From: Streptomyces graminofaciens
GTDB taxonomy: Bacteria; Actinomycetota; Actinomycetes; Streptomycetales; Streptomycetaceae
Direction of reading: 5' to 3'
Length of the DNA: 64,000 nucleotides
Assembly (NCBI RefSeq): GCF_030294945.1
Contig: NZ_AP018448.1
Location: 11,380,501 to 11,444,500 of the forward strand
Part shown: piece after piece, positions 1 to 64,000 of the stretch
Numbering within the stretch: the stretch's first letter is position 1
How the letters are laid out: each line of letters opens with the position of its first letter
The notes under the pieces: generated by a model
Told to the model about the DNA's origin: nothing
What the model saw: only the letters and a program-made list of their open reading frames with translations
The model's database searches: none
Program-made: the position numbers and the translations under genes

Positions 1-181
1 CGTCGCCGTTGAGCGCCCGCACCAGGTGCTCGGCCAGGGTGGACTTGCCCGCCCCGGGACTGCCGGTGATGCCGAGCAGCGCGCGGTGGCCGGGGCGGAC
101 GAGCGAGGCGGCCCGGTCCAGGAGGGCGTCGAACGTCGTCGCCGAGGGCGCGCGCCGCTCGCTGTGTGCACCGTGGTTCAT
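1..181 (-). CDS. P-loop nucleoside/nucleotide kinase family protein (3' part outside window)
   Basis: Only the first 60 codons lie in the window; the gene reads leftward off the edge from an ATG at 181-179. About residue 37 there is a clear Walker A loop, GITGSPGAGKSTLAEHL, preceded by a short helix-like region. This arrangement is typical of the uridine kinase/pantothenate kinase/phosphoribulokinase-like ATP-binding proteins that bacterial genomes call nucleoside/nucleotide kinase family. The P-loop is seen directly; the substrate cannot be told because the acceptor site is not in view. Its start is 17 bp past the stop of the serine hydrolase gene, on the same strand, so the two may be co-transcribed. 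Confidence 0.75.
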   Translation of the reverse strand, partial: MNHGAHSERRAPSATTFDALLDRAASLVRPGHRALLGITGSPGAGKSTLAEHLVRALNGD

Positions 182-198
182 GCCGAGACGGTAGTACG

Positions 199-3014
<2,816 letters not shown>

Positions 3015-3057
3015 CGGTGCCGTCCGTCGCCGCAGTGACCGTCAGCCCGACAACGTC

Positions 3058-3351
3058 TCACTCCCGCAGGGCGGTTCCCGCCTCCTCGGCCCGGCCCGCA
3101 CGCATCGACCTCAGCGCGAGCAGCAGGACCCCGATGTCGTCGAGGTACACCGGATCGGGCACGAGGTCGGTCGGCAGGACGAGATAGAGGACGGCGCCCC
3201 AGAAAACCCACTTGGGGCCGGTCGGCAGCCCCGCCCGCTGAAGATCACGACGGGTGCGTACCAGCCGCAGCAGTAGTCGGACGGCGACCACGAGGACGGA
3301 GACCGCGACCACCACGATGACGACGAGCACACCCCAAGTCCAGGAATCCAT
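3058..3351 (-). CDS. Small DUF1232/YkvA-type membrane protein
   Basis: 97 residues. An N-terminal transmembrane segment (about 6-32, VLVVIVVVAVSVLVVAVRLL) is followed by a basic stretch and the conserved DUF1232 core: KWVFWGAVLYLVLPTDLVPD, then DDIGVLLLALRS. The LPTDLVPDP motif with the following DD is the family hallmark (YkvA in Bacillus). The function of DUF1232 proteins is not established. It precedes the TerD-CAP gene by 43 bp and follows the 3446-3829 gene by 94 bp, so a small operon is plausible. Confidence 0.8.
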   Translation of the reverse strand: MDSWTWGVLVVIVVVAVSVLVVAVRLLLRLVRTRRDLQRAGLPTGPKWVFWGAVLYLVLPTDLVPDPVYLDDIGVLLLALRSMRAGRAEEAGTALRE

Positions 3352-3445
3352 CGCTCCCGCTCCCGCCCCTCGCTCTCGCCGAAAATCCGTGTCTCTTCAA
3401 CGTACGGCCCTTTTCGACGTACGACAGGACCTTCGCCCGGCGGCG

Positions 3446-3829
3446 TCAGTGCGAGGCGCGGGCGAGGTTGTTCTCGACGAGGGCCTGGCTGACGGCCCTG
3501 ATGCTGCGGGCTATGTGGCTCAGCTGCATGACCTCGGCGGCGTACATCTTGATCGTGTGCTCGATGACCGACTCGGACATCCCGAGCGCGGGCAGCTCGG
3601 CGCGTGCCGTCTGCAGGGCGGTGCGGGCGACCCTGATCTCCTGCTGGACCTGGATCTGGGCGTGCCGGGCGAGCAGCACGGGGTGGCGCATCAGCGCCGG
3701 GTAGCTGCCGTAACGGGCCGGCACCAGCTCCCGCAGCCACTTGGCCGCGGACCGCTCCCAGTCGTAGCTGCCGGGTGTCTTGACCTGACACGGCCAGTCA
3801 GTACGGATCGGTGCTGTGGTGAGGGCCAT
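3446..3829 (-). CDS. Conserved hypothetical protein, helical, 127 aa
   Basis: I do not recognise a named family. After MALTTAPIRTDWP the protein is predicted mostly alpha-helical, with many Ala, Glu, Arg and Ser residues and no signal peptide or membrane segment. The ATG at 3829 is preferred over the in-frame TTG two codons earlier because GGAG lies 8 nt before it. The leader is unusual: an 11-bp GC hairpin (3878-3911) lies about 50 bp upstream and an AT-rich block (about 3998-4040) beyond that. It could be the first gene of a minus-strand set with the DUF1232 and TerD-CAP genes. Confidence 0.7.
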   Translation of the reverse strand: MALTTAPIRTDWPCQVKTPGSYDWERSAAKWLRELVPARYGSYPALMRHPVLLARHAQIQVQQEIRVARTALQTARAELPALGMSESVIEHTIKMYAAEVMQLSHIARSIRAVSQALVENNLARASH

Positions 3830-3877
3830 GTTCAACGCTCCGGTCTTGCATCGACGCCAAAGGGTGTGAGGTGTCTG

Positions 3878-3911
3878 GGCGGCCCCGGTCTAGGGGATGG
3901 CCGGGGCCGCC
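3878..3911. terminator. Strong GC hairpin (terminator or leader attenuator)
   Basis: GGCGGCCCCGG at 3878-3888 pairs perfectly with CCGGGGCCGCC at 3901-3911 around a 12-nt loop. No T-tract follows on the minus strand, as is usual in Streptomyces. It stands 205 bp beyond the rpiR-type gene's stop and 49 bp before the small gene at 3829, so it may end the regulator transcript or attenuate transcripts entering the small gene. Confidence 0.5.
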
Positions 3912-4116
3912 GACCCGGGGCGCCGTGGCGGGTAGGAGCGGACGGTCCCGGGCGGACGTCGTGACCCGGAGTCCCGCCGGATCACGATCCGCGAGCAGTA
4001 TTTATATATACCGATGAGTTTGCAAGGAAATGAAAAAATTCATGCCGGGAAAGTTGTGAATACTCCCGTGCTGTCCGGGGTGGGAGGGAACGGGAGGGTG
4101 GGGGGAGGGGACGGGA
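3912..4116. other. Intergenic stretch with an AT-rich block
   Basis: No gene is seen here. Around 3998-4040 the sequence becomes strikingly AT-rich (tatttatatata, gaaatgaaaaaattcat) in a region otherwise far above 70% G+C. Read on the minus strand, TTGCAA (about 4025-4020) followed 15-17 bp later by TAAATA/AATACT is a plausible sigma-70-type promoter facing the gene at 3446-3829. This is pattern reading only. Confidence 0.4.
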
Positions 4117-5040
4117 TCAGTCCTTGAGGAAGAACTGCTGCTGTTCGGAGACCTGCTCATAGGACTCCAGCCGGGCCTGGGTCCGCTCCGGATCGGCGTC
4201 GGTCATGGCCTGGAGCAGCGCGGAGGACAGCACCACGGGGGCCGCGTAGGAGTCGAAGACGAGCCGGGAGCCGGTGCCGGTGGCGAAGACGGCGTCGGCC
4301 TCGTCCGCCAGCGGGCCGAGCCCAAGGTCGGTCACCAGGGCCACCTTCAGCCCCGCGCCGTGCGCGACCCGCAGCGCGGTGAGCGTCTCCTGCGCGTGTC
4401 GGGGCATGGAGAACGCCAGCACCCAGGTGCCGCCCGCCTCCCGTGACTGCAGCAGCGTGTCGTAGGCGACGCTGCCTCCCTTGGTCACCAGCCGTACGTC
4501 GGGGTGGATACGGCGGGCGGCGTAGGCGAAGTACTCGGCGAGCGAGCCGGAGATGCGCAGCCCCAGGACCGTCAGCGGGGTCGAGCGGGACAGGGCGCGG
4601 CCGACCTCGATGATCTGGTCCGGGTCGGCGAAGTCGCGCCGCAGGTTCTCCAGGTTCTCGATCTCGGCGTCCACGGCCGACTGGAGTTCGTTGCTGCGGT
4701 GCTGCGCGACCGTGCCCGGGGTGCTGCCCAGGCCGGCGAGCGCGATCGACTGGAGCCGCTCGCGGAGCGCGGGGTAGCCGCTGAAGCCGACGGCCCCGGC
4801 GAACCGGGTCACCGAGGGCTGGCTCACCCCGACGCGCTCGGCGAGATCCGTGATCGACAGGAACGCGGCCTCGGTGATGTGCTCGATCAGATACTGCGCG
4901 ATGCGTCGCTGCCCGGGGGAGAGGCGGGGTTTGTCGAACAACTCCCTGAGCCGGGACGTGGGCGCCTGCTCGGTCTCCGGGGCGGTCCGCCCGGACGTGA
5001 TCGCCGATGCCTGGGCGCGGGCCTGCTGCGGCGATGGCAC
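4117..5040 (-). CDS. MurR/RpiR-family transcriptional regulator
   Basis: 307 residues from the preferred GTG at 5040, which has GAAGGAG 8 nt upstream; a GTG at 5070 would add ten residues. An N-terminal RpiR-type helix-turn-helix (LSPGQRRIAQYLIEHI, then ITDLAERVGVSQPSVTRF) is followed by a SIS sugar-phosphate-binding domain (about 125-260; LTVLGLRISGSLAEYFAY, then VLAFSMPRHAQETL). Such proteins usually sense a phosphosugar or related metabolite and control nearby catabolic genes. Here no sugar gene is adjacent: a small unknown gene lies downstream and a divergent unknown gene upstream, so the target is unknown. Confidence 0.9.
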   Translation of the reverse strand: MPSPQQARAQASAITSGRTAPETEQAPTSRLRELFDKPRLSPGQRRIAQYLIEHITEAAFLSITDLAERVGVSQPSVTRFAGAVGFSGYPALRERLQSIALAGLGSTPGTVAQHRSNELQSAVDAEIENLENLRRDFADPDQIIEVGRALSRSTPLTVLGLRISGSLAEYFAYAARRIHPDVRLVTKGGSVAYDTLLQSREAGGTWVLAFSMPRHAQETLTALRVAHGAGLKVALVTDLGLGPLADEADAVFATGTGSRLVFDSYAAPVVLSSALLQAMTDADPERTQARLESYEQVSEQQQFFLKD

Positions 5041-5211
5041 CCGTGTGTCTCCTTCGTCTCCCACGAGCACTCAACATAGCCGACGGCCCGGGCGGGTCAG
5101 CGAGAGTGCGGCCCCACCCGGGGCCGGCCGGCTCCCACGACCTGCGCGGACCGGGTTTCGGCCACACCATGGGGGTACCCGGACCCTGCCGTCCACACGA
5201 GGGAGGACGTC

Positions 5212-5598
5212 GTGACCCTGCCCCGGCTGCCCGTGTCCCAGGTCGAGGTCGTGCTCGGCGACTGTGCGGTCGAGGACGCCGAGCGCGTCTTCGCGGCTCT
5301 GTGCACCCATTTCGACTCGGACCGCCGCACCGACGACCCGCCGCACGACGTTTCCCGCGACCGCCCCACCGCCTGGTCCGGCACCTTCGACACCTCGGCC
5401 GCGTCCCCCGAGGCCGAGGTCCACCCCGGTCCGCTGTCGGCCCCGGTCACGGTCGACGCCCAGGGCAGTCCCCGCGCGGTACGGCTGCTGCGCGAGGTCC
5501 TGGAGGACAACTTCACCGTGCACGAGGTGGGCGTGGACGCGGGCGACCAGGAGGTCGAACTCCAGCTGAAGGTGGAGGGGGCGCGGCGTTCCCGCTGA
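5212..5598 (+). CDS. Conserved hypothetical protein, 128 aa
   Basis: The GTG start is backed by GGGAGGACGTC immediately upstream. The product is acidic, soluble and without signal or membrane segments: an N-terminal alpha/beta part (VEVVLGDCAVEDAERVFAAL), a Pro/Ser/Thr-rich middle, then a second predicted strand-helix part ending QEVELQLKVEGARRSR. No family is recognised. Its stop nearly touches the DUF1206 gene downstream, indicating co-transcription. It diverges from the RpiR-type regulator across about 170 bp. Confidence 0.7.
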   Translation: MTLPRLPVSQVEVVLGDCAVEDAERVFAALCTHFDSDRRTDDPPHDVSRDRPTAWSGTFDTSAASPEAEVHPGPLSAPVTVDAQGSPRAVRLLREVLEDNFTVHEVGVDAGDQEVELQLKVEGARRSR

Positions 5599-5620
5599 GG
5601 TGGCGGAGGCGACGGGAGCC

Positions 5621-6391
5621 ATGACCGCGGGGGCGGCGCGGGCGGGCCTCGCCGCACGTGGCGTGATCTACGCCCTGGTCGGTGCGCTGGCCCTGCGGAT
5701 CGCCTCCGGCGACGGCTCGCGTCAGGCGGACCGGCAGGGGGCGCTCGAAGAGATCTCGGCGAGACCGATGGGCGCCGTTCTGCTGTGGTCCCTGGCCATC
5801 GGCCTCGTGGGCATGGCCCTGTGGCGGCTGTCGGAGGCACTCTTCGGCGCGGCGGGCCCGGACGGCCGTACCTGGCGCAGGAGGCTGTCCGCAGCCGCAC
5901 GCTGTGTCTTCTACACCTTCGTCGCCCACTCGGTGTCGGCCTTCGCGGCCGACGCCGGGCGCGGAGCCTCCAGCGACGAGCAGTCCCGGGACGTGACGGC
6001 CAGGGCTCTCGAACTGCCCGGCGGACAGTGGCTCGTGGCCGCGGCGGGGATCGGCGTGGCGCTCGGGGGCGTGTGGGTCGGCGTCCGGGCCGGGACACGC
6101 TCGTACCGCGAGCACCTTCGGCTCGGTGGGATGTCCCGCTGGGAACGCCGGGCCGTCGACGTGGCCGGTGTGACCGGCGGGATCGCGCGCGGCGCGGTGT
6201 TCACTGTGGCGGGCGCCTTCCTCGTCCGGGCCGCGGTCGACTACCAGCCCGACAAGGCCAAGGGCCTGGACGACACCCTCCGCTCCTTCGCCGACGCCCC
6301 ACTCGGCCGACTGCTCCTGGCGTGCGTCGCGGCCGGCCTGGTGCTGTTCGGACTGTTCTCCTTCGCCGAGGCGCGATGGCGCGAGGTGTGA
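5621..6391 (+). CDS. DUF1206 integral membrane protein
   Basis: About 256 residues with six predicted transmembrane helices in three repeated pairs, the DUF1206 architecture. Typical sequences are ARAGLAARGVIYALVGALAL near the start, the acidic/polar loop GDGSRQADRQGALEEI, WRLSEALFG, and a last repeat ending GLRSFADAPLG-like and RLLLACVAAGLVLFGLFSF. The ATG at 5621 is preferred (GGAGG 11 nt upstream and a homologous start context); a GTG at 5600 is the alternative. DUF1206 proteins have no established function. The gene is probably in an operon with the small gene at 5212 and converges on the cholesterol-oxidase-like gene. Confidence 0.85.
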   Translation: MTAGAARAGLAARGVIYALVGALALRIASGDGSRQADRQGALEEISARPMGAVLLWSLAIGLVGMALWRLSEALFGAAGPDGRTWRRRLSAAARCVFYTFVAHSVSAFAADAGRGASSDEQSRDVTARALELPGGQWLVAAAGIGVALGGVWVGVRAGTRSYREHLRLGGMSRWERRAVDVAGVTGGIARGAVFTVAGAFLVRAAVDYQPDKAKGLDDTLRSFADAPLGRLLLACVAAGLVLFGLFSFAEARWREV

Positions 6392-6410
6392 ACCCGGTGT
6401 GCAACAGGCC

Positions 6411-8147
6411 CTAGGAGAACAGCCGGTCCAGGAACACGTTCCCGTACACCCGATGCGGATCGAGGCGGTCCAGGATCTCCGTCGCCCCGTCCCACCCGGG
6501 CCCCTCGCCGTCGTCGAACGAGGCGGGGACGACGGAGCCCACCACCTCCTCGTCGCTCCAGGCGGCCTCGGCGGTGTAGCCCCAGCCCTTCGACCACTCG
6601 ACGCGGACGAGGGCGTGGCCGCCGTCGTACGTCGTCAGCATGAACTGCTCCAGCTCCCGGAAGAACGCCTCGGCGTCGGGCGTCCCCGGCAGCGTCAGCA
6701 CGTCGAACCACACGGCGGTGTCCCACTCCGGGTGGTCGGCGCGCGGCCGCAGCGCCGACAGCAGCGGGGCGCGCGCCCCGGCCGTACCGACGTCCGCCGG
6801 GTCGTCGAGGCCGGTCGCCCGGATCTCCACCGAGCCGTTCACGGGGAAGCTCTCCCGGGCCGCGTACACGGTGAGCCGCTCGCGGTAGAAGTCGGTGAAC
6901 TCGGCCACCACGCGCTGCACTTGGTCCCGCGAGGTGTGCACGGCGTACCCGTTGGCCGTCACCCGCAGCGTCGTCGGCTTCAGATACAGCAGCGTGTTCT
7001 TCGACGGCCCCCAGATGTCCGCCGACAGCGTGGTCACCAGCCCGAGCGAGGCCGTGGTGAGTTGTGTGTTGCCCAGCACCGGCGCCAGATACCAGGCGCC
7101 GTCCGACACGATCCGCCCGACGAGGTCCGCCACGGGCGTCGGCACGTTGTCGGAGAAGGGGTAGTTGTACGGCGAGGTCACGCGCCGCGAGGTGAGCGGG
7201 CGGGTCGGAGCCACGCTCCACACCTTCAGCCAGGGGAACTCGGTGAACGCGAACCAGATCACCTCGACCCGACCCGCCTTGTCCAAGAAGCTCGCGAACG
7301 TACGCCCCTCGTCGTCACCGTCGCCCGGCGCCGCCAGCAGTTCCCCGGCGGAGATGTCGGTCCGGCTGACGCACCGCAGGTTGCTGTCGGCGCCCACCCG
7401 CAGCACGACCTCGGTGACCAGGGTGCGCCCCAGGTGGGTGAGGAGCGCGGCGCAGTCCGCCTCGTCGCGCGTGAACGTCCGCAGCACATGGGCCTCGCGG
7501 TCCGCGTCCCAGACCACCGCCGTCAACGACAGCACCAGATTGCTGAGCGAGCCGTACGTGTGACCCGGCGGCAGCGTCTCCCCGTCGGCCGGTACGGCCG
7601 TGCCGTGGGCGTCGACGGCCAGGGCACCGCCGACCGTGAGATCGCCGGGAGCGGGGCAGGCCGTCACACCGAGACCGTGGTCCTCCAGGAAGGTGAGCAG
7701 CGCCTCCATCGAGACACCGGCGCCCACCCGCACCGCGGCCGGGTCGGCGGACTCCAGAGCCAGACCGGTGAGGTGCGTCGCCGCGTCGACGAGCAGCACG
7801 GGCGCGCCGGACTCGGTGCCGGCGGGTATCGTCAGCGGCGACCAGCCGTGCGAAAGCCCTCGCGGACGCACCGTCCAGCCCTGCCGCCAGGCCCAGTCGA
7901 CCACCGCGACCACCTGGTCGGCGTCGGCGGGCGCACAGGCCCAGAGCCCGTCGGCTGTGATCTCCCCGACCCAGTTGCGGTACGCCGACCGGTACAGGTC
8001 GACGCCCTCCGGGAAACCGGGCAGCTCGGCCGCGGCGGCCCGGTCCTGGAGGACGAACTGCGGCGCGACGGCCAGCGAGGCTGCGCTCAGCAGGAATCCC
8101 CGGCGCGACCAGGGCGCACCCTCTGTGTTCGCAGAAGAAGAGGTCAT
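6411..8147 (-). CDS. Tat-exported FAD-linked oxidase, cholesterol oxidase (VAO type) family
   Basis: 578 residues. The N-terminus has a twin-arginine signal (SRRGFLLSAASLAVAP) for export folded with cofactor. A FAD_binding_4 region follows (VRPRGLSHGWSPLT, then DLTVGGALAVDAHGT). The His of SHGWSP is placed where type II cholesterol oxidases attach FAD covalently. The C-terminal half matches the cholesterol-oxidase substrate-binding domain (FTEFPWLKVWSV, then VEWSKGWGYTAEAAW). Family chemistry is oxidation of 3-beta-hydroxysteroids to 3-keto-4-enes with H2O2 release; the steroid substrate here is inferred. A perfect palindrome in the divergent promoter region (8199-8216) may be its operator. 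Confidence 0.88.
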   Translation of the reverse strand: MTSSSANTEGAPWSRRGFLLSAASLAVAPQFVLQDRAAAAELPGFPEGVDLYRSAYRNWVGEITADGLWACAPADADQVVAVVDWAWRQGWTVRPRGLSHGWSPLTIPAGTESGAPVLLVDAATHLTGLALESADPAAVRVGAGVSMEALLTFLEDHGLGVTACPAPGDLTVGGALAVDAHGTAVPADGETLPPGHTYGSLSNLVLSLTAVVWDADREAHVLRTFTRDEADCAALLTHLGRTLVTEVVLRVGADSNLRCVSRTDISAGELLAAPGDGDDEGRTFASFLDKAGRVEVIWFAFTEFPWLKVWSVAPTRPLTSRRVTSPYNYPFSDNVPTPVADLVGRIVSDGAWYLAPVLGNTQLTTASLGLVTTLSADIWGPSKNTLLYLKPTTLRVTANGYAVHTSRDQVQRVVAEFTDFYRERLTVYAARESFPVNGSVEIRATGLDDPADVGTAGARAPLLSALRPRADHPEWDTAVWFDVLTLPGTPDAEAFFRELEQFMLTTYDGGHALVRVEWSKGWGYTAEAAWSDEEVVGSVVPASFDDGEGPGWDGATEILDRLDPHRVYGNVFLDRLFS

Positions 8148-8198
8148 CCTTCCGACGCTAGGCGGTCGCGTACAGAAAGAGCAGTTGTGTCAACCGGA

Positions 8199-8216
8199 TT
8201 CACTCGTGTGAGTGAA
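8199..8216. promoter_or_regulatory. 18-bp palindrome between divergent genes (operator candidate)
   Basis: TTCACTC-GTGT-GAGTGAA is a perfect 7-bp inverted repeat in the 159-bp region between the cholesterol-oxidase-like gene (start 8147, minus) and the DUF6328 gene (start 8307, plus). Its position 52 bp before one start and 91 bp before the other suits a dimeric repressor acting on one or both promoters. No regulator gene lies nearby, so the binding protein is unknown. Confidence 0.45.
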
Positions 8217-8306
8217 GTGGCAGATGTGTGTGCTGCGTGGTCCCATCCACCGCGCCGTCCGGGGAAGGAGACAGGGCAGGGACATCGACCGAACCTGGAG
8301 GACACC

Positions 8307-8810
8307 GTGTCGCAGTGGAACGAGAGCGGGGACCGGGACCGGGGCCGGGGCCGTGACGAGACCGAGGACGAGCGCGCCGACCGGCGGTGGAGCGAGCTGA
8401 TCCAGGAGGTACGGGTCGCCCAGACCGGTGTGCAGATCCTCTTCGGATTTCTGCTCACCGTCGTGTTCACCCCCCGCTACGAGCAGTTGCCGCAGACCGA
8501 GAGGAACATCTACATCGTCACGGTCGTCCTCGGCGCCGCCGCGACCGGCGCCCTCATCGGGCCCGTCTCCTTCCACCGGATCGTCTCCGGCCGCCGTATC
8601 AAGTCGGCGGCCGTGCGCTGGGCCGCCCGGCTGACCTTCACCGGCCTGATCCTGCTGCTGGCGACCATGACGGCGGCACTGCTGCTGATCCTGCGGGTGG
8701 CGACCCACGACGCGTATGTGCCCTGGCTGGTGGCGTGCGTCGTGCTCTGGTACCTGCTGTGCTGGTTCGCGCTGCCCGCGTGGATCCGACACCGGCACAC
8801 CGACGAATGA
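8307..8810 (+). CDS. DUF6328-type membrane protein
   Basis: 167 residues from a GTG with GGAGGACACC directly upstream. A hydrophilic, Arg/Asp-rich N-terminus is followed by a conserved segment (RWSELIQEVRVAQTGVQILF) and four predicted transmembrane helices. The order (FGFLLTVVFT; IVTVVLGAAATGALIG; LILLLATMTAALLLIL; LVACVVLWYLLCWFAL) matches the DUF6328 family of actinobacteria. The function is unknown. It is divergent from the flavin oxidase gene and lies 65 bp ahead of the propeller-amidohydrolase gene. Confidence 0.8.
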   Translation: MSQWNESGDRDRGRGRDETEDERADRRWSELIQEVRVAQTGVQILFGFLLTVVFTPRYEQLPQTERNIYIVTVVLGAAATGALIGPVSFHRIVSGRRIKSAAVRWAARLTFTGLILLLATMTAALLLILRVATHDAYVPWLVACVVLWYLLCWFALPAWIRHRHTDE

Positions 8811-8875
8811 GACACCCCGGTGGCGCGAATGACGCTGTTGCCGGTGGGCCTCGTGGTGCGCCAGCGTGAGGGGGC

Positions 8876-11800
8876 ATGGACCGTGACCACACCCACCCCT
8901 CGCTCGCCATGACCCGCCGTCAACTCCTCGCAGCGACCGGGGCGGTGGCGGTCATCGGAGCCACCACCGCGGCCGTCGCCGGCGCCCGGCCCCGTACCGA
9001 CGGCCTCTCCCTGTCCTTCACCCGGGCCACCAACGGCGCGGCGACCCTCGCACCGGCCGGCGACACACTGATCGCGGAGGTCCAGAGCACCCTGTGGTCC
9101 CTGCCGCGCACCGGCGGCACAGCGGTCCCCCTCACCCCGGCCGACCTCGAACCCAACCGGCCCACCCACGCCCCGGACGGCACCCTCGTCGCGTTCTGCG
9201 CCTACCGGGACGGCGGCTTCCATCTGTGGACGGTTCGCCCCGACGGCTCCGGGCTGCGACAGCGCACCGACGGCCCCTGGGACGACCGGGGACCGGCCTG
9301 GTCGCCCGACGGCACCCGCCTCGCCTTCGCCTCCGAACGCGGGGGCGACCCGGTGACGGGTAGTCCGTACCGCATTCACGTCCTGGACCTGCGCACCGGC
9401 GACCTCACCCGTCTCACCGGCCGCCCCGGCCAGGACGGCCCCCTCCAGGACGGCCCGTGGGAGGACTTCGACCCCACCTGGTCACCGGACGGCGATAGTT
9501 TGCTGTTCGTCCGCGCAAAGGTCACGACTACGGCCACCGGCCCCGTCCTGGAGGCCAGGACCGTGGCCGCCGTTCCCTCCGACGGCGACGGCCCGGTCAC
9601 GGTCCGGCACACCGAGACGGCGGCCGCGCAGATCATGACCCCCGCCCTCGCCCCCGACGGCCGTCGCCTCGCGTATCTGCGCACCACGGCCTCACCGAAC
9701 GGCTCCTGCGCCCTCGTCGTCGACGGCGAGCCCGTCCCCGTCACCGGAGACATCGCCCCGGTGCCCCCGCGCTGGTCGGCGGCGGGCGAACTGCTCCTCA
9801 CGCTGGACGGCCGGTTCACGCTCGTGCGACCCGAGGAACCCGCCCGGCCGGAGACCGTCCCCTTCGAGGGCACGCTCCCCGTGGACCGGCCGCGCTACCG
9901 GGTCAAGAAGTACGACCTCGGCCAGGCCCGTGTCCGCCCGGTGCGCGGCGTCCATCTGCCCGCGCTGTCGCCCGACGGTCGGAAGATCGCCTTCGCCGCA
10001 CTCAACTCGCTCTGGCTGGCCGGGACTTCGGGCGGCGGACGACCCGAGCGGCTGCGCGAGTCGCCGCCCACCCGCTATCTGCTGGGCCCGTCCTGGGCAC
10101 GCGACGGACGGTCCCTCGTCTACGCCGACGACCGCGACGGCCTCCTCGGCGTCCACCGCCACGATCTCGCCACCGGCGAGGAGACCACGCTCGCGACCGG
10201 CGGCCGCGTCCACCCCGCGCTCTCGCCCGACGGACAGCGCCTCGCCTGCCTGGACATGACCGGACGGCTCGTCGTCCGGGACCTGGGCACGGGCGAGGAA
10301 CACATCCTCGTCACCCCGCTGAACGGCGGCGGACTGCCCGGCCGGCCGAGCTGGTCGCCCGACGGCCGCCACCTCGCCCTGTGCGATCGCAACCGCCTGG
10401 CCGCCCGCTTCCGGGAGGGCTACAACCTGATCCGGGTCGTCGACACCACGACCGGCGCCGACCGGCTGCACGCTGTCGCTCGCCACACCTCCATCGCCGA
10501 CCGGTACGACTCCGGGCCCGTCTGGTCGCCCGACGGCCGCTGGATGGCGGTGATCGTCGAGTCCGCGCTGTGCCTGCTGCCCGTCGACGCCGACGGCACC
10601 CCGCGCGGCGCACTGCGCACCCTCACCACCGAACCCGCCGACAACCCCACCTGGTCCGGCGACTCCAAGACCCTGCTGTACCTCTCCGGCACCCGGCTGC
10701 GCCTCATCGACATCGACGGCGGCCGGGCCAGAACCGTCCGCGTCCCGCTGGACCGCACCCGGCCCACACCCGCCGACACCGTCGTCCACGCCGGACGACT
10801 GTGGGACGGCACCGGCGATACCGTCCGCGACGACGTCGACATCGTCGTACGCGACGGCCGCATCACCTCCGTTGAACCCCACCGGAGCACCCGCCGGCCC
10901 GCCCACCGCCGCATCGACGCCTCCACGCACACCGTGCTCCCCGGCCTGTGGGACACCCACACCCACCCCTGGCAGTACACCTACGGCGGCCGGCAGACCA
11001 CCGGCCAGCTCACCTACGGCATCACCACCGCCGTCTCCCTCGGCGGCTTCGCCCACGAACAGGCCCGCATCCGGGAGGCGGTCCTCGCCGGAGCCCTCGC
11101 AGGACCCCGCCTGCTCACCACCGGCGAACTCCTCGACGGCGCCCGCGTCGCGTACAGCATGGGCCGCGCCCACCGCACGAAAGCGGGACTGCGGCGCTCA
11201 CTGGAGCGGGGCGCGGCACTCGACTGGGACTTCGTCAAGACGTACGTACGGGCGCCGGGCTGGGTGATGAGCGAGGCCGCGCGCTTCGCACACGACCGGC
11301 TCGGCGTACGCACCGGAGGCCACCTCCTCTCACCCGGGGTGCAGCTCGGGCAGGACCTGACGACCCATCTGCAGGCCACCCAGCGCGCCGAGTTCGGGCA
11401 CGCCATCACCGCCGCCGGGCGCGCCCACCAGGACGTGGTGGAGACCTACAGCGCCCAGGGCGTCGGCTTCTCCCTCATCGCCACGCCGTTCACCGCCGCG
11501 CCCCTCGTCGGCGCGTACCCGTCCCTCGCCGACGACCCGCGCGTCACCGTCGTCATGCCGCCGTGGGACTCCGCCTCCGTACGCCAGTCCGCAGGCGTCC
11601 CGCCGACGGCCGCCCAGCTCGCCGCGCTGCGCACGGAGACCGACATCTACCGGCGGATCCTCGCGGCGGGCGGCATCGTCGCCCTCGGCACCGACCAGCC
11701 CCTCGTCGCCGTCGGACTCTCCCTCCACCTCGCCCTGCGCGCCCTGCACGACGGCGGGCTGACCCCCGCCGAGACCCTGCGCACCGCGACCGTGATGCCG

Positions 11801-12064
11801 GCCCGGCTCTTCGGCCTCGACGCCGACCTCGGCACGGTCGAGCAGGGCAAGCTCGCCGACCTGACCGTCGTCGACGGCGACCCCTTCACGGACTTCGCCA
11901 CCCTGGTCCGCACGACCTCGGTCCTCGTCGGCGGAGTCCCGCACACCACCGAGGAGTTGGTCACGGCGTACGAGCCGACGGTGCGACGGACGAAGGCCGT
12001 AGAGGAGGACTGGCTGGAGGTGGGGCGGCTGATGCGCATGGACGGGTGCTGCGACGCCCACTGA
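8876..12064 (+). CDS. Exported TolB-like beta-propeller / amidohydrolase fusion
   Basis: 1062 residues. A Tat-like signal (TRRQLLAATGAVAVIG, about 13-40) is followed by many PD40/TolB-type blades, each with WSPDG or LSPDG turns (about 45-620). A metal-dependent amidohydrolase domain of the imidazolonepropionase-like group occupies about 625-1040: HTHPW metal site, VKTYVR (candidate bridging Lys), GGHLLSPG, EFGHAI and LGTDQPL (catalytic Asp). It probably hydrolyses a cyclic amide or peptide-like substrate outside the cell; the substrate is unknown. The ATG at 8876 has a close GAGGGG; a later ATG at the Tat motif (8909) is possible. It converges on the pobA-like gene. Confidence 0.85.
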   Translation: MDRDHTHPSLAMTRRQLLAATGAVAVIGATTAAVAGARPRTDGLSLSFTRATNGAATLAPAGDTLIAEVQSTLWSLPRTGGTAVPLTPADLEPNRPTHAPDGTLVAFCAYRDGGFHLWTVRPDGSGLRQRTDGPWDDRGPAWSPDGTRLAFASERGGDPVTGSPYRIHVLDLRTGDLTRLTGRPGQDGPLQDGPWEDFDPTWSPDGDSLLFVRAKVTTTATGPVLEARTVAAVPSDGDGPVTVRHTETAAAQIMTPALAPDGRRLAYLRTTASPNGSCALVVDGEPVPVTGDIAPVPPRWSAAGELLLTLDGRFTLVRPEEPARPETVPFEGTLPVDRPRYRVKKYDLGQARVRPVRGVHLPALSPDGRKIAFAALNSLWLAGTSGGGRPERLRESPPTRYLLGPSWARDGRSLVYADDRDGLLGVHRHDLATGEETTLATGGRVHPALSPDGQRLACLDMTGRLVVRDLGTGEEHILVTPLNGGGLPGRPSWSPDGRHLALCDRNRLAARFREGYNLIRVVDTTTGADRLHAVARHTSIADRYDSGPVWSPDGRWMAVIVESALCLLPVDADGTPRGALRTLTTEPADNPTWSGDSKTLLYLSGTRLRLIDIDGGRARTVRVPLDRTRPTPADTVVHAGRLWDGTGDTVRDDVDIVVRDGRITSVEPHRSTRRPAHRRIDASTHTVLPGLWDTHTHPWQYTYGGRQTTGQLTYGITTAVSLGGFAHEQARIREAVLAGALAGPRLLTTGELLDGARVAYSMGRAHRTKAGLRRSLERGAALDWDFVKTYVRAPGWVMSEAARFAHDRLGVRTGGHLLSPGVQLGQDLTTHLQATQRAEFGHAITAAGRAHQDVVETYSAQGVGFSLIATPFTAAPLVGAYPSLADDPRVTVVMPPWDSASVRQSAGVPPTAAQLAALRTETDIYRRILAAGGIVALGTDQPLVAVGLSLHLALRALHDGGLTPAETLRTATVMPARLFGLDADLGTVEQGKLADLTVVDGDPFTDFATLVRTTSVLVGGVPHTTEELVTAYEPTVRRTKAVEEDWLEVGRLMRMDGCCDAH

Positions 12065-12103
12065 GGGACCGCCGCGCGGCAGACGGGAATTCGAGGGCAG
12101 ACC

Positions 12104-13345
12104 CTAGTGGTCGGTGTCCTTGCCGATGAACAGCTGCGCGAACGTCGACGCGGCGGCGGGCGAGCCCAGGATCCGGCGCAGCCGGGCACTCGCCGCCCCC
12201 GCCCGGAACGGGTCGCCGGACGACGGGCCGTGCAGCAGTTCCGCCAGCCACTGGGAGAACTCCTGGTAGTGCCAGACCCGGCGCAGACAGGCCGCCGAGT
12301 AGCCGCGCAGACCGCTGTCGTCGCCCTGGCCGAGGTACGCGACCAACGCGTCCGCGAGGAGGAGGGCGCCGTGCAGGGCGAGGTTCATGCCCTTCGCGGC
12401 GATCGGCGCCACCAAATGCGCGGCGTCGCCCGCCAGATACAGCCGCCCGTACGCCATCGGCTCGGTGACGTAGTTGTGCATGTCGAGGACCCGCTTCTCG
12501 ACCAGGCGGCCCTCGGTGAGCGGCCGGGTGCCGGGCACCGTGAGACGCGCGTGCAGCTCGGACCAGACCCGCTCGTCCGGCCAGTTCGCCGGATCGTCGC
12601 CGGCCGGGACCTCCAGGTAGTAGCGGGTGACTTCCGGGCTGCGCGCCATGTGGCCGGCGAAGCCGCGCGGATGCACACCGAGGACGACGCAGTCGGACGA
12701 CGGAGGGGCCTCGGCCAGCAGCGCCAGCCAGCCCACGCCGTGGTCGTGGCGGGCGACGGTGGCGTGCTCGGCCGGGACGGCGGTGCGGGTGACGCCGCGC
12801 GCGCCGTCGCAGCCCGCGACGAACTCGCAGTGCAGGAGCCGCCGTTCACCGGTTTCCGGGTCCGTGTACGAGACGGCGGGCCGCTCGCCGTCGAGGTCGT
12901 GCAGCTCCACATCGCGTACGCCGAACCGGATGTCGCCGCCCCGGACGTCCGCGTACTCCCGCACCAGGTCCGTCACGAGGAGGGGCTGCGGATACACGAA
13001 GTGGTGGTGCCCGGTGATGTCCGTGTACGGGAAGCGCTGCCGCTCGCCGTCGAAGCGGAACTCGAACTCGGTGTGCACCGGCGCCCGTTCCGCGATGCCG
13101 GCGGCCAGCCCGCGCCGCTCCAGCGCCCTTACCGCCCACTCCTCCAGGAACCCCGCCCTCGGCCGCTGCTCGATGAACGCCCGGCTCTCGCTCTCCAGCA
13201 CCACACAGTCCACGGCGGCGGCCCGCAGGATGTTGCCGACGGTCAGACCGGCGGGGCCGGCACCGACGATGACGACGGGGACGCGCTCGACCGGTACGGG
13301 GAAGGAAGGCGCGGGGGAGGAAGACGCGGGGGTGGGGGAGGTCAT
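12104..13345 (-). CDS. pobA: 4-hydroxybenzoate 3-monooxygenase (PobA-type flavoprotein hydroxylase)
   Basis: 413 residues. The three class A flavin-monooxygenase fingerprints are present: GxGxxG (IVGAGPAGLTVGNIL, after a Pro/Ser-rich lead), the DG motif (AGCDGARGVTR) and the GD motif (LYLAGDAAHLVAP). It also has PobA-specific stretches such as AGFLEEWAVRALERRGL, GHHHFVYPQPLLV and a C-terminal WHYQEFSQWL. The family converts 4-hydroxybenzoate plus NAD(P)H and O2 to protocatechuate, feeding the beta-ketoadipate pathway, though no other gene of that pathway is in the window. The Ser/Pro-rich 17-residue N-terminus is longer than in most PobA proteins, so the start could be slightly later. Confidence 0.88.
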   Translation of the reverse strand: MTSPTPASSSPAPSFPVPVERVPVVIVGAGPAGLTVGNILRAAAVDCVVLESESRAFIEQRPRAGFLEEWAVRALERRGLAAGIAERAPVHTEFEFRFDGERQRFPYTDITGHHHFVYPQPLLVTDLVREYADVRGGDIRFGVRDVELHDLDGERPAVSYTDPETGERRLLHCEFVAGCDGARGVTRTAVPAEHATVARHDHGVGWLALLAEAPPSSDCVVLGVHPRGFAGHMARSPEVTRYYLEVPAGDDPANWPDERVWSELHARLTVPGTRPLTEGRLVEKRVLDMHNYVTEPMAYGRLYLAGDAAHLVAPIAAKGMNLALHGALLLADALVAYLGQGDDSGLRGYSAACLRRVWHYQEFSQWLAELLHGPSSGDPFRAGAASARLRRILGSPAAASTFAQLFIGKDTDH

Positions 13346-13428
13346 CCGAGCATTATGCAGGGCGGGTGGGGGACGCCTGCCGGCTCACCCGAGCTCCCCA
13401 CGACGGCGCGGATGGGGCGCCCCGGCGG

Positions 13429-13781
13429 TCAGTGGAGCGCCGCCGCCCAGTCCTTCGGCACCCGCCCCGCAGGGCCCGGCGCGGGCTGGTCCGCGGGCCT
13501 GCTCAGGGGTGGCGCCAGCTCGGGACCCGACTCGTACATCTCGGACGTGTCGTAGTTCCAGAACCATGTCTCGCCCGGCTCGTAGCTGCGGACCAGCGGA
13601 TGGCCGGTGGCCCGCGCATGCGCCGTCGCGTGCTGCGCCGGCGAGGAGTCGCAGCAGCCGACATGCCCGCACCGAGCGCACCGGCGCAGATGGAACCACC
13701 AGCCCCCGACCTCGTCGCACTCCACACACCCGTCCCCGCTCGGCGGCACGGCGGGGTCGATTCCGTCGGTCGTCACGTCCA

Positions 13782-13782
<1 letters not shown>
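13429..13782 (-). CDS. UBP-type zinc finger protein
   Basis: 117 residues; the ATG overlaps the stop of the upstream histidine kinase gene (TGATG), a sign of translational coupling. Cys/His ligands are in the ZnF-UBP order: CVECDEVGGWWFHLRRCARC, then HVGCCDSSPAQHATAHA and GHPLVRSYEPGETWFW. In eukaryotes this fold binds the ubiquitin C-terminus; in actinobacteria it occurs as a stand-alone protein of unknown role. It is repeatedly encoded with cNMP-domain kinases and thioredoxin-reductase-like proteins, as here, pointing to a role in that signalling set. The C-terminal 30 residues are Pro-rich and probably disordered. Confidence 0.85.
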
Positions 13783-15248
<1,466 letters not shown>

Positions 15249-15267
15249 GACAGCCCCCCTGCGGTCC

Positions 15268-16944
15268 TCACGACTGCTCCAGATAGCGGTGCACCAGCAT
15301 CACGGCCATGGCTCCCTCTCCCACCGCGGACGCGACCCGCTTGGCGGACTCGTACCGCGCGTCCCCGGCGACGAACACGCCGGGCACATTGGTCTCCAGG
15401 TGGTACGGCGGCCGGTCCAGCTCCCAGCCGGACGGCGGGCCACCGTCCGGGGCCAGGTCGGGCCCGGCCAGGATGAACCCCCGCTCGTCCCGCAGTACCG
15501 TGCCCTCCAGCCAGTCGGTCAGCGGCTGGGCGCCGATGAACACGAACAGCCACTGCGCGTCGACGAGTTCACTGCGCCCGGTCGTCATGTCCTTGAGCGT
15601 GAGCTGCTCCAGCTGGTTCTCACCGTGCGCGGCCTCGACGACCGTTCCCGTGCGCACGAAGATGTTGGGCGCCTCGGCGATCTGCTGGATCAGATAGTGC
15701 GACATGGACGCCGCCAGGGATTCCCCACGGACGAGCAGGGTCACCGACTTGGCGCCGCGCGACAGATACATCGCGGCCTGCCCGGCCGAGTTGGCGCCGC
15801 CCACGATGTACACGTCGTGCCCCTGGCAGCCGGCGGCCTCAGTGAGCGCCGAGCCGTAGAACACCCCGCACCCGGTGAGGTCCGCGCAGCCCGGCGCGTC
15901 GAGCTGCCGGTACGACACACCGGTCGCGAGGATCACGCTGTGCGCGGCGACCGCCGAGCCGTCGGAGAAGCGGACGGTGCGTGCGGCCCCGTTCACCTCC
16001 AGGCCGCTCACCTGGCGGGCGGTCAGGATCTCCGCGCCGAACTTCGTCGCCTGCCGCCGTGCCCGGTCGGTGAGCTGCGCCCCGGACACCCCGTCGGGGA
16101 ACCCGAGGTAGTTCTCGATCCGCGAACTCTGCCCGGCCTGCCCGCCCGTCGCCGACCGCTCCACGAGCAGGGTCCGCAGCCCCTCCGACGCCCCGTAGAC
16201 GGCCGAGCCGAGCCCGGCGGGACCACCGCCGATGACGACCAGGTCGTAGAACTCCGCGTCCGGCGTCGTCGCCAGCCCCACCTTCTGAGCCAGCTCGGGG
16301 TCCTCGGGCGCGATCAGCGGCGTACCGTCCGGAGTGACGACGAGCGGCAGCCGCTCCCCGTCCTCCCCGGCCGCCGCGAGCAGCCGCCGCCCCTCCGGCT
16401 CGTCGGACGAGAACCAGCGGTACGGCACCTGGTTGCGCGCCAGGAACTCCCGTACGCCCGACGAACGCGCCGACCAGCGGTGCCCGACCACCTTCGTCGT
16501 GCCCGCGCAGGTGCGGTCGGCGGCCCGCCACGCCTGGAGCAGGTCGTCCAGGACCGGGTAGAGCTTCTCCTCCGGCGGGTCCCAGGGCTTGAGCAGATAG
16601 TGGTCGAGGTCGATCACGTTGATCGCGTCGATCGCCGCGCTGGTGTCCGCGTACGCCGTGAGCAGGACGCGGCGCGCCCCCGGATACACGTCCAGGGCCT
16701 GTTCCAGGAACTCGATGCCGTTCATCCCGGGCATCCGGTAGTCGGCGAGGATCACCGCCACCTGGTCCCCGCGCAGCTTCAGCTCGCGCAGCGCCTCCAG
16801 CGCGGTCTGCCCGGACTCGGCCCGCACGATGCGGTACGACTCGCCGTACCTGCGGCGCAGATCCCGTGCCACCGCACGCGACACCCCCGGATCGTCATCC
16901 ACGGTGAGGATCACGTTCCGCGCCGGACCGACCGCCTGAGTCAT
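15268..16944 (-). CDS. Response-regulator receiver fused to a thioredoxin-reductase-like flavoprotein
   Basis: 558 residues from ATG 16944 (GGGAGG just upstream; longer in-frame starts lack support). Residues 10-125 are a receiver domain with acidic pocket DDD (16-18), phospho-acceptor Asp68 (ILADYRMPGMNG) and Lys119 (LLKPWD). Residues about 150-225 look like a glutaredoxin-type fold without a CxxC. From 232 there is a class II pyridine-nucleotide oxidoreductase: FAD loop VVIGGGPAGLGSAVYG, NADPH loop VYIVGGANSAGQAAMY, and GVFVAGDARY. The CxxC of true thioredoxin reductases is replaced by a single-Cys segment (TGCGVFYG), so disulfide reduction by the usual route is unlikely. Phosphorelay from the neighbouring kinase probably controls flavoenzyme activity. 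Confidence 0.9.
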   Translation of the reverse strand: MTQAVGPARNVILTVDDDPGVSRAVARDLRRRYGESYRIVRAESGQTALEALRELKLRGDQVAVILADYRMPGMNGIEFLEQALDVYPGARRVLLTAYADTSAAIDAINVIDLDHYLLKPWDPPEEKLYPVLDDLLQAWRAADRTCAGTTKVVGHRWSARSSGVREFLARNQVPYRWFSSDEPEGRRLLAAAGEDGERLPLVVTPDGTPLIAPEDPELAQKVGLATTPDAEFYDLVVIGGGPAGLGSAVYGASEGLRTLLVERSATGGQAGQSSRIENYLGFPDGVSGAQLTDRARRQATKFGAEILTARQVSGLEVNGAARTVRFSDGSAVAAHSVILATGVSYRQLDAPGCADLTGCGVFYGSALTEAAGCQGHDVYIVGGANSAGQAAMYLSRGAKSVTLLVRGESLAASMSHYLIQQIAEAPNIFVRTGTVVEAAHGENQLEQLTLKDMTTGRSELVDAQWLFVFIGAQPLTDWLEGTVLRDERGFILAGPDLAPDGGPPSGWELDRPPYHLETNVPGVFVAGDARYESAKRVASAVGEGAMAVMLVHRYLEQS

Positions 16945-17028
16945 ATGCCTCCCACCCCGAACCGATGCGCCCATCGTATGTTCGAACGTCAAGGTTCGCT
17001 CGGTCTGGAAAAAGCAGTGATCCGGCCG

Positions 17029-17382
17029 TCAGGAACGGCGCGCGGCGAGCACACAGAACTCGTTGCCCTCCGGGTCCGCGAGCGTCACCCACGGCTGCTC
17101 GCCCTGGCCGACGTCCGCGTGCCGGGCCCCGAGGGCGAGGAGACGGGCGACCTCGGCCTCCTGGTCGGCGGGGCGGAAGTCCAGGTGCAGGCGGTTCTTG
17201 ACGGTCTTGCCCTCCGGGACCGGTACGAAGACCAGGCCGGGGAGCCGGTCCGGGGCCGGACGGATCTCGTACTCGTCGGGCGCGTCATTGAGGACCACCC
17301 AGCCGAGCGCCTCCAGCCACCAGCGGCCCAGGGCCACCGGATCCGCCGAGTCGATCACTACCTGCTCCCACTCAACGGTCAT
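17029..17382 (-). CDS. VOC-family (glyoxalase/bleomycin-resistance-like) protein
   Basis: 117 residues, one pair of beta-alpha-beta-beta-beta modules. The family pattern is clear: VVIDSADPVALGRWWLEALG, RLHLDFRP in the middle and WVTLADPEGNEFCVL at the end. The metal-ligand-like His (HLDF) and Glu (NEFC) are retained. Such proteins include glyoxalases, dioxygenases and drug-binding proteins; the ligand is unknown. It lies 84 bp upstream of the receiver-flavoprotein gene on the same strand and diverges from the universal stress protein gene. Confidence 0.88.
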   Translation of the reverse strand: MTVEWEQVVIDSADPVALGRWWLEALGWVVLNDAPDEYEIRPAPDRLPGLVFVPVPEGKTVKNRLHLDFRPADQEAEVARLLALGARHADVGQGEQPWVTLADPEGNEFCVLAARRS

Positions 17383-17448
17383 GGCACGAGCGTAGTGAAG
17401 ACTGGTCCCGTCAGCTGACCGTTGTATGACACACAGAGAGGTGGCCCC

Positions 17449-18321
17449 ATGCCGACGCGCGCGATCACCGCCGCAGTGGACGGAACGCCCGAGAGCCTCG
17501 CCGCACTGGCCTGGGCGGGGCGCGAGGCCGTACGCCGGGGACTGGAGCTGCGCGTCGTGCACGCCTGGCAGTGGCAGCCGCACGCGGCGATCACCGTGGA
17601 CCGGGACGGCCAGGCCCAGTGGGCGCGGGACTCGCTCGCGGAGGCCGCGCGGACCGTGACCGGGCGGCACCCGGACCTCCAGGTGTCCACCGAGGTGCTG
17701 GAGGGCGGCCCGGTCGCGACCCTGGTCGGCGCCGCTGCGGAAGCCGAGACGCTGGTGCTCGGCTCACGTGGGCACGGCGCGGTCGTCGGGTTCCTGGTGG
17801 GTTCCGTGGGGCAGCAGGTGATCGTCGAGTCGACGCGTCCCGTCGTGCTCGTCCGCGCCGAGGACGACCCGGCGGGTGAGGCCGCCGGGCGCGAGGTCGT
17901 CGTGGGCCAGCAGGGTGGACCGGAGGACAGTGCCGAGACCCTGCGGTTCGCGTTCGAGACAGCGGCCGCCCGCGGTGCCTCCGTGCGTGCCGTCCGCGCC
18001 TGGACCCTGCCGCCGGTGTACGCCTACAGCCCGGCCTCGATGAAACTCCTCGACGACGCCGGCGGTCTGGAGCCGTACGAGAAGAACGCCCTCGCGGACG
18101 CGCTGGAACCCTGGCGCGAGCGCTTCCCGCAGGTACCGGTCACCCAGCATGTCGAGATGGGCAGCGCCGGGCAGGTCCTGCTGTCCGTCGCCGGGCGGGC
18201 CCAGCTGATGGTGGTCGGACGTCGCGCCCGCCGCACGGCCGTCGGCGCCCGCATCGGCTCGGTCGCCCACGGCGTACTGCACCACGCGCACTGCCCGGTG
18301 GCCGTGGTCCCGCACGACTGA
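17449..18321 (+). CDS. Tandem universal stress protein
   Basis: 290 residues with two Usp domains (about 1-142 and 150-290). The first ends with the ATP-binding motif VLGSRGHGAVVGFLVGSVGQ and the second with VVGRRARRTAVGARIGSVAH; the first matches the G-2x-G-9x-G(S/T) consensus well and the second less exactly. Start ATG 17449 follows AGAGGTGG. Universal stress proteins of this two-domain type bind ATP and are often induced under hypoxia or growth arrest in actinobacteria. It is monocistronic, converging on the DUF4032 gene with a hairpin and a short direct repeat between. Confidence 0.92.
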   Translation: MPTRAITAAVDGTPESLAALAWAGREAVRRGLELRVVHAWQWQPHAAITVDRDGQAQWARDSLAEAARTVTGRHPDLQVSTEVLEGGPVATLVGAAAEAETLVLGSRGHGAVVGFLVGSVGQQVIVESTRPVVLVRAEDDPAGEAAGREVVVGQQGGPEDSAETLRFAFETAAARGASVRAVRAWTLPPVYAYSPASMKLLDDAGGLEPYEKNALADALEPWRERFPQVPVTQHVEMGSAGQVLLSVAGRAQLMVVGRRARRTAVGARIGSVAHGVLHHAHCPVAVVPHD

Positions 18322-18377
18322 CCCCGGGGCCTGTCGTTCGGATCACGCCTTGGCCGCGGGGCGTGGTCCCGCACGAC
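18303..18377. repeat. 16-bp direct repeat at the 3' end of the usp gene
   Basis: CGTGGTCCCGCACGAC occurs at 18303-18318 (last sense codons of the stress protein) and again at 18362-18377, 59 bp on, just past the hairpin. It looks like a small duplication of the gene's 3' end. Confidence 0.6.
18341..18368. terminator. Hairpin between convergent usp and DUF4032 genes
   Basis: GATCACGCC (18341-18349) pairs with GGCGTGGTC (18360-18368) with one G-T-type mismatch around a 10-nt loop. It sits in the 66-bp convergent gap and could stop transcription from both sides. Confidence 0.4.
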
Positions 18378-18387
18378 GGGTCCTGTG

Positions 18388-19635
18388 TCACATCGCCGTG
18401 ACGTCGTCCACCGGCGGCGGCAGCACCGCCCGCGCGTTCGGCAGGACGCTGTCGATGTAGTCCTTCACCGCCGTGTCCAGGCCGATGTCGTGCTGGGCGC
18501 GCTCGGACAGGTACCAGCGGTGTTCGAGGAGCTGGTGGTAGATCTCCGCCGGGTCCATGGCACCGCGCAGTTCGAGCGGTACGGCGCGGACGGTCGGGCG
18601 GAACACCTCCCGCACCCAGCGGTGGGCGAGCACCTCGGGGCGGGCGCCGAGCGGGTCGCCCGGGGCGTAGTCGTCCTGGGTGGCCATCCAGCTCTCCAGG
18701 TCGTTCAGCAGCCGGCGGGCCTGGTTCTCCTCGGTGTCCAGACCGGTCAGCCGCAGCAGCTGCCGCTGGTGGTGGCCCGCGTCGACGACCTTGGGCACGA
18801 AGGTCACCGTGTCGCCGTTGGAGGAGTGCTCGATCTGCATCTCGGCGACGTCGAAACCGAGGTCGTTCAGGCGGCGGATCCGGCGCTCGATGTAGTGGTA
18901 CTTCCCGGCCGGGTACACGGAGGTGCGGGTCAGCTCCTGCCACAGCTTCTGGTAGCGGGCGCAGATCTCCATGCCGAAGTCGATCGGGTCGACCGACGGG
19001 TGCAGCGCCCCGGACGCCTCCAGGTCCAGCAGCTCCCCGCTGATGTTGACCCGCGCGAGATCGAGGTCGTACTCGCGCTGCCCGCTACTCAACTGCGGAT
19101 GCAGATCGCCGGTCTCCGCGTCCACGAGATACGCGGCGTACGCCCCCGCGTCCCGCCGGAACAGGGTGTTGGACAGTGAGCAGTCGCCCCACGCGAACCC
19201 GGCCAGGTGCAGCCGCACCAGCAGCACGGCGAGCGCGTCCATCAGCCGGTGCATCGTCGCCGGACGCATGGTCGTCTCGAACATCGAGCGGTACGGCAGG
19301 GAGCCGCCCAGATGCCGGGTGATCAGTACGGGCTCCAGCCAATCACCGGCGTCGTCGGTGCGGCCGGTGACCACGCCGAGGGCGTCCACGGCCGGTATGC
19401 CGAGCCGGTCCAGGTCGCGCAGCAGCTCGTACTCGCGCAGCGCCGGGCGCTCGGCCAGCTCCTTGACCGCCACCACCTCGTCACCGGCACGGGCATAGCG
19501 CACCACGTGGCGGGAGATACCGCGGGGGAGCGGTACGAGGTGGTGTTCGGGCCACTCCTCCAGGGGCAGGTGCCACGGCAGTTCGAGCAGCAGCGCGGGG
19601 TGTTCCGGGTTGGTGGCGCTGATCTGCAGTGCCAT
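18388..19635 (-). CDS. DUF4032 / LPS-kinase-like protein
   Basis: 415 residues from ATG 19635 (AGAGGACCC upstream). The first 240 residues resemble a small protein-kinase-like fold: VVAVKELAERPALREYELL supplies the Lys and helix-C Glu, LAGFAWGDCSLSNTLF resembles the HxDxxxxN catalytic loop with Gly replacing His, and AAYLVDAETGDL resembles the DFG segment. A conserved DUF4032 C-terminal part follows (YHQLLEHRWYLSERAQHDIG). The fold supports phosphotransfer or nucleotide binding, but the substrate is unknown. Monocistronic by position: convergent with usp, with 161 bp to the acyl-CoA synthetase gene behind it. Confidence 0.88.
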   Translation of the reverse strand: MALQISATNPEHPALLLELPWHLPLEEWPEHHLVPLPRGISRHVVRYARAGDEVVAVKELAERPALREYELLRDLDRLGIPAVDALGVVTGRTDDAGDWLEPVLITRHLGGSLPYRSMFETTMRPATMHRLMDALAVLLVRLHLAGFAWGDCSLSNTLFRRDAGAYAAYLVDAETGDLHPQLSSGQREYDLDLARVNISGELLDLEASGALHPSVDPIDFGMEICARYQKLWQELTRTSVYPAGKYHYIERRIRRLNDLGFDVAEMQIEHSSNGDTVTFVPKVVDAGHHQRQLLRLTGLDTEENQARRLLNDLESWMATQDDYAPGDPLGARPEVLAHRWVREVFRPTVRAVPLELRGAMDPAEIYHQLLEHRWYLSERAQHDIGLDTAVKDYIDSVLPNARAVLPPPVDDVTAM

Positions 19636-19796
19636 GGGTCCTCTGCCTTCGTTCTCACGGTCGTACGGGTGTGCCGGCGACGGTGGTGCGGTGTGTCGCG
19701 CTCGCTGGAGCATCACCGCATTTGAAGGACCGTTTCGTCAACCGTGAGGGGAAGCGCGGAAGGGTGTGGTGAAGGGGTGCGGCGAAGTGCGGGAGA

Positions 19797-21731
19797 TCAG
19801 GGCCGGGCGCGCCGGAACACGTCGTCGGCCTCGTCCCAGCTCATGAAGTCCTCCGTTGTGCCGGCGAAGCCACCCCGGTCCGCCCGTGCGGCCGTCGCGT
19901 ACATCGCGTCGATCTCCGGCCCGTACCGCCGCACGATGGCGTCCCGGCGCAGCTTCATCGACGGCGTCAGCAGGCCGTTGGACGGGGCGAAGGGTTCCTG
20001 GAGGACCCGGAAGACCCGGATGGACTCGGAACGGGACACCGTGCTGTTGGCCGCCGCGATCGCGCGCAGCACCTCCTGCCGCAGCGCGTTCTCCTCCCGG
20101 GCCTCACGCACCTCCCGGCCCGGCACGTCCCCGGACGTGGCCAGCGCGCCCCGCCAGTGTGCGAGGAACTCTGGGTCCAGGGTGATCAGGGCGCCCACAC
20201 AGGGCCGGTTGTCTCCCACGACGACCGCCTGGTGGATGAGCGGATGCGCCCGCAGCTGCTCCTCCAGCGGAGCGGGGGCCACACACTTGCCGCCGCTGGT
20301 GATGACGATCTCCTTCTTGCGCCCGGTGATCGACAGATACCCCTCGGCGTCCAGCCGTCCGATGTCGCCCGTGGCCAGCCAACCGCCCTGCAACACGGCC
20401 CGGGTGCCCCGCTCGTCGTTGACGTACCCCTGGAACAGGGACGGCCCGTTCACCAGGATCTCCCCGTCCTGCGCCACCCGGACCTCCGTACCCGGCAGCG
20501 GACGCCCGACGGTCCCGAACTTCTCCCGGCCCACGGGCTGCGCCGTGATGCCGCCCCCGGTCTCCGTGAGGCCGTAGCCGTCGTGGAGGAAGATGCCGAT
20601 GCCGGCGTAGAAGAGCGTGAGGTCACGGTTGAGGGGGGAGCCGGCCGAGCAGCCTCCCCTGACCCGGCCGCCGAGCGCCGCGCGCAGTTTGCGGTACACG
20701 GTCCGGTCGAAGAAGGCGTGCTGGAGACGCAGGTCGACGCCGGGGCCGGGGCCCTGGTCCAGCCGTTGCCGCTCGGTGGCGACGGCGTAGTCCTGGGCCG
20801 TGCGCACCGCGCGCTCGAACAGCGGGCCCTTGCCGGTCTGTTGGGCCTTGCGGAGGAAGTTCTTGTAGATCTTCTCGAAGATGTACGGCACGCCGTAGAG
20901 GAAGGTGGGCCGGAAGGACAGCAGGGCGGCGGACAGGGCCTGTTCGGTCAGTTCCGGCTCGTGGGCCAGCAGCAGCCCGCCGCGCAGGCACAGCTGCTGG
21001 ATCATCAGGCCGTAGACGTGGGAGAACGGCAGGAAGGCGAGGATCGCGGGCTGCTGCCCGGGGGCCGCCGCGGTGTGCCGCCACCCGGCGAGCAGCACGT
21101 CGCAGGGGGCGGCCAGACTGCGGTGGGACAGCGCGCAGCCCTTGGGGCGCCCGGTCGTGCCGGACGTGTACGCGACGACCGCCGTCGACTCCGGCAGCAC
21201 GATCCGGCGCAGCGAGTCCACCGTCGCGTCCGGTACCTCCCGGCCCGCCTCCATCAAGTGGGGCAGGGCGTCGGCGTCGAGCTGCCAGACATGCCGCAGC
21301 AGGGGCAGCCCGGCGCACACCGAGCCGACCGTCATCACACCCGCCTCGTCCTCGACGACCACGCCCACACAGGACGCGTCCCTGAGGATCCACTCGACCT
21401 GGTCGCGCGACGATGTCGGATACACCGGCACGATCTCGGCCCCCACCGACCACAGGGCCACACCGAGCACGGTCCACTCGTCACGGGTGCGCGCCATCAC
21501 GGCCACCCGGTTGCCCGGCCGGATCCCGGCCGCGACCAACCCCTTGGCCAGGGCCACCACTTCGTCCCGTACCTCGGACGCGCTCACCGGGTTCCACGTA
21601 CCCGGGTTCTCCTTGTCGCGCCGCGCGATCTGCGGCAACGCCGGATCACGGTGGGCCGTCTCGAAGAGGGAGTCGGCGAGTCCTCCGGCCATCACCGGGG
21701 CCGCCGATCGAGCGATGCCGAAGTTGCCCAT
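19797..21731 (-). CDS. Long-chain fatty-acid--CoA ligase (AMP-forming)
   Basis: 644 residues, the usual length for FadD15/FAA-type enzymes. ANL-superfamily motifs are in order: AYTSGTTGRPKGCALSHRS (P-loop), FLPFSHVYG, YGVPYIFEKIYKN, GYGLTETGGG, WLATGDIGRLDAEG and GRKKEIVITSGGK with the catalytic Lys late in the C-domain. It activates a fatty acid with ATP and CoA. The ATG at 21731 has GGGAG 6 nt upstream; the in-frame extension to 21815 is Arg-rich and unlikely. The 423-bp divergent region upstream holds its promoter. Confidence 0.92.
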   Translation of the reverse strand: MGNFGIARSAAPVMAGGLADSLFETAHRDPALPQIARRDKENPGTWNPVSASEVRDEVVALAKGLVAAGIRPGNRVAVMARTRDEWTVLGVALWSVGAEIVPVYPTSSRDQVEWILRDASCVGVVVEDEAGVMTVGSVCAGLPLLRHVWQLDADALPHLMEAGREVPDATVDSLRRIVLPESTAVVAYTSGTTGRPKGCALSHRSLAAPCDVLLAGWRHTAAAPGQQPAILAFLPFSHVYGLMIQQLCLRGGLLLAHEPELTEQALSAALLSFRPTFLYGVPYIFEKIYKNFLRKAQQTGKGPLFERAVRTAQDYAVATERQRLDQGPGPGVDLRLQHAFFDRTVYRKLRAALGGRVRGGCSAGSPLNRDLTLFYAGIGIFLHDGYGLTETGGGITAQPVGREKFGTVGRPLPGTEVRVAQDGEILVNGPSLFQGYVNDERGTRAVLQGGWLATGDIGRLDAEGYLSITGRKKEIVITSGGKCVAPAPLEEQLRAHPLIHQAVVVGDNRPCVGALITLDPEFLAHWRGALATSGDVPGREVREAREENALRQEVLRAIAAANSTVSRSESIRVFRVLQEPFAPSNGLLTPSMKLRRDAIVRRYGPEIDAMYATAARADRGGFAGTTEDFMSWDEADDVFRRARP

Positions 21732-22154
21732 GCGCCGCTCCCGAGCCTTCCCACGACCTTGCCGATGGTTCCGTCGCCTCCGTGACCGGCGGTGACCGGC
21801 CATGGCGCCTGGCAAGGTAGCGCATGCTTCCGGCGACGGTCAGTGGATTCGGCAAGTCGTCTCCGTATCGAGTCCGCCGGAGATCCGGGCCGAAGCCGCA
21901 CGGCCGGGGAGCGGACGGGACGAGGGAAACGTGGTGGGAGGCCGGGCGGAATCGGCGGGTCCGGGTGGCCCGGAACGTGATGTGCGGCACGTGCCGTGCC
22001 CCCGCCCGTGATCCCCTGCGGGAATCGTCGCTGTCCACGGCTTGATCACCGCAAACCAGGGTGGAACGACCTGGTCTCGGGGTCTCTGGCGGGTGTGGCA
22101 CTGTGGTGCGCGCGGGAGTGGGAGGTGCCCCCGCCGAGGGTAGAGAGGTGGACG
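21732..22154. other. Divergent intergenic region
   Basis: No credible gene in 423 bp between the minus-strand acyl-CoA ligase and the plus-strand gene at 22155. It contains the 12-bp palindrome CGGCACGTGCCG (21985-21996). No RNA structure or riboswitch is apparent; promoters for both genes presumably lie here. Confidence 0.5.
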
Positions 22155-22685
22155 GTGCGCGAGCCCAACGTCATCGGCGACTGGCAGGAGTACGACGGCG
22201 ATCTGGCCGGCCTGCGCGTGCGCGTCCACGGCGTGGAGCGCGCGGAACCCCCCAAGGGACGCGACGACGCCACCGAGGGCCAGACCTACTTCCGCTTCCG
22301 GGTGACCGTCGAGAACCGGGGCGCCGACGACGTCTGCGTCCACCTCGAGGACGGCCAGCTCGACATCCGCACCGGCCCCGACGGCGAGAGCGCCTTCCTG
22401 GACTGGCGCAACTCCCAGTTCATCGAGGGCTTCGACGTCTACCCGCTGCGCCGCGCCACGGCCGTGCTGTACGCGGCCGCCTCCGAGGCGTGTCTCACCC
22501 ATCTCGACATCCAGGTGCAGCTCAGGGCCGACGAGGAGTGGGCCGACCGCCATCTGTGGTCGGGCGGGATCGGCATCGGCATCGACGAGGACTTCCTCGA
22601 CCCGGCCACGGGCACCGCCCGCGAGGGCATCGCGGGGCAGGTGAGCGCCTTCCTGCACGAGGAGGCGGAGCGGGGCGCGGGCTGA
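22155..22685 (+). CDS. Conserved hypothetical protein, 176 aa
   Basis: GTG start with GAGAGGTGGAC just upstream. The sequence is soluble and beta-rich: QTYFRFRVTVENRGADDVCV looks like an immunoglobulin-type strand pair, as in extracellular-type DUF4352 domains, but there is no signal peptide. The C-terminus (IGIGIDEDFLDPATGTAREG) is acidic. I do not recognise a family. It lies 94 bp before the LacI-type operator of the nucleoside locus but is probably a separate unit. Confidence 0.7.
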   Translation: MREPNVIGDWQEYDGDLAGLRVRVHGVERAEPPKGRDDATEGQTYFRFRVTVENRGADDVCVHLEDGQLDIRTGPDGESAFLDWRNSQFIEGFDVYPLRRATAVLYAAASEACLTHLDIQVQLRADEEWADRHLWSGGIGIGIDEDFLDPATGTAREGIAGQVSAFLHEEAERGAG

Positions 22686-22748
22686 GGGAGCCCGCCCACC
22701 CCGTGCCGGACGAGCAACGTAACGGATGGTCGAAATCCGGCCATTGTG

Positions 22749-22760
22749 CAAAACGTTTTG
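22749..22760. promoter_or_regulatory. LacI-type operator 1 (CAAAACGTTTTG)
   Basis: Perfect 12-bp palindrome with the central CG typical of LacI-family operators, 20 bp before the amidohydrolase ATG. The extended site TGCAAAACGTTTTGGA equals 15 of 16 bases of the reverse complement of operator 2 at 26823. A weak -10-like TATCTA (22763-22768) starts 2 bp after it, so the operator would sit inside the promoter. The lacI-type gene at 24155 is the natural candidate repressor. Confidence 0.75.
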
Positions 22761-22779
22761 GATATCTAGCTTGTCCGGC

Positions 22780-24165
22780 ATGAGCGACAGAACGCCCCTG
22801 TCGGCAGGCTTCCCCACGCCCGAGCCGACCCGCCGCCTCCTGATCCGCGGCTGCGATGTGCTGCGCGTCCCGGCCGAGGGCGAGTGCGAGGTGCTGCGGG
22901 CGCGGGACATCGTGGTCGCGGACGGCGTCATCGAGGCCGTATCCCCGACCGGAAGCGCCACCGAGACCGAGGCGGACGTGATCGACGGCCGCGGCCTCCT
23001 CGCCGTCCCCGGCCTGGTCAACGCGCACACGCACAGCCCGATGGTGCTGATGCGCGGCGCCGCCGAGGACGTCACGGTCGAGGGCTGGTTCAACGACCGC
23101 GTCTGGCCGATGGAGAGCAACCTCACCCCCGACGACGTACACGCCGGCGCCCTGCTGGCCTGCGCCGAGATGATCCGATCCGGCGTCACCGCCTTCGCCG
23201 ACCACTACTTCTTCCCCGAGCGCATCGCGGACGCCGTCGCCGAGACCGGCCTGCGCGCCGACATCGCGCCCACCTACTTCAGCAGCCGGGGCCAAAAGGC
23301 TTTGGAGGAGACCGTCGCCTTCGCCGAGGCCCGGCACGGCGACGCCGACGGCCGGATCACGGTCTCGCTCGGACCGCACGCCCCGTACACCGTCGACGAC
23401 AAGGACCTGCGCGCCCTCTCCGACCACGCTCGACGGCTCGGCCTTCGCCTGCACATCCACGCCGCCGAGCACCTGGAGCAGACCGAGTCCAGCCTTCAGC
23501 GGCGCGGCATCACCCCCATCCGGGTCCTGCACGAGACCGGCGTGCTCGACGCGGGCGCCCTCATCGCGCACGGCTGCGGCATCGTCGAGCAGGACCTGCC
23601 GCTGCTGGCCGAGCACGCCGCGACGACCGCCGTGGCCTGCTGCCCGAAGGTGTACCTCAAACACGCCCTGTCCCCGCTCACCCCGGTCCGCGACCTGCTG
23701 GACACAGGAGTCGGCGTCGCGGTCGGCACCGACGGGGCCGCCGGGCACAACACGCTCGACGTGTGGGAGGCGCTGCGGCTGGTCGCGCTGACCCAGAAGC
23801 AGGCCGTACGGGACGCCACCTGGATGACCGTCTCCGACACCCTGCGCCTGGCCACCCGGGGCGGCGCCCGCGCGCTCGGCCTCCAGGACCGGATCGGCGC
23901 CCTGGAACCGGGCATGCGGGCCGACATCGTCCTCACGGATCTGACCGGCACGCACTGCCGTCCACTGCACGACGCGCGTGCCGCCCTCGTCTACAGCGCC
24001 CGCGCCAGTGACGTACGCACGGTCGTCGTCGACGGGCGCGTCCTCATGCGGGACGGCCGACTGCTGACCGTGGACGAGAGCGCCCTGCTCGTGGACGTCG
24101 ACGCCCGGGTGGCCCGCATCCTGGACACCTCCCACGGGAGGGCGGTGCAGCACTATGACCCGTGA
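22780..24165 (+). CDS. Amidohydrolase, adenosine/SAH/MTA deaminase-like (TRZ/ATZ family)
   Basis: 461 residues. Metal and catalytic motifs of the cytosine/SAH deaminase branch are complete: LVNAHTHSPMVLMRG, HIHAAEH (metal His and catalytic Glu/His area), LIAHGCGI and VGTDGAAGHNTLDVW. It should remove the amino group of an adenine-like or related base or nucleoside; with a downstream purine nucleoside phosphorylase and nucleoside importer, a nucleoside substrate is likely. There is no Shine-Dalgarno before ATG 22780 and a -10-like element ends 11 bp upstream, so the mRNA may be leaderless. Its last 11 bp overlap the lacI-type gene. Confidence 0.88.
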   Translation: MSDRTPLSAGFPTPEPTRRLLIRGCDVLRVPAEGECEVLRARDIVVADGVIEAVSPTGSATETEADVIDGRGLLAVPGLVNAHTHSPMVLMRGAAEDVTVEGWFNDRVWPMESNLTPDDVHAGALLACAEMIRSGVTAFADHYFFPERIADAVAETGLRADIAPTYFSSRGQKALEETVAFAEARHGDADGRITVSLGPHAPYTVDDKDLRALSDHARRLGLRLHIHAAEHLEQTESSLQRRGITPIRVLHETGVLDAGALIAHGCGIVEQDLPLLAEHAATTAVACCPKVYLKHALSPLTPVRDLLDTGVGVAVGTDGAAGHNTLDVWEALRLVALTQKQAVRDATWMTVSDTLRLATRGGARALGLQDRIGALEPGMRADIVLTDLTGTHCRPLHDARAALVYSARASDVRTVVVDGRVLMRDGRLLTVDESALLVDVDARVARILDTSHGRAVQHYDP

Positions 24166-25192
24166 GCACCTCGGGGACCGTTCGGTCGTGCGCAGGCCCG
24201 CCTCCATCAAGGACGTGGCCGCCGCGGCCGGGGTAAGCCCCACCACCGTCTCGCACGTCCTCAGCGGCAACCGGCCCGTCAACGAGGACACCGCCGCCCG
24301 TGTCCGCAGTGTCGTCAACCGCCTCGGCTACGTCCCCGCCTCGCTCGCCCGCAGCCTCCAGGCCGGCTCCACCTCCGTGATCGGCCTGCTCATCCCCGAC
24401 ATCAGCAACACCTTCTTCGCCGAGCTGGCCAAGGGCGCCGAGGACGCCGCCCACGACCTGGGCTACGGGCTGATCCTCTGCAACACCGAGTTCGACGCCG
24501 ACCGCGAGGACCGCTATCTCGGCATGATCCGCAGCCGGTTCATCGACGGCATGGTGTACGCCTCCGGATCGCCGCCCTCCCGGCGGAGGCTGGAGGCGCT
24601 GATGGGCAAGTTCCCGATCGCCCTCGCCGACGAGGAGGTCGACGGACTCCAGGGCGCCCTCATCGCCACCGCCGACCACGAGGCGGGCGGCCGGCTGGTC
24701 GGCGAACATCTGCGCGAACTCGGTCACCGCCGGGCCCTGATGCTCACCGGCCCGCGCGCCCTGAAGAGCGGCGCCGACCGGGCGAACGGCTTCGTGAAGG
24801 CCTTCAAGGGCAAGGTCGTCGAACGCGTCGGCGACTTCAAGGAGGCCTCCGGTCACCGACTCGTCGCCGGACGCCTCGAAGAGGGCCGCCTGGACTGCAC
24901 GGCCGTCTTCGCCGCCAACGACCTGATGGCCTTCGGCGCCCTCACCGCGCTCCGCGAGGCCGGACTCTCCGTCCCCGGAGACATCTCGGTGGTCGGCTTC
25001 GACGACATCCGGGCCGCCTCCCTGATCCACCCGCCCCTGACCACCGTCCACCAGCCCGCCTACGACGTGGGCCGCACCGCCACCGCGCAACTCCTCCAGT
25101 ACGTCTCCCGAGGAGAGGTCCCGCCCGCCTCCCGGCACACCCTCCCCGTCGAACTCAAGGTCCGCGCCAGCACGGCACCGCCTGCCCGCTGA
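24155..25192 (+). CDS. LacI-family repressor of the nucleoside locus
   Basis: 345 residues. The N-terminal DNA-binding domain is classical ([20 protein letters not shown], then hinge-helix region [11 protein letters not shown]), followed by a periplasmic-binding-type ligand domain ([17 protein letters not shown], then [20 protein letters not shown] and [11 protein letters not shown]). It overlaps the deaminase gene by 11 bp, so it is co-transcribed with it and probably autoregulated through the palindrome at 22749-22760. The inducer is inferred to be a purine nucleoside or base. Confidence 0.92.
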
Positions 25193-25218
25193 CGTCCCCT
25201 TTCTCCCGATCTCCCGAC

Positions 25219-25241
25219 CGGCACGGTGCGCCGCCGTGCCG
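25219..25241. terminator. Intra-locus hairpin after the lacI-type gene
   Basis: CGGCACGG (25219-25226) pairs with CCGTGCCG (25234-25241) around a 7-nt loop in the 95-bp gap between lacI and the next gene. It may partly terminate or stabilise the transcript and so set different levels up- and downstream. Confidence 0.4.
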
Positions 25242-25287
25242 CGCCGCCCCCGTGCCCGAAAACCCTCTCCCCGAAAGGAGCTCCGCC

Positions 25288-26037
25288 ATGCCCAGAGTCC
25301 TCGTCATCGGCGAGTCCTGGTTCACGTACACCGTCCATCAGAAGGGCTTCGACGCCTTCCACACCGCCGAGTACACCGAGGGCGGCGGCGTCTTCCTCGA
25401 CGCGCTGCGCGCACGCGGCCACGAGGTGACGTACGTGCCCTCGCACGAGATAGCGACGCGGGTGCCGGACACGGCCGACGGGTTCGACGCCTACGACGTG
25501 GTCGCCATCAGTGACGTCGGCGCCAACAGCTTCCAGCTCCCGCCCCAGACCTTCGGCGCCTCCGTCCCCGCCCCCGACCGCTCGGAACTCGTACGCGCCT
25601 TCGTGGAGCGCGGCGGCGGGGTGCTGATGATCGGCGGCTACCTCACCTTCAGCGGCATCGACGCCCGCGCCCGCTGGGGCCGCACCCCGCTCGCCCCCGC
25701 CCTTCCCGTGCTCATGGTCGACCGCGACGACCGGGTCGAACTCCCCGCCGGAGCCGTCCCCGAGGTGGTCGGCGAGCACACGGTCGTACAGGGCCTGGAG
25801 CGGTCCTGGCCCGCGCTGCTCGGCCTCAACGAGGTCACCGCACGGCCGGAGGCCACGCTGCTGGCCGAGTGCGCCGGGCACCCGCTCCTCGTCGTCGGCG
25901 ACTACGGCGACGGCCGCTCCGGCGCCTTCACCTCGGACGTGGCTCCGCACTGGGCACCACCGCCGTTCCTGGCCTGGGACGGGTACGCGGAGCTGTGGGA
26001 CCGGCTGGTGCGCTGGCTGGCGGGGGCGGAGCTGTGA
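25288..26037 (+). CDS. Glutamine-amidotransferase-like (class I GATase-fold) protein
   Basis: 249 residues with an excellent ribosome site (AAAGGAG, 7 nt before the ATG). The fold is suggested by VLVIGESWFTYTVHQKGFDAF at the start, YDVVAISDVGANSFQLP, a glycine-rich FVERGGGVLMIGGYLTFSG where a class I GATase has its nucleophile elbow, and HPLLVVGDYGDGRSGAFTSD. It matches the STM3548/DUF1355-type GATase-like family, in which the usual elbow Cys is missing, so glutamine hydrolysis is doubtful. The true role is unknown. The gene overlaps the phosphorylase gene (GTGA), tying it to nucleoside catabolism. Confidence 0.75.
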   Translation: MPRVLVIGESWFTYTVHQKGFDAFHTAEYTEGGGVFLDALRARGHEVTYVPSHEIATRVPDTADGFDAYDVVAISDVGANSFQLPPQTFGASVPAPDRSELVRAFVERGGGVLMIGGYLTFSGIDARARWGRTPLAPALPVLMVDRDDRVELPAGAVPEVVGEHTVVQGLERSWPALLGLNEVTARPEATLLAECAGHPLLVVGDYGDGRSGAFTSDVAPHWAPPPFLAWDGYAELWDRLVRWLAGAEL

Positions 26038-26780
26038 AGCAGGAGACGACCACCACCCGTACACCGCCGACAGGTACTCCCCACATCGCCGCCGCACCCG
26101 GCGACTTCGCCCCGCTCGTCCTCATGCCGGGGGACCCCCGTCGCGCCCGCCACATCGCCGAGACGTTCCTGAAGGACGCGCGCCAGGTCACCGACGTACG
26201 CGGCATCCTCGGCTACACCGGGACCCACCTCGGCGTACCCATGTCGGTGCTCGCGTCCGGCATGGGCATCCCCTCGATGTCGATCTACGCGACGGAACTG
26301 TTCCGGCACTACGACGTCCGCAGGATCGTCCGGGTCGGCACAGCCGGGGCGATCCCGCTCTCCGTCTCCCTGCGGGACGTGATCATCGCCTCCGCCGCCC
26401 ACACCGACTCCAGCGTGAGCGGACTGCTCGTGGGCGGGGTGACGCTGTCCCTCACCCCCTCCTACCGGCTGCTGCGCGCCGCCGCCGACGCCGCCCGGTG
26501 GGAGGAACCCGTCCACATCGGGCCGGTGTTCAGCAGCGACCACTTCTACCTCGACCGCCCGGGCGTCTTCGACGCACTGGCGGGCCGAGGCACCCTCGCC
26601 GTCGAGATGGAGGCGGCCGGGCTGTACGCCGTCGCGGGCGCCGAGGGCGGCGAGGCGCTGGCCGTGCTGACCGCCTCCGACCACGTCCGCACCGGCGAGG
26701 CACTCTCCGCCGAGGAACGCGAGACGTGCTTCGACCGGGCCGTCCGTATCGCCGCGGCCGCACTTCTGGCCGACGTCTGA
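26034..26780 (+). CDS. deoD: Purine-nucleoside phosphorylase, DeoD type
   Basis: 248 residues from GTG 26034, sharing GTGA with the previous stop. DeoD/hexameric NP-I features: LVLMPGDPRRARHIAETFL (phosphate-site Gly/Asp/Arg), GMGIPSMSIYATELF, RIVRVGTAGAIP, VEMEAAGLYAVA (ribose-binding Glu-Met-Glu) and LTASDHVRTGE (catalytic Asp region). It cleaves purine ribo- or deoxyribonucleosides with phosphate to give base plus (deoxy)ribose-1-phosphate. The position between the deaminase/regulator unit and the nucleoside importer supports this. Confidence 0.92.
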   Translation: MKQETTTTRTPPTGTPHIAAAPGDFAPLVLMPGDPRRARHIAETFLKDARQVTDVRGILGYTGTHLGVPMSVLASGMGIPSMSIYATELFRHYDVRRIVRVGTAGAIPLSVSLRDVIIASAAHTDSSVSGLLVGGVTLSLTPSYRLLRAAADAARWEEPVHIGPVFSSDHFYLDRPGVFDALAGRGTLAVEMEAAGLYAVAGAEGGEALAVLTASDHVRTGEALSAEERETCFDRAVRIAAAALLADV

Positions 26781-26822
26781 ATGTCCCGCAGAAGAAATCA
26801 AACGGAAACCGGGCAACGTAGC

Positions 26823-26834
26823 CAAAACGTTTTG
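26823..26834. promoter_or_regulatory. LacI-type operator 2 (CAAAACGTTTTG)
   Basis: The same 12-bp palindrome as at 22749, flanked as GC...CA, 57 bp before the BMP lipoprotein start. A -10-like TACTGT (26842-26847) follows 7 bp later. Matching sites before both transcription units indicate one LacI-type repressor controls catabolism and uptake together. Confidence 0.75.
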
Positions 26835-26891
26835 CACTTCCTACTGTCGACGCAACCCCACACCGCAAAATATCCGATGATCAGGAGATCG

Positions 26892-27986
26892 ATGATGAGA
26901 TACGGAAGAAGCGCCGCCGTCATGGTGGCCGGGATGCTCGCCCTTACCGCATGCGGCGGATCGGGCGGCGACGACTCCACCGCCGCCTCCTCCGGAAAGA
27001 CCCGTATCAAGCTGGTCGTCAACGGAGGCCTCGGCGACAAGTCGTTCTTCGACTCCGCCTACGAGGGGCTGAAGAAGGCCGAGAAGGACCTCGGTTATGA
27101 GCTGAAGGTCGTCGAGCTGGGCTCGGACCGCACCAAGTGGGAGCCCGGTTTCGAGGACGCCGCAGCGGCCGACGACTACGACATCCTCGCGGCCGGAACC
27201 TTCGACGTCACCGACTACATCGGCGATCTCGCTCCGCAATACCTGGACAAGAAGTTCTGGGTCTTCGACTCGGCCGTCGACTACAGCGGAAAGAACGGCA
27301 CCTGTTCCAACAAGTGCGAGAACGTCTACTCCGTGACTTTCCAGCAGAACGAGGGCGGATATCTCGCCGGATTCCTCGCCGAGAAGCTGGTCGCCGAAAA
27401 GGCCCTCAAGGGCGCCGAATCGCAGAATAAGGCCGGCGTGATGGGCGGTGTGAAGATCCCCGTCATCGAGGACTTCGTCGTCGGCTTCAAGGCGGGATTC
27501 AAGGCCGCCGGCGGAAAGAACTCCGATGTGCTCGTGCAGTACGTCGGCGGCGACAAGCCGTTCGGCGACCCCGCCAAGGGCAAGGAGATCTCCACCGCCA
27601 TGTACGGCCAGGGTGCTGCCCTGGTGTGGCCGGTCGCCGGTCTCTCCGGCCTCGGCACCTTCGAGTCCGCCGTCACCGCCGCGCGCTACACGTTCGGCGT
27701 CGACTCCGACCAGTACCGGACCCTCACCGACCAGGCACAGAAGGACACCGTCGTCACCTCCATCCTCAAGAACGTCGGCAACGCCCTCTACAAGGCCGCG
27801 GACGCCGACAAGAAGGACTCCCTGAAGTACGGCGCCGTCGACACCGTCGGTCTCGCCGAGGACGCCGTGGGCTATGTGGACGACGACCACTTCCGGGAGC
27901 TGGTCCCGGAGAAGATCCGCACGGAACTCCAGGACGCCGCCGACAAGGTGAAGTCCGGCTCCGTCACGGTCCCCAGCGCCTTCTGA
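26892..27986 (+). CDS. BMP-family nucleoside-binding lipoprotein of an ABC importer
   Basis: 364 residues. A lipoprotein signal ends at the lipobox LTAC (MLALTACGGSGG), so the mature protein is anchored outside the membrane. The Bmp/Med domain follows (LVVNGGLGDKSFFDSAYEGL, then NEGGYLAGFLAEKL and VIEDFVVGFKAGF). BMP proteins such as BmpA/PnrA bind purine nucleosides. Start: AGGAG lies 4 nt before ATG 26892 and 7 nt before ATG 26895, so either may be used; the ATG at 26877 is less likely. First gene of the importer operon, 33 bp before the ATPase gene. Many AAG codons make it locally less GC-rich. Confidence 0.92.
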   Translation: MMRYGRSAAVMVAGMLALTACGGSGGDDSTAASSGKTRIKLVVNGGLGDKSFFDSAYEGLKKAEKDLGYELKVVELGSDRTKWEPGFEDAAAADDYDILAAGTFDVTDYIGDLAPQYLDKKFWVFDSAVDYSGKNGTCSNKCENVYSVTFQQNEGGYLAGFLAEKLVAEKALKGAESQNKAGVMGGVKIPVIEDFVVGFKAGFKAAGGKNSDVLVQYVGGDKPFGDPAKGKEISTAMYGQGAALVWPVAGLSGLGTFESAVTAARYTFGVDSDQYRTLTDQAQKDTVVTSILKNVGNALYKAADADKKDSLKYGAVDTVGLAEDAVGYVDDDHFRELVPEKIRTELQDAADKVKSGSVTVPSAF

Positions 27987-28019
27987 CACCCACTGACCCG
28001 ATCCCTGAACGGCCTTGAG

Positions 28020-29599
<1,580 letters not shown>

Positions 29600-29603
<4 letters not shown>

Positions 29604-30712
29604 CCACGACCCTCATCGAGAAGGAGGACCGCCGCGAGTACCGCGCCACCCGGCGCCGCGACCTCGCCGTGGACCTCGGCATGACCCTGGCCACCATCCT
29701 GGCCGCCCTGATCATCGGCTTCCTCGTCATACTCGCCACGGGCAAGGACCCGGTCGCCGCGTACGAGGCCCTCCTCACCGGCCCGCTGGAGCGCTCCTTC
29801 CGCGTCGGCCGCTGGCTGGAGGACGCCACCACCCTCATCCTCCTCGGCCTGTCCGTCGCCATCCCCTTCCGGGCCCGCCAGATCAGCCTGGGCGCCGAAA
29901 GCCAGCTGTACGCAGGGGCGTTGGCGGCAGCCGCCGTCGCGATCCTCCTGCCGCTGCCACCGGTCGCGGCCGTCATCCTTCCGCTGGTCGCGGCCGCCGC
30001 CGCGGGGGCCGGCATGGGCTTCGTACCGGGCTCCATGAAGGCCCGCCTCGGCGCCAACGAGATCGTCGCCACGCTGATGCTCAACGCCATCGTCGTCCGC
30101 GTCTACGACTACCTGGTCAACGGCCCGCTCAAGCAGCCCGGCAGCAGCGCCGTCCACTCGAAGCCCATCCAGCCGGACTCGGCGCTCACCCCGCTCACCG
30201 ACTGGTTCGGCGTCCCGCTCGGCCGCGCCAACATCGGCTTCGTCCTCATGCTGCTGACGGCCGTCGCCCTGTGGCTGCTGATCACCCGCACCCCGCTCGG
30301 CTACCGCATCCGCATGACCGGCTCCAACCCCGACTTCGCCGAGTACGGCGGCATCCGGGTGCCCCGTGCCATCGAGTGGAGCTTCGTCATCGGCGGCGCC
30401 GTCGCGGGCCTCGCCGGAGCCCACCTCGTGCAGGGCGTCTACGGCCGCCTCGAACCCGGCCTCGCCGGAAGCCTCGCCTTCGAGGGGATCGTCGTCGCCC
30501 TGCTGGCCAGGAACAACCCGCTGGTCGTCGTGGTCGCCGGGCTCTTCTACTCCTATCTGCGCGCCGGGGGCGACATCATGGAACAGCAGACGGACGTCGG
30601 CACCGAGATCGTCGTCGTCATCCAGGCGGTCATCGTGCTGCTGGTCACCGCCCAGGCCCTGCCCGACCTGCTCAAGCGGCGGCTCATCCGCAAGCAGGTG
30701 GGCGCCCGATGA
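29600..30712 (+). CDS. ABC nucleoside transporter permease 1 (YufP/NupP-like)
   Basis: 370 residues, about nine hydrophobic segments. BPD_transp_2 family marks include FVPGSMKARLGANEIVATLM, RIRMTGSNPDFAEYGGI and GLAGAHLVQGVYGRL. With the second permease it forms the membrane channel for the BMP-delivered nucleoside. ATGA overlaps join it to the ATPase gene before and the permease gene after. Confidence 0.93.
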
Positions 30713-31644
30713 ACTCCGTACTCGACGTCGTCCTCAGCAGCGCCTTCCTGGCCGCCGTACTGCGGGTTGCCACCCCGTACCTGCTCGCCGCCTTCGGCGG
30801 GCTGGTCGCGGAACGCGCCGGAATCAGCAACATCGCCCTGGAGGGCCAGATGCTCTCCGCCGCCTGCACCGGCGCACTCGTCGCCGGCTACAGCGGCTCG
30901 GTCGCCCTGGGCGCACTGTCCGGCGTCGCCGTGGCGATGCTGCTGGGCCTCCTCCTCGCGGCCCTGCGCCTGGAACTGGGCGCCGACGCGATCATCGCGG
31001 GCATCGGCCTCAACCTGCTGGCCTCCGGCGCCACCGCCTACGCCGTCTTCAGCCTCCTCGACGACAAGGGCGGCACCTCGGGCCTGAAGAGCGGCACCCT
31101 GCCGACCATCCCGCTGCCCGGCATCGAGGACGTCCCGGTGCTCGGAGACGTGCTGAGCGACCAGAACATGGTCACCTGGCTGGCGTTCCTCGCCGCCCCC
31201 TTCGTCGCCTGGCTCTTCTACCGCACCCGCTTCGGCTTCCACCTGCGCGCGGTCGGCGAGATGCCGGAGGCCGCCGCGTCGGTCGGCATCCCCGTACGCC
31301 GGGTCCAGTACGCGGGCCTCGCCCTCAGCGGCGCGCTCGCGGGCCTCGCCGGGGTGTACCTCAGCATGGGCTACGTCTCGTTCTTCGTCCGGGACATGAC
31401 CGCGGGCCGCGGCTTCATCGCCCTCGCCGCCGTGTTCCTCGGCGGCCTGCGCCCCTGGGGCGTCTTCCTCGCCGCCCTCGGCTTCGGCGCCGCCGAGGCC
31501 CTGGCCGTACAGCTCGGCACCCTCGACGTACCACCCCAGTTGGTCTCGACGATCCCGTACGTCATGACCCTGGTAGCCCTCGCGCTGTACGCCTGGCGTC
31601 GCAAGCGCCGGGGCACGGGCGAGCCCGCCCCGGTCTCGCTCTGA
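30709..31644 (+). CDS. ABC nucleoside transporter permease 2 (YufQ/NupQ-like)
   Basis: 311 residues, mostly transmembrane. Typical features: YLLAAFGGLVAERAGISNIA followed by LEGQMLSAA near the start, LGADAIIAGIGLNLL, FGFHLRAVGEMPEAA and a late FIALAAVFLGGLRPWG. It pairs with permease 1; its ATG overlaps that gene's stop. The basic tail WRRKRRGTG is cytoplasmic. Confidence 0.93.
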   Translation: MNSVLDVVLSSAFLAAVLRVATPYLLAAFGGLVAERAGISNIALEGQMLSAACTGALVAGYSGSVALGALSGVAVAMLLGLLLAALRLELGADAIIAGIGLNLLASGATAYAVFSLLDDKGGTSGLKSGTLPTIPLPGIEDVPVLGDVLSDQNMVTWLAFLAAPFVAWLFYRTRFGFHLRAVGEMPEAAASVGIPVRRVQYAGLALSGALAGLAGVYLSMGYVSFFVRDMTAGRGFIALAAVFLGGLRPWGVFLAALGFGAAEALAVQLGTLDVPPQLVSTIPYVMTLVALALYAWRRKRRGTGEPAPVSL

Positions 31645-31676
31645 CGCGCACCGACCTGACTCCTGGAACAGGACAC

Positions 31677-32993
31677 ATGCGACACGCACGCGCGCTCGTC
31701 GGCGGCCTCGCCGCCACGACCACCCTCTTCGCCGCCTCGCTCCCCGCCTCCGCCTCCGCCTCCTCCGGGCAGGCACCGGACGTCCGGCTCCTGGACACGA
31801 TCTCCGTCCCGGTCGGCGGCACCGAGCTGGGCATGCCGTTCGGCGGACTGTCCGGCATCGACTACGACCCGGGATCCGGCACCTACGTGGCCGTCAGCGA
31901 CGACCGCTCGGAGAACGGCAAGGCCCGCTTCTACACGCTCCGGCTGCCACTCGCGGGCGGTGCATTCGCGGGCAGCGCACCGGACGTCGAAAGTCTGTCG
32001 GTCCTCGCGGACACCGACGGCGCGCCCTTCGCCGCCAAGACGGTCGACCCGGAGGCCATCCGTTTCACGCCGGGCGCGCGGAGCGTGCTGTGGACCAGCG
32101 AGGGCGCGTCGAGTGCGGGGAAGCCCGCGTTCGTGCGGGAGGCGACCACCTCCGGCGGATACGTGACAGAACTCCCGTTGCCGTCGGCGTACGCGCCAGT
32201 CCGGTCCGCCTCGGGGACGCTGACCGCCGGCGTCCGCAACAACCAGGCCCTGGAAGGGCTCACCCTCTCCCCGGACGGCGGCAAGGCCGTCACGATCACC
32301 GAGAACGCCCTGGTCCAGGACGGGCCGGCAGCCAGTCTGGTCGCCAAGAGCCCCTCCCGGCTGCTGGTGACGGACCGCCGTACGGGCGAGCCGGTCGCCG
32401 AGCGCGTCTACGAGGTCGACCCGATCTCGGACGCGCCCACCGCGCCACTGCCGCCGCCGGTCAACACGTACTCGGCGGACCGGGGCGTCTCGGAGATCCT
32501 CGCGATCAACGAGACCGACTACCTCACCGTCGAACGCTCCTTCGCCTCGGGCGTGGGCTTCGCCATCCGCGTCTACTGGACCAGCACGCTCGGCGCCACG
32601 GATGTCAGGGGCGAGGAGGCCCTGTCCGGCACCGAGACCCCGATGACGAAGAAGCTCCTGTTCGACTTCACCACCACCGGCGCCGACGCCGACAACGTCG
32701 AGGGCATCACCTGGGGCCCGACCCTGCCCGACGGCTCCCGCTCCCTCGTCCTCGTCGCCGACGACAACTTCGGCTTCAACGGCAGCACCACCAAGTTCCA
32801 TCTGCTGTCCGTGCGTTCCGGACTGCTGGCCGCGCGCACCCCCGACGTCAACGGCGACGGCGTCGTCGACGCCCGGGATCTCGCCGCCATACCGACCGCC
32901 GGGCGCGCCGGAGACCTCGACGGGAACGGCCGCACGAACGCCAAGGACATCCGCCTCTGGCTGACGTACACGAAGAAGTTCCCGACGGCGTAG
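31677..32993 (+). CDS. Exported esterase-like/phytase-like protein with dockerin-like C-terminus
   Basis: 438 residues. A Sec signal (MRHARALVGGLAATTTLFAA, cleavage after ASA) is followed by an esterase-like activity of phytase (PF13449-type) domain: FGGLSGIDYDPGSGTYVAVS, VDPEAIRFTP, NQALEGLTLSPDGGKAVTIT and ADNVEGITWGP. The last 60 residues hold two calcium-loop repeats like a type I dockerin (DVNGDGVVDARDLAAI and DLDGNGRTNAKDIRLW). Secreted phosphatase-like activity would suit release of nucleosides or phosphate ahead of uptake; it starts 32 bp after the permease gene and is likely in the same operon. Enzyme activity is inferred. Confidence 0.85.
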   Translation: MRHARALVGGLAATTTLFAASLPASASASSGQAPDVRLLDTISVPVGGTELGMPFGGLSGIDYDPGSGTYVAVSDDRSENGKARFYTLRLPLAGGAFAGSAPDVESLSVLADTDGAPFAAKTVDPEAIRFTPGARSVLWTSEGASSAGKPAFVREATTSGGYVTELPLPSAYAPVRSASGTLTAGVRNNQALEGLTLSPDGGKAVTITENALVQDGPAASLVAKSPSRLLVTDRRTGEPVAERVYEVDPISDAPTAPLPPPVNTYSADRGVSEILAINETDYLTVERSFASGVGFAIRVYWTSTLGATDVRGEEALSGTETPMTKKLLFDFTTTGADADNVEGITWGPTLPDGSRSLVLVADDNFGFNGSTTKFHLLSVRSGLLAARTPDVNGDGVVDARDLAAIPTAGRAGDLDGNGRTNAKDIRLWLTYTKKFPTA

Positions 32994-32997
32994 GCGG

Positions 32998-33058
32998 CAG
33001 GGCCCCTGCGGAGGCGGTGGTGCGGTCCCGTGTGACCGCCGCTTCAGCAGGGGCCCTG
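32998..33058. terminator. Strong terminator hairpin closing the nucleoside operon
   Basis: CAGGGCCCCTGC (32998-33009) and GCAGGGGCCCTG (33047-33058) are perfect 12-bp inverted arms, extended inside by GGCGGT/ACCGCC. It starts 4 bp after the phytase-like stop and lies before the convergent tctC-type gene, so it can serve both strands. Confidence 0.8.
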
Positions 33059-33109
33059 TCGTATGCCGTACAGCTCAATGGCGGTCGGCGCCACCGGTGC
33101 CGTGCGCGG

Positions 33110-34093
33110 TCACGGCCCCAGTTCCTTCAGTACTGACACCACCCGCTTGTCCTGGGCGTCCAGGAACGCGCCGAACTCCTCACCGGTGAGGAAGGCGTCG
33201 TCCCAGCCGTTGTGCTTCAGGGACCGCTGCCACTCGGGCGAGTCGTGAAGTGCGTCGAACAGGCGGGTGAGCCTGTCGCGTTCGGCGTCGGAGAGGCCGG
33301 GCGGGGCCACGACGCCGCGCCAGTTGGTGAAGCTCACGTCGTAGCCGGACTCCTGCAAGGTGGGTGCGTCCAGTCCGTCGACGCGCTCGGAGCCGGTGAC
33401 CGCGAGCGGACGCAACTCACCCGCCTTGATCTGGTCCAGGTACTCGCCGACACCCGAGACCCCGAACGCGACCTTGTTGTCGAGGACTGAGGTGAGGAGT
33501 TCGCCACCGCCGTCGAAGCGGACGGAGTCGACGTCCTTGGGCGCGATCCCGACGGCCCTCGCCATGAGCATGAGCGCGGTGTGGTCACCCCCGCCGGGTG
33601 CGGAGCCGACACCGACCGAGAGCCCGCCGGGGTTCTCCCGCCAGGCGTCGGTGAGGTCGTCCACGGTCCTGTACGGGGAGTCCTTGGCGACCACGACGAC
33701 CCCCTGCTCCTCCGTGAGCCGGGCGATCGGGGTGATGTCGGCGAGGGTCCTGGGCGCGTCCTTGGAGCGGACGGCCCCCACCACGCCGAGGCCCATGGCC
33801 ATGACGAGCTTGCCGTTGCCGCGTTCGCCCACCAGGCGGGCCAGCCCGACGGTGCCGTCGGCACCAGGCAGGTTGAACACCTCGACGTCGTGGGTGAGCC
33901 CCGCCTCCTGGGCGTTCTTCGCGGCCGTCCGCGCCGTGATGTCGTAGCCGCCGCCGGGCGTGTTCGGCACCATGAAACGCAGGCCCGGGATCTGGGTGCC
34001 CGTCTCGCCGCCGCTGCCCGTGGTCACCAGCGGCGGCCCCACGAGCACGAGCACGGCGGCCCCCAGCAGGGCGAGGGGGGTGCGCAGCCGCAC
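33110..34093 (-). CDS. TctC/Bug-family solute-binding protein (orphan)
   Basis: About 327 residues; the GTG at 34093 is preferred (AGGTGG 8 nt upstream), and a GTG at 34105 would add four. An N-terminal hydrophobic export segment (LALLGAAVLVLVGPPLV) lacks a clear lipobox. The Bug fold shows in LRFMVPNTPGGGYDITAR, FNLPGADGTVGLARLV, VGVGSAPGGGDHTALML and NWRGVVAPPGL. Such proteins deliver carboxylates to TctAB permeases, but no tctA or tctB is present. It diverges from a CitA/CitB-type two-component system, so it may act as that kinase's extracytoplasmic sensor partner. Confidence 0.88.
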   Translation of the reverse strand: MRLRTPLALLGAAVLVLVGPPLVTTGSGGETGTQIPGLRFMVPNTPGGGYDITARTAAKNAQEAGLTHDVEVFNLPGADGTVGLARLVGERGNGKLVMAMGLGVVGAVRSKDAPRTLADITPIARLTEEQGVVVVAKDSPYRTVDDLTDAWRENPGGLSVGVGSAPGGGDHTALMLMARAVGIAPKDVDSVRFDGGGELLTSVLDNKVAFGVSGVGEYLDQIKAGELRPLAVTGSERVDGLDAPTLQESGYDVSFTNWRGVVAPPGLSDAERDRLTRLFDALHDSPEWQRSLKHNGWDDAFLTGEEFGAFLDAQDKRVVSVLKELGP

Positions 34094-34105
34094 GAGTGCC
34101 ACCAC

Positions 34106-34386
34106 CTGTCGCTACGTCCATGGGCCTGGTGCCGTCGGTCGGGTCATTGTGCCGTCGGATCGCCCGATCGGAGAGTGACCTGTGCCATATCGTGCTCTCG
34201 GGTGGGAGGTCCGGCCCACTTACGGAAGCAACGGAGGTTGTGGTCTTTGTGGTCACGGTCTCCGTCACCGTATGAGCACTCTCCCCACACCTCCCTTTCC
34301 CCCGGCACACGCGAGCGCCATGATGGGGCGACCCGCCGCGCGAACCGGCACCCGAGCCGCCGTACCCGCAGCAGCAGCCGTACATC
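34106..34386. other. Divergent regulatory region between tctC-type and kinase genes
   Basis: No gene seen. It contains the dyad GATCG-CC-CGATC (34158-34169) and, nearer the kinase, a cluster of GGTC/CACGGT repeats (about 34235-34275). Either could bind the response regulator encoded at 36060. Confidence 0.4.
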
Positions 34387-36063
34387 GTGCCGGCACGAGA
34401 GATTGAGTCCGTCGTGGTCGCCACCTTCCGCCGCCATACCCTCGCGGGCGAGATGCTGGTCCTCCAGCTCGCCATCGTGGTGGTCGTGCTGCTCGCGGTC
34501 GCCGCGGTCTCCCTCACACAGTCGGCGGCGACCTTCAACCGGGTCGAGGGCCGCCGGGTCACCGCACTCGCGGAGCAACTGGCCGCCAACCCGCTCGTAC
34601 GGTCCCGGCTCGCCCAGGCCCTGCCGCAGGAGGCCCTGGCGCCGCTGGTGAACTCCACCCAGACCCAGTCCGGCGTCACCTCGGTGACCGTCGCCGACGC
34701 CGAGGGGCGGATCGTCAGCTCCACCGACCCCACCGCGATCGGCGACCGCCTCCCGCGCGGCGAGGGCGCGGCCCGGGGCCGCGGCTGGTCCGGCTCGCTC
34801 ACGCTCGACGGCACCCGCGAGCTGGTCGCCCAGGTCCCCGTCCTCGGCGCCACGGACGACAACCTCGGCCGCTTCCTCGGCACGGTCATGATCGGCGAGG
34901 CCTCCCCGACCGTCTGGCAGCGGCTCAGCGGCGCCTCCTCCTACCTCCTCGCCTATCTGGGCGTCGCCAGCGGCCTCGGCATCGCCGGGTCCTGGCTGCT
35001 GTCCCGCCGCGTCAAGCGACAGACCCTCGGTCTCGAGCCCCGCGAGATCGCCGGCCTCGCCGAACACCGCGAGGCCATGTTGTACGGCATCGCCGAGGGC
35101 GTGATCGCCCTGGACCCGCAGCACCGGCTGACCCTGGTCAACGAGATGGGCCGCCGCCTGCTCGACCTCCCCGAGGACTGCGTCGGCCAGAGCCTCGCCG
35201 AACTCCGGATCGAGGGGCGGCTGCGGGACGTGCTGATGGGCGACCGGGAAGGCGCCGCGGACCGCGACGAGGTCGTTCTGCGCCGCGGCCGCGTCCTGGT
35301 CATGAACCGCATGACCGTCACCAAGGACGGCCGCCCCCTCGGCTCCGTCACCACCCTGCGCGACCGCACGGAGCTCGCCCGTCTGGAACGGGAGCTCGGT
35401 TCCTTCCGCAGTTCCTCGGAACTGCTGCGCGCCCAGGCCCACGAGTTCGCCAACCAGCTGCACACCATCTCCGGGCTCATCCAGATCGGCGAGCAGGACG
35501 AGGTGGTCCGCTACATCCGCGCCCTGAACCAGCGCCGCCAGTCCCTCGACGTCGTCCTCAGCCGCCGCGTCCGCGACACCGCCATTGCCGCGCTGCTGAC
35601 GGCGAAGGCGTCCCTCGCCGCCGAACGCAAGGTCACCCTGCGGATCTCCGACAGCACCGCCCTCGACCGGCTCGCCCCGGAGGACGCCGCCGACGTGGCG
35701 ACCGTCGTCGGCAACCTCGTCGACAACGCGGTCGACGCGGCCGCCACCACGGGCACGCCCGACGACCGTGAGGCCTGGGTCGAGGTCGAGCTGTGCCAGG
35801 ACGCCTCCAGCGTGGAGATCGTGGTCCGTGACTCCGGGCCCGGCGTGGCACCGGAACTCGCCCGCGAGGTCTTCTCGCACGGCTTCACCACCAAGGCCGC
35901 CCGGGAGGGCGAACGTGGCATCGGTCTGGCCCTCACCCGGCTGGTCTGCGAACGCCACGGCGGTGAGATCTCTGTGACCAACACCCCCGACGGTGCCATG
36001 TTCACCGCACGCATGACCGTCAGTCACCTCGCCGACGCGGTGGCGGAAGGAGTGCCCTCATGA
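34387..36063 (+). CDS. CitA/DcuS-family sensor histidine kinase
   Basis: 558 residues. Two transmembrane helices (about 24-45 and 183-203) enclose an extracytoplasmic PDC/CitA-type sensor domain. A cytoplasmic PAS domain (about 215-320; LYGIAEGVIALDPQHRLTLV) is followed by the family-specific phosphorylation helix LLRAQAHEFANQLHTISGL and a GHKL ATPase domain (GNLVDNAVDAA, RDSGPGVA, ERGIGLALTRL). CitA/DcuS kinases sense citrate, C4-dicarboxylates or tricarboxylates. The GTG at 34387 is used; no strong ribosome site is visible. Its stop overlaps the response-regulator start (ATGA). Confidence 0.9.
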   Translation: MPAREIESVVVATFRRHTLAGEMLVLQLAIVVVVLLAVAAVSLTQSAATFNRVEGRRVTALAEQLAANPLVRSRLAQALPQEALAPLVNSTQTQSGVTSVTVADAEGRIVSSTDPTAIGDRLPRGEGAARGRGWSGSLTLDGTRELVAQVPVLGATDDNLGRFLGTVMIGEASPTVWQRLSGASSYLLAYLGVASGLGIAGSWLLSRRVKRQTLGLEPREIAGLAEHREAMLYGIAEGVIALDPQHRLTLVNEMGRRLLDLPEDCVGQSLAELRIEGRLRDVLMGDREGAADRDEVVLRRGRVLVMNRMTVTKDGRPLGSVTTLRDRTELARLERELGSFRSSSELLRAQAHEFANQLHTISGLIQIGEQDEVVRYIRALNQRRQSLDVVLSRRVRDTAIAALLTAKASLAAERKVTLRISDSTALDRLAPEDAADVATVVGNLVDNAVDAAATTGTPDDREAWVEVELCQDASSVEIVVRDSGPGVAPELAREVFSHGFTTKAAREGERGIGLALTRLVCERHGGEISVTNTPDGAMFTARMTVSHLADAVAEGVPS

Positions 36064-36761
36064 CTACGACGCGTACACCCGGCGCGATAGACGTCCTGGT
36101 GGTCGACGACGACTTCATGGTGGCCAGGGTCCACCACGCATTCGTCGAACGCGTCCAGCCGTTCCGGGTCGTCGGCGTGGCCAGCACCGGCGAACAGGCG
36201 GCCGCCGCCGTCGACGAACTCCGCCCCGACCTGGTCCTGCTCGACCTGTACCTTCCGGACGGGTTCGGCCTCGACGTCATACCCCGGCTGCGCGCCGCCG
36301 GGCACGACTGCGACGTCATGGTCATCAGCGCCGCCCGCGAGGCCGACACCGTGCGCGGCGCCGTCCGCCACGGCGTCGTCGACTACCTCCTCAAGCCCTT
36401 CGAGTTCGAGGACCTGCGCGGCCGGCTCCAGCGGTACGCCGCCCAGCGCGGCCGGCTGCTCACCACCGTCGTCCGCAGCCAGGCCGACGTCGACCGGGTC
36501 ATGGCCGGAGCGGGCACCCAGGCGTCGGCGGCCGACGCCCTGCCCAAGGGCATGAGCGTCGAGACCGCCGACCTCATCGAACGCACCCTCCGCACCGCCG
36601 ACGGCACCCTCTCCGCCACCGAGTGCGCCACCCTCACCGGCATCTCCCGCGTCAGCGCCCGCCGCTACCTGGAGCACTTCCACACCACGGGGAGCGCGGA
36701 CGTCTCCCTGCGGTACGGGGTGGCGGGGCGGCCGGAGCGGCGGTACAGCTGGCGGGTGTGA
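36060..36761 (+). CDS. CitB/DcuR-family response regulator
   Basis: 233 residues. Receiver domain 1-125: acidic pocket DDD (16-18), phospho-acceptor Asp62 (LVLLDLYLPDGFG) and Lys (DYLLKPFEFEDL). The C-terminal domain is the CitB-type helix-turn-helix (LSATECATLTGISRVSARRY, then a VSLRYGVAGRPERRY wing). It is cognate to the kinase at 34387 by overlap. The likely target is the divergent tctC-type gene. Confidence 0.92.
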   Translation: MTTTRTPGAIDVLVVDDDFMVARVHHAFVERVQPFRVVGVASTGEQAAAAVDELRPDLVLLDLYLPDGFGLDVIPRLRAAGHDCDVMVISAAREADTVRGAVRHGVVDYLLKPFEFEDLRGRLQRYAAQRGRLLTTVVRSQADVDRVMAGAGTQASAADALPKGMSVETADLIERTLRTADGTLSATECATLTGISRVSARRYLEHFHTTGSADVSLRYGVAGRPERRYSWRV

Positions 36762-36770
36762 CGGGGTGGT

Positions 36771-36806
36771 GCCGGTGCCGGGAGGGCTGTGCCGTCCGGC
36801 ACCGGC
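36771..36806. terminator. Bidirectional terminator hairpin
   Basis: GCCGGTGCCGG (36771-36781) pairs perfectly with CCGGCACCGGC (36796-36806) around a 14-nt loop, in the 68-bp convergent gap between the response regulator and the metalloprotease-like gene. Confidence 0.65.
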
Positions 36807-36829
36807 GCCGACATCGGTGAGGCCCGCTG

Positions 36830-39043
36830 TCAGCCGCCATCGCCTCCACTCGTCCCGTTCTTCACATCCGTCGCGCCCGGGAGCAGTGCGAGGGCGTCGA
36901 AGGCGTCCGCGACGCGGGAGCGTTCGCCGGTGTCGCCGGCCGCCGCGGCCAGGGGCGAGATGCCGCCGCCGTCGAGGGTGCGCAGCCGGTCGACCGCCTC
37001 CGGGAGGTGGTAGGCGCCGCCGCCCAGGACGACCCACTTGCCGACCTCCGGGTGCATGACGAGCGAGGCGTCACGGTTCTCGGCGTCGGACGTGGGCCGG
37101 TCCACCCACAGGTCGGTGCGGCCGGTCACCGCGACCGGCACGCCACCGGCCGACCAGGCGACCGTCACCGTCACCGTGTGCCGGCCGGGCCGCTCCAGCG
37201 GGAACCCCTCGGTGCTCCAGAACACGCGGTACTCGGCCCCGAGGGACTCGCCGGGCGCCAGCGGGGCCAGCTTCGCCGCCTCGCACCTGATCACGAACGG
37301 CCGCACCGGCCGCTCCTGGCCGCTCTCGTCCAGGCAGGACATGCTGGCGAAGAGCGCCTCCAGCCGGAGATCGTTGGGCACCAGCAACTCGTTGTCGGAG
37401 TTGTTCGTCAGCCGCCAGGACACGGTGACGGGCGCGCCGAGCGGGGCACGGTCGGTCTCCGACCAGACCTCCAGCTCCAGCTCGCTCGACCGGAAGAGGT
37501 TGCGGTCGGCGGCCTGTGGCGAACCGGCCGGGAACCAGGTGGCGAACGGCCAGCCGCCCGGCCGTACCACCGGGTCGGGCATATGGGCGAGGTGGTTGCG
37601 CACGGTCGGGTTGAAGCCCAGGTTGATCTGGTCCGGGAACACCCCGGGCGCGCCGGACGCGGGCCCGCCGAGGACGTCGGCCACGCTCGGCGTGGTCGTC
37701 ATGATCGAGTTGTCGGCGACGGTCTCGCTCTCCTGGTGGATCTGGTTGAAGGCGTGGGTGACCTCATGCGTCGCCGACCTCAGGAAGGCGCGGGGCACGT
37801 TGCGCTGCTGCTGGTTCGAGGCCGCCCCGAAGTTCGACGAGTCGGCCGACGGGTATCCGTCGTCGCTGAAGCTCGCCGACCCTTCGCGCGGCACGCCGAT
37901 CTGGTCGTACATGACTCCGCGCGAGCAGCCCAGCGCGGCGGGGACGACGACGAGGTGGGTGCGCCACTCGGCGTCGAGGTCGGTGCTCGCCCTGCGCACG
38001 CTCGCCATGAGCGCGTGCAGATTCGCCGCCGACCAGCAGATGTCGGGGTTGACGCCGGTGGGCACCGGGATGTCGATCTGCGCCTCGGTCCGGTCGATGG
38101 TGAGCTGCCAGCCGGCGGTCGCGTACACGGTGTCGAAGAACTCCGTGCCGGTACCCGACGCGGCCGGCACCGGCTGGGGTGCCACGGCACCGCGCAGGGT
38201 GTCGATCTCCAGCACGGCCCGGCGCAGGAAGCTCGACACCCTGGTCAGGGTGACCCTCCCGCGCACGACTCCGCCTTCCAGCACGGTGCCCTCGAAGCGC
38301 GGCCCGCCGAGGCCCGGCAGTGGGAAGGTGCTCGGCACCTGGGAGACGACGAACCGCAGCGACCGGCTGGGCGTGGCGGGGAACGTGCCCTTGAACTGGC
38401 CCGCGGGGGGCTGGGTGTAGTCGAACTCGTCGAGGTCGATGGTGACCTGGCACCGCCGCCCGGGCAGCTCGAAGATCGGCACCGCGAGACGGGTGCCCTT
38501 GAGGTACGACTGATACCGGTCCCGGGGGAAGATCGGGATACGAGGCCGCAGCAGGGGCGGCAGCGCGCCCGCGCGGCTGGCCGCGGCGGCGACGGACTCG
38601 CCCCTGGCCCCGGACCCGGCCGCCTCGTCCTGGCCGGGCATCGCACCCGCGAGCGCGGCGTCCTCCGGCCCGGCCACCACGGACTGCGGCAGCCGGTACA
38701 GGTCGCCGCTGACGATCACGCCGTCCTCTCCGGCGGCCGGTGCCCCGCGGTCGACGCGCAGGGTGCCGACGGTGCTCGGCAGGGACGGCTGGTTCGGCCT
38801 GATCGTCACCTGGTAGCACCCGTTGCGGAAGTCGATCCGGCACGGCCGCAGTCGCGGGAGCGGGACGGGGACGGGCAGGCCGCTCTGTGCGCCGGCCGCG
38901 CCCTGATCGTCGCCCTGGGCTCCGGCCGACGCGTCCTCGACGAGGATCGGGGCCGCGACCGGGATCCCGGACGGGGTGACGTTCGCGTTGTTCGGCAGGA
39001 CTCGTGGTTCGGAGTCGTACGTTCGTGCTGGGTCGTTGCTCAT
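36830..39043 (-). CDS. Large protein with metzincin-like zinc-protease motif
   Basis: 737 residues, ATG with GGGAGGGC upstream. No signal peptide: the N-terminus is hydrophilic (MSNDPARTYDSEPRVLPNNA). Residues about 60-300 are beta-rich and contain an Ala/Gly linker. At 426-436 the sequence HEVTHAFNQIH fits HExxHxxGxxH with Asn for Gly (His426, Glu427, His430, His436), and 12 residues later SIM (Met448) resembles a metzincin Met-turn. A C-terminal immunoglobulin-like region (about 530-660; VTVSWRLTNNSDNELLVPN) follows. I recognise no named family. Protease activity is inferred from the motif; substrate and location are unknown. Confidence 0.75.
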   Translation of the reverse strand: MSNDPARTYDSEPRVLPNNANVTPSGIPVAAPILVEDASAGAQGDDQGAAGAQSGLPVPVPLPRLRPCRIDFRNGCYQVTIRPNQPSLPSTVGTLRVDRGAPAAGEDGVIVSGDLYRLPQSVVAGPEDAALAGAMPGQDEAAGSGARGESVAAAASRAGALPPLLRPRIPIFPRDRYQSYLKGTRLAVPIFELPGRRCQVTIDLDEFDYTQPPAGQFKGTFPATPSRSLRFVVSQVPSTFPLPGLGGPRFEGTVLEGGVVRGRVTLTRVSSFLRRAVLEIDTLRGAVAPQPVPAASGTGTEFFDTVYATAGWQLTIDRTEAQIDIPVPTGVNPDICWSAANLHALMASVRRASTDLDAEWRTHLVVVPAALGCSRGVMYDQIGVPREGSASFSDDGYPSADSSNFGAASNQQQRNVPRAFLRSATHEVTHAFNQIHQESETVADNSIMTTTPSVADVLGGPASGAPGVFPDQINLGFNPTVRNHLAHMPDPVVRPGGWPFATWFPAGSPQAADRNLFRSSELELEVWSETDRAPLGAPVTVSWRLTNNSDNELLVPNDLRLEALFASMSCLDESGQERPVRPFVIRCEAAKLAPLAPGESLGAEYRVFWSTEGFPLERPGRHTVTVTVAWSAGGVPVAVTGRTDLWVDRPTSDAENRDASLVMHPEVGKWVVLGGGAYHLPEAVDRLRTLDGGGISPLAAAAGDTGERSRVADAFDALALLPGATDVKNGTSGGDGG

Positions 39044-39245
39044 GTTCGCCCTCCCGGGGCCGAAGCATGGGGTGGCAGAAGGCGCCCCCCGGCCGACCGA
39101 TTCCGCCCCTGAGCCCCGGGCGTGGGCTGCATGTGACAGTTTCGTTACCGGCTCAACCTCCTGCGGAAGCCGGGATGCCGCAATAGTCCGGTTGGGTCAT
39201 GGGCGGTGACGGTCGGGCCATGGGGGTCGTGGATCCGAGCCCGCA

Positions 39246-40154
39246 TCAGGGGGTGCCGGTGTGCGATGTCGGCACCGCTGGGTACTTCCCGAGCCGGGCC
39301 TCGGCCGTCGGTACCCGTTCCAGGACGCCGCCCGCGAACGTGTCGTACAACGGCAGCGTTTCGAGGTGGACATAGCCGATGTGGCAGTCGCAGACGGCGA
39401 GCGGGCACGGGCGGGGCGCGAGGGCCGCGCGGTACGAGCCGTCGTAGAGGTTGCCCAGCTCGGCCCGGACGAAGTGACAGCGCCGCACTGTCCCGTCGCC
39501 GTCGACGGACACGACCGTCGAGCCCGTACGGCACGGCAGGCCCGCAGAGCGGTGCGGTTCACGGCTGAACGGGAACAGCGGGTCCAACTCGGTCCAGAGC
39601 GCGGCCTGTTCGTCCGTGTACGAGTGGCCCTCCGCCGCGTTCACCCACAGATACACCTGCTCCGGCAGCTCGGCGCGCAACCGCCGCGCGTGCTCCAGGT
39701 GCTCGGGCAGCCCGACGATCCCCACACTGAACCGGACCCCCATGCCGACCAGCCGCCGCGTCTTGTCGAGGAACCGCTCGTACGGTGTCTGCCCCGGGTG
39801 GTACGTGCACCACAGGGCCACCGTGTCCAGGTCCGCCTCGGCCAGCCACTCCGTACGGCAGCTGAGGTTCGTCTGGATCGCCACGCGGTCGATGTGCGGC
39901 TCCCGCGACAGCTCCACCATGGCCCGCCGGTACCAGGACCGCACCAGTCCCTCGCCCCACGGGGTGAACAGCACCGACAGCCGGTCGTCCGTCTGCGCCC
40001 GCGCCCAGCCGGCGAAACGGTCGAGGGCGGCACGGTCGGCCCGCAACTGCGCCGTCGAGTCACGCCTCTTGGCGAACGGGCAGTACGGGCAGTCGTAGTC
40101 GCAGGAGGCGAGCGGGCCCCGGTACAGGATCGTCAGGTCCACGGCGGCCGTCAC
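39246..40154 (-). CDS. STM4011-family radical SAM protein
   Basis: 302 residues. The radical SAM [4Fe-4S] motif CxxxCxxC is at Cys18, Cys22, Cys25 (CDYDCPYC). A short TIM-barrel-like region follows (LFTPWGEGLV, VAIQTNLSCR, VGIVGLPEHLEHA). The C-terminal part has further Cys (GLPCRTGS, RRCHFVRAELGN, PLAVCDCHIGY), possibly a second, SPASM-like cluster. It belongs to the STM4011 family named after a Salmonella locus and has no known reaction. The GTG start overlaps the STM4012-type stop (GTGA), making it the last gene of the five-gene cluster. Confidence 0.9.
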   Translation of the reverse strand: MTAAVDLTILYRGPLASCDYDCPYCPFAKRRDSTAQLRADRAALDRFAGWARAQTDDRLSVLFTPWGEGLVRSWYRRAMVELSREPHIDRVAIQTNLSCRTEWLAEADLDTVALWCTYHPGQTPYERFLDKTRRLVGMGVRFSVGIVGLPEHLEHARRLRAELPEQVYLWVNAAEGHSYTDEQAALWTELDPLFPFSREPHRSAGLPCRTGSTVVSVDGDGTVRRCHFVRAELGNLYDGSYRAALAPRPCPLAVCDCHIGYVHLETLPLYDTFAGGVLERVPTAEARLGKYPAVPTSHTGTP

Positions 40155-41491
40155 CGCAGCTCGTAGTCGGCCATCGCGGCCCGCACGCCCGGGGAGAAGA
40201 ACTCGGGACCGATCGCGTCCGAGTGCGCCAGCCCCTCGGGAGTGAGCCGCAGAAGCTCGGTCCCGGTGTCCGCCAGCCAGCCACGGGAGGCCAGCGTCTC
40301 CAGCTCCGCCGGGAAGTCCTCGTACGGCTCCGCCCCGAACCGGCGCCGGTAGTCGGCCACCGGCAGTCCCTCCGCCTGGAGCAGCGACTGCAGCAGATGG
40401 CGGCGCCGCGCCTCGCCCTCGTCGACCGCGCGGCCGACGGACGCGCGGCTGAAGTCCTCGGTGGCCGCGTAGTCGTCGATGATCGCGCGGATCTCCCGCA
40501 TGTCGACCGCGTAGTCGAAGGAGTAGTGCACTTTCGACGTGTACGAGCGGGCGCCGCAGCCCAGGCCGATCATGCCGTCGGTCTGGCAGGTGTAGTCGTC
40601 CGGGCCCTGCGGTGGCGCGTCCGCGCGGCGGAACATCCGCATCGACACCTGCTCGTAGCCATGGGCGAGGAGGTGGTCGCGGCCCTCGCGGTAGCGCCGC
40701 AGCCGTGCCTCGTCCCAGTCACGGTCCGCGACCTCCGGGTCGAGGTGCCGGCCGAGGCCCGTCAACGGCCGTACATACAGGGGGTAGAGATAGATCTCCT
40801 CCGGCCGCCAGGCGAGGGCCGCGTCGAGGGAGAGCCGCCAACTGGCCGCCGTCTGCCCGTCGATGCCGTAGATCAGGTCGATGTTGAGGACCGGGATGCC
40901 GGTGTCGCGGACGCGGGAGAGGGCCGTCTCGACGTCGGCGCGGCGCTGCGGTCGTACTGCCGCGCGTGCCTCCGCTTCGACGAAGCTCTGCACTCCGAGG
41001 CTGAGCCGCGTGGTGCCCCGCTCGGCCAGTACCGCGAGCCGGTCGGCCGTCGCGGTGGCGGGGGAGGCCTCGACCGACAGCGGGATCGCCCGGAGGTCCG
41101 CGCCCATGTGCCGCTCGGCGATGTCGCACAGCCGTTCCAGCTCGGCGGCCTCCAGATAGGTCGGCGTACCCCCGCCGAACGCGGCGTTCGCGAACCGCAC
41201 CGGCGCCGTGTCACCCAGCGCCTCGCGCACCGCGATCGCCTGCCGTTCCAGCGCGTCGAGGTAACGGCCGGTCAGCCCGTCCGGAGCACCGATCCGGGTG
41301 AACAGGTTACAGAACCCGCAGCGCACCTCGCAGAACGGTATGTGCGCGTAGAGGGACAGGGCCGCTCGGGACTCGCCGGCCCACAGGTCCGCGAGCCGTG
41401 GACTGCCGGGCAGCTTTCGGTACGCCGTCTTGTGCGGGTAGGCGTACACGTAGTGCTGATAGGGGCGAACCGGTGTCTCGGTCACGGTCAT
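40151..41491 (-). CDS. STM4012-family radical SAM protein (HemN-like)
   Basis: 446 residues. The cluster motif is at Cys54, Cys58, Cys61 (CEVRCGFC), without the extra Cys of HemN's CxxxCxxCxC. HemN-like features follow: FANAAFGGGTPTYLEAAELE, TRLSLGVQSFVEAE, VLNIDLIYGIDGQTAASW, LYPLYVRPLTGLG and a C-terminal HemN_C-like wing (EGLAHSDAIGPEF). It is assigned to the STM4012 family rather than true coproporphyrinogen dehydrogenase because of the neighbours. It is a probable SAM-dependent radical enzyme; substrate unknown. The ATG shares ATGA with the STM4013-type stop. Confidence 0.9.
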   Translation of the reverse strand: MTVTETPVRPYQHYVYAYPHKTAYRKLPGSPRLADLWAGESRAALSLYAHIPFCEVRCGFCNLFTRIGAPDGLTGRYLDALERQAIAVREALGDTAPVRFANAAFGGGTPTYLEAAELERLCDIAERHMGADLRAIPLSVEASPATATADRLAVLAERGTTRLSLGVQSFVEAEARAAVRPQRRADVETALSRVRDTGIPVLNIDLIYGIDGQTAASWRLSLDAALAWRPEEIYLYPLYVRPLTGLGRHLDPEVADRDWDEARLRRYREGRDHLLAHGYEQVSMRMFRRADAPPQGPDDYTCQTDGMIGLGCGARSYTSKVHYSFDYAVDMREIRAIIDDYAATEDFSRASVGRAVDEGEARRRHLLQSLLQAEGLPVADYRRRFGAEPYEDFPAELETLASRGWLADTGTELLRLTPEGLAHSDAIGPEFFSPGVRAAMADYELR

Positions 41492-42357
41492 GCGGACGGC
41501 TCCAGGAAGAAGTGGCTGTAGGGGACGGTCCACACGGCCTCGTGGCCGAGCCGGTGCCCGGTGTATCCGTCGTCCCCGTACGTGGTCCCGTGGTCGGAGC
41601 AGACGACGGCGAAGCAGCGGCGGCGTGAGCTCATCGCGGTGAAGAGCCGCCCGATGTGCCGGTCGATGTACTCCAGGGCCGCCGCGTGGGTGACCAGGCT
41701 GTCGCCTGCCTCGCGGGTGGCGCCGGGCAGGTGGAACCAGTTGGGCTGGTGCAGGGCCGAGGCGTTGAGGAAGAGGAACAGCCGCTGTTCGGCGGGCAGT
41801 TCGGCCACGATCCGTTCGGCGAGGGCCACCTGGGACTCGAAGGAGGTCGGGGAGGCGACCGAGAACTCCGGCTCCCAGTGGCTCTCCTGGAACAGGCCCG
41901 GCAGGACGCTGCCCAGTGCGCCCTGCTTGTTGAAGAAGCCGACACCGCCGACGCACACCGTGCGGTAACCGCGCTCGGCGAGCGCCGACACCAGGTCGGG
42001 CCGGTCGAAGACGAATGTGCGCCCCGCTGTCGTCTCGCTGCCGGCGAACCGGCTCGCGAAGAGGCGCGGGTGCGGTCCGGGGGCCGCCGGGGTCGGCAGG
42101 AAGCCCGCGAACATGGCCTGGTGCGAGGCGTAGGTGAAGCTGCCGGGCGCGTGCCGCTTCTCCCAGGTGCCGCCCGGCAGATGTGCGGCCAGGTTCGGCA
42201 GCCGGCCGGCCGCCGCGAGCTCCACGGCCACGTCGTACCGGAGTGTGTCGAGCGTGAGCAGCAGCAGGTCGTCGCGGCCCACCACCTCGTTCATGTCGGG
42301 CTCCGGGGCCGCGGCCCCGGGGTTCGGTTCGGCTACGTGCAGGTCAGATACGTGCAT
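41488..42357 (-). CDS. STM4013/SEN3800-family hydrolase (alkaline phosphatase/sulfatase fold)
   Basis: 289 residues. The N-terminal nucleophile region LLLLTLDTLRYDVA (Asp37, Thr38) and the metal-binding SDHGTTYGDDGYTGHRLGHE near the end are those of the alkaline phosphatase superfamily; the nucleophile could be Thr38. No signal peptide, so it acts in the cytosol. It overlaps the STM4014-type gene by 14 bp and the STM4012-type gene by 4 bp. In this pathway it may remove or transfer a phosphate or sulfate group; that is inference. Confidence 0.88.
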   Translation of the reverse strand: MHVSDLHVAEPNPGAAAPEPDMNEVVGRDDLLLLTLDTLRYDVAVELAAAGRLPNLAAHLPGGTWEKRHAPGSFTYASHQAMFAGFLPTPAAPGPHPRLFASRFAGSETTAGRTFVFDRPDLVSALAERGYRTVCVGGVGFFNKQGALGSVLPGLFQESHWEPEFSVASPTSFESQVALAERIVAELPAEQRLFLFLNASALHQPNWFHLPGATREAGDSLVTHAAALEYIDRHIGRLFTAMSSRRRCFAVVCSDHGTTYGDDGYTGHRLGHEAVWTVPYSHFFLEPSA

Positions 42358-43513
42358 GGTCGTTCCTCGGCCGGGGGTGGTGCGAGGCCGCCGGGAGCGC
42401 GAAGCCCCGGGCCGCCGCGAGCTGCGCCGCGTAGGTGTCCAGGCCCTCCGCCGGGCTTCCCGGCAGCCCGGTCAACCGGGGCAGCAGGTCCCCGAAGGCG
42501 TTGACCTCGCCGACGGCGAACCGGCGCCAGCCGATCGACGGGAGCAGATCGACGCCGACGGACAGCGTGCGGGGGAAACAGGCCGCGGCCTGCTCGCAGA
42601 TGTCCAGCGCCCGCGCCCACCGGTCGCCCGCCGCGTCGACCACCGACGCCAGGTCGCCCCGCGCCCCGCCCAGATGGAGGTTGGTGAGAGGGAACCGGCT
42701 GGTGCGTACCACGGCGTGCGTGGCGCGGCCCGCCACGACCAGGACCCGCAGGTCCGCCGATCTGCCCTGGGCGGAGGCCTTTGGCAGCCAGCGCTCGATG
42801 TGCAGCCCGTCGGGCGCCAGCGCGTCGACGACGGCGGCGATCTCCCGCTCGTCGGTGTAGCGCCGCACCCGCAGGGAGTTGTGGAGACGGCCGTCCGGCG
42901 CCACCTCCACCGAGGTCGTGGCCCTGATCCGTCCCGACGTCGCCGTCTCGACGGCCAGCACCCCGGACGCCGACGAACCATGGGCGAGCTTGACGAAGAC
43001 ACGCGGCATGCCGTGCTCCCGCATGGCCGCCCGTACGTCGTCCCAGCCGCGCACCGGCAGCACACCGCCCGAGGTGGGCGACGGCGGCACCGGAACGCCC
43101 GCCGCGTCGAGCCGGGCATGGCACTGCCGTTTGTCGAACAGCACGGCGAGCTCCGCGGGATCGTCCAGCCGGACCCCGCCCCGCAACGACCCGACGGCGT
43201 CCAGGAACCTGCCGTACCAGGTGGCCGAACCCTCCACCCGTGTCGGTTCGTCGACCCCGCGCAGCAGCCGGTCCACTTCGGCATTCTCGCCCGGCGAGTC
43301 CAGCCGGACGATCTCGTCGTCGGCGAAGTCGTGACCGCCGTCGCGCAGGACGTCCCGCCACTCGACGATCCGGGGCGTGCCCGCACCGGCGGCCTCGGCG
43401 GCCGCGACGAACAACCGCACCCGCCGGTTCTCCCCGTTGCCGACGACCACCCACGGCGCACCCGCGCCCCCGGGACCGAACATACCGACCTCCCCCCTCA
43501 AGCCGTCCCCCAT
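42344..43513 (-). CDS. STM4014-family ATP-grasp-like protein
   Basis: 389 residues. After a nucleotide-like start (WVVVGNGENRRVRLFVAAAE) the centre shows ATP-grasp traits: VFVKLAHGSSASGVLAVE (ATP-binding Lys and flexible loop), a strand with HIERWLPKA, and near the end VGEVNAFGDLLPRL, resembling the Mg2+-binding (D/E)xN step. ATP-grasp enzymes ligate a carboxylate to an amine or thiol through an acyl phosphate. The family is named STM4014 and uncharacterised. Its stop overlaps the STM4013-type start, and it begins 24 bp after the STM4015-type gene. Confidence 0.85.
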   Translation of the reverse strand: MGDGLRGEVGMFGPGGAGAPWVVVGNGENRRVRLFVAAAEAAGAGTPRIVEWRDVLRDGGHDFADDEIVRLDSPGENAEVDRLLRGVDEPTRVEGSATWYGRFLDAVGSLRGGVRLDDPAELAVLFDKRQCHARLDAAGVPVPPSPTSGGVLPVRGWDDVRAAMREHGMPRVFVKLAHGSSASGVLAVETATSGRIRATTSVEVAPDGRLHNSLRVRRYTDEREIAAVVDALAPDGLHIERWLPKASAQGRSADLRVLVVAGRATHAVVRTSRFPLTNLHLGGARGDLASVVDAAGDRWARALDICEQAAACFPRTLSVGVDLLPSIGWRRFAVGEVNAFGDLLPRLTGLPGSPAEGLDTYAAQLAAARGFALPAASHHPRPRNDHARI

Positions 43514-43537
43514 GCCGCCCCCCTCGGTCCGTCGCGC

Positions 43538-44506
43538 CTACTCGCCCACCGCGACGAAACGCCACACCGTGCCGTCGTCCTCCTCGTCCGACTCCGCGTC
43601 GTCCGGGTCCACGTCGACCTGGACGCCCTCCGCCTCCAGGGAGTCCCGCAGCCGGTCACGTATCGCCGCGCTCAGGTAGTTGTGGTGCAGGTCCAGGGTG
43701 ATGAGGTGGGTGAGGGGCTGGCCCGTGAGCAGCGCGGTCGCGCCGTCGTCGGTGAGCACGCCCATCGACACGTCGAGGACGGCGAGACGGGCCACCACCG
43801 GCGCGGCGGCCAGCGCCGTACAGATGTCGTCCTGCATCTCGCTGTTGCGCAACGCCAGATGCCTCAGCGCCGGGAGACGTGTGCCCGCCAGGATCGGCGC
43901 CAGGTCGGCCACCTCGGAGTCGCCGCCGTACTCGGAGGTGCCCAGCCACAGATCCAGCTTGACGAGGGCCGGCAGCTCACTCGCCGCGACACCCCGCACC
44001 GCCTCTACCGGCATGCCGCCGGTCTCGACCGTCAGCGTCCGCAGCCGCTCGTGGCGCACGGCGGGGAAGACCAGCCCCTGGCCGCCGCGGACCCCGAACT
44101 CCTCCAGCTCGCCGAAGGCGTTGAGCAGTGGGGACACATCGCCCTGGTTGATCCAGGAGATCTCGCACTCCTCCATCACGATGTCCCCGAGGAACAGCGC
44201 GCGCAGGGCGGGCAGCCGGTCCTTCGCGGCCACCAGAGCCTCGATGATCTTCTCCGGACCGTTGTCGTACGCGTCGCTCCAGGCGCCCACCACCAGGGCC
44301 CGCACCTTCGTGGTGTCGACCGAGGCGAGGAACCGCCCGAACGCGTCCTCCCACTCCTCGTCGCTCTCGTACGACTCCACGGCGACCCGCCACGCCACCG
44401 ACTCGGGGTTCGGCAGTCCGGCCGCGTCCTCGGGCCCCTTCACCGAGTCCGGGAAGGTGAAGGCCGGCAGGTCGTGGAACTCCCGCAGGTGGTCTCCGAT
44501 GGTCAT
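43538..44506 (-). CDS. STM4015-family leucine-rich-repeat-like protein
   Basis: 322 residues; ATG 44506 begins MTIGDHLREFHDLPAFTF after AGAGGCGGG. From about residue 110 there are irregular LRR units (LRTLTVETGG, LVKLDLWLGT, LRHLALRNSEMQDDI, LAVLDVSMGVL, LITLDLHHNYLS). The C-terminus is very acidic (DPDDAESDEEDDG). LRR surfaces bind proteins or peptides, so this may be the recognition component of the cluster. First gene of the minus-strand STM4015-4011 unit; a DNA-damage-type promoter lies about 100 bp upstream. Confidence 0.88.
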   Translation of the reverse strand: MTIGDHLREFHDLPAFTFPDSVKGPEDAAGLPNPESVAWRVAVESYESDEEWEDAFGRFLASVDTTKVRALVVGAWSDAYDNGPEKIIEALVAAKDRLPALRALFLGDIVMEECEISWINQGDVSPLLNAFGELEEFGVRGGQGLVFPAVRHERLRTLTVETGGMPVEAVRGVAASELPALVKLDLWLGTSEYGGDSEVADLAPILAGTRLPALRHLALRNSEMQDDICTALAAAPVVARLAVLDVSMGVLTDDGATALLTGQPLTHLITLDLHHNYLSAAIRDRLRDSLEAEGVQVDVDPDDAESDEEDDGTVWRFVAVGE

Positions 44507-44609
44507 GTGCGCCCGCCTCTTCGCCTTGCTGCCGGCCGATGGATCCGACCCGGTGGCCGGAACCGCTCGCTGAACACCCGGTGCGCGGACAGCGCCGCCG
44601 GGTAGGGGA

Positions 44610-44632
44610 GTTCTACCAAGCCCCACTGACAA
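44610..44632 (-). promoter_or_regulatory. RecA-independent DNA-damage-type promoter for the STM4015-STM4011 unit
   Basis: On the minus strand TTGTCAGTG (44632-44624) is followed by exactly 8 bp (GGGCTTGG) and TAGAAC (44615-44610). The published actinobacterial RecA-NDp consensus is tTGTCRgtg-N8-TAnnnT; only the last -10 base differs (C for T). The predicted transcript starts near 44603, about 97 nt before the STM4015-type ATG. Confidence 0.65.
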
Positions 44633-44693
44633 CGCGTACGGCGGACCCTTGTTCGGTCTGGTCGCGGCCTTGCCGAGGGCGGTTGTCAGTGGG
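44622..44693. repeat. Perfect 12-bp inverted repeat joining two divergent promoters
   Basis: CCCACTGACAAC (44622-44633) and GTTGTCAGTGGG (44682-44693) are exact reverse complements 48 bp apart. Each arm contains the TTGTCAGTG element of one of the two outward-facing promoters, so the repeat reflects two activator sites rather than a hairpin. Confidence 0.8.
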
Positions 44694-44705
44694 TGCCTCT
44701 ACGGT
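44683..44705 (+). promoter_or_regulatory. RecA-independent DNA-damage-type promoter for the small-protein/DUF6745 operon
   Basis: TTGTCAGTG (44683-44691), 8 bp (GGTGCCTC), then TACGGT (44700-44705): a complete match to tTGTCRgtg-N8-TAnnnT, the LexA-independent class tied to the PafBC activator in mycobacteria. The predicted start is near 44712, giving a leader of about 38 nt with GGGAGGA at 44738-44744. Confidence 0.75.
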
Positions 44706-44749
44706 CTTCTCCATGGCACACCCGAGTGCCCCGAACGGGAGGAAGACCC

Positions 44750-45076
44750 ATGTACCGGCAGGGAGATGTCCTGATCGTGCCGCTCGCGGAGCACGCGGTG
44801 CCCGAGAGCGCGCATGACGCCGTGTCGGAGCCGCGTGACGGGCGCGGCAGGTTCGTCCTCGCCCTCGGCGAGGTCACCGGCCACGCCCACGCCGTGGTGG
44901 GCCCGGGCCGGCTGATCCGCGAGGCGGGCGTCTTCGGCCCGATGCTGTTGCACGTGCCGGAGGGCGCCCGGGTCGTCCACGAGGAGCACGCGGCGATATC
45001 CCTGCCCAAGGGCTGGTACCGAGTCGTACGACAGCGTGAGTACGTGCCGGGGTCGGTGCGGATCGTCGCCGACTGA
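44750..45076 (+). CDS. Small conserved protein, 108 aa, DUF6745 partner
   Basis: ATG 44750 with GGGAGGAAGACCC before it. The beta-rich sequence starts MYRQGDVLIVPL and has GEVTGHAHAVVGPGRL and ARVVHEEHAAISLPKGWYRV, then VRQREYVPG. The paired HAH and HEEH motifs could bind a metal. Proteins of this pattern occur beside DUF6745-type genes; no function is known. First gene after the damage-type promoter, 51 bp before the DUF6745-type gene. Confidence 0.8.
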   Translation: MYRQGDVLIVPLAEHAVPESAHDAVSEPRDGRGRFVLALGEVTGHAHAVVGPGRLIREAGVFGPMLLHVPEGARVVHEEHAAISLPKGWYRVVRQREYVPGSVRIVAD

Positions 45077-45127
45077 GGCGCGGGGCGGGACGAGCGGGAA
45101 GAACGACGAGGAGTGAGGGGCGAGGCC

Positions 45128-46189
45128 GTGACGGAAGAGACGAACTGGCGGGCGGTGGCGGCGGCCACGGGAACGGGGGAGCGTGCCGGGGCGGAGGCGG
45201 GTGTCCGCCTCGCCTACCGCAGGGCGGGGCTCGACGAGCCGGAGATGATCGTGTGGGCGCGCTCCCCGCTGGAGGCGGTGCGGCTGCTCTCCGGTGACGT
45301 GCCGGAAGGCGTGACGACGCCCCTGCCGACCGGGGCGAGCGTGCGCGACGCCCTGCGCAACAGACCTCTCGCCGCCGCCCGCGAGCGACTTCACAGCGGC
45401 CTCGGCCCGGCGGGCTGGAGCGGCCATTGGCGCGCGACGGGCGAGAACCTGTGGGAGACCACCCGCCCGCTCGTCGACCGCGTCCGCACCGGCGTCGTCG
45501 AGGCGCTGGCCCCGAGCGACCGCGAGGAGGAGACCCGCATCAGACTCCTCCTCCTGGATGCCGTCCTCGGCCAGCACGACGCCGCCTGGCTGTACGCCCT
45601 CGACACCGACACCGACGCGGACGCCGATACGGCGAGCGACGCCGGCTCCGGGCTCGACGCACTGGCCGAGGTGGCCCGTACGGCGGGCTGGTGGTGGCCG
45701 TACGAGAACGTCGCGGTCCTCACCGAACGGCCCACGGAGCTGCACCGCGACGAGGCGGGCCGTCTGGACCGCGGCGACGGCCCCGCGCTCGCCTACGCCG
45801 ACGGCTTCGCCCTGCACGCCTGGCGCGGACTGCCCGTACCCGCCGAGTTCCTCGACCGGCTGGGCGCGCTCACACCCGAGCAGATCCGGCAGGAGGAGAA
45901 CGCGGAGCTGCGCCGCGTGATGCTGGAGTTCTACGGCTACGAGCGCTATCTGGAGGAGTCCGGGGCGAAGCCGGTGGACCGCGACGAGACGGGCGTCCTC
46001 TGGCGCATAGAACTGTCCGGCGACGAGGACGTGGTGATGGTCGAGGTCGTCAACTCCACGCCCGAGCCCGACGGCACGAGCCGCACCTACTGGCTGCGCG
46101 TGCCGCCCACGACGCGTACGGCCAGGGAGGGAGTGGCCTGGACGTTCGGCCTGGACGCCGAGGTGTACGAGCCGCTGAAGCAGACGTGA
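45128..46189 (+). CDS. DUF6745-type protein
   Basis: 353 residues from GTG 45128 (GAGGGG 7 nt upstream; a GTG at 45113 is possible). Family-like segments are WWWPYENVAVLTERPTELHR, GPALAYADGFALHAWRGLPV and a C-terminal VEVVNSTPEPDG, then SRTYWLRVPPTTRTAREGVAW. The protein is soluble, with no signal or transmembrane segment, and an Asp/Thr run (DTDTDADADTASD) forms a linker. I know of no function; the promoter architecture suggests a role after DNA damage together with the 108-aa protein and perhaps the divergent radical-SAM unit. Confidence 0.85.
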   Translation: MTEETNWRAVAAATGTGERAGAEAGVRLAYRRAGLDEPEMIVWARSPLEAVRLLSGDVPEGVTTPLPTGASVRDALRNRPLAAARERLHSGLGPAGWSGHWRATGENLWETTRPLVDRVRTGVVEALAPSDREEETRIRLLLLDAVLGQHDAAWLYALDTDTDADADTASDAGSGLDALAEVARTAGWWWPYENVAVLTERPTELHRDEAGRLDRGDGPALAYADGFALHAWRGLPVPAEFLDRLGALTPEQIRQEENAELRRVMLEFYGYERYLEESGAKPVDRDETGVLWRIELSGDEDVVMVEVVNSTPEPDGTSRTYWLRVPPTTRTAREGVAWTFGLDAEVYEPLKQT

Positions 46190-46208
46190 GCGCCACCGTC
46201 GCCGTCGG

Positions 46209-46829
46209 TCACTCGAACCGTGACGTGTCGCCCGCGCCCTTGCGGATGATCTCGGCCTCGCCGCTGGAGAAGTCGATGACGGTCGTCGGCTCCGTGCCGC
46301 AGTCACCGGAGTCCACCACCGCGTCGACCAGGTAGTCCAGGCGCTCCTTGATCTCCCAGCCCTGCGTCATCGGCTCCTCCTCGTCGGGCAGCAGCAGAGT
46401 GCTGGAGACGAGGGGCTCGCCGAGCTCCGCGAGCAGGGCCTGGACCACGCGGTGGTCGGGGATGCGCACCCCGACGGTCTTCTTCTTGGGGTGGAGGAGC
46501 TTGCGGGGCACCTCCCTGGTCGCGGGGAGGATGAAGGTGTAACTGCCGGGCGTCGACGCCTTCACGGCGCGGAACACGTCGTTGTCGACGTGTACGAACT
46601 GGCCCAGCTGCGCGAAGTTCTCGCACACCAGGGTGAAGTGGTGACGGTCGTCGAGCTGCCGGATCGCCCGGATGCGCTCGATGCCGTCACGACTGCCCAG
46701 CTGGCACCCCAGCGCGAAGCAGGAGTCCGTCGGATACGCGATGAGCCCACCCTGACGGACGCTGTCGGCCACCTGACCGATGGCGCGCGGCTGGGGGTTG
46801 TCGGGGTGCACGTCGAAATACTTGGCCAT
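46209..46829 (-). CDS. Sua5/YciO/YrdC-family protein (threonylcarbamoyl-AMP synthase-like)
   Basis: 206 residues, a stand-alone YrdC domain. Features: VRQGGLIAYPTDSCFALGCQ (substrate entry strand), IRQLDDRHHFTLVCENF in place of the KxRxxxxPL pattern, SYTFILPATREVP and TVGVRIPDHRVVQALL. The sequence RQLDDRHHFTL is typical of the YciO branch, whose activity is weaker or different from TsaC/YrdC, which makes threonylcarbamoyl-AMP for tRNA t6A. A second, canonical Sua5 would be expected elsewhere in the genome. Confidence 0.88.
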   Translation of the reverse strand: MAKYFDVHPDNPQPRAIGQVADSVRQGGLIAYPTDSCFALGCQLGSRDGIERIRAIRQLDDRHHFTLVCENFAQLGQFVHVDNDVFRAVKASTPGSYTFILPATREVPRKLLHPKKKTVGVRIPDHRVVQALLAELGEPLVSSTLLLPDEEEPMTQGWEIKERLDYLVDAVVDSGDCGTEPTTVIDFSSGEAEIIRKGAGDTSRFE

Positions 46830-46870
46830 CTGCCGAGCTTATGCCCACGAGAGCCCCGCACCCGTTGATG

Positions 46871-46950
46871 GGGCCGCAGGCCCCGAAAAGGGGCGCGGGG
46901 AACTGCGCGACCAGCCACGAACGACTCGCGGTTCGACGACGGCCCGCAGT
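46871..46950. repeat. Dispersed Streptomyces-type intergenic element with hairpin
   Basis: The segment GCCGCAGGCCCCGAAAAGGGGC followed by GCGGGGAACTGCGCGACCAG resembles, from memory, a sequence scattered through many Streptomyces intergenic regions. Its ends are loosely inverted (ccgcaggcc ... ggcccgcag), and GCCCC-GAAAA-GGGGC makes an internal hairpin. It lies between fprA and the YciO-type gene and probably acts as a terminator. Confidence 0.5.
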
Positions 46951-46972
46951 CCCCCAGCACTTCAGCGAAGCG

Positions 46973-48337
46973 TCACGCGCCGCTGGCCCGCAGCATGTCC
47001 TCACGCTCGACGATCTTCACGCGCGCCCGGCCCTGGGGCTCGCCCAGCGCCTTCTCGGCGGCGTCGAGCTTGTACCAGCCGTCCCACGTCGTGAAGCGCA
47101 CGTCGCGCTCGGCGAAGAAGGCGTCGACGGCCTCCGGCTCCGGCGAGGCGGGCTCGTGCAGACGACCGTTCGCGAAGTCGTCCAGCAGGTTGGAGACGGT
47201 CTCGTTGGCGTCGCCCTTGGTGTGCCCGATGAGGCCCACCGGACCGCGCCGGATCCAGCCGGTGACGTACGTGGACTGCAGGTGCGCCCCGGTCTCCTCG
47301 ACGACCCGGCCGCCCGCGTCCGGCACGGTGCCCGACTCGACGTCCCAGGGGAGCTTGGGCAGCTTGTCGGAGAGGTAGCCGACCGCGCGGTAGACCGCGG
47401 TGACGTCCCAGTCCTTGAACTCGCCGGTGCCCTTGACGTTGCCGGTGCCGTCGAGGGCGGTGCGCTCGGTGCGCAGGCCGACGACCTTGCCGTCCTCGCC
47501 GAGGATCTCGGTGGGCGACTCGAAGAAGTGCAGGAACAGCTTGTGCGGGCGGTCGCCGACGTCGCGGATCGCCCAGTTCTCCAGGGTCTTGGCGACCATG
47601 TCGGCCTGCTTGTTGCCGCGCCGGGTCGCGATCGAACCCTCGTCGTAGTCGATGTCCTCGGGGTCGACGATGACCTCGATGTTGGGGGAGTGGTCCAGCT
47701 CCCGCAGCTCCATCGGGGAGAACTTCGCCTGCGCCGGGCCCCGGCGGCCGAAGACGTGGACCTCCAGCGCCTTGTTGGCCTTCAGACCCTCGTAGACGTT
47801 CGCCGGGATCTCGGTCGGCAGCAGCTCGTCCGCCGTCTTGGCGAGGACACGCGCCACGTCGAGCGCCACGTTGCCGACGCCGAGGACAGCGACCTTCTCG
47901 GCCTCCAGCGGCCAGGTGCGCGGGACGTCCGGGTGGCCGTCGTACCAGGAGACGAAGTCGGCGGCGCCGTAGGAGCCGTCCAGGTCGATGCCGGGGATGT
48001 CGAGCGCGCGGTCGGCCGTCGCACCCGTGGAGAAGATCACGGCGTCGTAGAACGCGCGCAGATCGTCCAGGTTGATGTCGGTCGGGTAGTCGACGTTGCC
48101 GAAGAGACGGATCTGCGGCTTGTCGAGCACCTGGTGCAGGGCGGTGATGATGCCCTTGATGCGGGGGTGGTCGGGGGCCACGCCGTAACGGATCAGTCCG
48201 AACGGGGCGGGCATCCGCTCGTAGAGGTCGATGGACACACCGGGTTCGGTGGCGACGTCGGACTTCAGCAGCGCGTCGGCGGCGTAGATCCCGGCGGGTC
48301 CGGCTCCGACAATGGCTACCCGCAGAGGGCGGGGCAT
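46973..48337 (-). CDS. fprA: Ferredoxin/adrenodoxin-NADP+ reductase, FprA type
   Basis: 454 residues from ATG 48337, the usual length for FprA. FAD loop VAIVGAGPAGIYAADALL, LYERMPAPFGLIRYGVAPDH, NADP loop VAVLGVGNVALDVARVL, VFGRRGPAQAKFSPMELREL and GWIRRGPVGLIGHTKGDANE are all diagnostic. It transfers electrons from NADPH to ferredoxins, serving cytochromes P450 or iron metabolism. A possible DtxR/IdeR-type iron box lies 46-64 bp upstream. Confidence 0.94.
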   Translation of the reverse strand: MPRPLRVAIVGAGPAGIYAADALLKSDVATEPGVSIDLYERMPAPFGLIRYGVAPDHPRIKGIITALHQVLDKPQIRLFGNVDYPTDINLDDLRAFYDAVIFSTGATADRALDIPGIDLDGSYGAADFVSWYDGHPDVPRTWPLEAEKVAVLGVGNVALDVARVLAKTADELLPTEIPANVYEGLKANKALEVHVFGRRGPAQAKFSPMELRELDHSPNIEVIVDPEDIDYDEGSIATRRGNKQADMVAKTLENWAIRDVGDRPHKLFLHFFESPTEILGEDGKVVGLRTERTALDGTGNVKGTGEFKDWDVTAVYRAVGYLSDKLPKLPWDVESGTVPDAGGRVVEETGAHLQSTYVTGWIRRGPVGLIGHTKGDANETVSNLLDDFANGRLHEPASPEPEAVDAFFAERDVRFTTWDGWYKLDAAEKALGEPQGRARVKIVEREDMLRASGA

Positions 48338-48374
48338 GTTCAGGTTCCCTTCGAGCGGAGAAAAGCGACTCGTC

Positions 48375-48401
48375 GGCAACCCTAAACTAAGGCAACCCTT
48401 A
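48375..48401 (-). promoter_or_regulatory. Possible iron box (DtxR/IdeR-type) before fprA
   Basis: The AT-rich TAAACTAAGGCAACCCTTA (48383-48401) matches 12 of 19 positions of the IdeR/DmdR consensus TTAGGTTAGGCTAACCTAA. It overlaps a tandem pair GGCAACCCT(A/T)A (48375-48385 and 48391-48401) with 16-bp period. Located 46 bp before the fprA start, where it could block the promoter. Confidence 0.35.
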
Positions 48402-48580
48402 CCAGGTACGGGGGTCGGGCCTATGACCTCATAAAGCGATCTTATGGCATGCGAGCACCCGATCCGGACGGCAGGGTAGCGCCTCGCGGCCAGTGGACAT
48501 GACCCCGGTCGGCACGGGCCGGCGGGCATGGACGCCGACGCGATGGGTTTGCCCGCGCCGTGAACGGCAACGCGGTTCCC

Positions 48581-49024
48581 ATGAACCGAACGCACAAGGA
48601 CCCCAACGACAAGCCCGACCCCGACAAGTCCGACGCGGCCTCGACCACCGCGGCCGAGGCCCGTCGCGCCACCGGCAAGGCGACGGCGCCGGCCACCAGG
48701 TCCGCGAAGGCGGTCGCGTCGAAGACGGATGACGCGGCGTCGGCTGCCGCGGCCGGTGCCGCGCACGCGGCCGACACCACGGGCGGCGCCGTGCGCAGCG
48801 CGGTGAAGAGTGTCGAGGCGAGCCGCCAGGCGGTCGTCCAGGCCTCCGGCCATGTCGCGGCCACGGCCAGGACCGCCATCACCGTGCTCGCCCACCGCAA
48901 GCTCGTCGCCGCCGGCGTGGGCGCGGGCCTGACCGCGCTGTCGGCCGCCTCCTATGTGGCCGGCCGCCGTGCCGAACGCCATGTGCACGGCCCGCTCACC
49001 CGCCTCACCGGCGGACGCATCTGA
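48581..49024 (+). CDS. Ala-rich protein with a C-terminal hydrophobic segment
   Basis: 147 residues. A charged start (MNRTHKDPNDKPDPDKSDA) and a long Ala/Thr/Lys-rich, probably helical region resembling late-embryogenesis or histone-tail-like sequence are followed by a hydrophobic stretch (LVAAGVGAGLTALSAASYVA) and GRRAERHVHGPLTRLTGG. No good ribosome site is seen; a GTG at 48560 is an alternative start. Similar small proteins are common in Streptomyces but have no known role. Divergent from fprA. Confidence 0.6.
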   Translation: MNRTHKDPNDKPDPDKSDAASTTAAEARRATGKATAPATRSAKAVASKTDDAASAAAAGAAHAADTTGGAVRSAVKSVEASRQAVVQASGHVAATARTAITVLAHRKLVAAGVGAGLTALSAASYVAGRRAERHVHGPLTRLTGGRI

Positions 49025-49194
49025 CCCGCCCACCGCCCACCGGCCGGGCAGGGGCAGAGCGACGCTCGGGAAGCGGCACGCGCGGCCGCTTCCCGAGCGC
49101 GTTATACGAGCGCGTTGCACGAGAACGATGAACGAGCGCTGTGCACCGGTGCGTCAAACCGGTGCGACAAACCCGCCCGGTCCTACCAGCGGCT

Positions 49195-50178
49195 TTACCA
49201 GCGGCCTTCCACCTGCTCCTTGATCCGGCGCTCATAGATGTCCCTGATCGCCGCGAGCGTCTCCTCGGAGAGCGGCGGCAGCGCGGCGGTGGCCGTGTTG
49301 GCGCGGGCCTGCTCGGGGGAGCGGGCGCCGGGGATCACGGTCGTCACGCCGGGCTGCTGGACGACCCAGCGCAGCGCCAGCTGAGCCGGGGTGTACCCCT
49401 CGGGGGCGAGCGCCGCGAACTCGGCGGCGGCCTCGACCCCCGTCTCGTAGTCGACGCCGGAGAAGGTCTCGCCCTGGTCGAAGGACTCGCCGTGCCGGTT
49501 GTAGGTGCGGTGGTCGTTGGCGGGGAAGACCGTGTCCTTCGTGTACTTGCCGGACAGCAGCCCGGAGGCCAGCGGCACCCGGGCGATGATCGCGACGCCC
49601 GCCTGCTCGGCCGCCGGGAGGACCTCCAGCAGCGGCTTCATGCGGAACGCGTTGAGAATGATCTGCACGCTCGCCACGTTCGGCCGGGCGATCGCCGTCA
49701 GCGCCTCGGCGCAGGTCTCCACACTGACGCCGTACGAGGCGATGCGCTCCTCGTCGACGAGGGTGTCCAGGGCGTCGAACACCTCGTCCGACGAGTAGAC
49801 GGGGGTGGGCGGGCAGTGCAACTGCACCAGGTCGAGGCGGTCGACGCCGAGGTTGCGGCGGGAGCGGTCGTTCCAGGCCCGGAAGTTGTCGAGGACGTAG
49901 TTCGCGGGGATCTGCTCGACGCGGCGGCCCATCTTCGTCGCCACGAACACGTTCAGGTCCGGCCTGTCGCGCAGGAACGCGGCGATGGTCTGCTCGCTGC
50001 GCCCGTCCCCGTACACGTCGGCCGTGTCGAAGAAGGTCACCCCCGACTCGACCGCCGCGTCCAGCACCGCGAGGGCTTCCTTGTCGTCGACGTCTCCCCA
50101 GTCGGCGCCCAGCTGCCATGTACCGAGGCCGACGACGGACGCCTGTCGGCCCGACCTACCGAATGCACGTTCTTCCAT
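49195..50178 (-). CDS. Aldo/keto reductase
   Basis: 327 residues, a complete (beta/alpha)8 AKR. The catalytic tetrad is present: Asp and Tyr in FFDTADVYGDGRSE, Lys in VFVATKMGRR and His in LVQLHCPPTPVY. NADPH contacts are suggested by IPGARSPEQARAN. It reduces aldehydes or ketones using NADPH; the specific substrate is unknown. Monocistronic by position. Confidence 0.92.
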   Translation of the reverse strand: MEERAFGRSGRQASVVGLGTWQLGADWGDVDDKEALAVLDAAVESGVTFFDTADVYGDGRSEQTIAAFLRDRPDLNVFVATKMGRRVEQIPANYVLDNFRAWNDRSRRNLGVDRLDLVQLHCPPTPVYSSDEVFDALDTLVDEERIASYGVSVETCAEALTAIARPNVASVQIILNAFRMKPLLEVLPAAEQAGVAIIARVPLASGLLSGKYTKDTVFPANDHRTYNRHGESFDQGETFSGVDYETGVEAAAEFAALAPEGYTPAQLALRWVVQQPGVTTVIPGARSPEQARANTATAALPPLSEETLAAIRDIYERRIKEQVEGRW

Positions 50179-50276
50179 GCGGGTCAGTCTGTCACCCGCC
50201 CACTGTCACCTGCGCGTGCGCCGGTCCGAGCCGTGCCGCCCGGTCCGAGCCGTGCCGCCCGGTCCATGGCGCCCGG

Positions 50277-51242
50277 TCAGTGCGGGAACGCGCGCGGTGG
50301 GCGCTGCCGGGGCAGTTCGTCCCGGAACTCGGCGATGATCGAGCTGATCTGCCGGGTCAGCTCGGTCTTCTCCAACCGGTCGAGGTAGAGGTTGCGGCGG
50401 GCGAGGCCGACCGCGTCCACGCAGAAGTACAGGGCCATCAGCGGGTTGATGAACAGTTCGCCGCCCCGGGTCCGCTCGGTGAACCTCACGTCGCCGAAGT
50501 CGCCGCGCACGGCCGCGGCGACGGAGCCGTTGACGATGCTCGGATGGTCCGGTGTGCACCGCTGGGCGTGGGCCACCGCGTCCAGATAGAGGGCGCCCTC
50601 GCGGCTGTCGCGGGGCAGGGAGAACGCGCCGAGGTAGGCGCCGTCGCGCTCCAGCGCCGCCAGGTTCTCCAGGACCAGCGAGTGGTTGACGCCGTGGTAG
50701 GCGTCCACGCCGAAGCCGAGGCAGGCCACCAGCCGGTGCGGCACCTCGTCGAGCCCCGCGACCGCGCCAAGGCTCGCCATGTCCTCCTCCGGGGTGCCGA
50801 GTCCGTGCTCGTCCCCGCGCATCAGGATGTCGGTGCCGCCGTCGACCAGCACGATGGCGTCCACCCCGCCCAGATGGTCCAGGAGTGCCCGATAGGCGGT
50901 CCGCAGCGGTGCCACGCCCGTGCGGGAGAGCGCGTACACCGTGGCGGGCAGCCGGTGCAGGGCGAGCCACTGGGCGAGGGCGCGCTCGGGGAAGTAGTCG
51001 CCGCGGAAGGTGGTCTCCGGGCCGATGGCGGCCACGTCCCGTTCCACCCAGACGCCCGTGTCGAGGCCGTACAGGTCGGCGAAGGACAGATTGGCCAGGT
51101 GGACCTCCTTGCCCGCCTCGCGCAGGGCGAGGGCGAGCGGAAGCCCGGCGTAGATGTCGAAACCGCCGCCGGCACCGGCGACGAGGACGCGCCGCGCATC
51201 CTGGAGCCGGGTGAACAGGGCGGGCTGTCGGAGGGAGAACAC
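50277..51242 (-). CDS. DUF1152-family protein
   Basis: 321 residues. The start is RRVLVAGAGGGFDIYAGLPL, a glycine-rich nucleotide-type loop; AIVLVDGGTDILMRGDEHG and LGFGVDAYHGVNHSLVLENL follow, both DUF1152 hallmarks. The reaction is unknown. A TAGCGT -10-like element (51254-51249) lies 6 bp before the GTG start and no ribosome site is seen, so a leaderless mRNA is plausible. It borders the polyketide cluster but reads away from it. Confidence 0.85.
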   Translation of the reverse strand: MFSLRQPALFTRLQDARRVLVAGAGGGFDIYAGLPLALALREAGKEVHLANLSFADLYGLDTGVWVERDVAAIGPETTFRGDYFPERALAQWLALHRLPATVYALSRTGVAPLRTAYRALLDHLGGVDAIVLVDGGTDILMRGDEHGLGTPEEDMASLGAVAGLDEVPHRLVACLGFGVDAYHGVNHSLVLENLAALERDGAYLGAFSLPRDSREGALYLDAVAHAQRCTPDHPSIVNGSVAAAVRGDFGDVRFTERTRGGELFINPLMALYFCVDAVGLARRNLYLDRLEKTELTRQISSIIAEFRDELPRQRPPRAFPH

Positions 51243-51556
51243 CGGGGGACGCTACCAAGATGGGTGGGGTGGAACTCGCCATCCAGCAAAAGGAGTTCGC
51301 CAATCCGGCGGCGATACTCCCGGTAAGTTCCTTTTAGGGTTCAAGGGGTTGGGCGCGCTGGGGGATATGGTCGGGCCGCGCAGTGCGACGGCCTCCCGGT
51401 TACTCCTGGGTTACATCTTGTTGGCCCGTCATTGGTTCGCCCGTCGGGCGCCCGAAGATGTTGATACGGTCGCCGCTACCCGTCAGTAGCAAGTTGAAAC
51501 GAGGCCCTCGAACTCCAGTTCATCTACCGCTAGTTCAGACAGGTGAGACTCGTCAC
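51243..51556. other. Divergent promoter region at the left edge of the PKS cluster
   Basis: No gene seen in 314 bp. It holds the inverted pair GAACTC/GAGTTC (51272-51277, 51293-51298) and a -10-like TAGCGT for the DUF1152 gene. The FAAL side is unusually AT-rich for this window and has no clear -35/-10 pair. Confidence 0.5.
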
Positions 51557-53305
51557 ATGGCTCCTACCCTGGTCGAATTGCTGACCGCCCACGCCTCGAA
51601 CCACCCCGATCGCATCGCCTACCGCTACCTCGTCACGGGCGACAGCGACGGAGAGGTCCAGGAGATCTCGTACGGGCGGCTGGCCGACCGCTCCCGGGCC
51701 GTCGCGGCCTGGCTGCAGGACCGCGGCCTGGCCGGATCGCGCGCCATGCTGCTCCACCCGCCCGGCCTCGAATTCATCAGCAGCTACCTCGGCTGCCTCG
51801 CCGCGGGCGTCGTCGCCGTACCCGGAGTGCCCCCGCAGGGCCGCTCGCGCAACCACCGCGCCCTGACCCGGATGAAGCGTCTGATGGCCGACGCCGACAC
51901 CAAGGTGATCCTCGGCGGACGCGAGGTCCTCACCGCCCTCGGCACCATGGCGGAGAACCTGCCCGAACTGGCCGACATCACCTGCGTGGCCACCGAGGAC
52001 ATCCCCGACGAGCTGGCGGCCTCCTGGCGCGAACCGGACCTCACCGCCGACTCGGTCGCCTTCCTCCAGTACACCTCCGGCTCCACCTCCGCCCCGCGCG
52101 GTGTCGTCGTCACCCACGGCAACCTGCTGGACAACGGGCGGGTCATCGCGGAGCGGATGGGCCACACCCCGGACGTGATCGAGGAGTACGGCCACGAGGT
52201 GTTCGTCAGCTGGCTGCCCGTCTACCACGACATGGGTCTCATCGGCCCCGTCCTGAACGCCTTCCAGCTCGGTGTGACCAGCACCCTCTTCTCCCCGCTG
52301 CACTTCCTCCAGCAGCCCGGCCGCTGGCTGGAGGCCGTCAGCCGCTACCGCCCGCACACCAGCGGCGGCCCCAACTTCGCCTACGAGCTGTGCCTGAAGC
52401 ACGCCACCCCCGAACTCCTCGACGGCCTCGACCTGAGCAGCTGGAAGGTCGCCTTCAACGGCGCCGAACCGGTACGGGCCGCCACCCTGCGCCGCTTCGC
52501 CGAGACCTTCGCCCCGGCCGGTTTCCGCCGGGAGGCGCTCTACCCCTGCTACGGCCTGGCCGAGGCCACCCTGATGGTCACCGGCAGCACCAAGGACACC
52601 CCGCCCGTCCTGATCGACACCGCCGAGACGGGTCCGCTCGCGGGCGCCGCCGACGCCGCGGCGGTCGGCTCCGGACGGCCGGGACCCGGGGTGACCGTGG
52701 TCATCGCCGATCCCGAGGCAGGGGAGGAGCTCCCCGACGGCGAGGTCGGCGAGATCTGGGTCGCCGGCGCGAGCGTCGCCAAGGGCTACTGGCGCAACAC
52801 CCTCGCCACCCGCGAAACCTTCCGCGCCACCCTCACCGGCCGCGAGGGCCGCTTCCTGCGCACCGGTGACCTCGGATTCCTGCGCGACGGCGAACTGTTC
52901 GTCACCGGCCGCCTCAAGGACCTGATGGTCGTCGACGGCCGCAACCACTACCCGCAGGACCTCGAACTCGCCGCCGAGCTGGCCCACCCCGCCCTGCGCC
53001 CCGGCTGCACAGCCGCGTTCTCCGTGGACACCGCGGCCGACGGTGTGGTGGACGGCGTCGTCGGCGGCGAGCAGCCCGTCCTCGTCGCCGAGGTCGCCCC
53101 GGACGCCGCCGGCGAGGCCGAGAAGATCGTCGACGTGATCCGCGGCGCGATCGGCGAGGCCCACGGCCTGGCCGTACGCGACGTCGTGCTGGTCCACCCC
53201 GGCACCATCCCGAAGACGTCCAGCGGCAAGATCCAGCGCCACGCCACCCGCGCCGCCTACCTCGCGGGCGGCCTGTCGGTGGTCCACATCCCCGCCACCG
53301 GCTGA
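51557..53305 (+). CDS. Fatty acyl-AMP ligase (FAAL)
   Basis: 582 residues. ANL motifs: LQYTSGSTSAPRGVVVTHGN, CYGLAEATLMVTG, FLRTGDLGFLRDGELFVTG and GRNHYPQDLE; catalytic Lys in PKTSSGKIQRHATR. FAAL-type features are SPLHFLQQPGRWLEAVSRYR and GGPNFAYELC, which separate it from acyl-CoA ligases. FAALs adenylate a fatty acid and pass it to an ACP; the next gene starts with an ACP, so this enzyme should prime the polyketide synthase. ATG 51557 follows AGGTGAG. Confidence 0.93.
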   Translation: MAPTLVELLTAHASNHPDRIAYRYLVTGDSDGEVQEISYGRLADRSRAVAAWLQDRGLAGSRAMLLHPPGLEFISSYLGCLAAGVVAVPGVPPQGRSRNHRALTRMKRLMADADTKVILGGREVLTALGTMAENLPELADITCVATEDIPDELAASWREPDLTADSVAFLQYTSGSTSAPRGVVVTHGNLLDNGRVIAERMGHTPDVIEEYGHEVFVSWLPVYHDMGLIGPVLNAFQLGVTSTLFSPLHFLQQPGRWLEAVSRYRPHTSGGPNFAYELCLKHATPELLDGLDLSSWKVAFNGAEPVRAATLRRFAETFAPAGFRREALYPCYGLAEATLMVTGSTKDTPPVLIDTAETGPLAGAADAAAVGSGRPGPGVTVVIADPEAGEELPDGEVGEIWVAGASVAKGYWRNTLATRETFRATLTGREGRFLRTGDLGFLRDGELFVTGRLKDLMVVDGRNHYPQDLELAAELAHPALRPGCTAAFSVDTAADGVVDGVVGGEQPVLVAEVAPDAAGEAEKIVDVIRGAIGEAHGLAVRDVVLVHPGTIPKTSSGKIQRHATRAAYLAGGLSVVHIPATG

Positions 53306-53313
53306 TCTCACCG

Positions 53314-53345
53314 GCCGCCGACGCGCCCCCCACCGCGTCGGCGGC
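53314..53345. terminator. Hairpin between FAAL and PKS genes
   Basis: GCCGCCGACGCG (53314-53325) and CGCGTCGGCGGC (53334-53345) form a perfect 12-bp stem with an 8-nt loop, 8 bp after the FAAL stop and 162 bp before the PKS start. It may partly end the FAAL transcript or stabilise it. Confidence 0.5.
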
Positions 53346-53507
53346 GCCCCGAGAGGCCGTACCGGCCCATCCACACGTCACGGCGTACGGCAGCCGTCCC
53401 CGCCACGGCCGTACACCCCGTCCGGTCCACCGGCCGTGAGCGGTCGTACGACAGCCGGAAACCGGAAATCCGCTCCTGAGCCCCAGTTCACGAGGACACC
53501 TGCCCAG

Positions 53508-56500
53508 ATGCCTGCGAACGAGTCACCGAAGCACACCCCCGAGACGTCCGCCACGACCGTGGAGGATGTGCGGACCTGGCTGGCGTCGGCCGTCGCCGAC
53601 GCGGCCGGACTGGACCCGCTGGCCGTCGACCCACAGCGACCGATCGCGGAATTCGGCCTCGGCTCACGCCAGTTGGTGACTCTGGCCGCCGGTCTGTCCG
53701 AGCGGATCGGCCGCACCCTGGACCCCACCCTCGTCTACGACCACCCCACCATCGCGGCGATCGCCGAAGCGGTCCTCGACGACCGGTCCACCGGCACCCG
53801 GACCGAGACGGCCGCGCCACGCGTACGGCCCGACGACGACATCGCGATCATCTCCATGGCCTGCCGCTTCCCCGGCGGCGCCGACGACCCCGAGGCGCTG
53901 TGGCGGCTGCTGACCACGGGCGGGAACGCCGTCACCGAGGTACCCGCGGGACGTTGGGACACCCAGGGCCTGTACGACCCCGACCCGGAGGCCACCGGCA
54001 AGGCCTACACCCTGCGCGGCGGCTTCCTCACCGACATCGACCGCTTCGACGCGTCCTTCTTCGGTATCTCGCCCCGCGAGGCCGCGGCCATGGACCCCCA
54101 GCAGCGGCTGCTCCTGCAGACCACCTGGGAGACGATCGAACGCGCCGGCATCGTCCCCGACACCCTGAACGGCAGTTCCACGGGGGTCTACATCGGCCTG
54201 TACGACAGCGGATACCTCGCTTCGGCCGCGCTCGGCCAACTCGACGGGCACGTGGGCACCGGCTCGGCGTCCAGCGTGGCCTCCGGGCGCATCGCCTACA
54301 CCCTCGGCCTCCAGGGCCCGGCGGTCACCGTCGACACGGCCTGCTCCTCCTCCCTGGTCGCCCTGCACCTGGCCGCCCGGGCCCTCGCGGCCGGTGAGTG
54401 CGACCTCGCGATCGCCGGTGGCGCGACGCTGCTCGTGACCCCGCGCGGCCATGTCGAGTTCAGCCGCCTGCGCGGCCTCTCGCCCTCCGGGAAGTGCAGC
54501 CCGTTCGGGGCCGACGCGGACGGTGTGGTGTGGGCCGAGGGCTGTGGTCTGGTGCTGCTCAAGCGGCTCGCGGACGCCCGGCGGGACGGCGACCGGGTCC
54601 TCGCCGTCGTCAAGGGCTCCGCGATCAACCAGGACGGCCGCAGCCAGGGCCTGTCCGCGCCCAGCGGCCCCGCCCAGGAACGCGTCCTGCGCGCCGCCCT
54701 GGACGCGGCCGGGCTCCACCCCGACGACCTCGACCACGTCGAGACCCACGGCACCGGCACGAAGCTCGGCGACCCCATCGAGGGCCGCGCCCTGGCCGCC
54801 GTCTTCGGCCCGGGCCGCCCGGCCGACCGCCCCCTCGGCATCGGCTCCCTGAAGTCCAACATCGGCCACACCCAGGCCGCCGCGGGCATCGGCGGCGTCA
54901 TCAAGACGGTCCTCGCCCTCGGACACGGGCAGATGCCCGCGTCCCTGCACGCCGAGACCCCGACCGAGCACATCGACTGGGCGGACAGCGGCCTGCGCGT
55001 GCACACCGGCGCGGTGGCGTGGCCGCGCGGCGAGGGCCGCGTGCGCCGGGCCGGGGTGAGCGCGTTCGGGATCAGCGGGACGAACGCGCACGTGGTGCTG
55101 GAGGAAGCACCCGAGGAGGCGCCGGATGATGTGCGGGCCCGGCCCGGCGATGCACCGGAGGGCCTGGCGGCCCGGCCCGGCGCCGGTTCGGAAGAAACGC
55201 TTCGTCCGCACCTCTTCCCCCTCTCCGCCCGCACCCTCCCCGCCCTCCACGGCCAAGCCGCCCGCCTCCACGCGGCGCTCGCGGCCGACCCCGAGCTGCC
55301 CCTGCCCTCCGTCGCCGCCACGCTCACCCACCACCGCACGCACTTCGAGCACCGGGCCGTCGTCCAGGCCGCCGAACGGGACGACCTGCTGACCGCGCTG
55401 CGCGCCCTCGCCGACGGACAGCCCGACCCCGGTTTCACCGTCGGCCCCCAGCACACCCTCCCCCCGGGCAAGTTGGCCTTCGTCTTTCCCGGCCAGGGCG
55501 CCCAGTGGACCGGCATGGCCCGCGACCTGCTCGACCGGGACCCGGTGTTCGCGGACGAACTCGACCGCTGCGACGCCGCCCTGCGCCCCTTCACCACCTG
55601 GTCCGTCGCGGCCGTCCTGCGCGGTGACGCGAACGCGCCCTCCCTGGACCGTGTGGACGTCGTGCAGCCGGTCCTGTTCGCCGTGATGGTGTCCCTCGCC
55701 GCCGTGTGGCGGGCCCGGGGCATCCGTCCCGACGCCGTGATCGGGCACAGCCAGGGCGAGGTCGCCGCCGCCTGTGTCGCCGGGGCGTTGAGCCTGAACG
55801 ACGCCGCCGCGGTCGTCGCCCTGCGCAGCCAGGCCCTGACCGAACTGTCCGGCACCGGCACCATGGCCGTCGTGGCCCTGCCGCACACCGAGGTCGAGCC
55901 CCGCCTCCCCGACCACGTCTTCGTCGCCGCCGTCAACAGCGGCCGCTCCACGGTGATCGCCGGCCAGGTCGAACCGCTGCTGGCCCTGCTCGCCGAGTTC
56001 GAACGCGAGCAGGTCTTCGTCCGTCGCCTCGACGTCGACTACGCCTCCCACAGCGACCAGGTCGAACCGGTACGCGCCACGATCCTCGACGAACTCGACG
56101 GCGTCACCACCTACCCGGCCTCCGTGGCCTGGTACTCCTCGGTCACCGGCGAACCGGTCACCGAGGAGCTGGAGGCCGACTACTGGTACACCAACCTCCG
56201 TGAACCGGTCCGCTTCGCGCCCACCGTCGAGCGGATGGCGGCCGACGGCTACCGGTACTTCGTCGAGCTGAGCCCCCACCCGTCCCTGCTCACCGCCGTG
56301 CGCACGATCGACGAGGACCTGGTCGCCGTCGGCTCGCTCCGCCGCGACGAGGACGGCCCCGCCTGCCTGGACCGGGCCGCCGCCGAACTCCACGTCCACG
56401 GCCGGACCGTCGACCGGCGCAGGCTCAGCTCCGGAATCGCCCCGGCGGCCGAGCTGCCGACGTACGCCTGGGATCTCCAGCGGCACTGGATCGAGCCGGA

Positions 56501-59500
56501 GTCGGCCGCCGGGGCCCCCGGACTCTTCGACCGTGCCGCGCACCCGCTCCTCGGCGTCCAGCTGCAGTCGGCGGACGAGTCCCGCTGGACCTTCCGGGGC
56601 GAGTGGTCGCCGGCCACCGCCGACTGGCTGCCCGACCACGCCGTGTTCGGCCGGACCGTGGTGTCCGGCACGACCCTGATGGAGCTGTGCCGTGCCGCCC
56701 TGGAGGTGGCCCGCCCGGACGCCCCTTGCGACGTCACCGACCTGATCGTCCTCACGCCCCTCACCCTGCCGTCCTCCGGCACGGTCGAGGTGTCCGTGGA
56801 GGTCGTCACCGCCGGCCCCGTTCCCGAGATCACCGTGCACAGCCGGCCGCGCGGCCAGGAGATCCAGGGCTGGACCCTGCACGCCACCGCCTCCGCGGCC
56901 GACTCCGCCCCGGCGGACTCCGGACCGCCTCCGCAGTGGCCCGGGGCCGCCGAACCGTCCTGGACCCCGGACACGTACGACCGCCTGACCGCGCTCGGCC
57001 TCGGTTACGGCCCCGCCTTCCGAGGCGTACGGGAAGCGGTCGTGACCGCCGACGGCGAGCTCCTCGCCCGGCTCGTCCTGCCCACCGAGGCCCGCGACAC
57101 GGCCGACCCCTATCCCGTCCACCCCGCGCTGTTGGACGCCGCCCTCCACGTGGCGGCCGCGCTCGACCCCTCCGACCGCCGGGTACTGCTCCCGGTCGCG
57201 GTGGGCCGCTGTGTCCTGCCGCCCGGCGGAGCCACCGACCTGATCGCGTCCGTGCGCCGCACCGGCGCCTCCGACAGCGACCTCACGCTCGACGTGGCCC
57301 TGTGGGACACCGACGGGCTTCCGGTGGGCCGGCTGGAGGGCGTACGACTGCGGGCCGCCGACCCGGCGGACCTCGACAGCGGTTCGGAGAACGCCCGTCA
57401 TCTGTACGAGGTGGTGTGGACGGCGGTGCCCGACGGGCCGAGCGGGGCGTCGCCCACCACGTGGTCGGTGTCCGGCGACACCTCGGACCCGGAGATCGCG
57501 GCGGCCTTGGGCGGCCTCGCCGAGTCGGGGATCGAGGTGGCCGACACGGGCGGCGACATCCTCGTACGGTTCTGGCCGCAGCCGTCGGACGAGGCCGAAC
57601 CGGCCGCCTTGGCACAGGAGTTGGCTGCCACGGCGCTGGCCGAACTCCAGGCGCTCATCGCACTCCCGCCGGAGGAGACGCCCGCCCGGACGGTGTGGGT
57701 GACCCGGGGCGCGGTCGCGACCGGTGACGGCGACCTGGCGTCCGGGTTCGCCCAGTCGGTGCTGTGGGGCCTGGCGCGCAGTGCCCGCACCGAGCACCCG
57801 GACCTGGGGCTGACCCTGCTCGACGTCGACTCCCCGGCGGGGCTGGAGAGGGCGGTCGCCTGCGCGGACGAGCCCGAACTCGCCCTTCGGGCAGGCGCGT
57901 TGCTCGCCCCCAGGCTGGTGCGTGCCCGTGCCGCGGCTGTGCCCCGCGTCCCGGTTGGGGACCGGTACGAGCCGGTCGACCTGACGGCGGAACCGGCGCC
58001 TCGCCCAGCGGAGTCCCGCGTGCCGAGGCGCACGGCGGTGCCCACCGACGGCACCGTGCTGATCACCGGCGGCCTCGGCGCGGTCGGACGGCACATCGCG
58101 CACCTCCTCGCCGAACGCGGTGTTCCGCGGTTGCTGTTGACGTCTCGTCAGGGCGTTGCCGACACGCGTGCCGCCGAGGTCACCGCCGAACTCGCCGCGC
58201 TCGGCGCCGAGGCCGAGGTGGCGGCGTGCGACATCGCGGACGCGGCGGCCGTGGCGGACCTACTCGGCCGGATCGGCGACGAGTGGCCGCTGCGCGGTGT
58301 CGTGCACTGCGCCGGTGTCCTGGCCGACGGTGTGGTCACCGAGCTGACCCCCGAGCGCCTCGCCGAGGTGCTGCGCCCCAAGGTCGACGGCGCCGCGCAT
58401 CTGCACCGGCTCACCGCAGAGCTGCCGCTCGACCTGTTCCTGCTGGTTTCCTCGGCCGCCGGTGTCGTCGGCAACGCGGGTCAGGGCAACTACGCGGCGG
58501 CCAACGTCTTCCTCGACCAACTCGCCCACCACCGACGGGCCCTGGGCCTGCCCGGTGTATCGGTGTCCTTCGGCGCCTGGGCGGGCGAGGGCCTCGCCGT
58601 CGAGCACGCCGACCTGGAGCGGATGGCCCGTCTCGGCCACCGTGCCCTCACCCCCGACCAGGGACGCGAACTCGTCGAACTCTCCCTGCGCCGGGGCACC
58701 CCGCACCTGGTCGCCTGGGCCCTGGACCTGCCCCGGCTGCGGGCCGGCACGGCGCACTCGGACGGCGGTTCGGCCGCCCTGTGGCGTTCCCTGCTGCCCG
58801 CGCCCCGCACGAGCCGAGAGGGCGACGGTCTCGCCGACCGCCTCGCCCGGCTCCCGGAGGCCGAACGCGCCGAACGCGTCCTCGCCCTGATCCGCGAGGA
58901 GGCCTCCCGCGCCCTCGGCCTGCGCTCGGCGGAGTCCGTCCGCCCCGACCAGCCGCTGCGTGACCTCGGCATGGACTCCGTGACCGCCGTCGAACTGCGG
59001 AACCGTATCGGCACCCGTATCGGCGCCAAGCTCCCCGCGACCCTCCTCTTCGACCACCCCACTCCGGCACGGCTCGCCGAGCACCTGCTGCGCACCGCGC
59101 TCGCCACGGACGGCCGTACGGCGACCGCCCGTCGTGCCGTCGCCCGGCCCGCCGCCGCGAAAACGCCCGCCGTCGACGAACCGGTGGCCGTCGTCGCCAT
59201 GGCCTGCCGGCTGCCCGGCGGAGTCACCGACCCGGAGGGCCTGTGGCGGCTGGTCGCCGAGGGGCGGGACGCGGTGGGGCCCTTCCCCGCCGACCGCTGG
59301 GACGTGGAGTCGCTCTACGACCCCGACCCGGACGCCATGGGCAAGTCCTACGCCCGCGAGGGCGGCTTCCTCGACGACATCGACTCCTTCGACGCGGGCT
59401 TCTTCGGGATCACCCCGAAGGAGGCCGCCGCCATGGACCCGCAGCAGCGGCTGCTGCTGGAGACGGCCTGGGAGGCGCTGGAGCGCGCCGGGATCGTGCC

Positions 59501-62500
59501 CGCCGAGCTGGCGGGCAGCACCACCGGTGTCTACGTCGGAATGTTCGGCAGCGAGTATCTGGCGGGCTCCCGCCTCGACCAGCTGGACGGCTACGTCGGC
59601 ACCGGCTCGGCGCTGAGCGTGGCCTCGGGGCGGCTCGCGTACGCGCTGGGACTCAACGGACCGGCCCTGACCGTGGACACGGCGTGCTCGTCGTCGCTGG
59701 TGGCCGTGCATCTGGCGGCCCAGGCGCTGCGCTCCGGCGAGTGCGACCTGGCGCTCACCGGTGGCGTCACCCTGATGGTGACCCCGCAGACCTTCGTGGA
59801 GTTCAGCCGACTGCGCGGCCTGTCGCCGACCGGCCGCTGCCGCTCCTTCTCCGACGACGCCGACGGCGCCATCTGGTCCGAGGGCGCCGGCATGGTCGTA
59901 CTGAAGCGGCTGAGCGACGCCCGGCGCGACGGCGACGAGGTACTGGCCGTGCTGCGCGGCACGGCCGTCAACCAGGACGGCCGCAGCCAGGGCCTGTCCG
60001 CCCCGAACGGCCCCGCACAGGAGCAGGTCGTCCGGCGGGCGCTGGAACAGTCCGGTCTGGAGCCCGCCGACATCGACCACGTCGAGGCCCACGGCACGGG
60101 CACCACGCTCGGCGATCCGATCGAGGCGAACGCCCTGGCCGAGGTCTTCGGCGCCTCCCGGCCGCACGACCGGCCGCTGTACCTGGGCTCGCTCAAGTCC
60201 AACATCGGCCACGCGCAGGCCGCTTCCGGCGTCCTCGGCCTGATCAAGGTGGTCCAGTCGCTGCGCCACCGGTCCCTCCCGCGCACCCTGCACGCCGGCA
60301 CCCCCAGTCGGCACGTCGACTGGGACGGCAGCGGGTTGAGCCTGCTGCACGACGCGGTGGCCTGGGCGCCGGCCGACGGACGGACCCGGCGGGCCGGTGT
60401 GAGCGCCTTCGGCATCAGCGGCACCAACGCGCACGTGATCGTGGAGGAGGCGCCGGGAGCCGTCGAGGCGGAGCCGACGGAACGCCCCGCACCCGGGAAG
60501 CGGCTGTTCGTGCTCTCCGGGCGCGGCGAGGCGGCCGTACGCGGCCAGGCCGCACGCCTCGCCGAGTATGTGCACGACGAGCGTGCCGAGCTGTCCGACG
60601 TCGCCTTCACCCTGGCCCGGCACCGCAGCCACTTCGAGCGGCGTACGGCGATCGTGGCCGGGGACAGGGGCGAACTGCGCGCCCGGCTCGACGAGTTGGC
60701 GGACGGGCGGACACCCCTGCCCGCGCCTCGCGAGGATCAGACCGGCAAGGTGGCCTTCGTGTTCGCCGGCCACGGCGGTCAATGGCCGGGCATGGGCCTG
60801 GAGTTGATGACCGACTCGAACGCCTTCCGTGCGGAACTGACCCGCATCGACCGGGCGATCCACGCGCGTGCCGGCTGGTCCGTGCTCGACGTCCTGCGGG
60901 ACGGAGAAGCCGAGCTGGAGCGGACCGAGATCCTCCAGCCGGTGCTGTTCGCCGTCAACGCCGCCCTGGGCGCTGCCTGGCGCGCGCTCGGCGTCGCCCC
61001 GGACGCCGTGGTCGGGCACAGCCTGGGCGAGATCGCCGCCGCCTACGTCGCGGGGTCCCTCACCCTCGACGACGCCGTGACCGTGATCACCGGGCGTGCC
61101 CGGGCCGTCGTACCGCTGGCGGGCAAGGGCGGCATGCTCGCCGTGCACCTGCCCCGCCCCCAGGTCGAGGAACTGCTCACGCCGTACGCGGGCCGCCTGT
61201 TCGTCGCGGCCGTCAACAGCCCGGACTCCACGGCCGTCTCCGGCGAGGCCGACGCCCTGGCCGCACTGCGCCGACACCTGGACGACCAGGACATCCCCGC
61301 CCGGCCACTGTCCACGGCCTTCGCCTCGCACACCCCCCTCATGGCCCCGGTCCGCGAGGAACTCCTCGACCGGTTCGCCGCCGTCCGGGGCGTTCGGACC
61401 CCGGTCCCGCTGTACTCGACGGTGCTGGCGGAGCCGGTGTCCGGGGAACGGCTGGACGCCGGGTACTGGTACGCCAACCTCAGCGAACCCGTGCGGTTCG
61501 CGGACGCGATCCGGCGGATGCTGGACGACGGCTACCGCTACTTCGTCGAGCTGAGCCCCCACCCCTCGCTCGGCTCGTCGATCGAGGCCGTGGCCGCCGA
61601 GGCGGGCATCGACGCCGTGAGCGTCGCGTCCCTGCGCAGGCGACAGGACGGCCAGGGCGTTCTGCTGCGGGGACTCGGCGAGTTGTACGCGGCCGGGCAC
61701 ACACCCGAGTGGGCGCCCCTGTTCCCGGCCGGCCGCCGCGTCGACCTGCCCACCTACGCCTTCGCCCGCGAACGCCACTGGCTCGCCCCCGCCCCCCGCA
61801 CCGACGCGGGCGCACCGCTGCTGGGCACGCACATCGAGGCCAGCGACGAACCCGACCGGCACCTCTTCCAGACCGACATCGACCTGCGCGACCCCCGCTT
61901 CGCCTACCTCACCGACCACCGGGTCACCGGCGAGGTGTGGCTGCCCGCGGCCGCCTTCCTGGACATGGCCCTGGAGGCCGTGTCCGCGCTGGGCCGGAGC
62001 GACATACGCCTGACCGACGTCGCGTTCCTCCAGCCGCTGCGCCTGGACGCGGAGCGGCCCGCACGGCTGCAACTGGTGCTGCGGCCCGCCGAGGACGGGC
62101 GGCGGGAGTTCACCATCTCCTCGGCGGCCACCGGCACCGGGCAAGCACGATGGGAGCGGCACGTCACCGGGCGTGTCGCCCCAAGCGCGGACGACACACC
62201 CCCGAGGACCGAGCCGCTCGCCGAGCTGCGCGCCGAGTGCAGGCGGGACGTCGACCTGTCGGCGGTCTACACCGGACTCGGCGCCCTCGGCATCGACTAC
62301 GGCCCCGCCTTCCGAGGACTCGCACAAGGTCACCGCGCGGGCGGCGCCGCCCTCGGCCGGCTCGCGCCGAAGCCCGCCGCCGGACATCTCCTGCACCCCG
62401 CCGTCCTCGACGCCGCCTTCCACACGGCCGCCCTGCCGGGGGACGCACCCGAGGGCCGGGCCTTCGTGCCCGCCGGGGTCGGACGCCTGCGGTTCACGGG

Positions 62501-64000
62501 GCTGACGACCACGCCCACGTGGGTGACCTGCCGACTGCGTTCCGTGGACGGCGACACCGCGCTCCTCGACCTCGCCCTGTTCGACGAGGACGAGCAACTC
62601 GTCCTGGAGGCCGTGGAGTTCAGGCTCGCCGCGCTCTCGCCGCTGGACGGCGCCCTCTTCGAGACCCGCTGGCAGCCCCGCCCGGCCGCGAAGGAGGCTC
62701 CCGGCGGCGGCAGTTGGCTGATCCTCGCCGACGACACGGGTGTGGCCGCCGCGCTCGCCGACCGGCTGAGCCAGGCCGCCGTGCCGCATGTGATCGCCCG
62801 CAGGGGCGAGGGGTTCGCGGTCGAGGGCCCCGGCCGCTACGTCCTGGACCCGGCCGATCAGCGGCACCTGGCCCGCCTGTTCGACGAGGCCTACCCGGAC
62901 GCGCCGCCCGGCCGAGTGGTCCAACTCTCCGCACTCGACGCCCCCGCGGTGACCGACGACCGTACGGCCGAGGAGGCGGCCCGCCTGGCCTGCCTGAGCA
63001 CACTGCACCTGGTGCGGACCCTCGCCGAACGGCCGGCGCACGGCCGGGCGCCACGCCTCTTCGTGGTCGCCCGCGGCAGCCAGGCCGCCGGTGACAGTAC
63101 GCGGGTGACGCACCCGGAGCAGGCCCTGGCCTGGGGCTTCGGCCTCGCGGTGGCCCAGGAGCACCCGGAACTGGCGACCACCCTCATCGACCTGCCGCCC
63201 AGCAGCGGTACGGACGCACTGCCTCTCGGTGACCGTACGGACGCCCTGCCTCCCCGCGACGGTACGGACGCCCTGCCGCCCATCGACGGCATCGACGCCC
63301 TGTGGACCCAGCTGCGCCACGCCGACGACGAACGCCTCGTCGCGCTGCGCGGAGCGGGCCGCCTGGTGCCCCGCCTGACCCGCACCCGCCCCGACGACGG
63401 CGGACACGGCCGGATCACCCCCGACGGCGTGTATCTGATCACCGGTGGCCTCGGCGGCCTCGGCCGGGTCGTCGCCGAGCGACTGGTCCGGCGCGGCGCC
63501 CGCGGCCTCGCCCTGCTGAGCCGGGGAACCCCGGGCCCGGACACCGCCGACTGGATCAAGGGCCTGGAGGAACGCGGCGTCACCGTGCTCCTGCCCCGCG
63601 CCGACGTCGCCGACCGCGCCGGTCTCAGGACCGCCCTGGACGCCGTACGACACGAAGCCGGGCCGATCGCCGGAGTCGTCCACGCGGCCGGTGTCCTCGA
63701 CGACGCGACCGTGGCGAACCTGACCGACGAACGCGTCCTGCGCGTCCTCGCCCCCAAGGTCCTCGGCACCACCCTCCTCACCGAACTGGTCCCCGAAGCA
63801 CATGACTTGGTGCTGTTCGCCTCGGCGGCCGGTCTCCTCGGTTCCGCCGGGCAGAGTCCGTACTCGGCGGCGAACGCCTTCCTCGACGCGTGGGCCCACC
63901 ACCTCGCCCGCACCGGCCGCCGGGCGCTGAGCCTGGACTGGGGTGCCTGGACGGGCGTCGGCATGGTCGCCGAATCCGGCACCCGCGCCACCGAGACGGC
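53508..64000 (+). CDS. Type I modular polyketide synthase, ACP-[KS-AT-DH-KR-ACP]-[KS-AT-DH-KR..., runs off the window
   Basis: 3,497 complete codons are visible with no stop. Loading ACP: Ser53 (FGLGSRQL). KS1: Cys279 (DTACSSS), His414 (THGTGT), His454 (GHTQAA). AT1: Ser748 (GHSQGE) and YASH 845-848, the methylmalonyl-CoA signature. DH1: His1044 and Asp1210, but Ser replaces Pro in HxxxGxxxxP (HAVFGRTVVS). KR1: TGGLGAVG near 1522, Tyr1662, LAD motif. ACP1: Ser1824 (GMDSVTAVE). KS2: Cys2060, His2195, His2235. AT2: Ser2505 (GHSLGE) with FASH 2605-2608, not a standard signature. DH2: His2804 (HRVTGEVWLP), Asp2968. KR2: TGGLGGLG, LDD (B-type), PYSAAN. No enoyl reductase lies between DH and KR, so each module should leave a double bond. 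Starter: fatty acyl from the FAAL. Start ATG 53508. Confidence 0.95.
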   Translation, partial: MPANESPKHTPETSATTVEDVRTWLASAVADAAGLDPLAVDPQRPIAEFGLGSRQLVTLAAGLSERIGRTLDPTLVYDHPTIAAIAEAVLDDRSTGTRTETAAPRVRPDDDIAIISMACRFPGGADDPEALWRLLTTGGNAVTEVPAGRWDTQGLYDPDPEATGKAYTLRGGFLTDIDRFDASFFGISPREAAAMDPQQRLLLQTTWETIERAGIVPDTLNGSSTGVYIGLYDSGYLASAALGQLDGHVGTGSASSVASGRIAYTLGLQGPAVTVDTACSSSLVALHLAARALAAGECDLAIAGGATLLVTPRGHVEFSRLRGLSPSGKCSPFGADADGVVWAEGCGLVLLKRLADARRDGDRVLAVVKGSAINQDGRSQGLSAPSGPAQERVLRAALDAAGLHPDDLDHVETHGTGTKLGDPIEGRALAAVFGPGRPADRPLGIGSLKSNIGHTQAAAGIGGVIKTVLALGHGQMPASLHAETPTEHIDWADSGLRVHTGAVAWPRGEGRVRRAGVSAFGISGTNAHVVLEEAPEEAPDDVRARPGDAPEGLAARPGAGSEETLRPHLFPLSARTLPALHGQAARLHAALAADPELPLPSVAATLTHHRTHFEHRAVVQAAERDDLLTALRALADGQPDPGFTVGPQHTLPPGKLAFVFPGQGAQWTGMARDLLDRDPVFADELDRCDAALRPFTTWSVAAVLRGDANAPSLDRVDVVQPVLFAVMVSLAAVWRARGIRPDAVIGHSQGEVAAACVAGALSLNDAAAVVALRSQALTELSGTGTMAVVALPHTEVEPRLPDHVFVAAVNSGRSTVIAGQVEPLLALLAEFEREQVFVRRLDVDYASHSDQVEPVRATILDELDGVTTYPASVAWYSSVTGEPVTEELEADYWYTNLREPVRFAPTVERMAADGYRYFVELSPHPSLLTAVRTIDEDLVAVGSLRRDEDGPACLDRAAAELHVHGRTVDRRRLSSGIAPAAELPTYAWDLQRHWIEPESAAGAPGLFDRAAHPLLGVQLQSADESRWTFRGEWSPATADWLPDHAVFGRTVVSGTTLMELCRAALEVARPDAPCDVTDLIVLTPLTLPSSGTVEVSVEVVTAGPVPEITVHSRPRGQEIQGWTLHATASAADSAPADSGPPPQWPGAAEPSWTPDTYDRLTALGLGYGPAFRGVREAVVTADGELLARLVLPTEARDTADPYPVHPALLDAALHVAAALDPSDRRVLLPVAVGRCVLPPGGATDLIASVRRTGASDSDLTLDVALWDTDGLPVGRLEGVRLRAADPADLDSGSENARHLYEVVWTAVPDGPSGASPTTWSVSGDTSDPEIAAALGGLAESGIEVADTGGDILVRFWPQPSDEAEPAALAQELAATALAELQALIALPPEETPARTVWVTRGAVATGDGDLASGFAQSVLWGLARSARTEHPDLGLTLLDVDSPAGLERAVACADEPELALRAGALLAPRLVRARAAAVPRVPVGDRYEPVDLTAEPAPRPAESRVPRRTAVPTDGTVLITGGLGAVGRHIAHLLAERGVPRLLLTSRQGVADTRAAEVTAELAALGAEAEVAACDIADAAAVADLLGRIGDEWPLRGVVHCAGVLADGVVTELTPERLAEVLRPKVDGAAHLHRLTAELPLDLFLLVSSAAGVVGNAGQGNYAAANVFLDQLAHHRRALGLPGVSVSFGAWAGEGLAVEHADLERMARLGHRALTPDQGRELVELSLRRGTPHLVAWALDLPRLRAGTAHSDGGSAALWRSLLPAPRTSREGDGLADRLARLPEAERAERVLALIREEASRALGLRSAESVRPDQPLRDLGMDSVTAVELRNRIGTRIGAKLPATLLFDHPTPARLAEHLLRTALATDGRTATARRAVARPAAAKTPAVDEPVAVVAMACRLPGGVTDPEGLWRLVAEGRDAVGPFPADRWDVESLYDPDPDAMGKSYAREGGFLDDIDSFDAGFFGITPKEAAAMDPQQRLLLETAWEALERAGIVPAELAGSTTGVYVGMFGSEYLAGSRLDQLDGYVGTGSALSVASGRLAYALGLNGPALTVDTACSSSLVAVHLAAQALRSGECDLALTGGVTLMVTPQTFVEFSRLRGLSPTGRCRSFSDDADGAIWSEGAGMVVLKRLSDARRDGDEVLAVLRGTAVNQDGRSQGLSAPNGPAQEQVVRRALEQSGLEPADIDHVEAHGTGTTLGDPIEANALAEVFGASRPHDRPLYLGSLKSNIGHAQAASGVLGLIKVVQSLRHRSLPRTLHAGTPSRHVDWDGSGLSLLHDAVAWAPADGRTRRAGVSAFGISGTNAHVIVEEAPGAVEAEPTERPAPGKRLFVLSGRGEAAVRGQAARLAEYVHDERAELSDVAFTLARHRSHFERRTAIVAGDRGELRARLDELADGRTPLPAPREDQTGKVAFVFAGHGGQWPGMGLELMTDSNAFRAELTRIDRAIHARAGWSVLDVLRDGEAELERTEILQPVLFAVNAALGAAWRALGVAPDAVVGHSLGEIAAAYVAGSLTLDDAVTVITGRARAVVPLAGKGGMLAVHLPRPQVEELLTPYAGRLFVAAVNSPDSTAVSGEADALAALRRHLDDQDIPARPLSTAFASHTPLMAPVREELLDRFAAVRGVRTPVPLYSTVLAEPVSGERLDAGYWYANLSEPVRFADAIRRMLDDGYRYFVELSPHPSLGSSIEAVAAEAGIDAVSVASLRRRQDGQGVLLRGLGELYAAGHTPEWAPLFPAGRRVDLPTYAFARERHWLAPAPRTDAGAPLLGTHIEASDEPDRHLFQTDIDLRDPRFAYLTDHRVTGEVWLPAAAFLDMALEAVSALGRSDIRLTDVAFLQPLRLDAERPARLQLVLRPAEDGRREFTISSAATGTGQARWERHVTGRVAPSADDTPPRTEPLAELRAECRRDVDLSAVYTGLGALGIDYGPAFRGLAQGHRAGGAALGRLAPKPAAGHLLHPAVLDAAFHTAALPGDAPEGRAFVPAGVGRLRFTGLTTTPTWVTCRLRSVDGDTALLDLALFDEDEQLVLEAVEFRLAALSPLDGALFETRWQPRPAAKEAPGGGSWLILADDTGVAAALADRLSQAAVPHVIARRGEGFAVEGPGRYVLDPADQRHLARLFDEAYPDAPPGRVVQLSALDAPAVTDDRTAEEAARLACLSTLHLVRTLAERPAHGRAPRLFVVARGSQAAGDSTRVTHPEQALAWGFGLAVAQEHPELATTLIDLPPSSGTDALPLGDRTDALPPRDGTDALPPIDGIDALWTQLRHADDERLVALRGAGRLVPRLTRTRPDDGGHGRITPDGVYLITGGLGGLGRVVAERLVRRGARGLALLSRGTPGPDTADWIKGLEERGVTVLLPRADVADRAGLRTALDAVRHEAGPIAGVVHAAGVLDDATVANLTDERVLRVLAPKVLGTTLLTELVPEAHDLVLFASAAGLLGSAGQSPYSAANAFLDAWAHHLARTGRRALSLDWGAWTGVGMVAESGTRATET

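Follow-up and report, generated by a model that had tools for sequence, protein, structure and literature searches.

What sets the expression of the five STM4015–STM4011 genes and of the pair of genes, for a 108-aa protein and a DUF6745 protein, that diverges from them, and do both sets answer to the same signal? The locus lies in the window, by which we mean the whole stretch of 64,000 nucleotides analysed here, and a first-pass annotation had placed two divergent DNA-damage-type promoters between the two gene sets. No known function for STM4011–STM4015 or DUF6745 was found in the literature searched. We posit, as the probable answer, that both operons are co-induced as one response unit from two separate, divergent promoters that belong to the DNA-damage class of actinobacteria and are activated by PafBC. 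The features involved are as follows.

39246..40154, minus strand: STM4011 family radical SAM protein (NF038073)
40151..41491, minus strand: STM4012 family radical SAM protein (NF006067)
41488..42357, minus strand: STM4013/SEN3800 family hydrolase (NF038075)
42344..43513, minus strand: STM4014 family protein (NF038074)
43538..44506, minus strand: STM4015 family protein (NF038076), first gene of the leftward operon
44610..44632, minus strand: predicted promoter of the STM4015–4011 operon, TTGTCAGTG-GGGCTTGG-TAGAAC, with one mismatch (last base C)
44622..44633, no strand: left 12-bp inverted-repeat arm CCCACTGACAAC, with the box in opposite orientation to the right arm
44632..44682, no strand: box-to-box gap of 51 bp, on the 11-bp gap series of orthologous loci
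44682..44693, no strand: right 12-bp inverted-repeat arm, 12 bp being the longest perfect arm length
44683..44705, plus strand: predicted RecA-NDp/PafBC-type promoter of the 108-aa/DUF6745 operon, TTGTCAGTG-GGTGCCTC-TACGGT, with no mismatch to TTGTCAGTG-N8-TAnnnT
44750..45076, plus strand: 108-aa protein, first gene of the rightward operon
45128..46189, plus strand: DUF6745 protein (PF20530; Pfam, 381 bits), 3' of the 108-aa gene
46209-46829, minus strand: threonylcarbamoyladenylate synthase match, following DUF6745

All five leftward genes match their NCBIfam families over cut-off, and the start of STM4012 is likely the ATG at 41491, which overlaps the end of STM4013. The rightward unit ends after DUF6745, since the threonylcarbamoyladenylate synthase match that follows is on the minus strand. 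The 108-aa protein matches no Pfam or NCBIfam family, and an alignment of 43 close homologues (77–94% identical) has 50 invariant columns. Beta strands predominate in the AlphaFold model of the 108-aa protein (pLDDT 83) and helix and strand are mixed in that of DUF6745 (pLDDT 84). Neither model has a PDB match at E <= 0.001 (for the 108-aa protein, a fold match), and structure was dropped as a functional clue to this pair. Separately, a Pfam search with two 70-aa fragments returned one YjbR match.

Both elements were found exactly where the first-pass annotation had put them, together with the 12-bp perfectly inverted arms it described; its assignment of both to the RecA-NDp class (tTGTCRgtg-N8-TAnnnT) held fully for the 108-aa side and in part for the other. 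In Streptomyces this class goes back to S. rimosus recA in 2002 (cited in PMC5087735 and PMC2375139), and SCO6735 of S. coelicolor, which has a RecA-NDp promoter, is UV-inducible (PMC5087735). The 108-aa/DUF6745 side matches these examples in box, N8 spacing and TAnnnT -10. The STM4015 side has the exact TTGTCRGTG box followed by a variant, extended -10 (TGG-TAGAAC) whose last position is not T, so the two promoters are not of the same type; unlike the known examples, moreover, the two promoters here face apart. Their positions would put the start sites near 44713 for 108-aa/DUF6745 and near 44602 for STM4015–4011. No other match at two or fewer mismatches occurs in the whole window, and dinucleotide-shuffled windows contain 0.32 matches on average and reach two in 5 of 100, so that the window by itself is just moderately significant.

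Orthologous loci were compared in three sets. In the first, 101 genomes of the family, STM4015 scored over cut-off in 51 and DUF6745 in 46, and a tally of the two listings gave 43 genomes with both. In this set TGTC and TAnnnT stand correctly spaced at all 40 non-redundant 108-aa loci, of which 38 match the core perfectly (shuffle mean 0.01), and the leftward element was present with at most one mismatch at 41 of 59 STM4015 starts, tandem copies counted (shuffle mean 0.0). The second set comprised 80 named loci, the best 80 of 509 relatives, of which 12 are from Nocardia. Among these best 80 of 509, the rightward element was found in every locus with at most one core mismatch, the full motif on the 108-aa side was free of mismatches in 53 (the other 27 had one to three and are mainly of the GACC sub-type discussed below), and STM4015 was divergent in 79, with its element in 78–79 of these, L260 needing another start. 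The third set contained 110 loci (30 + 80); it came from 394 genomes, 165 of which had a match.

The three sets together give 262 loci drawn by their 108-aa gene, which overlap in species and partly in loci and are redundant. All 262 have the rightward element within one core mismatch, 249 of them without any; TGTC-N12-TAnnnT is kept in 261, the exception being L252 with TGCC instead of TGTC. At two or fewer mismatches the leftward element occurs in 241 of the 246 loci with a divergent STM4015, and the other five (L055, L086, L118, L119, L440) need three. The check suggested by the first-pass annotation, a search of other genomes for the element ahead of STM4015-family and DUF6745 genes, found it at 241/246 and 262/262 loci respectively, in a related form on the STM4015 side. 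As the loci are related, these counts are not independent: the 246 loci represent 199 distinct intergenic sequences, 195 of which have both elements, and the pair is kept in many genomes of Streptomyces and Nocardia, twelve of the loci being from Nocardia. On the STM4015 side the core of the box is mostly kept, with the first base and the outer GTG frequently altered. Judged by these orthologues, both elements are real. A match arising by chance in GC-rich intergenic DNA, for which the 5 in 100 shuffled windows with two matches might speak, has next to no probability in view of the 199 distinct sequences (195 with both elements, Nocardia included) and of a whole-genome pattern scan, described below, in which 21 of 25 sites fall on STM4015.

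The two gene sets also travel together, in keeping with the annotation's suggestion that they may be one response system, with all six partner genes present in 75 of the 80 named loci (best 80 of 509) and the remaining five loci ending at a contig edge. Each half persists alone as well. In two genomes with DUF6745 and no STM4015 match (G037, G070) the rightward element is kept with one or two full-motif mismatches, and the leftward element is kept at most STM4015 loci that lack the neighbour. At two of the latter (L122, L128) the extended -10 is kept (TTGGTAGAAA, CTGGTAGAAA) and the TGTC box is lost, perhaps reflecting a switch to other control. Across the phylum STM4015 was matched in 6 of 396 genomes, too few to carry the comparison to that level, and five of the six belong to this genus.

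These observations bear on the first-pass annotation's view that the functional unit is one perfect inverted repeat, and on the related idea that the repeat is the palindromic operator of a single dimeric regulator rather than two promoters. The perfect 12-bp arms in the window are what such an operator would display. The gap between the boxes, however, varies from 6 to 564 bp (L440, a doubtful match, left out), the arms are often unlike (e.g. TTGTCAGACC versus TTGTCAGTG), each box persists where the other gene set is absent, and each has its own -10 at a fixed spacing. Given the range of gaps the perfect repeat is incidental, and the palindromic operator, which we hold to be highly improbable, was set aside on the variable gap and the persistence of each half alone.

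Two separate promoters, then, differ consistently in their -10 regions. The 108-aa-side -10 has T as its last base in 262/262, and TG is absent from the spacer at -15/-14. All 241 STM4015-side elements at two or fewer mismatches carry this TG and have a -10 closing with C or A. The search patterns favour the contrast, T being specified in the 108-aa one and C or A in the STM4015 one. At L118, one of the loci with three mismatches, the STM4015-side -10 ends in T. A spacer ending in YTGR was found on the STM4015/priA side only. An exact-match scan of the 101 genomes for TGTCR-N7-TTGGTAGRAM returned 25 sites and its control none, 21 of the sites before STM4015, 3 before priA and 1 elsewhere; because the pattern was learned from STM4015 loci of the same genomes, the scan tests specificity and is not an independent test of conservation. 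The box (at most one mismatch) followed by YTGGTA occurs at 10 of 30 priA loci, all 10 with a GTG 7 nt past the -10; one locus (L339) has a standard site, and the other 19 have weaker matches, several being without a site. The priA gene of the present genome (G000:C1:10360459-10360480; L070, L147) has the extended -10 sub-type and a GTG 7 nt past the -10, a position at which the transcript would be leaderless.

Such consistent differences raise the alternative that the STM4015/priA-side element is read not by PafBC but by another regulator, such as a second WYL activator, and that the two sides respond to overlapping but different signals. The last -10 base and the YTGR restriction both fit this reading, as does the WYL activator SiwR, which also acts at the -26 region (PMC10693628). 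We nonetheless find it unlikely, for the distance from the TGTCRG box to the TA is identical on both sides, the full TTGTCAGTG stands on both sides at some loci, and the sub-type is common to priA, a replication-restart gene.

The rightward promoter has a second form, in which TTGTCRGACC-N7-TAnnnT stands for TTGTCAGTG at many 108-aa loci. This pattern gave 38 sites against 1 in the control in 8 genomes. Of 30 of these sites examined (L285–L314), five are the 108-aa locus itself, four precede ligA, two radA, and one each dnaE, an xthA-like and a macrodomain-like gene (named by eye), the remaining examined sites facing other or unclear genes. With ligA, radA, dnaE and the like behind this second form, the rightward promoter looks repair-class in either form.

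The full motif is strongly enriched genome-wide. TTGTCRGTG-N8-TAnnnT with at most one mismatch gave 154 matches (76 + 78) in the 11.6 Mb genome against 8 (1 + 7) for the reversed control, and 41 of the 154 are perfect. With the window's own site set aside, the best-scoring downstream ORF was taken for each of the remaining 40 perfect sites, and 30 of these ORFs were scanned with Pfam, revealing repair or replication domains in nine (RecA, UvrB, RuvC, RecD2-HHH, DnaX, an AlkZ-like glycosylase, a UDG-superfamily protein and two DEAD helicases) and no recognised repair domain in 21. The RecA-NDp class marks DNA-repair genes in this genome, among them recA, uvrB, ruvC, dnaX and genes of RecD2-type, UDG-family and AlkZ-like proteins. 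Two perfect sites, 168 bp apart, precede recA (L011, L012). At 10 of the 40 perfect sites an ORF starts 6–10 nt past the -10, so that transcripts would be leaderless and the box would lie near -26.

PafBC binds a -26 motif and is activated by single-stranded DNA (PMC11804915). The genome encodes both subunits 3' of pafA: PafB (L204, 2024-2977) matches 7p5x_AY and 9fnd_X (9e-56 and 3e-55), chains from solved PafBC entries, and PafC (L204, 2993-4000) matches the PafC chain 7p5x_AX (1e-51). The system resembles the mycobacterial PafBC regulon, which works by sigma adaptation, in the box near -26, the DNA-repair targets and the presence of PafB and PafC genes in the genome (PMC11804915); PafBC dependence here is inferred from sequence, in the form of sites and genes. 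Neither STM4015–4011 nor 108-aa/DUF6745 was found in the portions of the PafBC literature searched.

The motif family itself has been described before. SIGffRid (2008) assigned TGTCAGT motifs to 67 S. coelicolor genes, including priA, radA, dinG, ung, uvrB and dnaE (PMC2375139), and the motifs it reports for S. coelicolor and S. avermitilis are of the same family as those found here. The part of its main text compared mentions neither the STM4015/DUF6745 pair nor the STM4015-type sub-type, nor the phasing considered below. The class as such is already known in Streptomyces. In the mainly open-access main texts searched, nothing linked STM4015, DUF6745 or helical phasing to it, and neither the sub-type nor the assignment of STM4015/108-aa/DUF6745 to the class was found there. 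A 2022 study of S. venezuelae wrote that, on an initial search, the PafBC motif of M. smegmatis did not seem to be conserved in that species, and that a RecA/LexA-independent response in Streptomyces remained to be shown (PMC9380542), a matter on which the present locus bears. A record under the name S. venezuelae encodes the 108-aa protein.

The same organism supplies one argument for regulation of the region mainly by LexA as part of the SOS response, namely a LexA-associated radical SAM gene, vnz_31145, which is not necessarily an STM4011 or STM4012 gene (PMC9380542). A further hint is a one-mismatch GAAC-N4-GTTC between the promoters (44643-44654). Of 79 orthologous intergenic regions, moreover, 15 contain a site within one mismatch, versus 3.8 in mononucleotide shuffles, a comparison confounded by TAGAAC: an excess of near-LexA sites is expected because the promoter's TAGAAC gives one half-site. 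No intact site was found in any of the 79 regions. The LexA site was accordingly dropped, and we regard LexA as very unlikely to be the main regulator.

Box-to-box gaps of up to 120 bp gather near 20, 30, 41, 52, 63, 73, 85, 96 and 107 bp. Among the named loci (best 80 of 509), the periodicity observed for distinct gaps no longer than 110 bp was reached in 0 of 5000 random draws. The phasing sample omitted 24 of the 246 loci (23 with gaps above 120 bp, plus L440) and thinned the other 222 by similarity to 123. Its first part, 55 dissimilar named loci (from the best 80 of 509), has a best period of 11.0 (R 0.73) in the range 8 to 14. The second, 68 loci dissimilar to the first 55, has a period of 11.0 (R 0.60) and a phase of 8.2 versus 8.1, with 75% of loci within 2 bp of the predicted phase versus 36% expected, although this set was partly seen beforehand, as gaps of first-group loci and of 33 later ones had been computed before the final test. 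Omitting the common 28–34 class left R at 0.51 (n 38). For control lengths, namely the whole intergenic region and the distance from each box to its start codon, R at 11 was at most 0.33, and length permutation reached at most 0.28 in 5000 trials versus 0.66 for all 123 loci. Between closest relatives the gap had changed in 39 of 61 pairs, with whole turns preferred (p about 1e-4, uniform null). Above 120 bp there was no phasing, 6 of 15 distinct values falling within 2 bp, which is about chance. The helical repeat of supercoiled DNA in cells is 11.0 bp rather than 10.5 bp.

Phasing at gaps of up to 120 bp and not beyond suggests that phased promoters cooperate at short range, and more generally that two sigma-adapted promoters may interact. 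At the observed phase, points about 4 bp 5' of each box (near -34) share one face of the helix, a statement of geometry rather than of contact. A partial parallel is ThnR, for which two close divergent promoters of one activator have been described, transcription rising with both together (PMC4834489); ThnR is a LysR-type activator in a different system, and the opening of the abstract does not mention phasing.

We envisage the following course of events. In each promoter a -10 would lie at a fixed distance from a TGTCRG box whose centre is near -26, with the rightward promoter a standard RecA-NDp site and the leftward one replacing the terminal T with an extended -10 (TGG), as also occurs before priA. 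DNA damage would generate single-stranded DNA and thereby activate the PafB/PafC pair of this genome, which would keep the housekeeping RNA polymerase at the TGTC boxes by sigma adaptation and co-induce both operons as one response unit; back-to-back complexes may assist each other when close, as the 11-bp phasing at gaps of up to 120 bp would have it. Several points count against this explanation: the STM4015 side departs from the strict RecA-NDp -10, five of its 246 elements need three mismatches, L122 and L128 have lost the TGTC box, about half of the 30 priA loci have a weak site or none, gaps above 120 bp are unphased, 21 of the 30 scanned ORFs are without a recognised repair domain, and the initial search in S. 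venezuelae pointed away from conservation of the mycobacterial motif. Paired promoters facing seven genes suggest that these genes may act as one damage-response unit, and a role of the seven proteins after DNA damage, perhaps in repair, is read from the promoters in front of them. The conserved damage-type promoter on both halves provides a first testable expression condition for STM4011–STM4015 and DUF6745.

A more far-reaching version can be offered tentatively, as a possibility we rate below even chances. The intergenic region would be a bidirectional damage promoter on which two PafBC–RNA polymerase complexes, placed back to back and always on one face of the helix, cooperate, with whole helical turns gained or lost as long as they remain close. 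It would co-induce a seven-gene module (two radical SAM enzymes, the hydrolase, STM4014, STM4015, DUF6745 and the 108-aa protein) forming an unknown branch of the actinobacterial damage response, with an extended -10 sub-class common to priA.

Additional copies of both families occur. The present genome has a second, diverged DUF6745 gene (G000:C1:10232448-10233092, L146; 98.7 bits), with no TGTCR-N11-TAnnnT site in the 4.5-kb stretch examined, where one match ends in C. STM4015 is often present in at least two tandem copies (L034, L039, L050 and others), with up to eight matches per genome.
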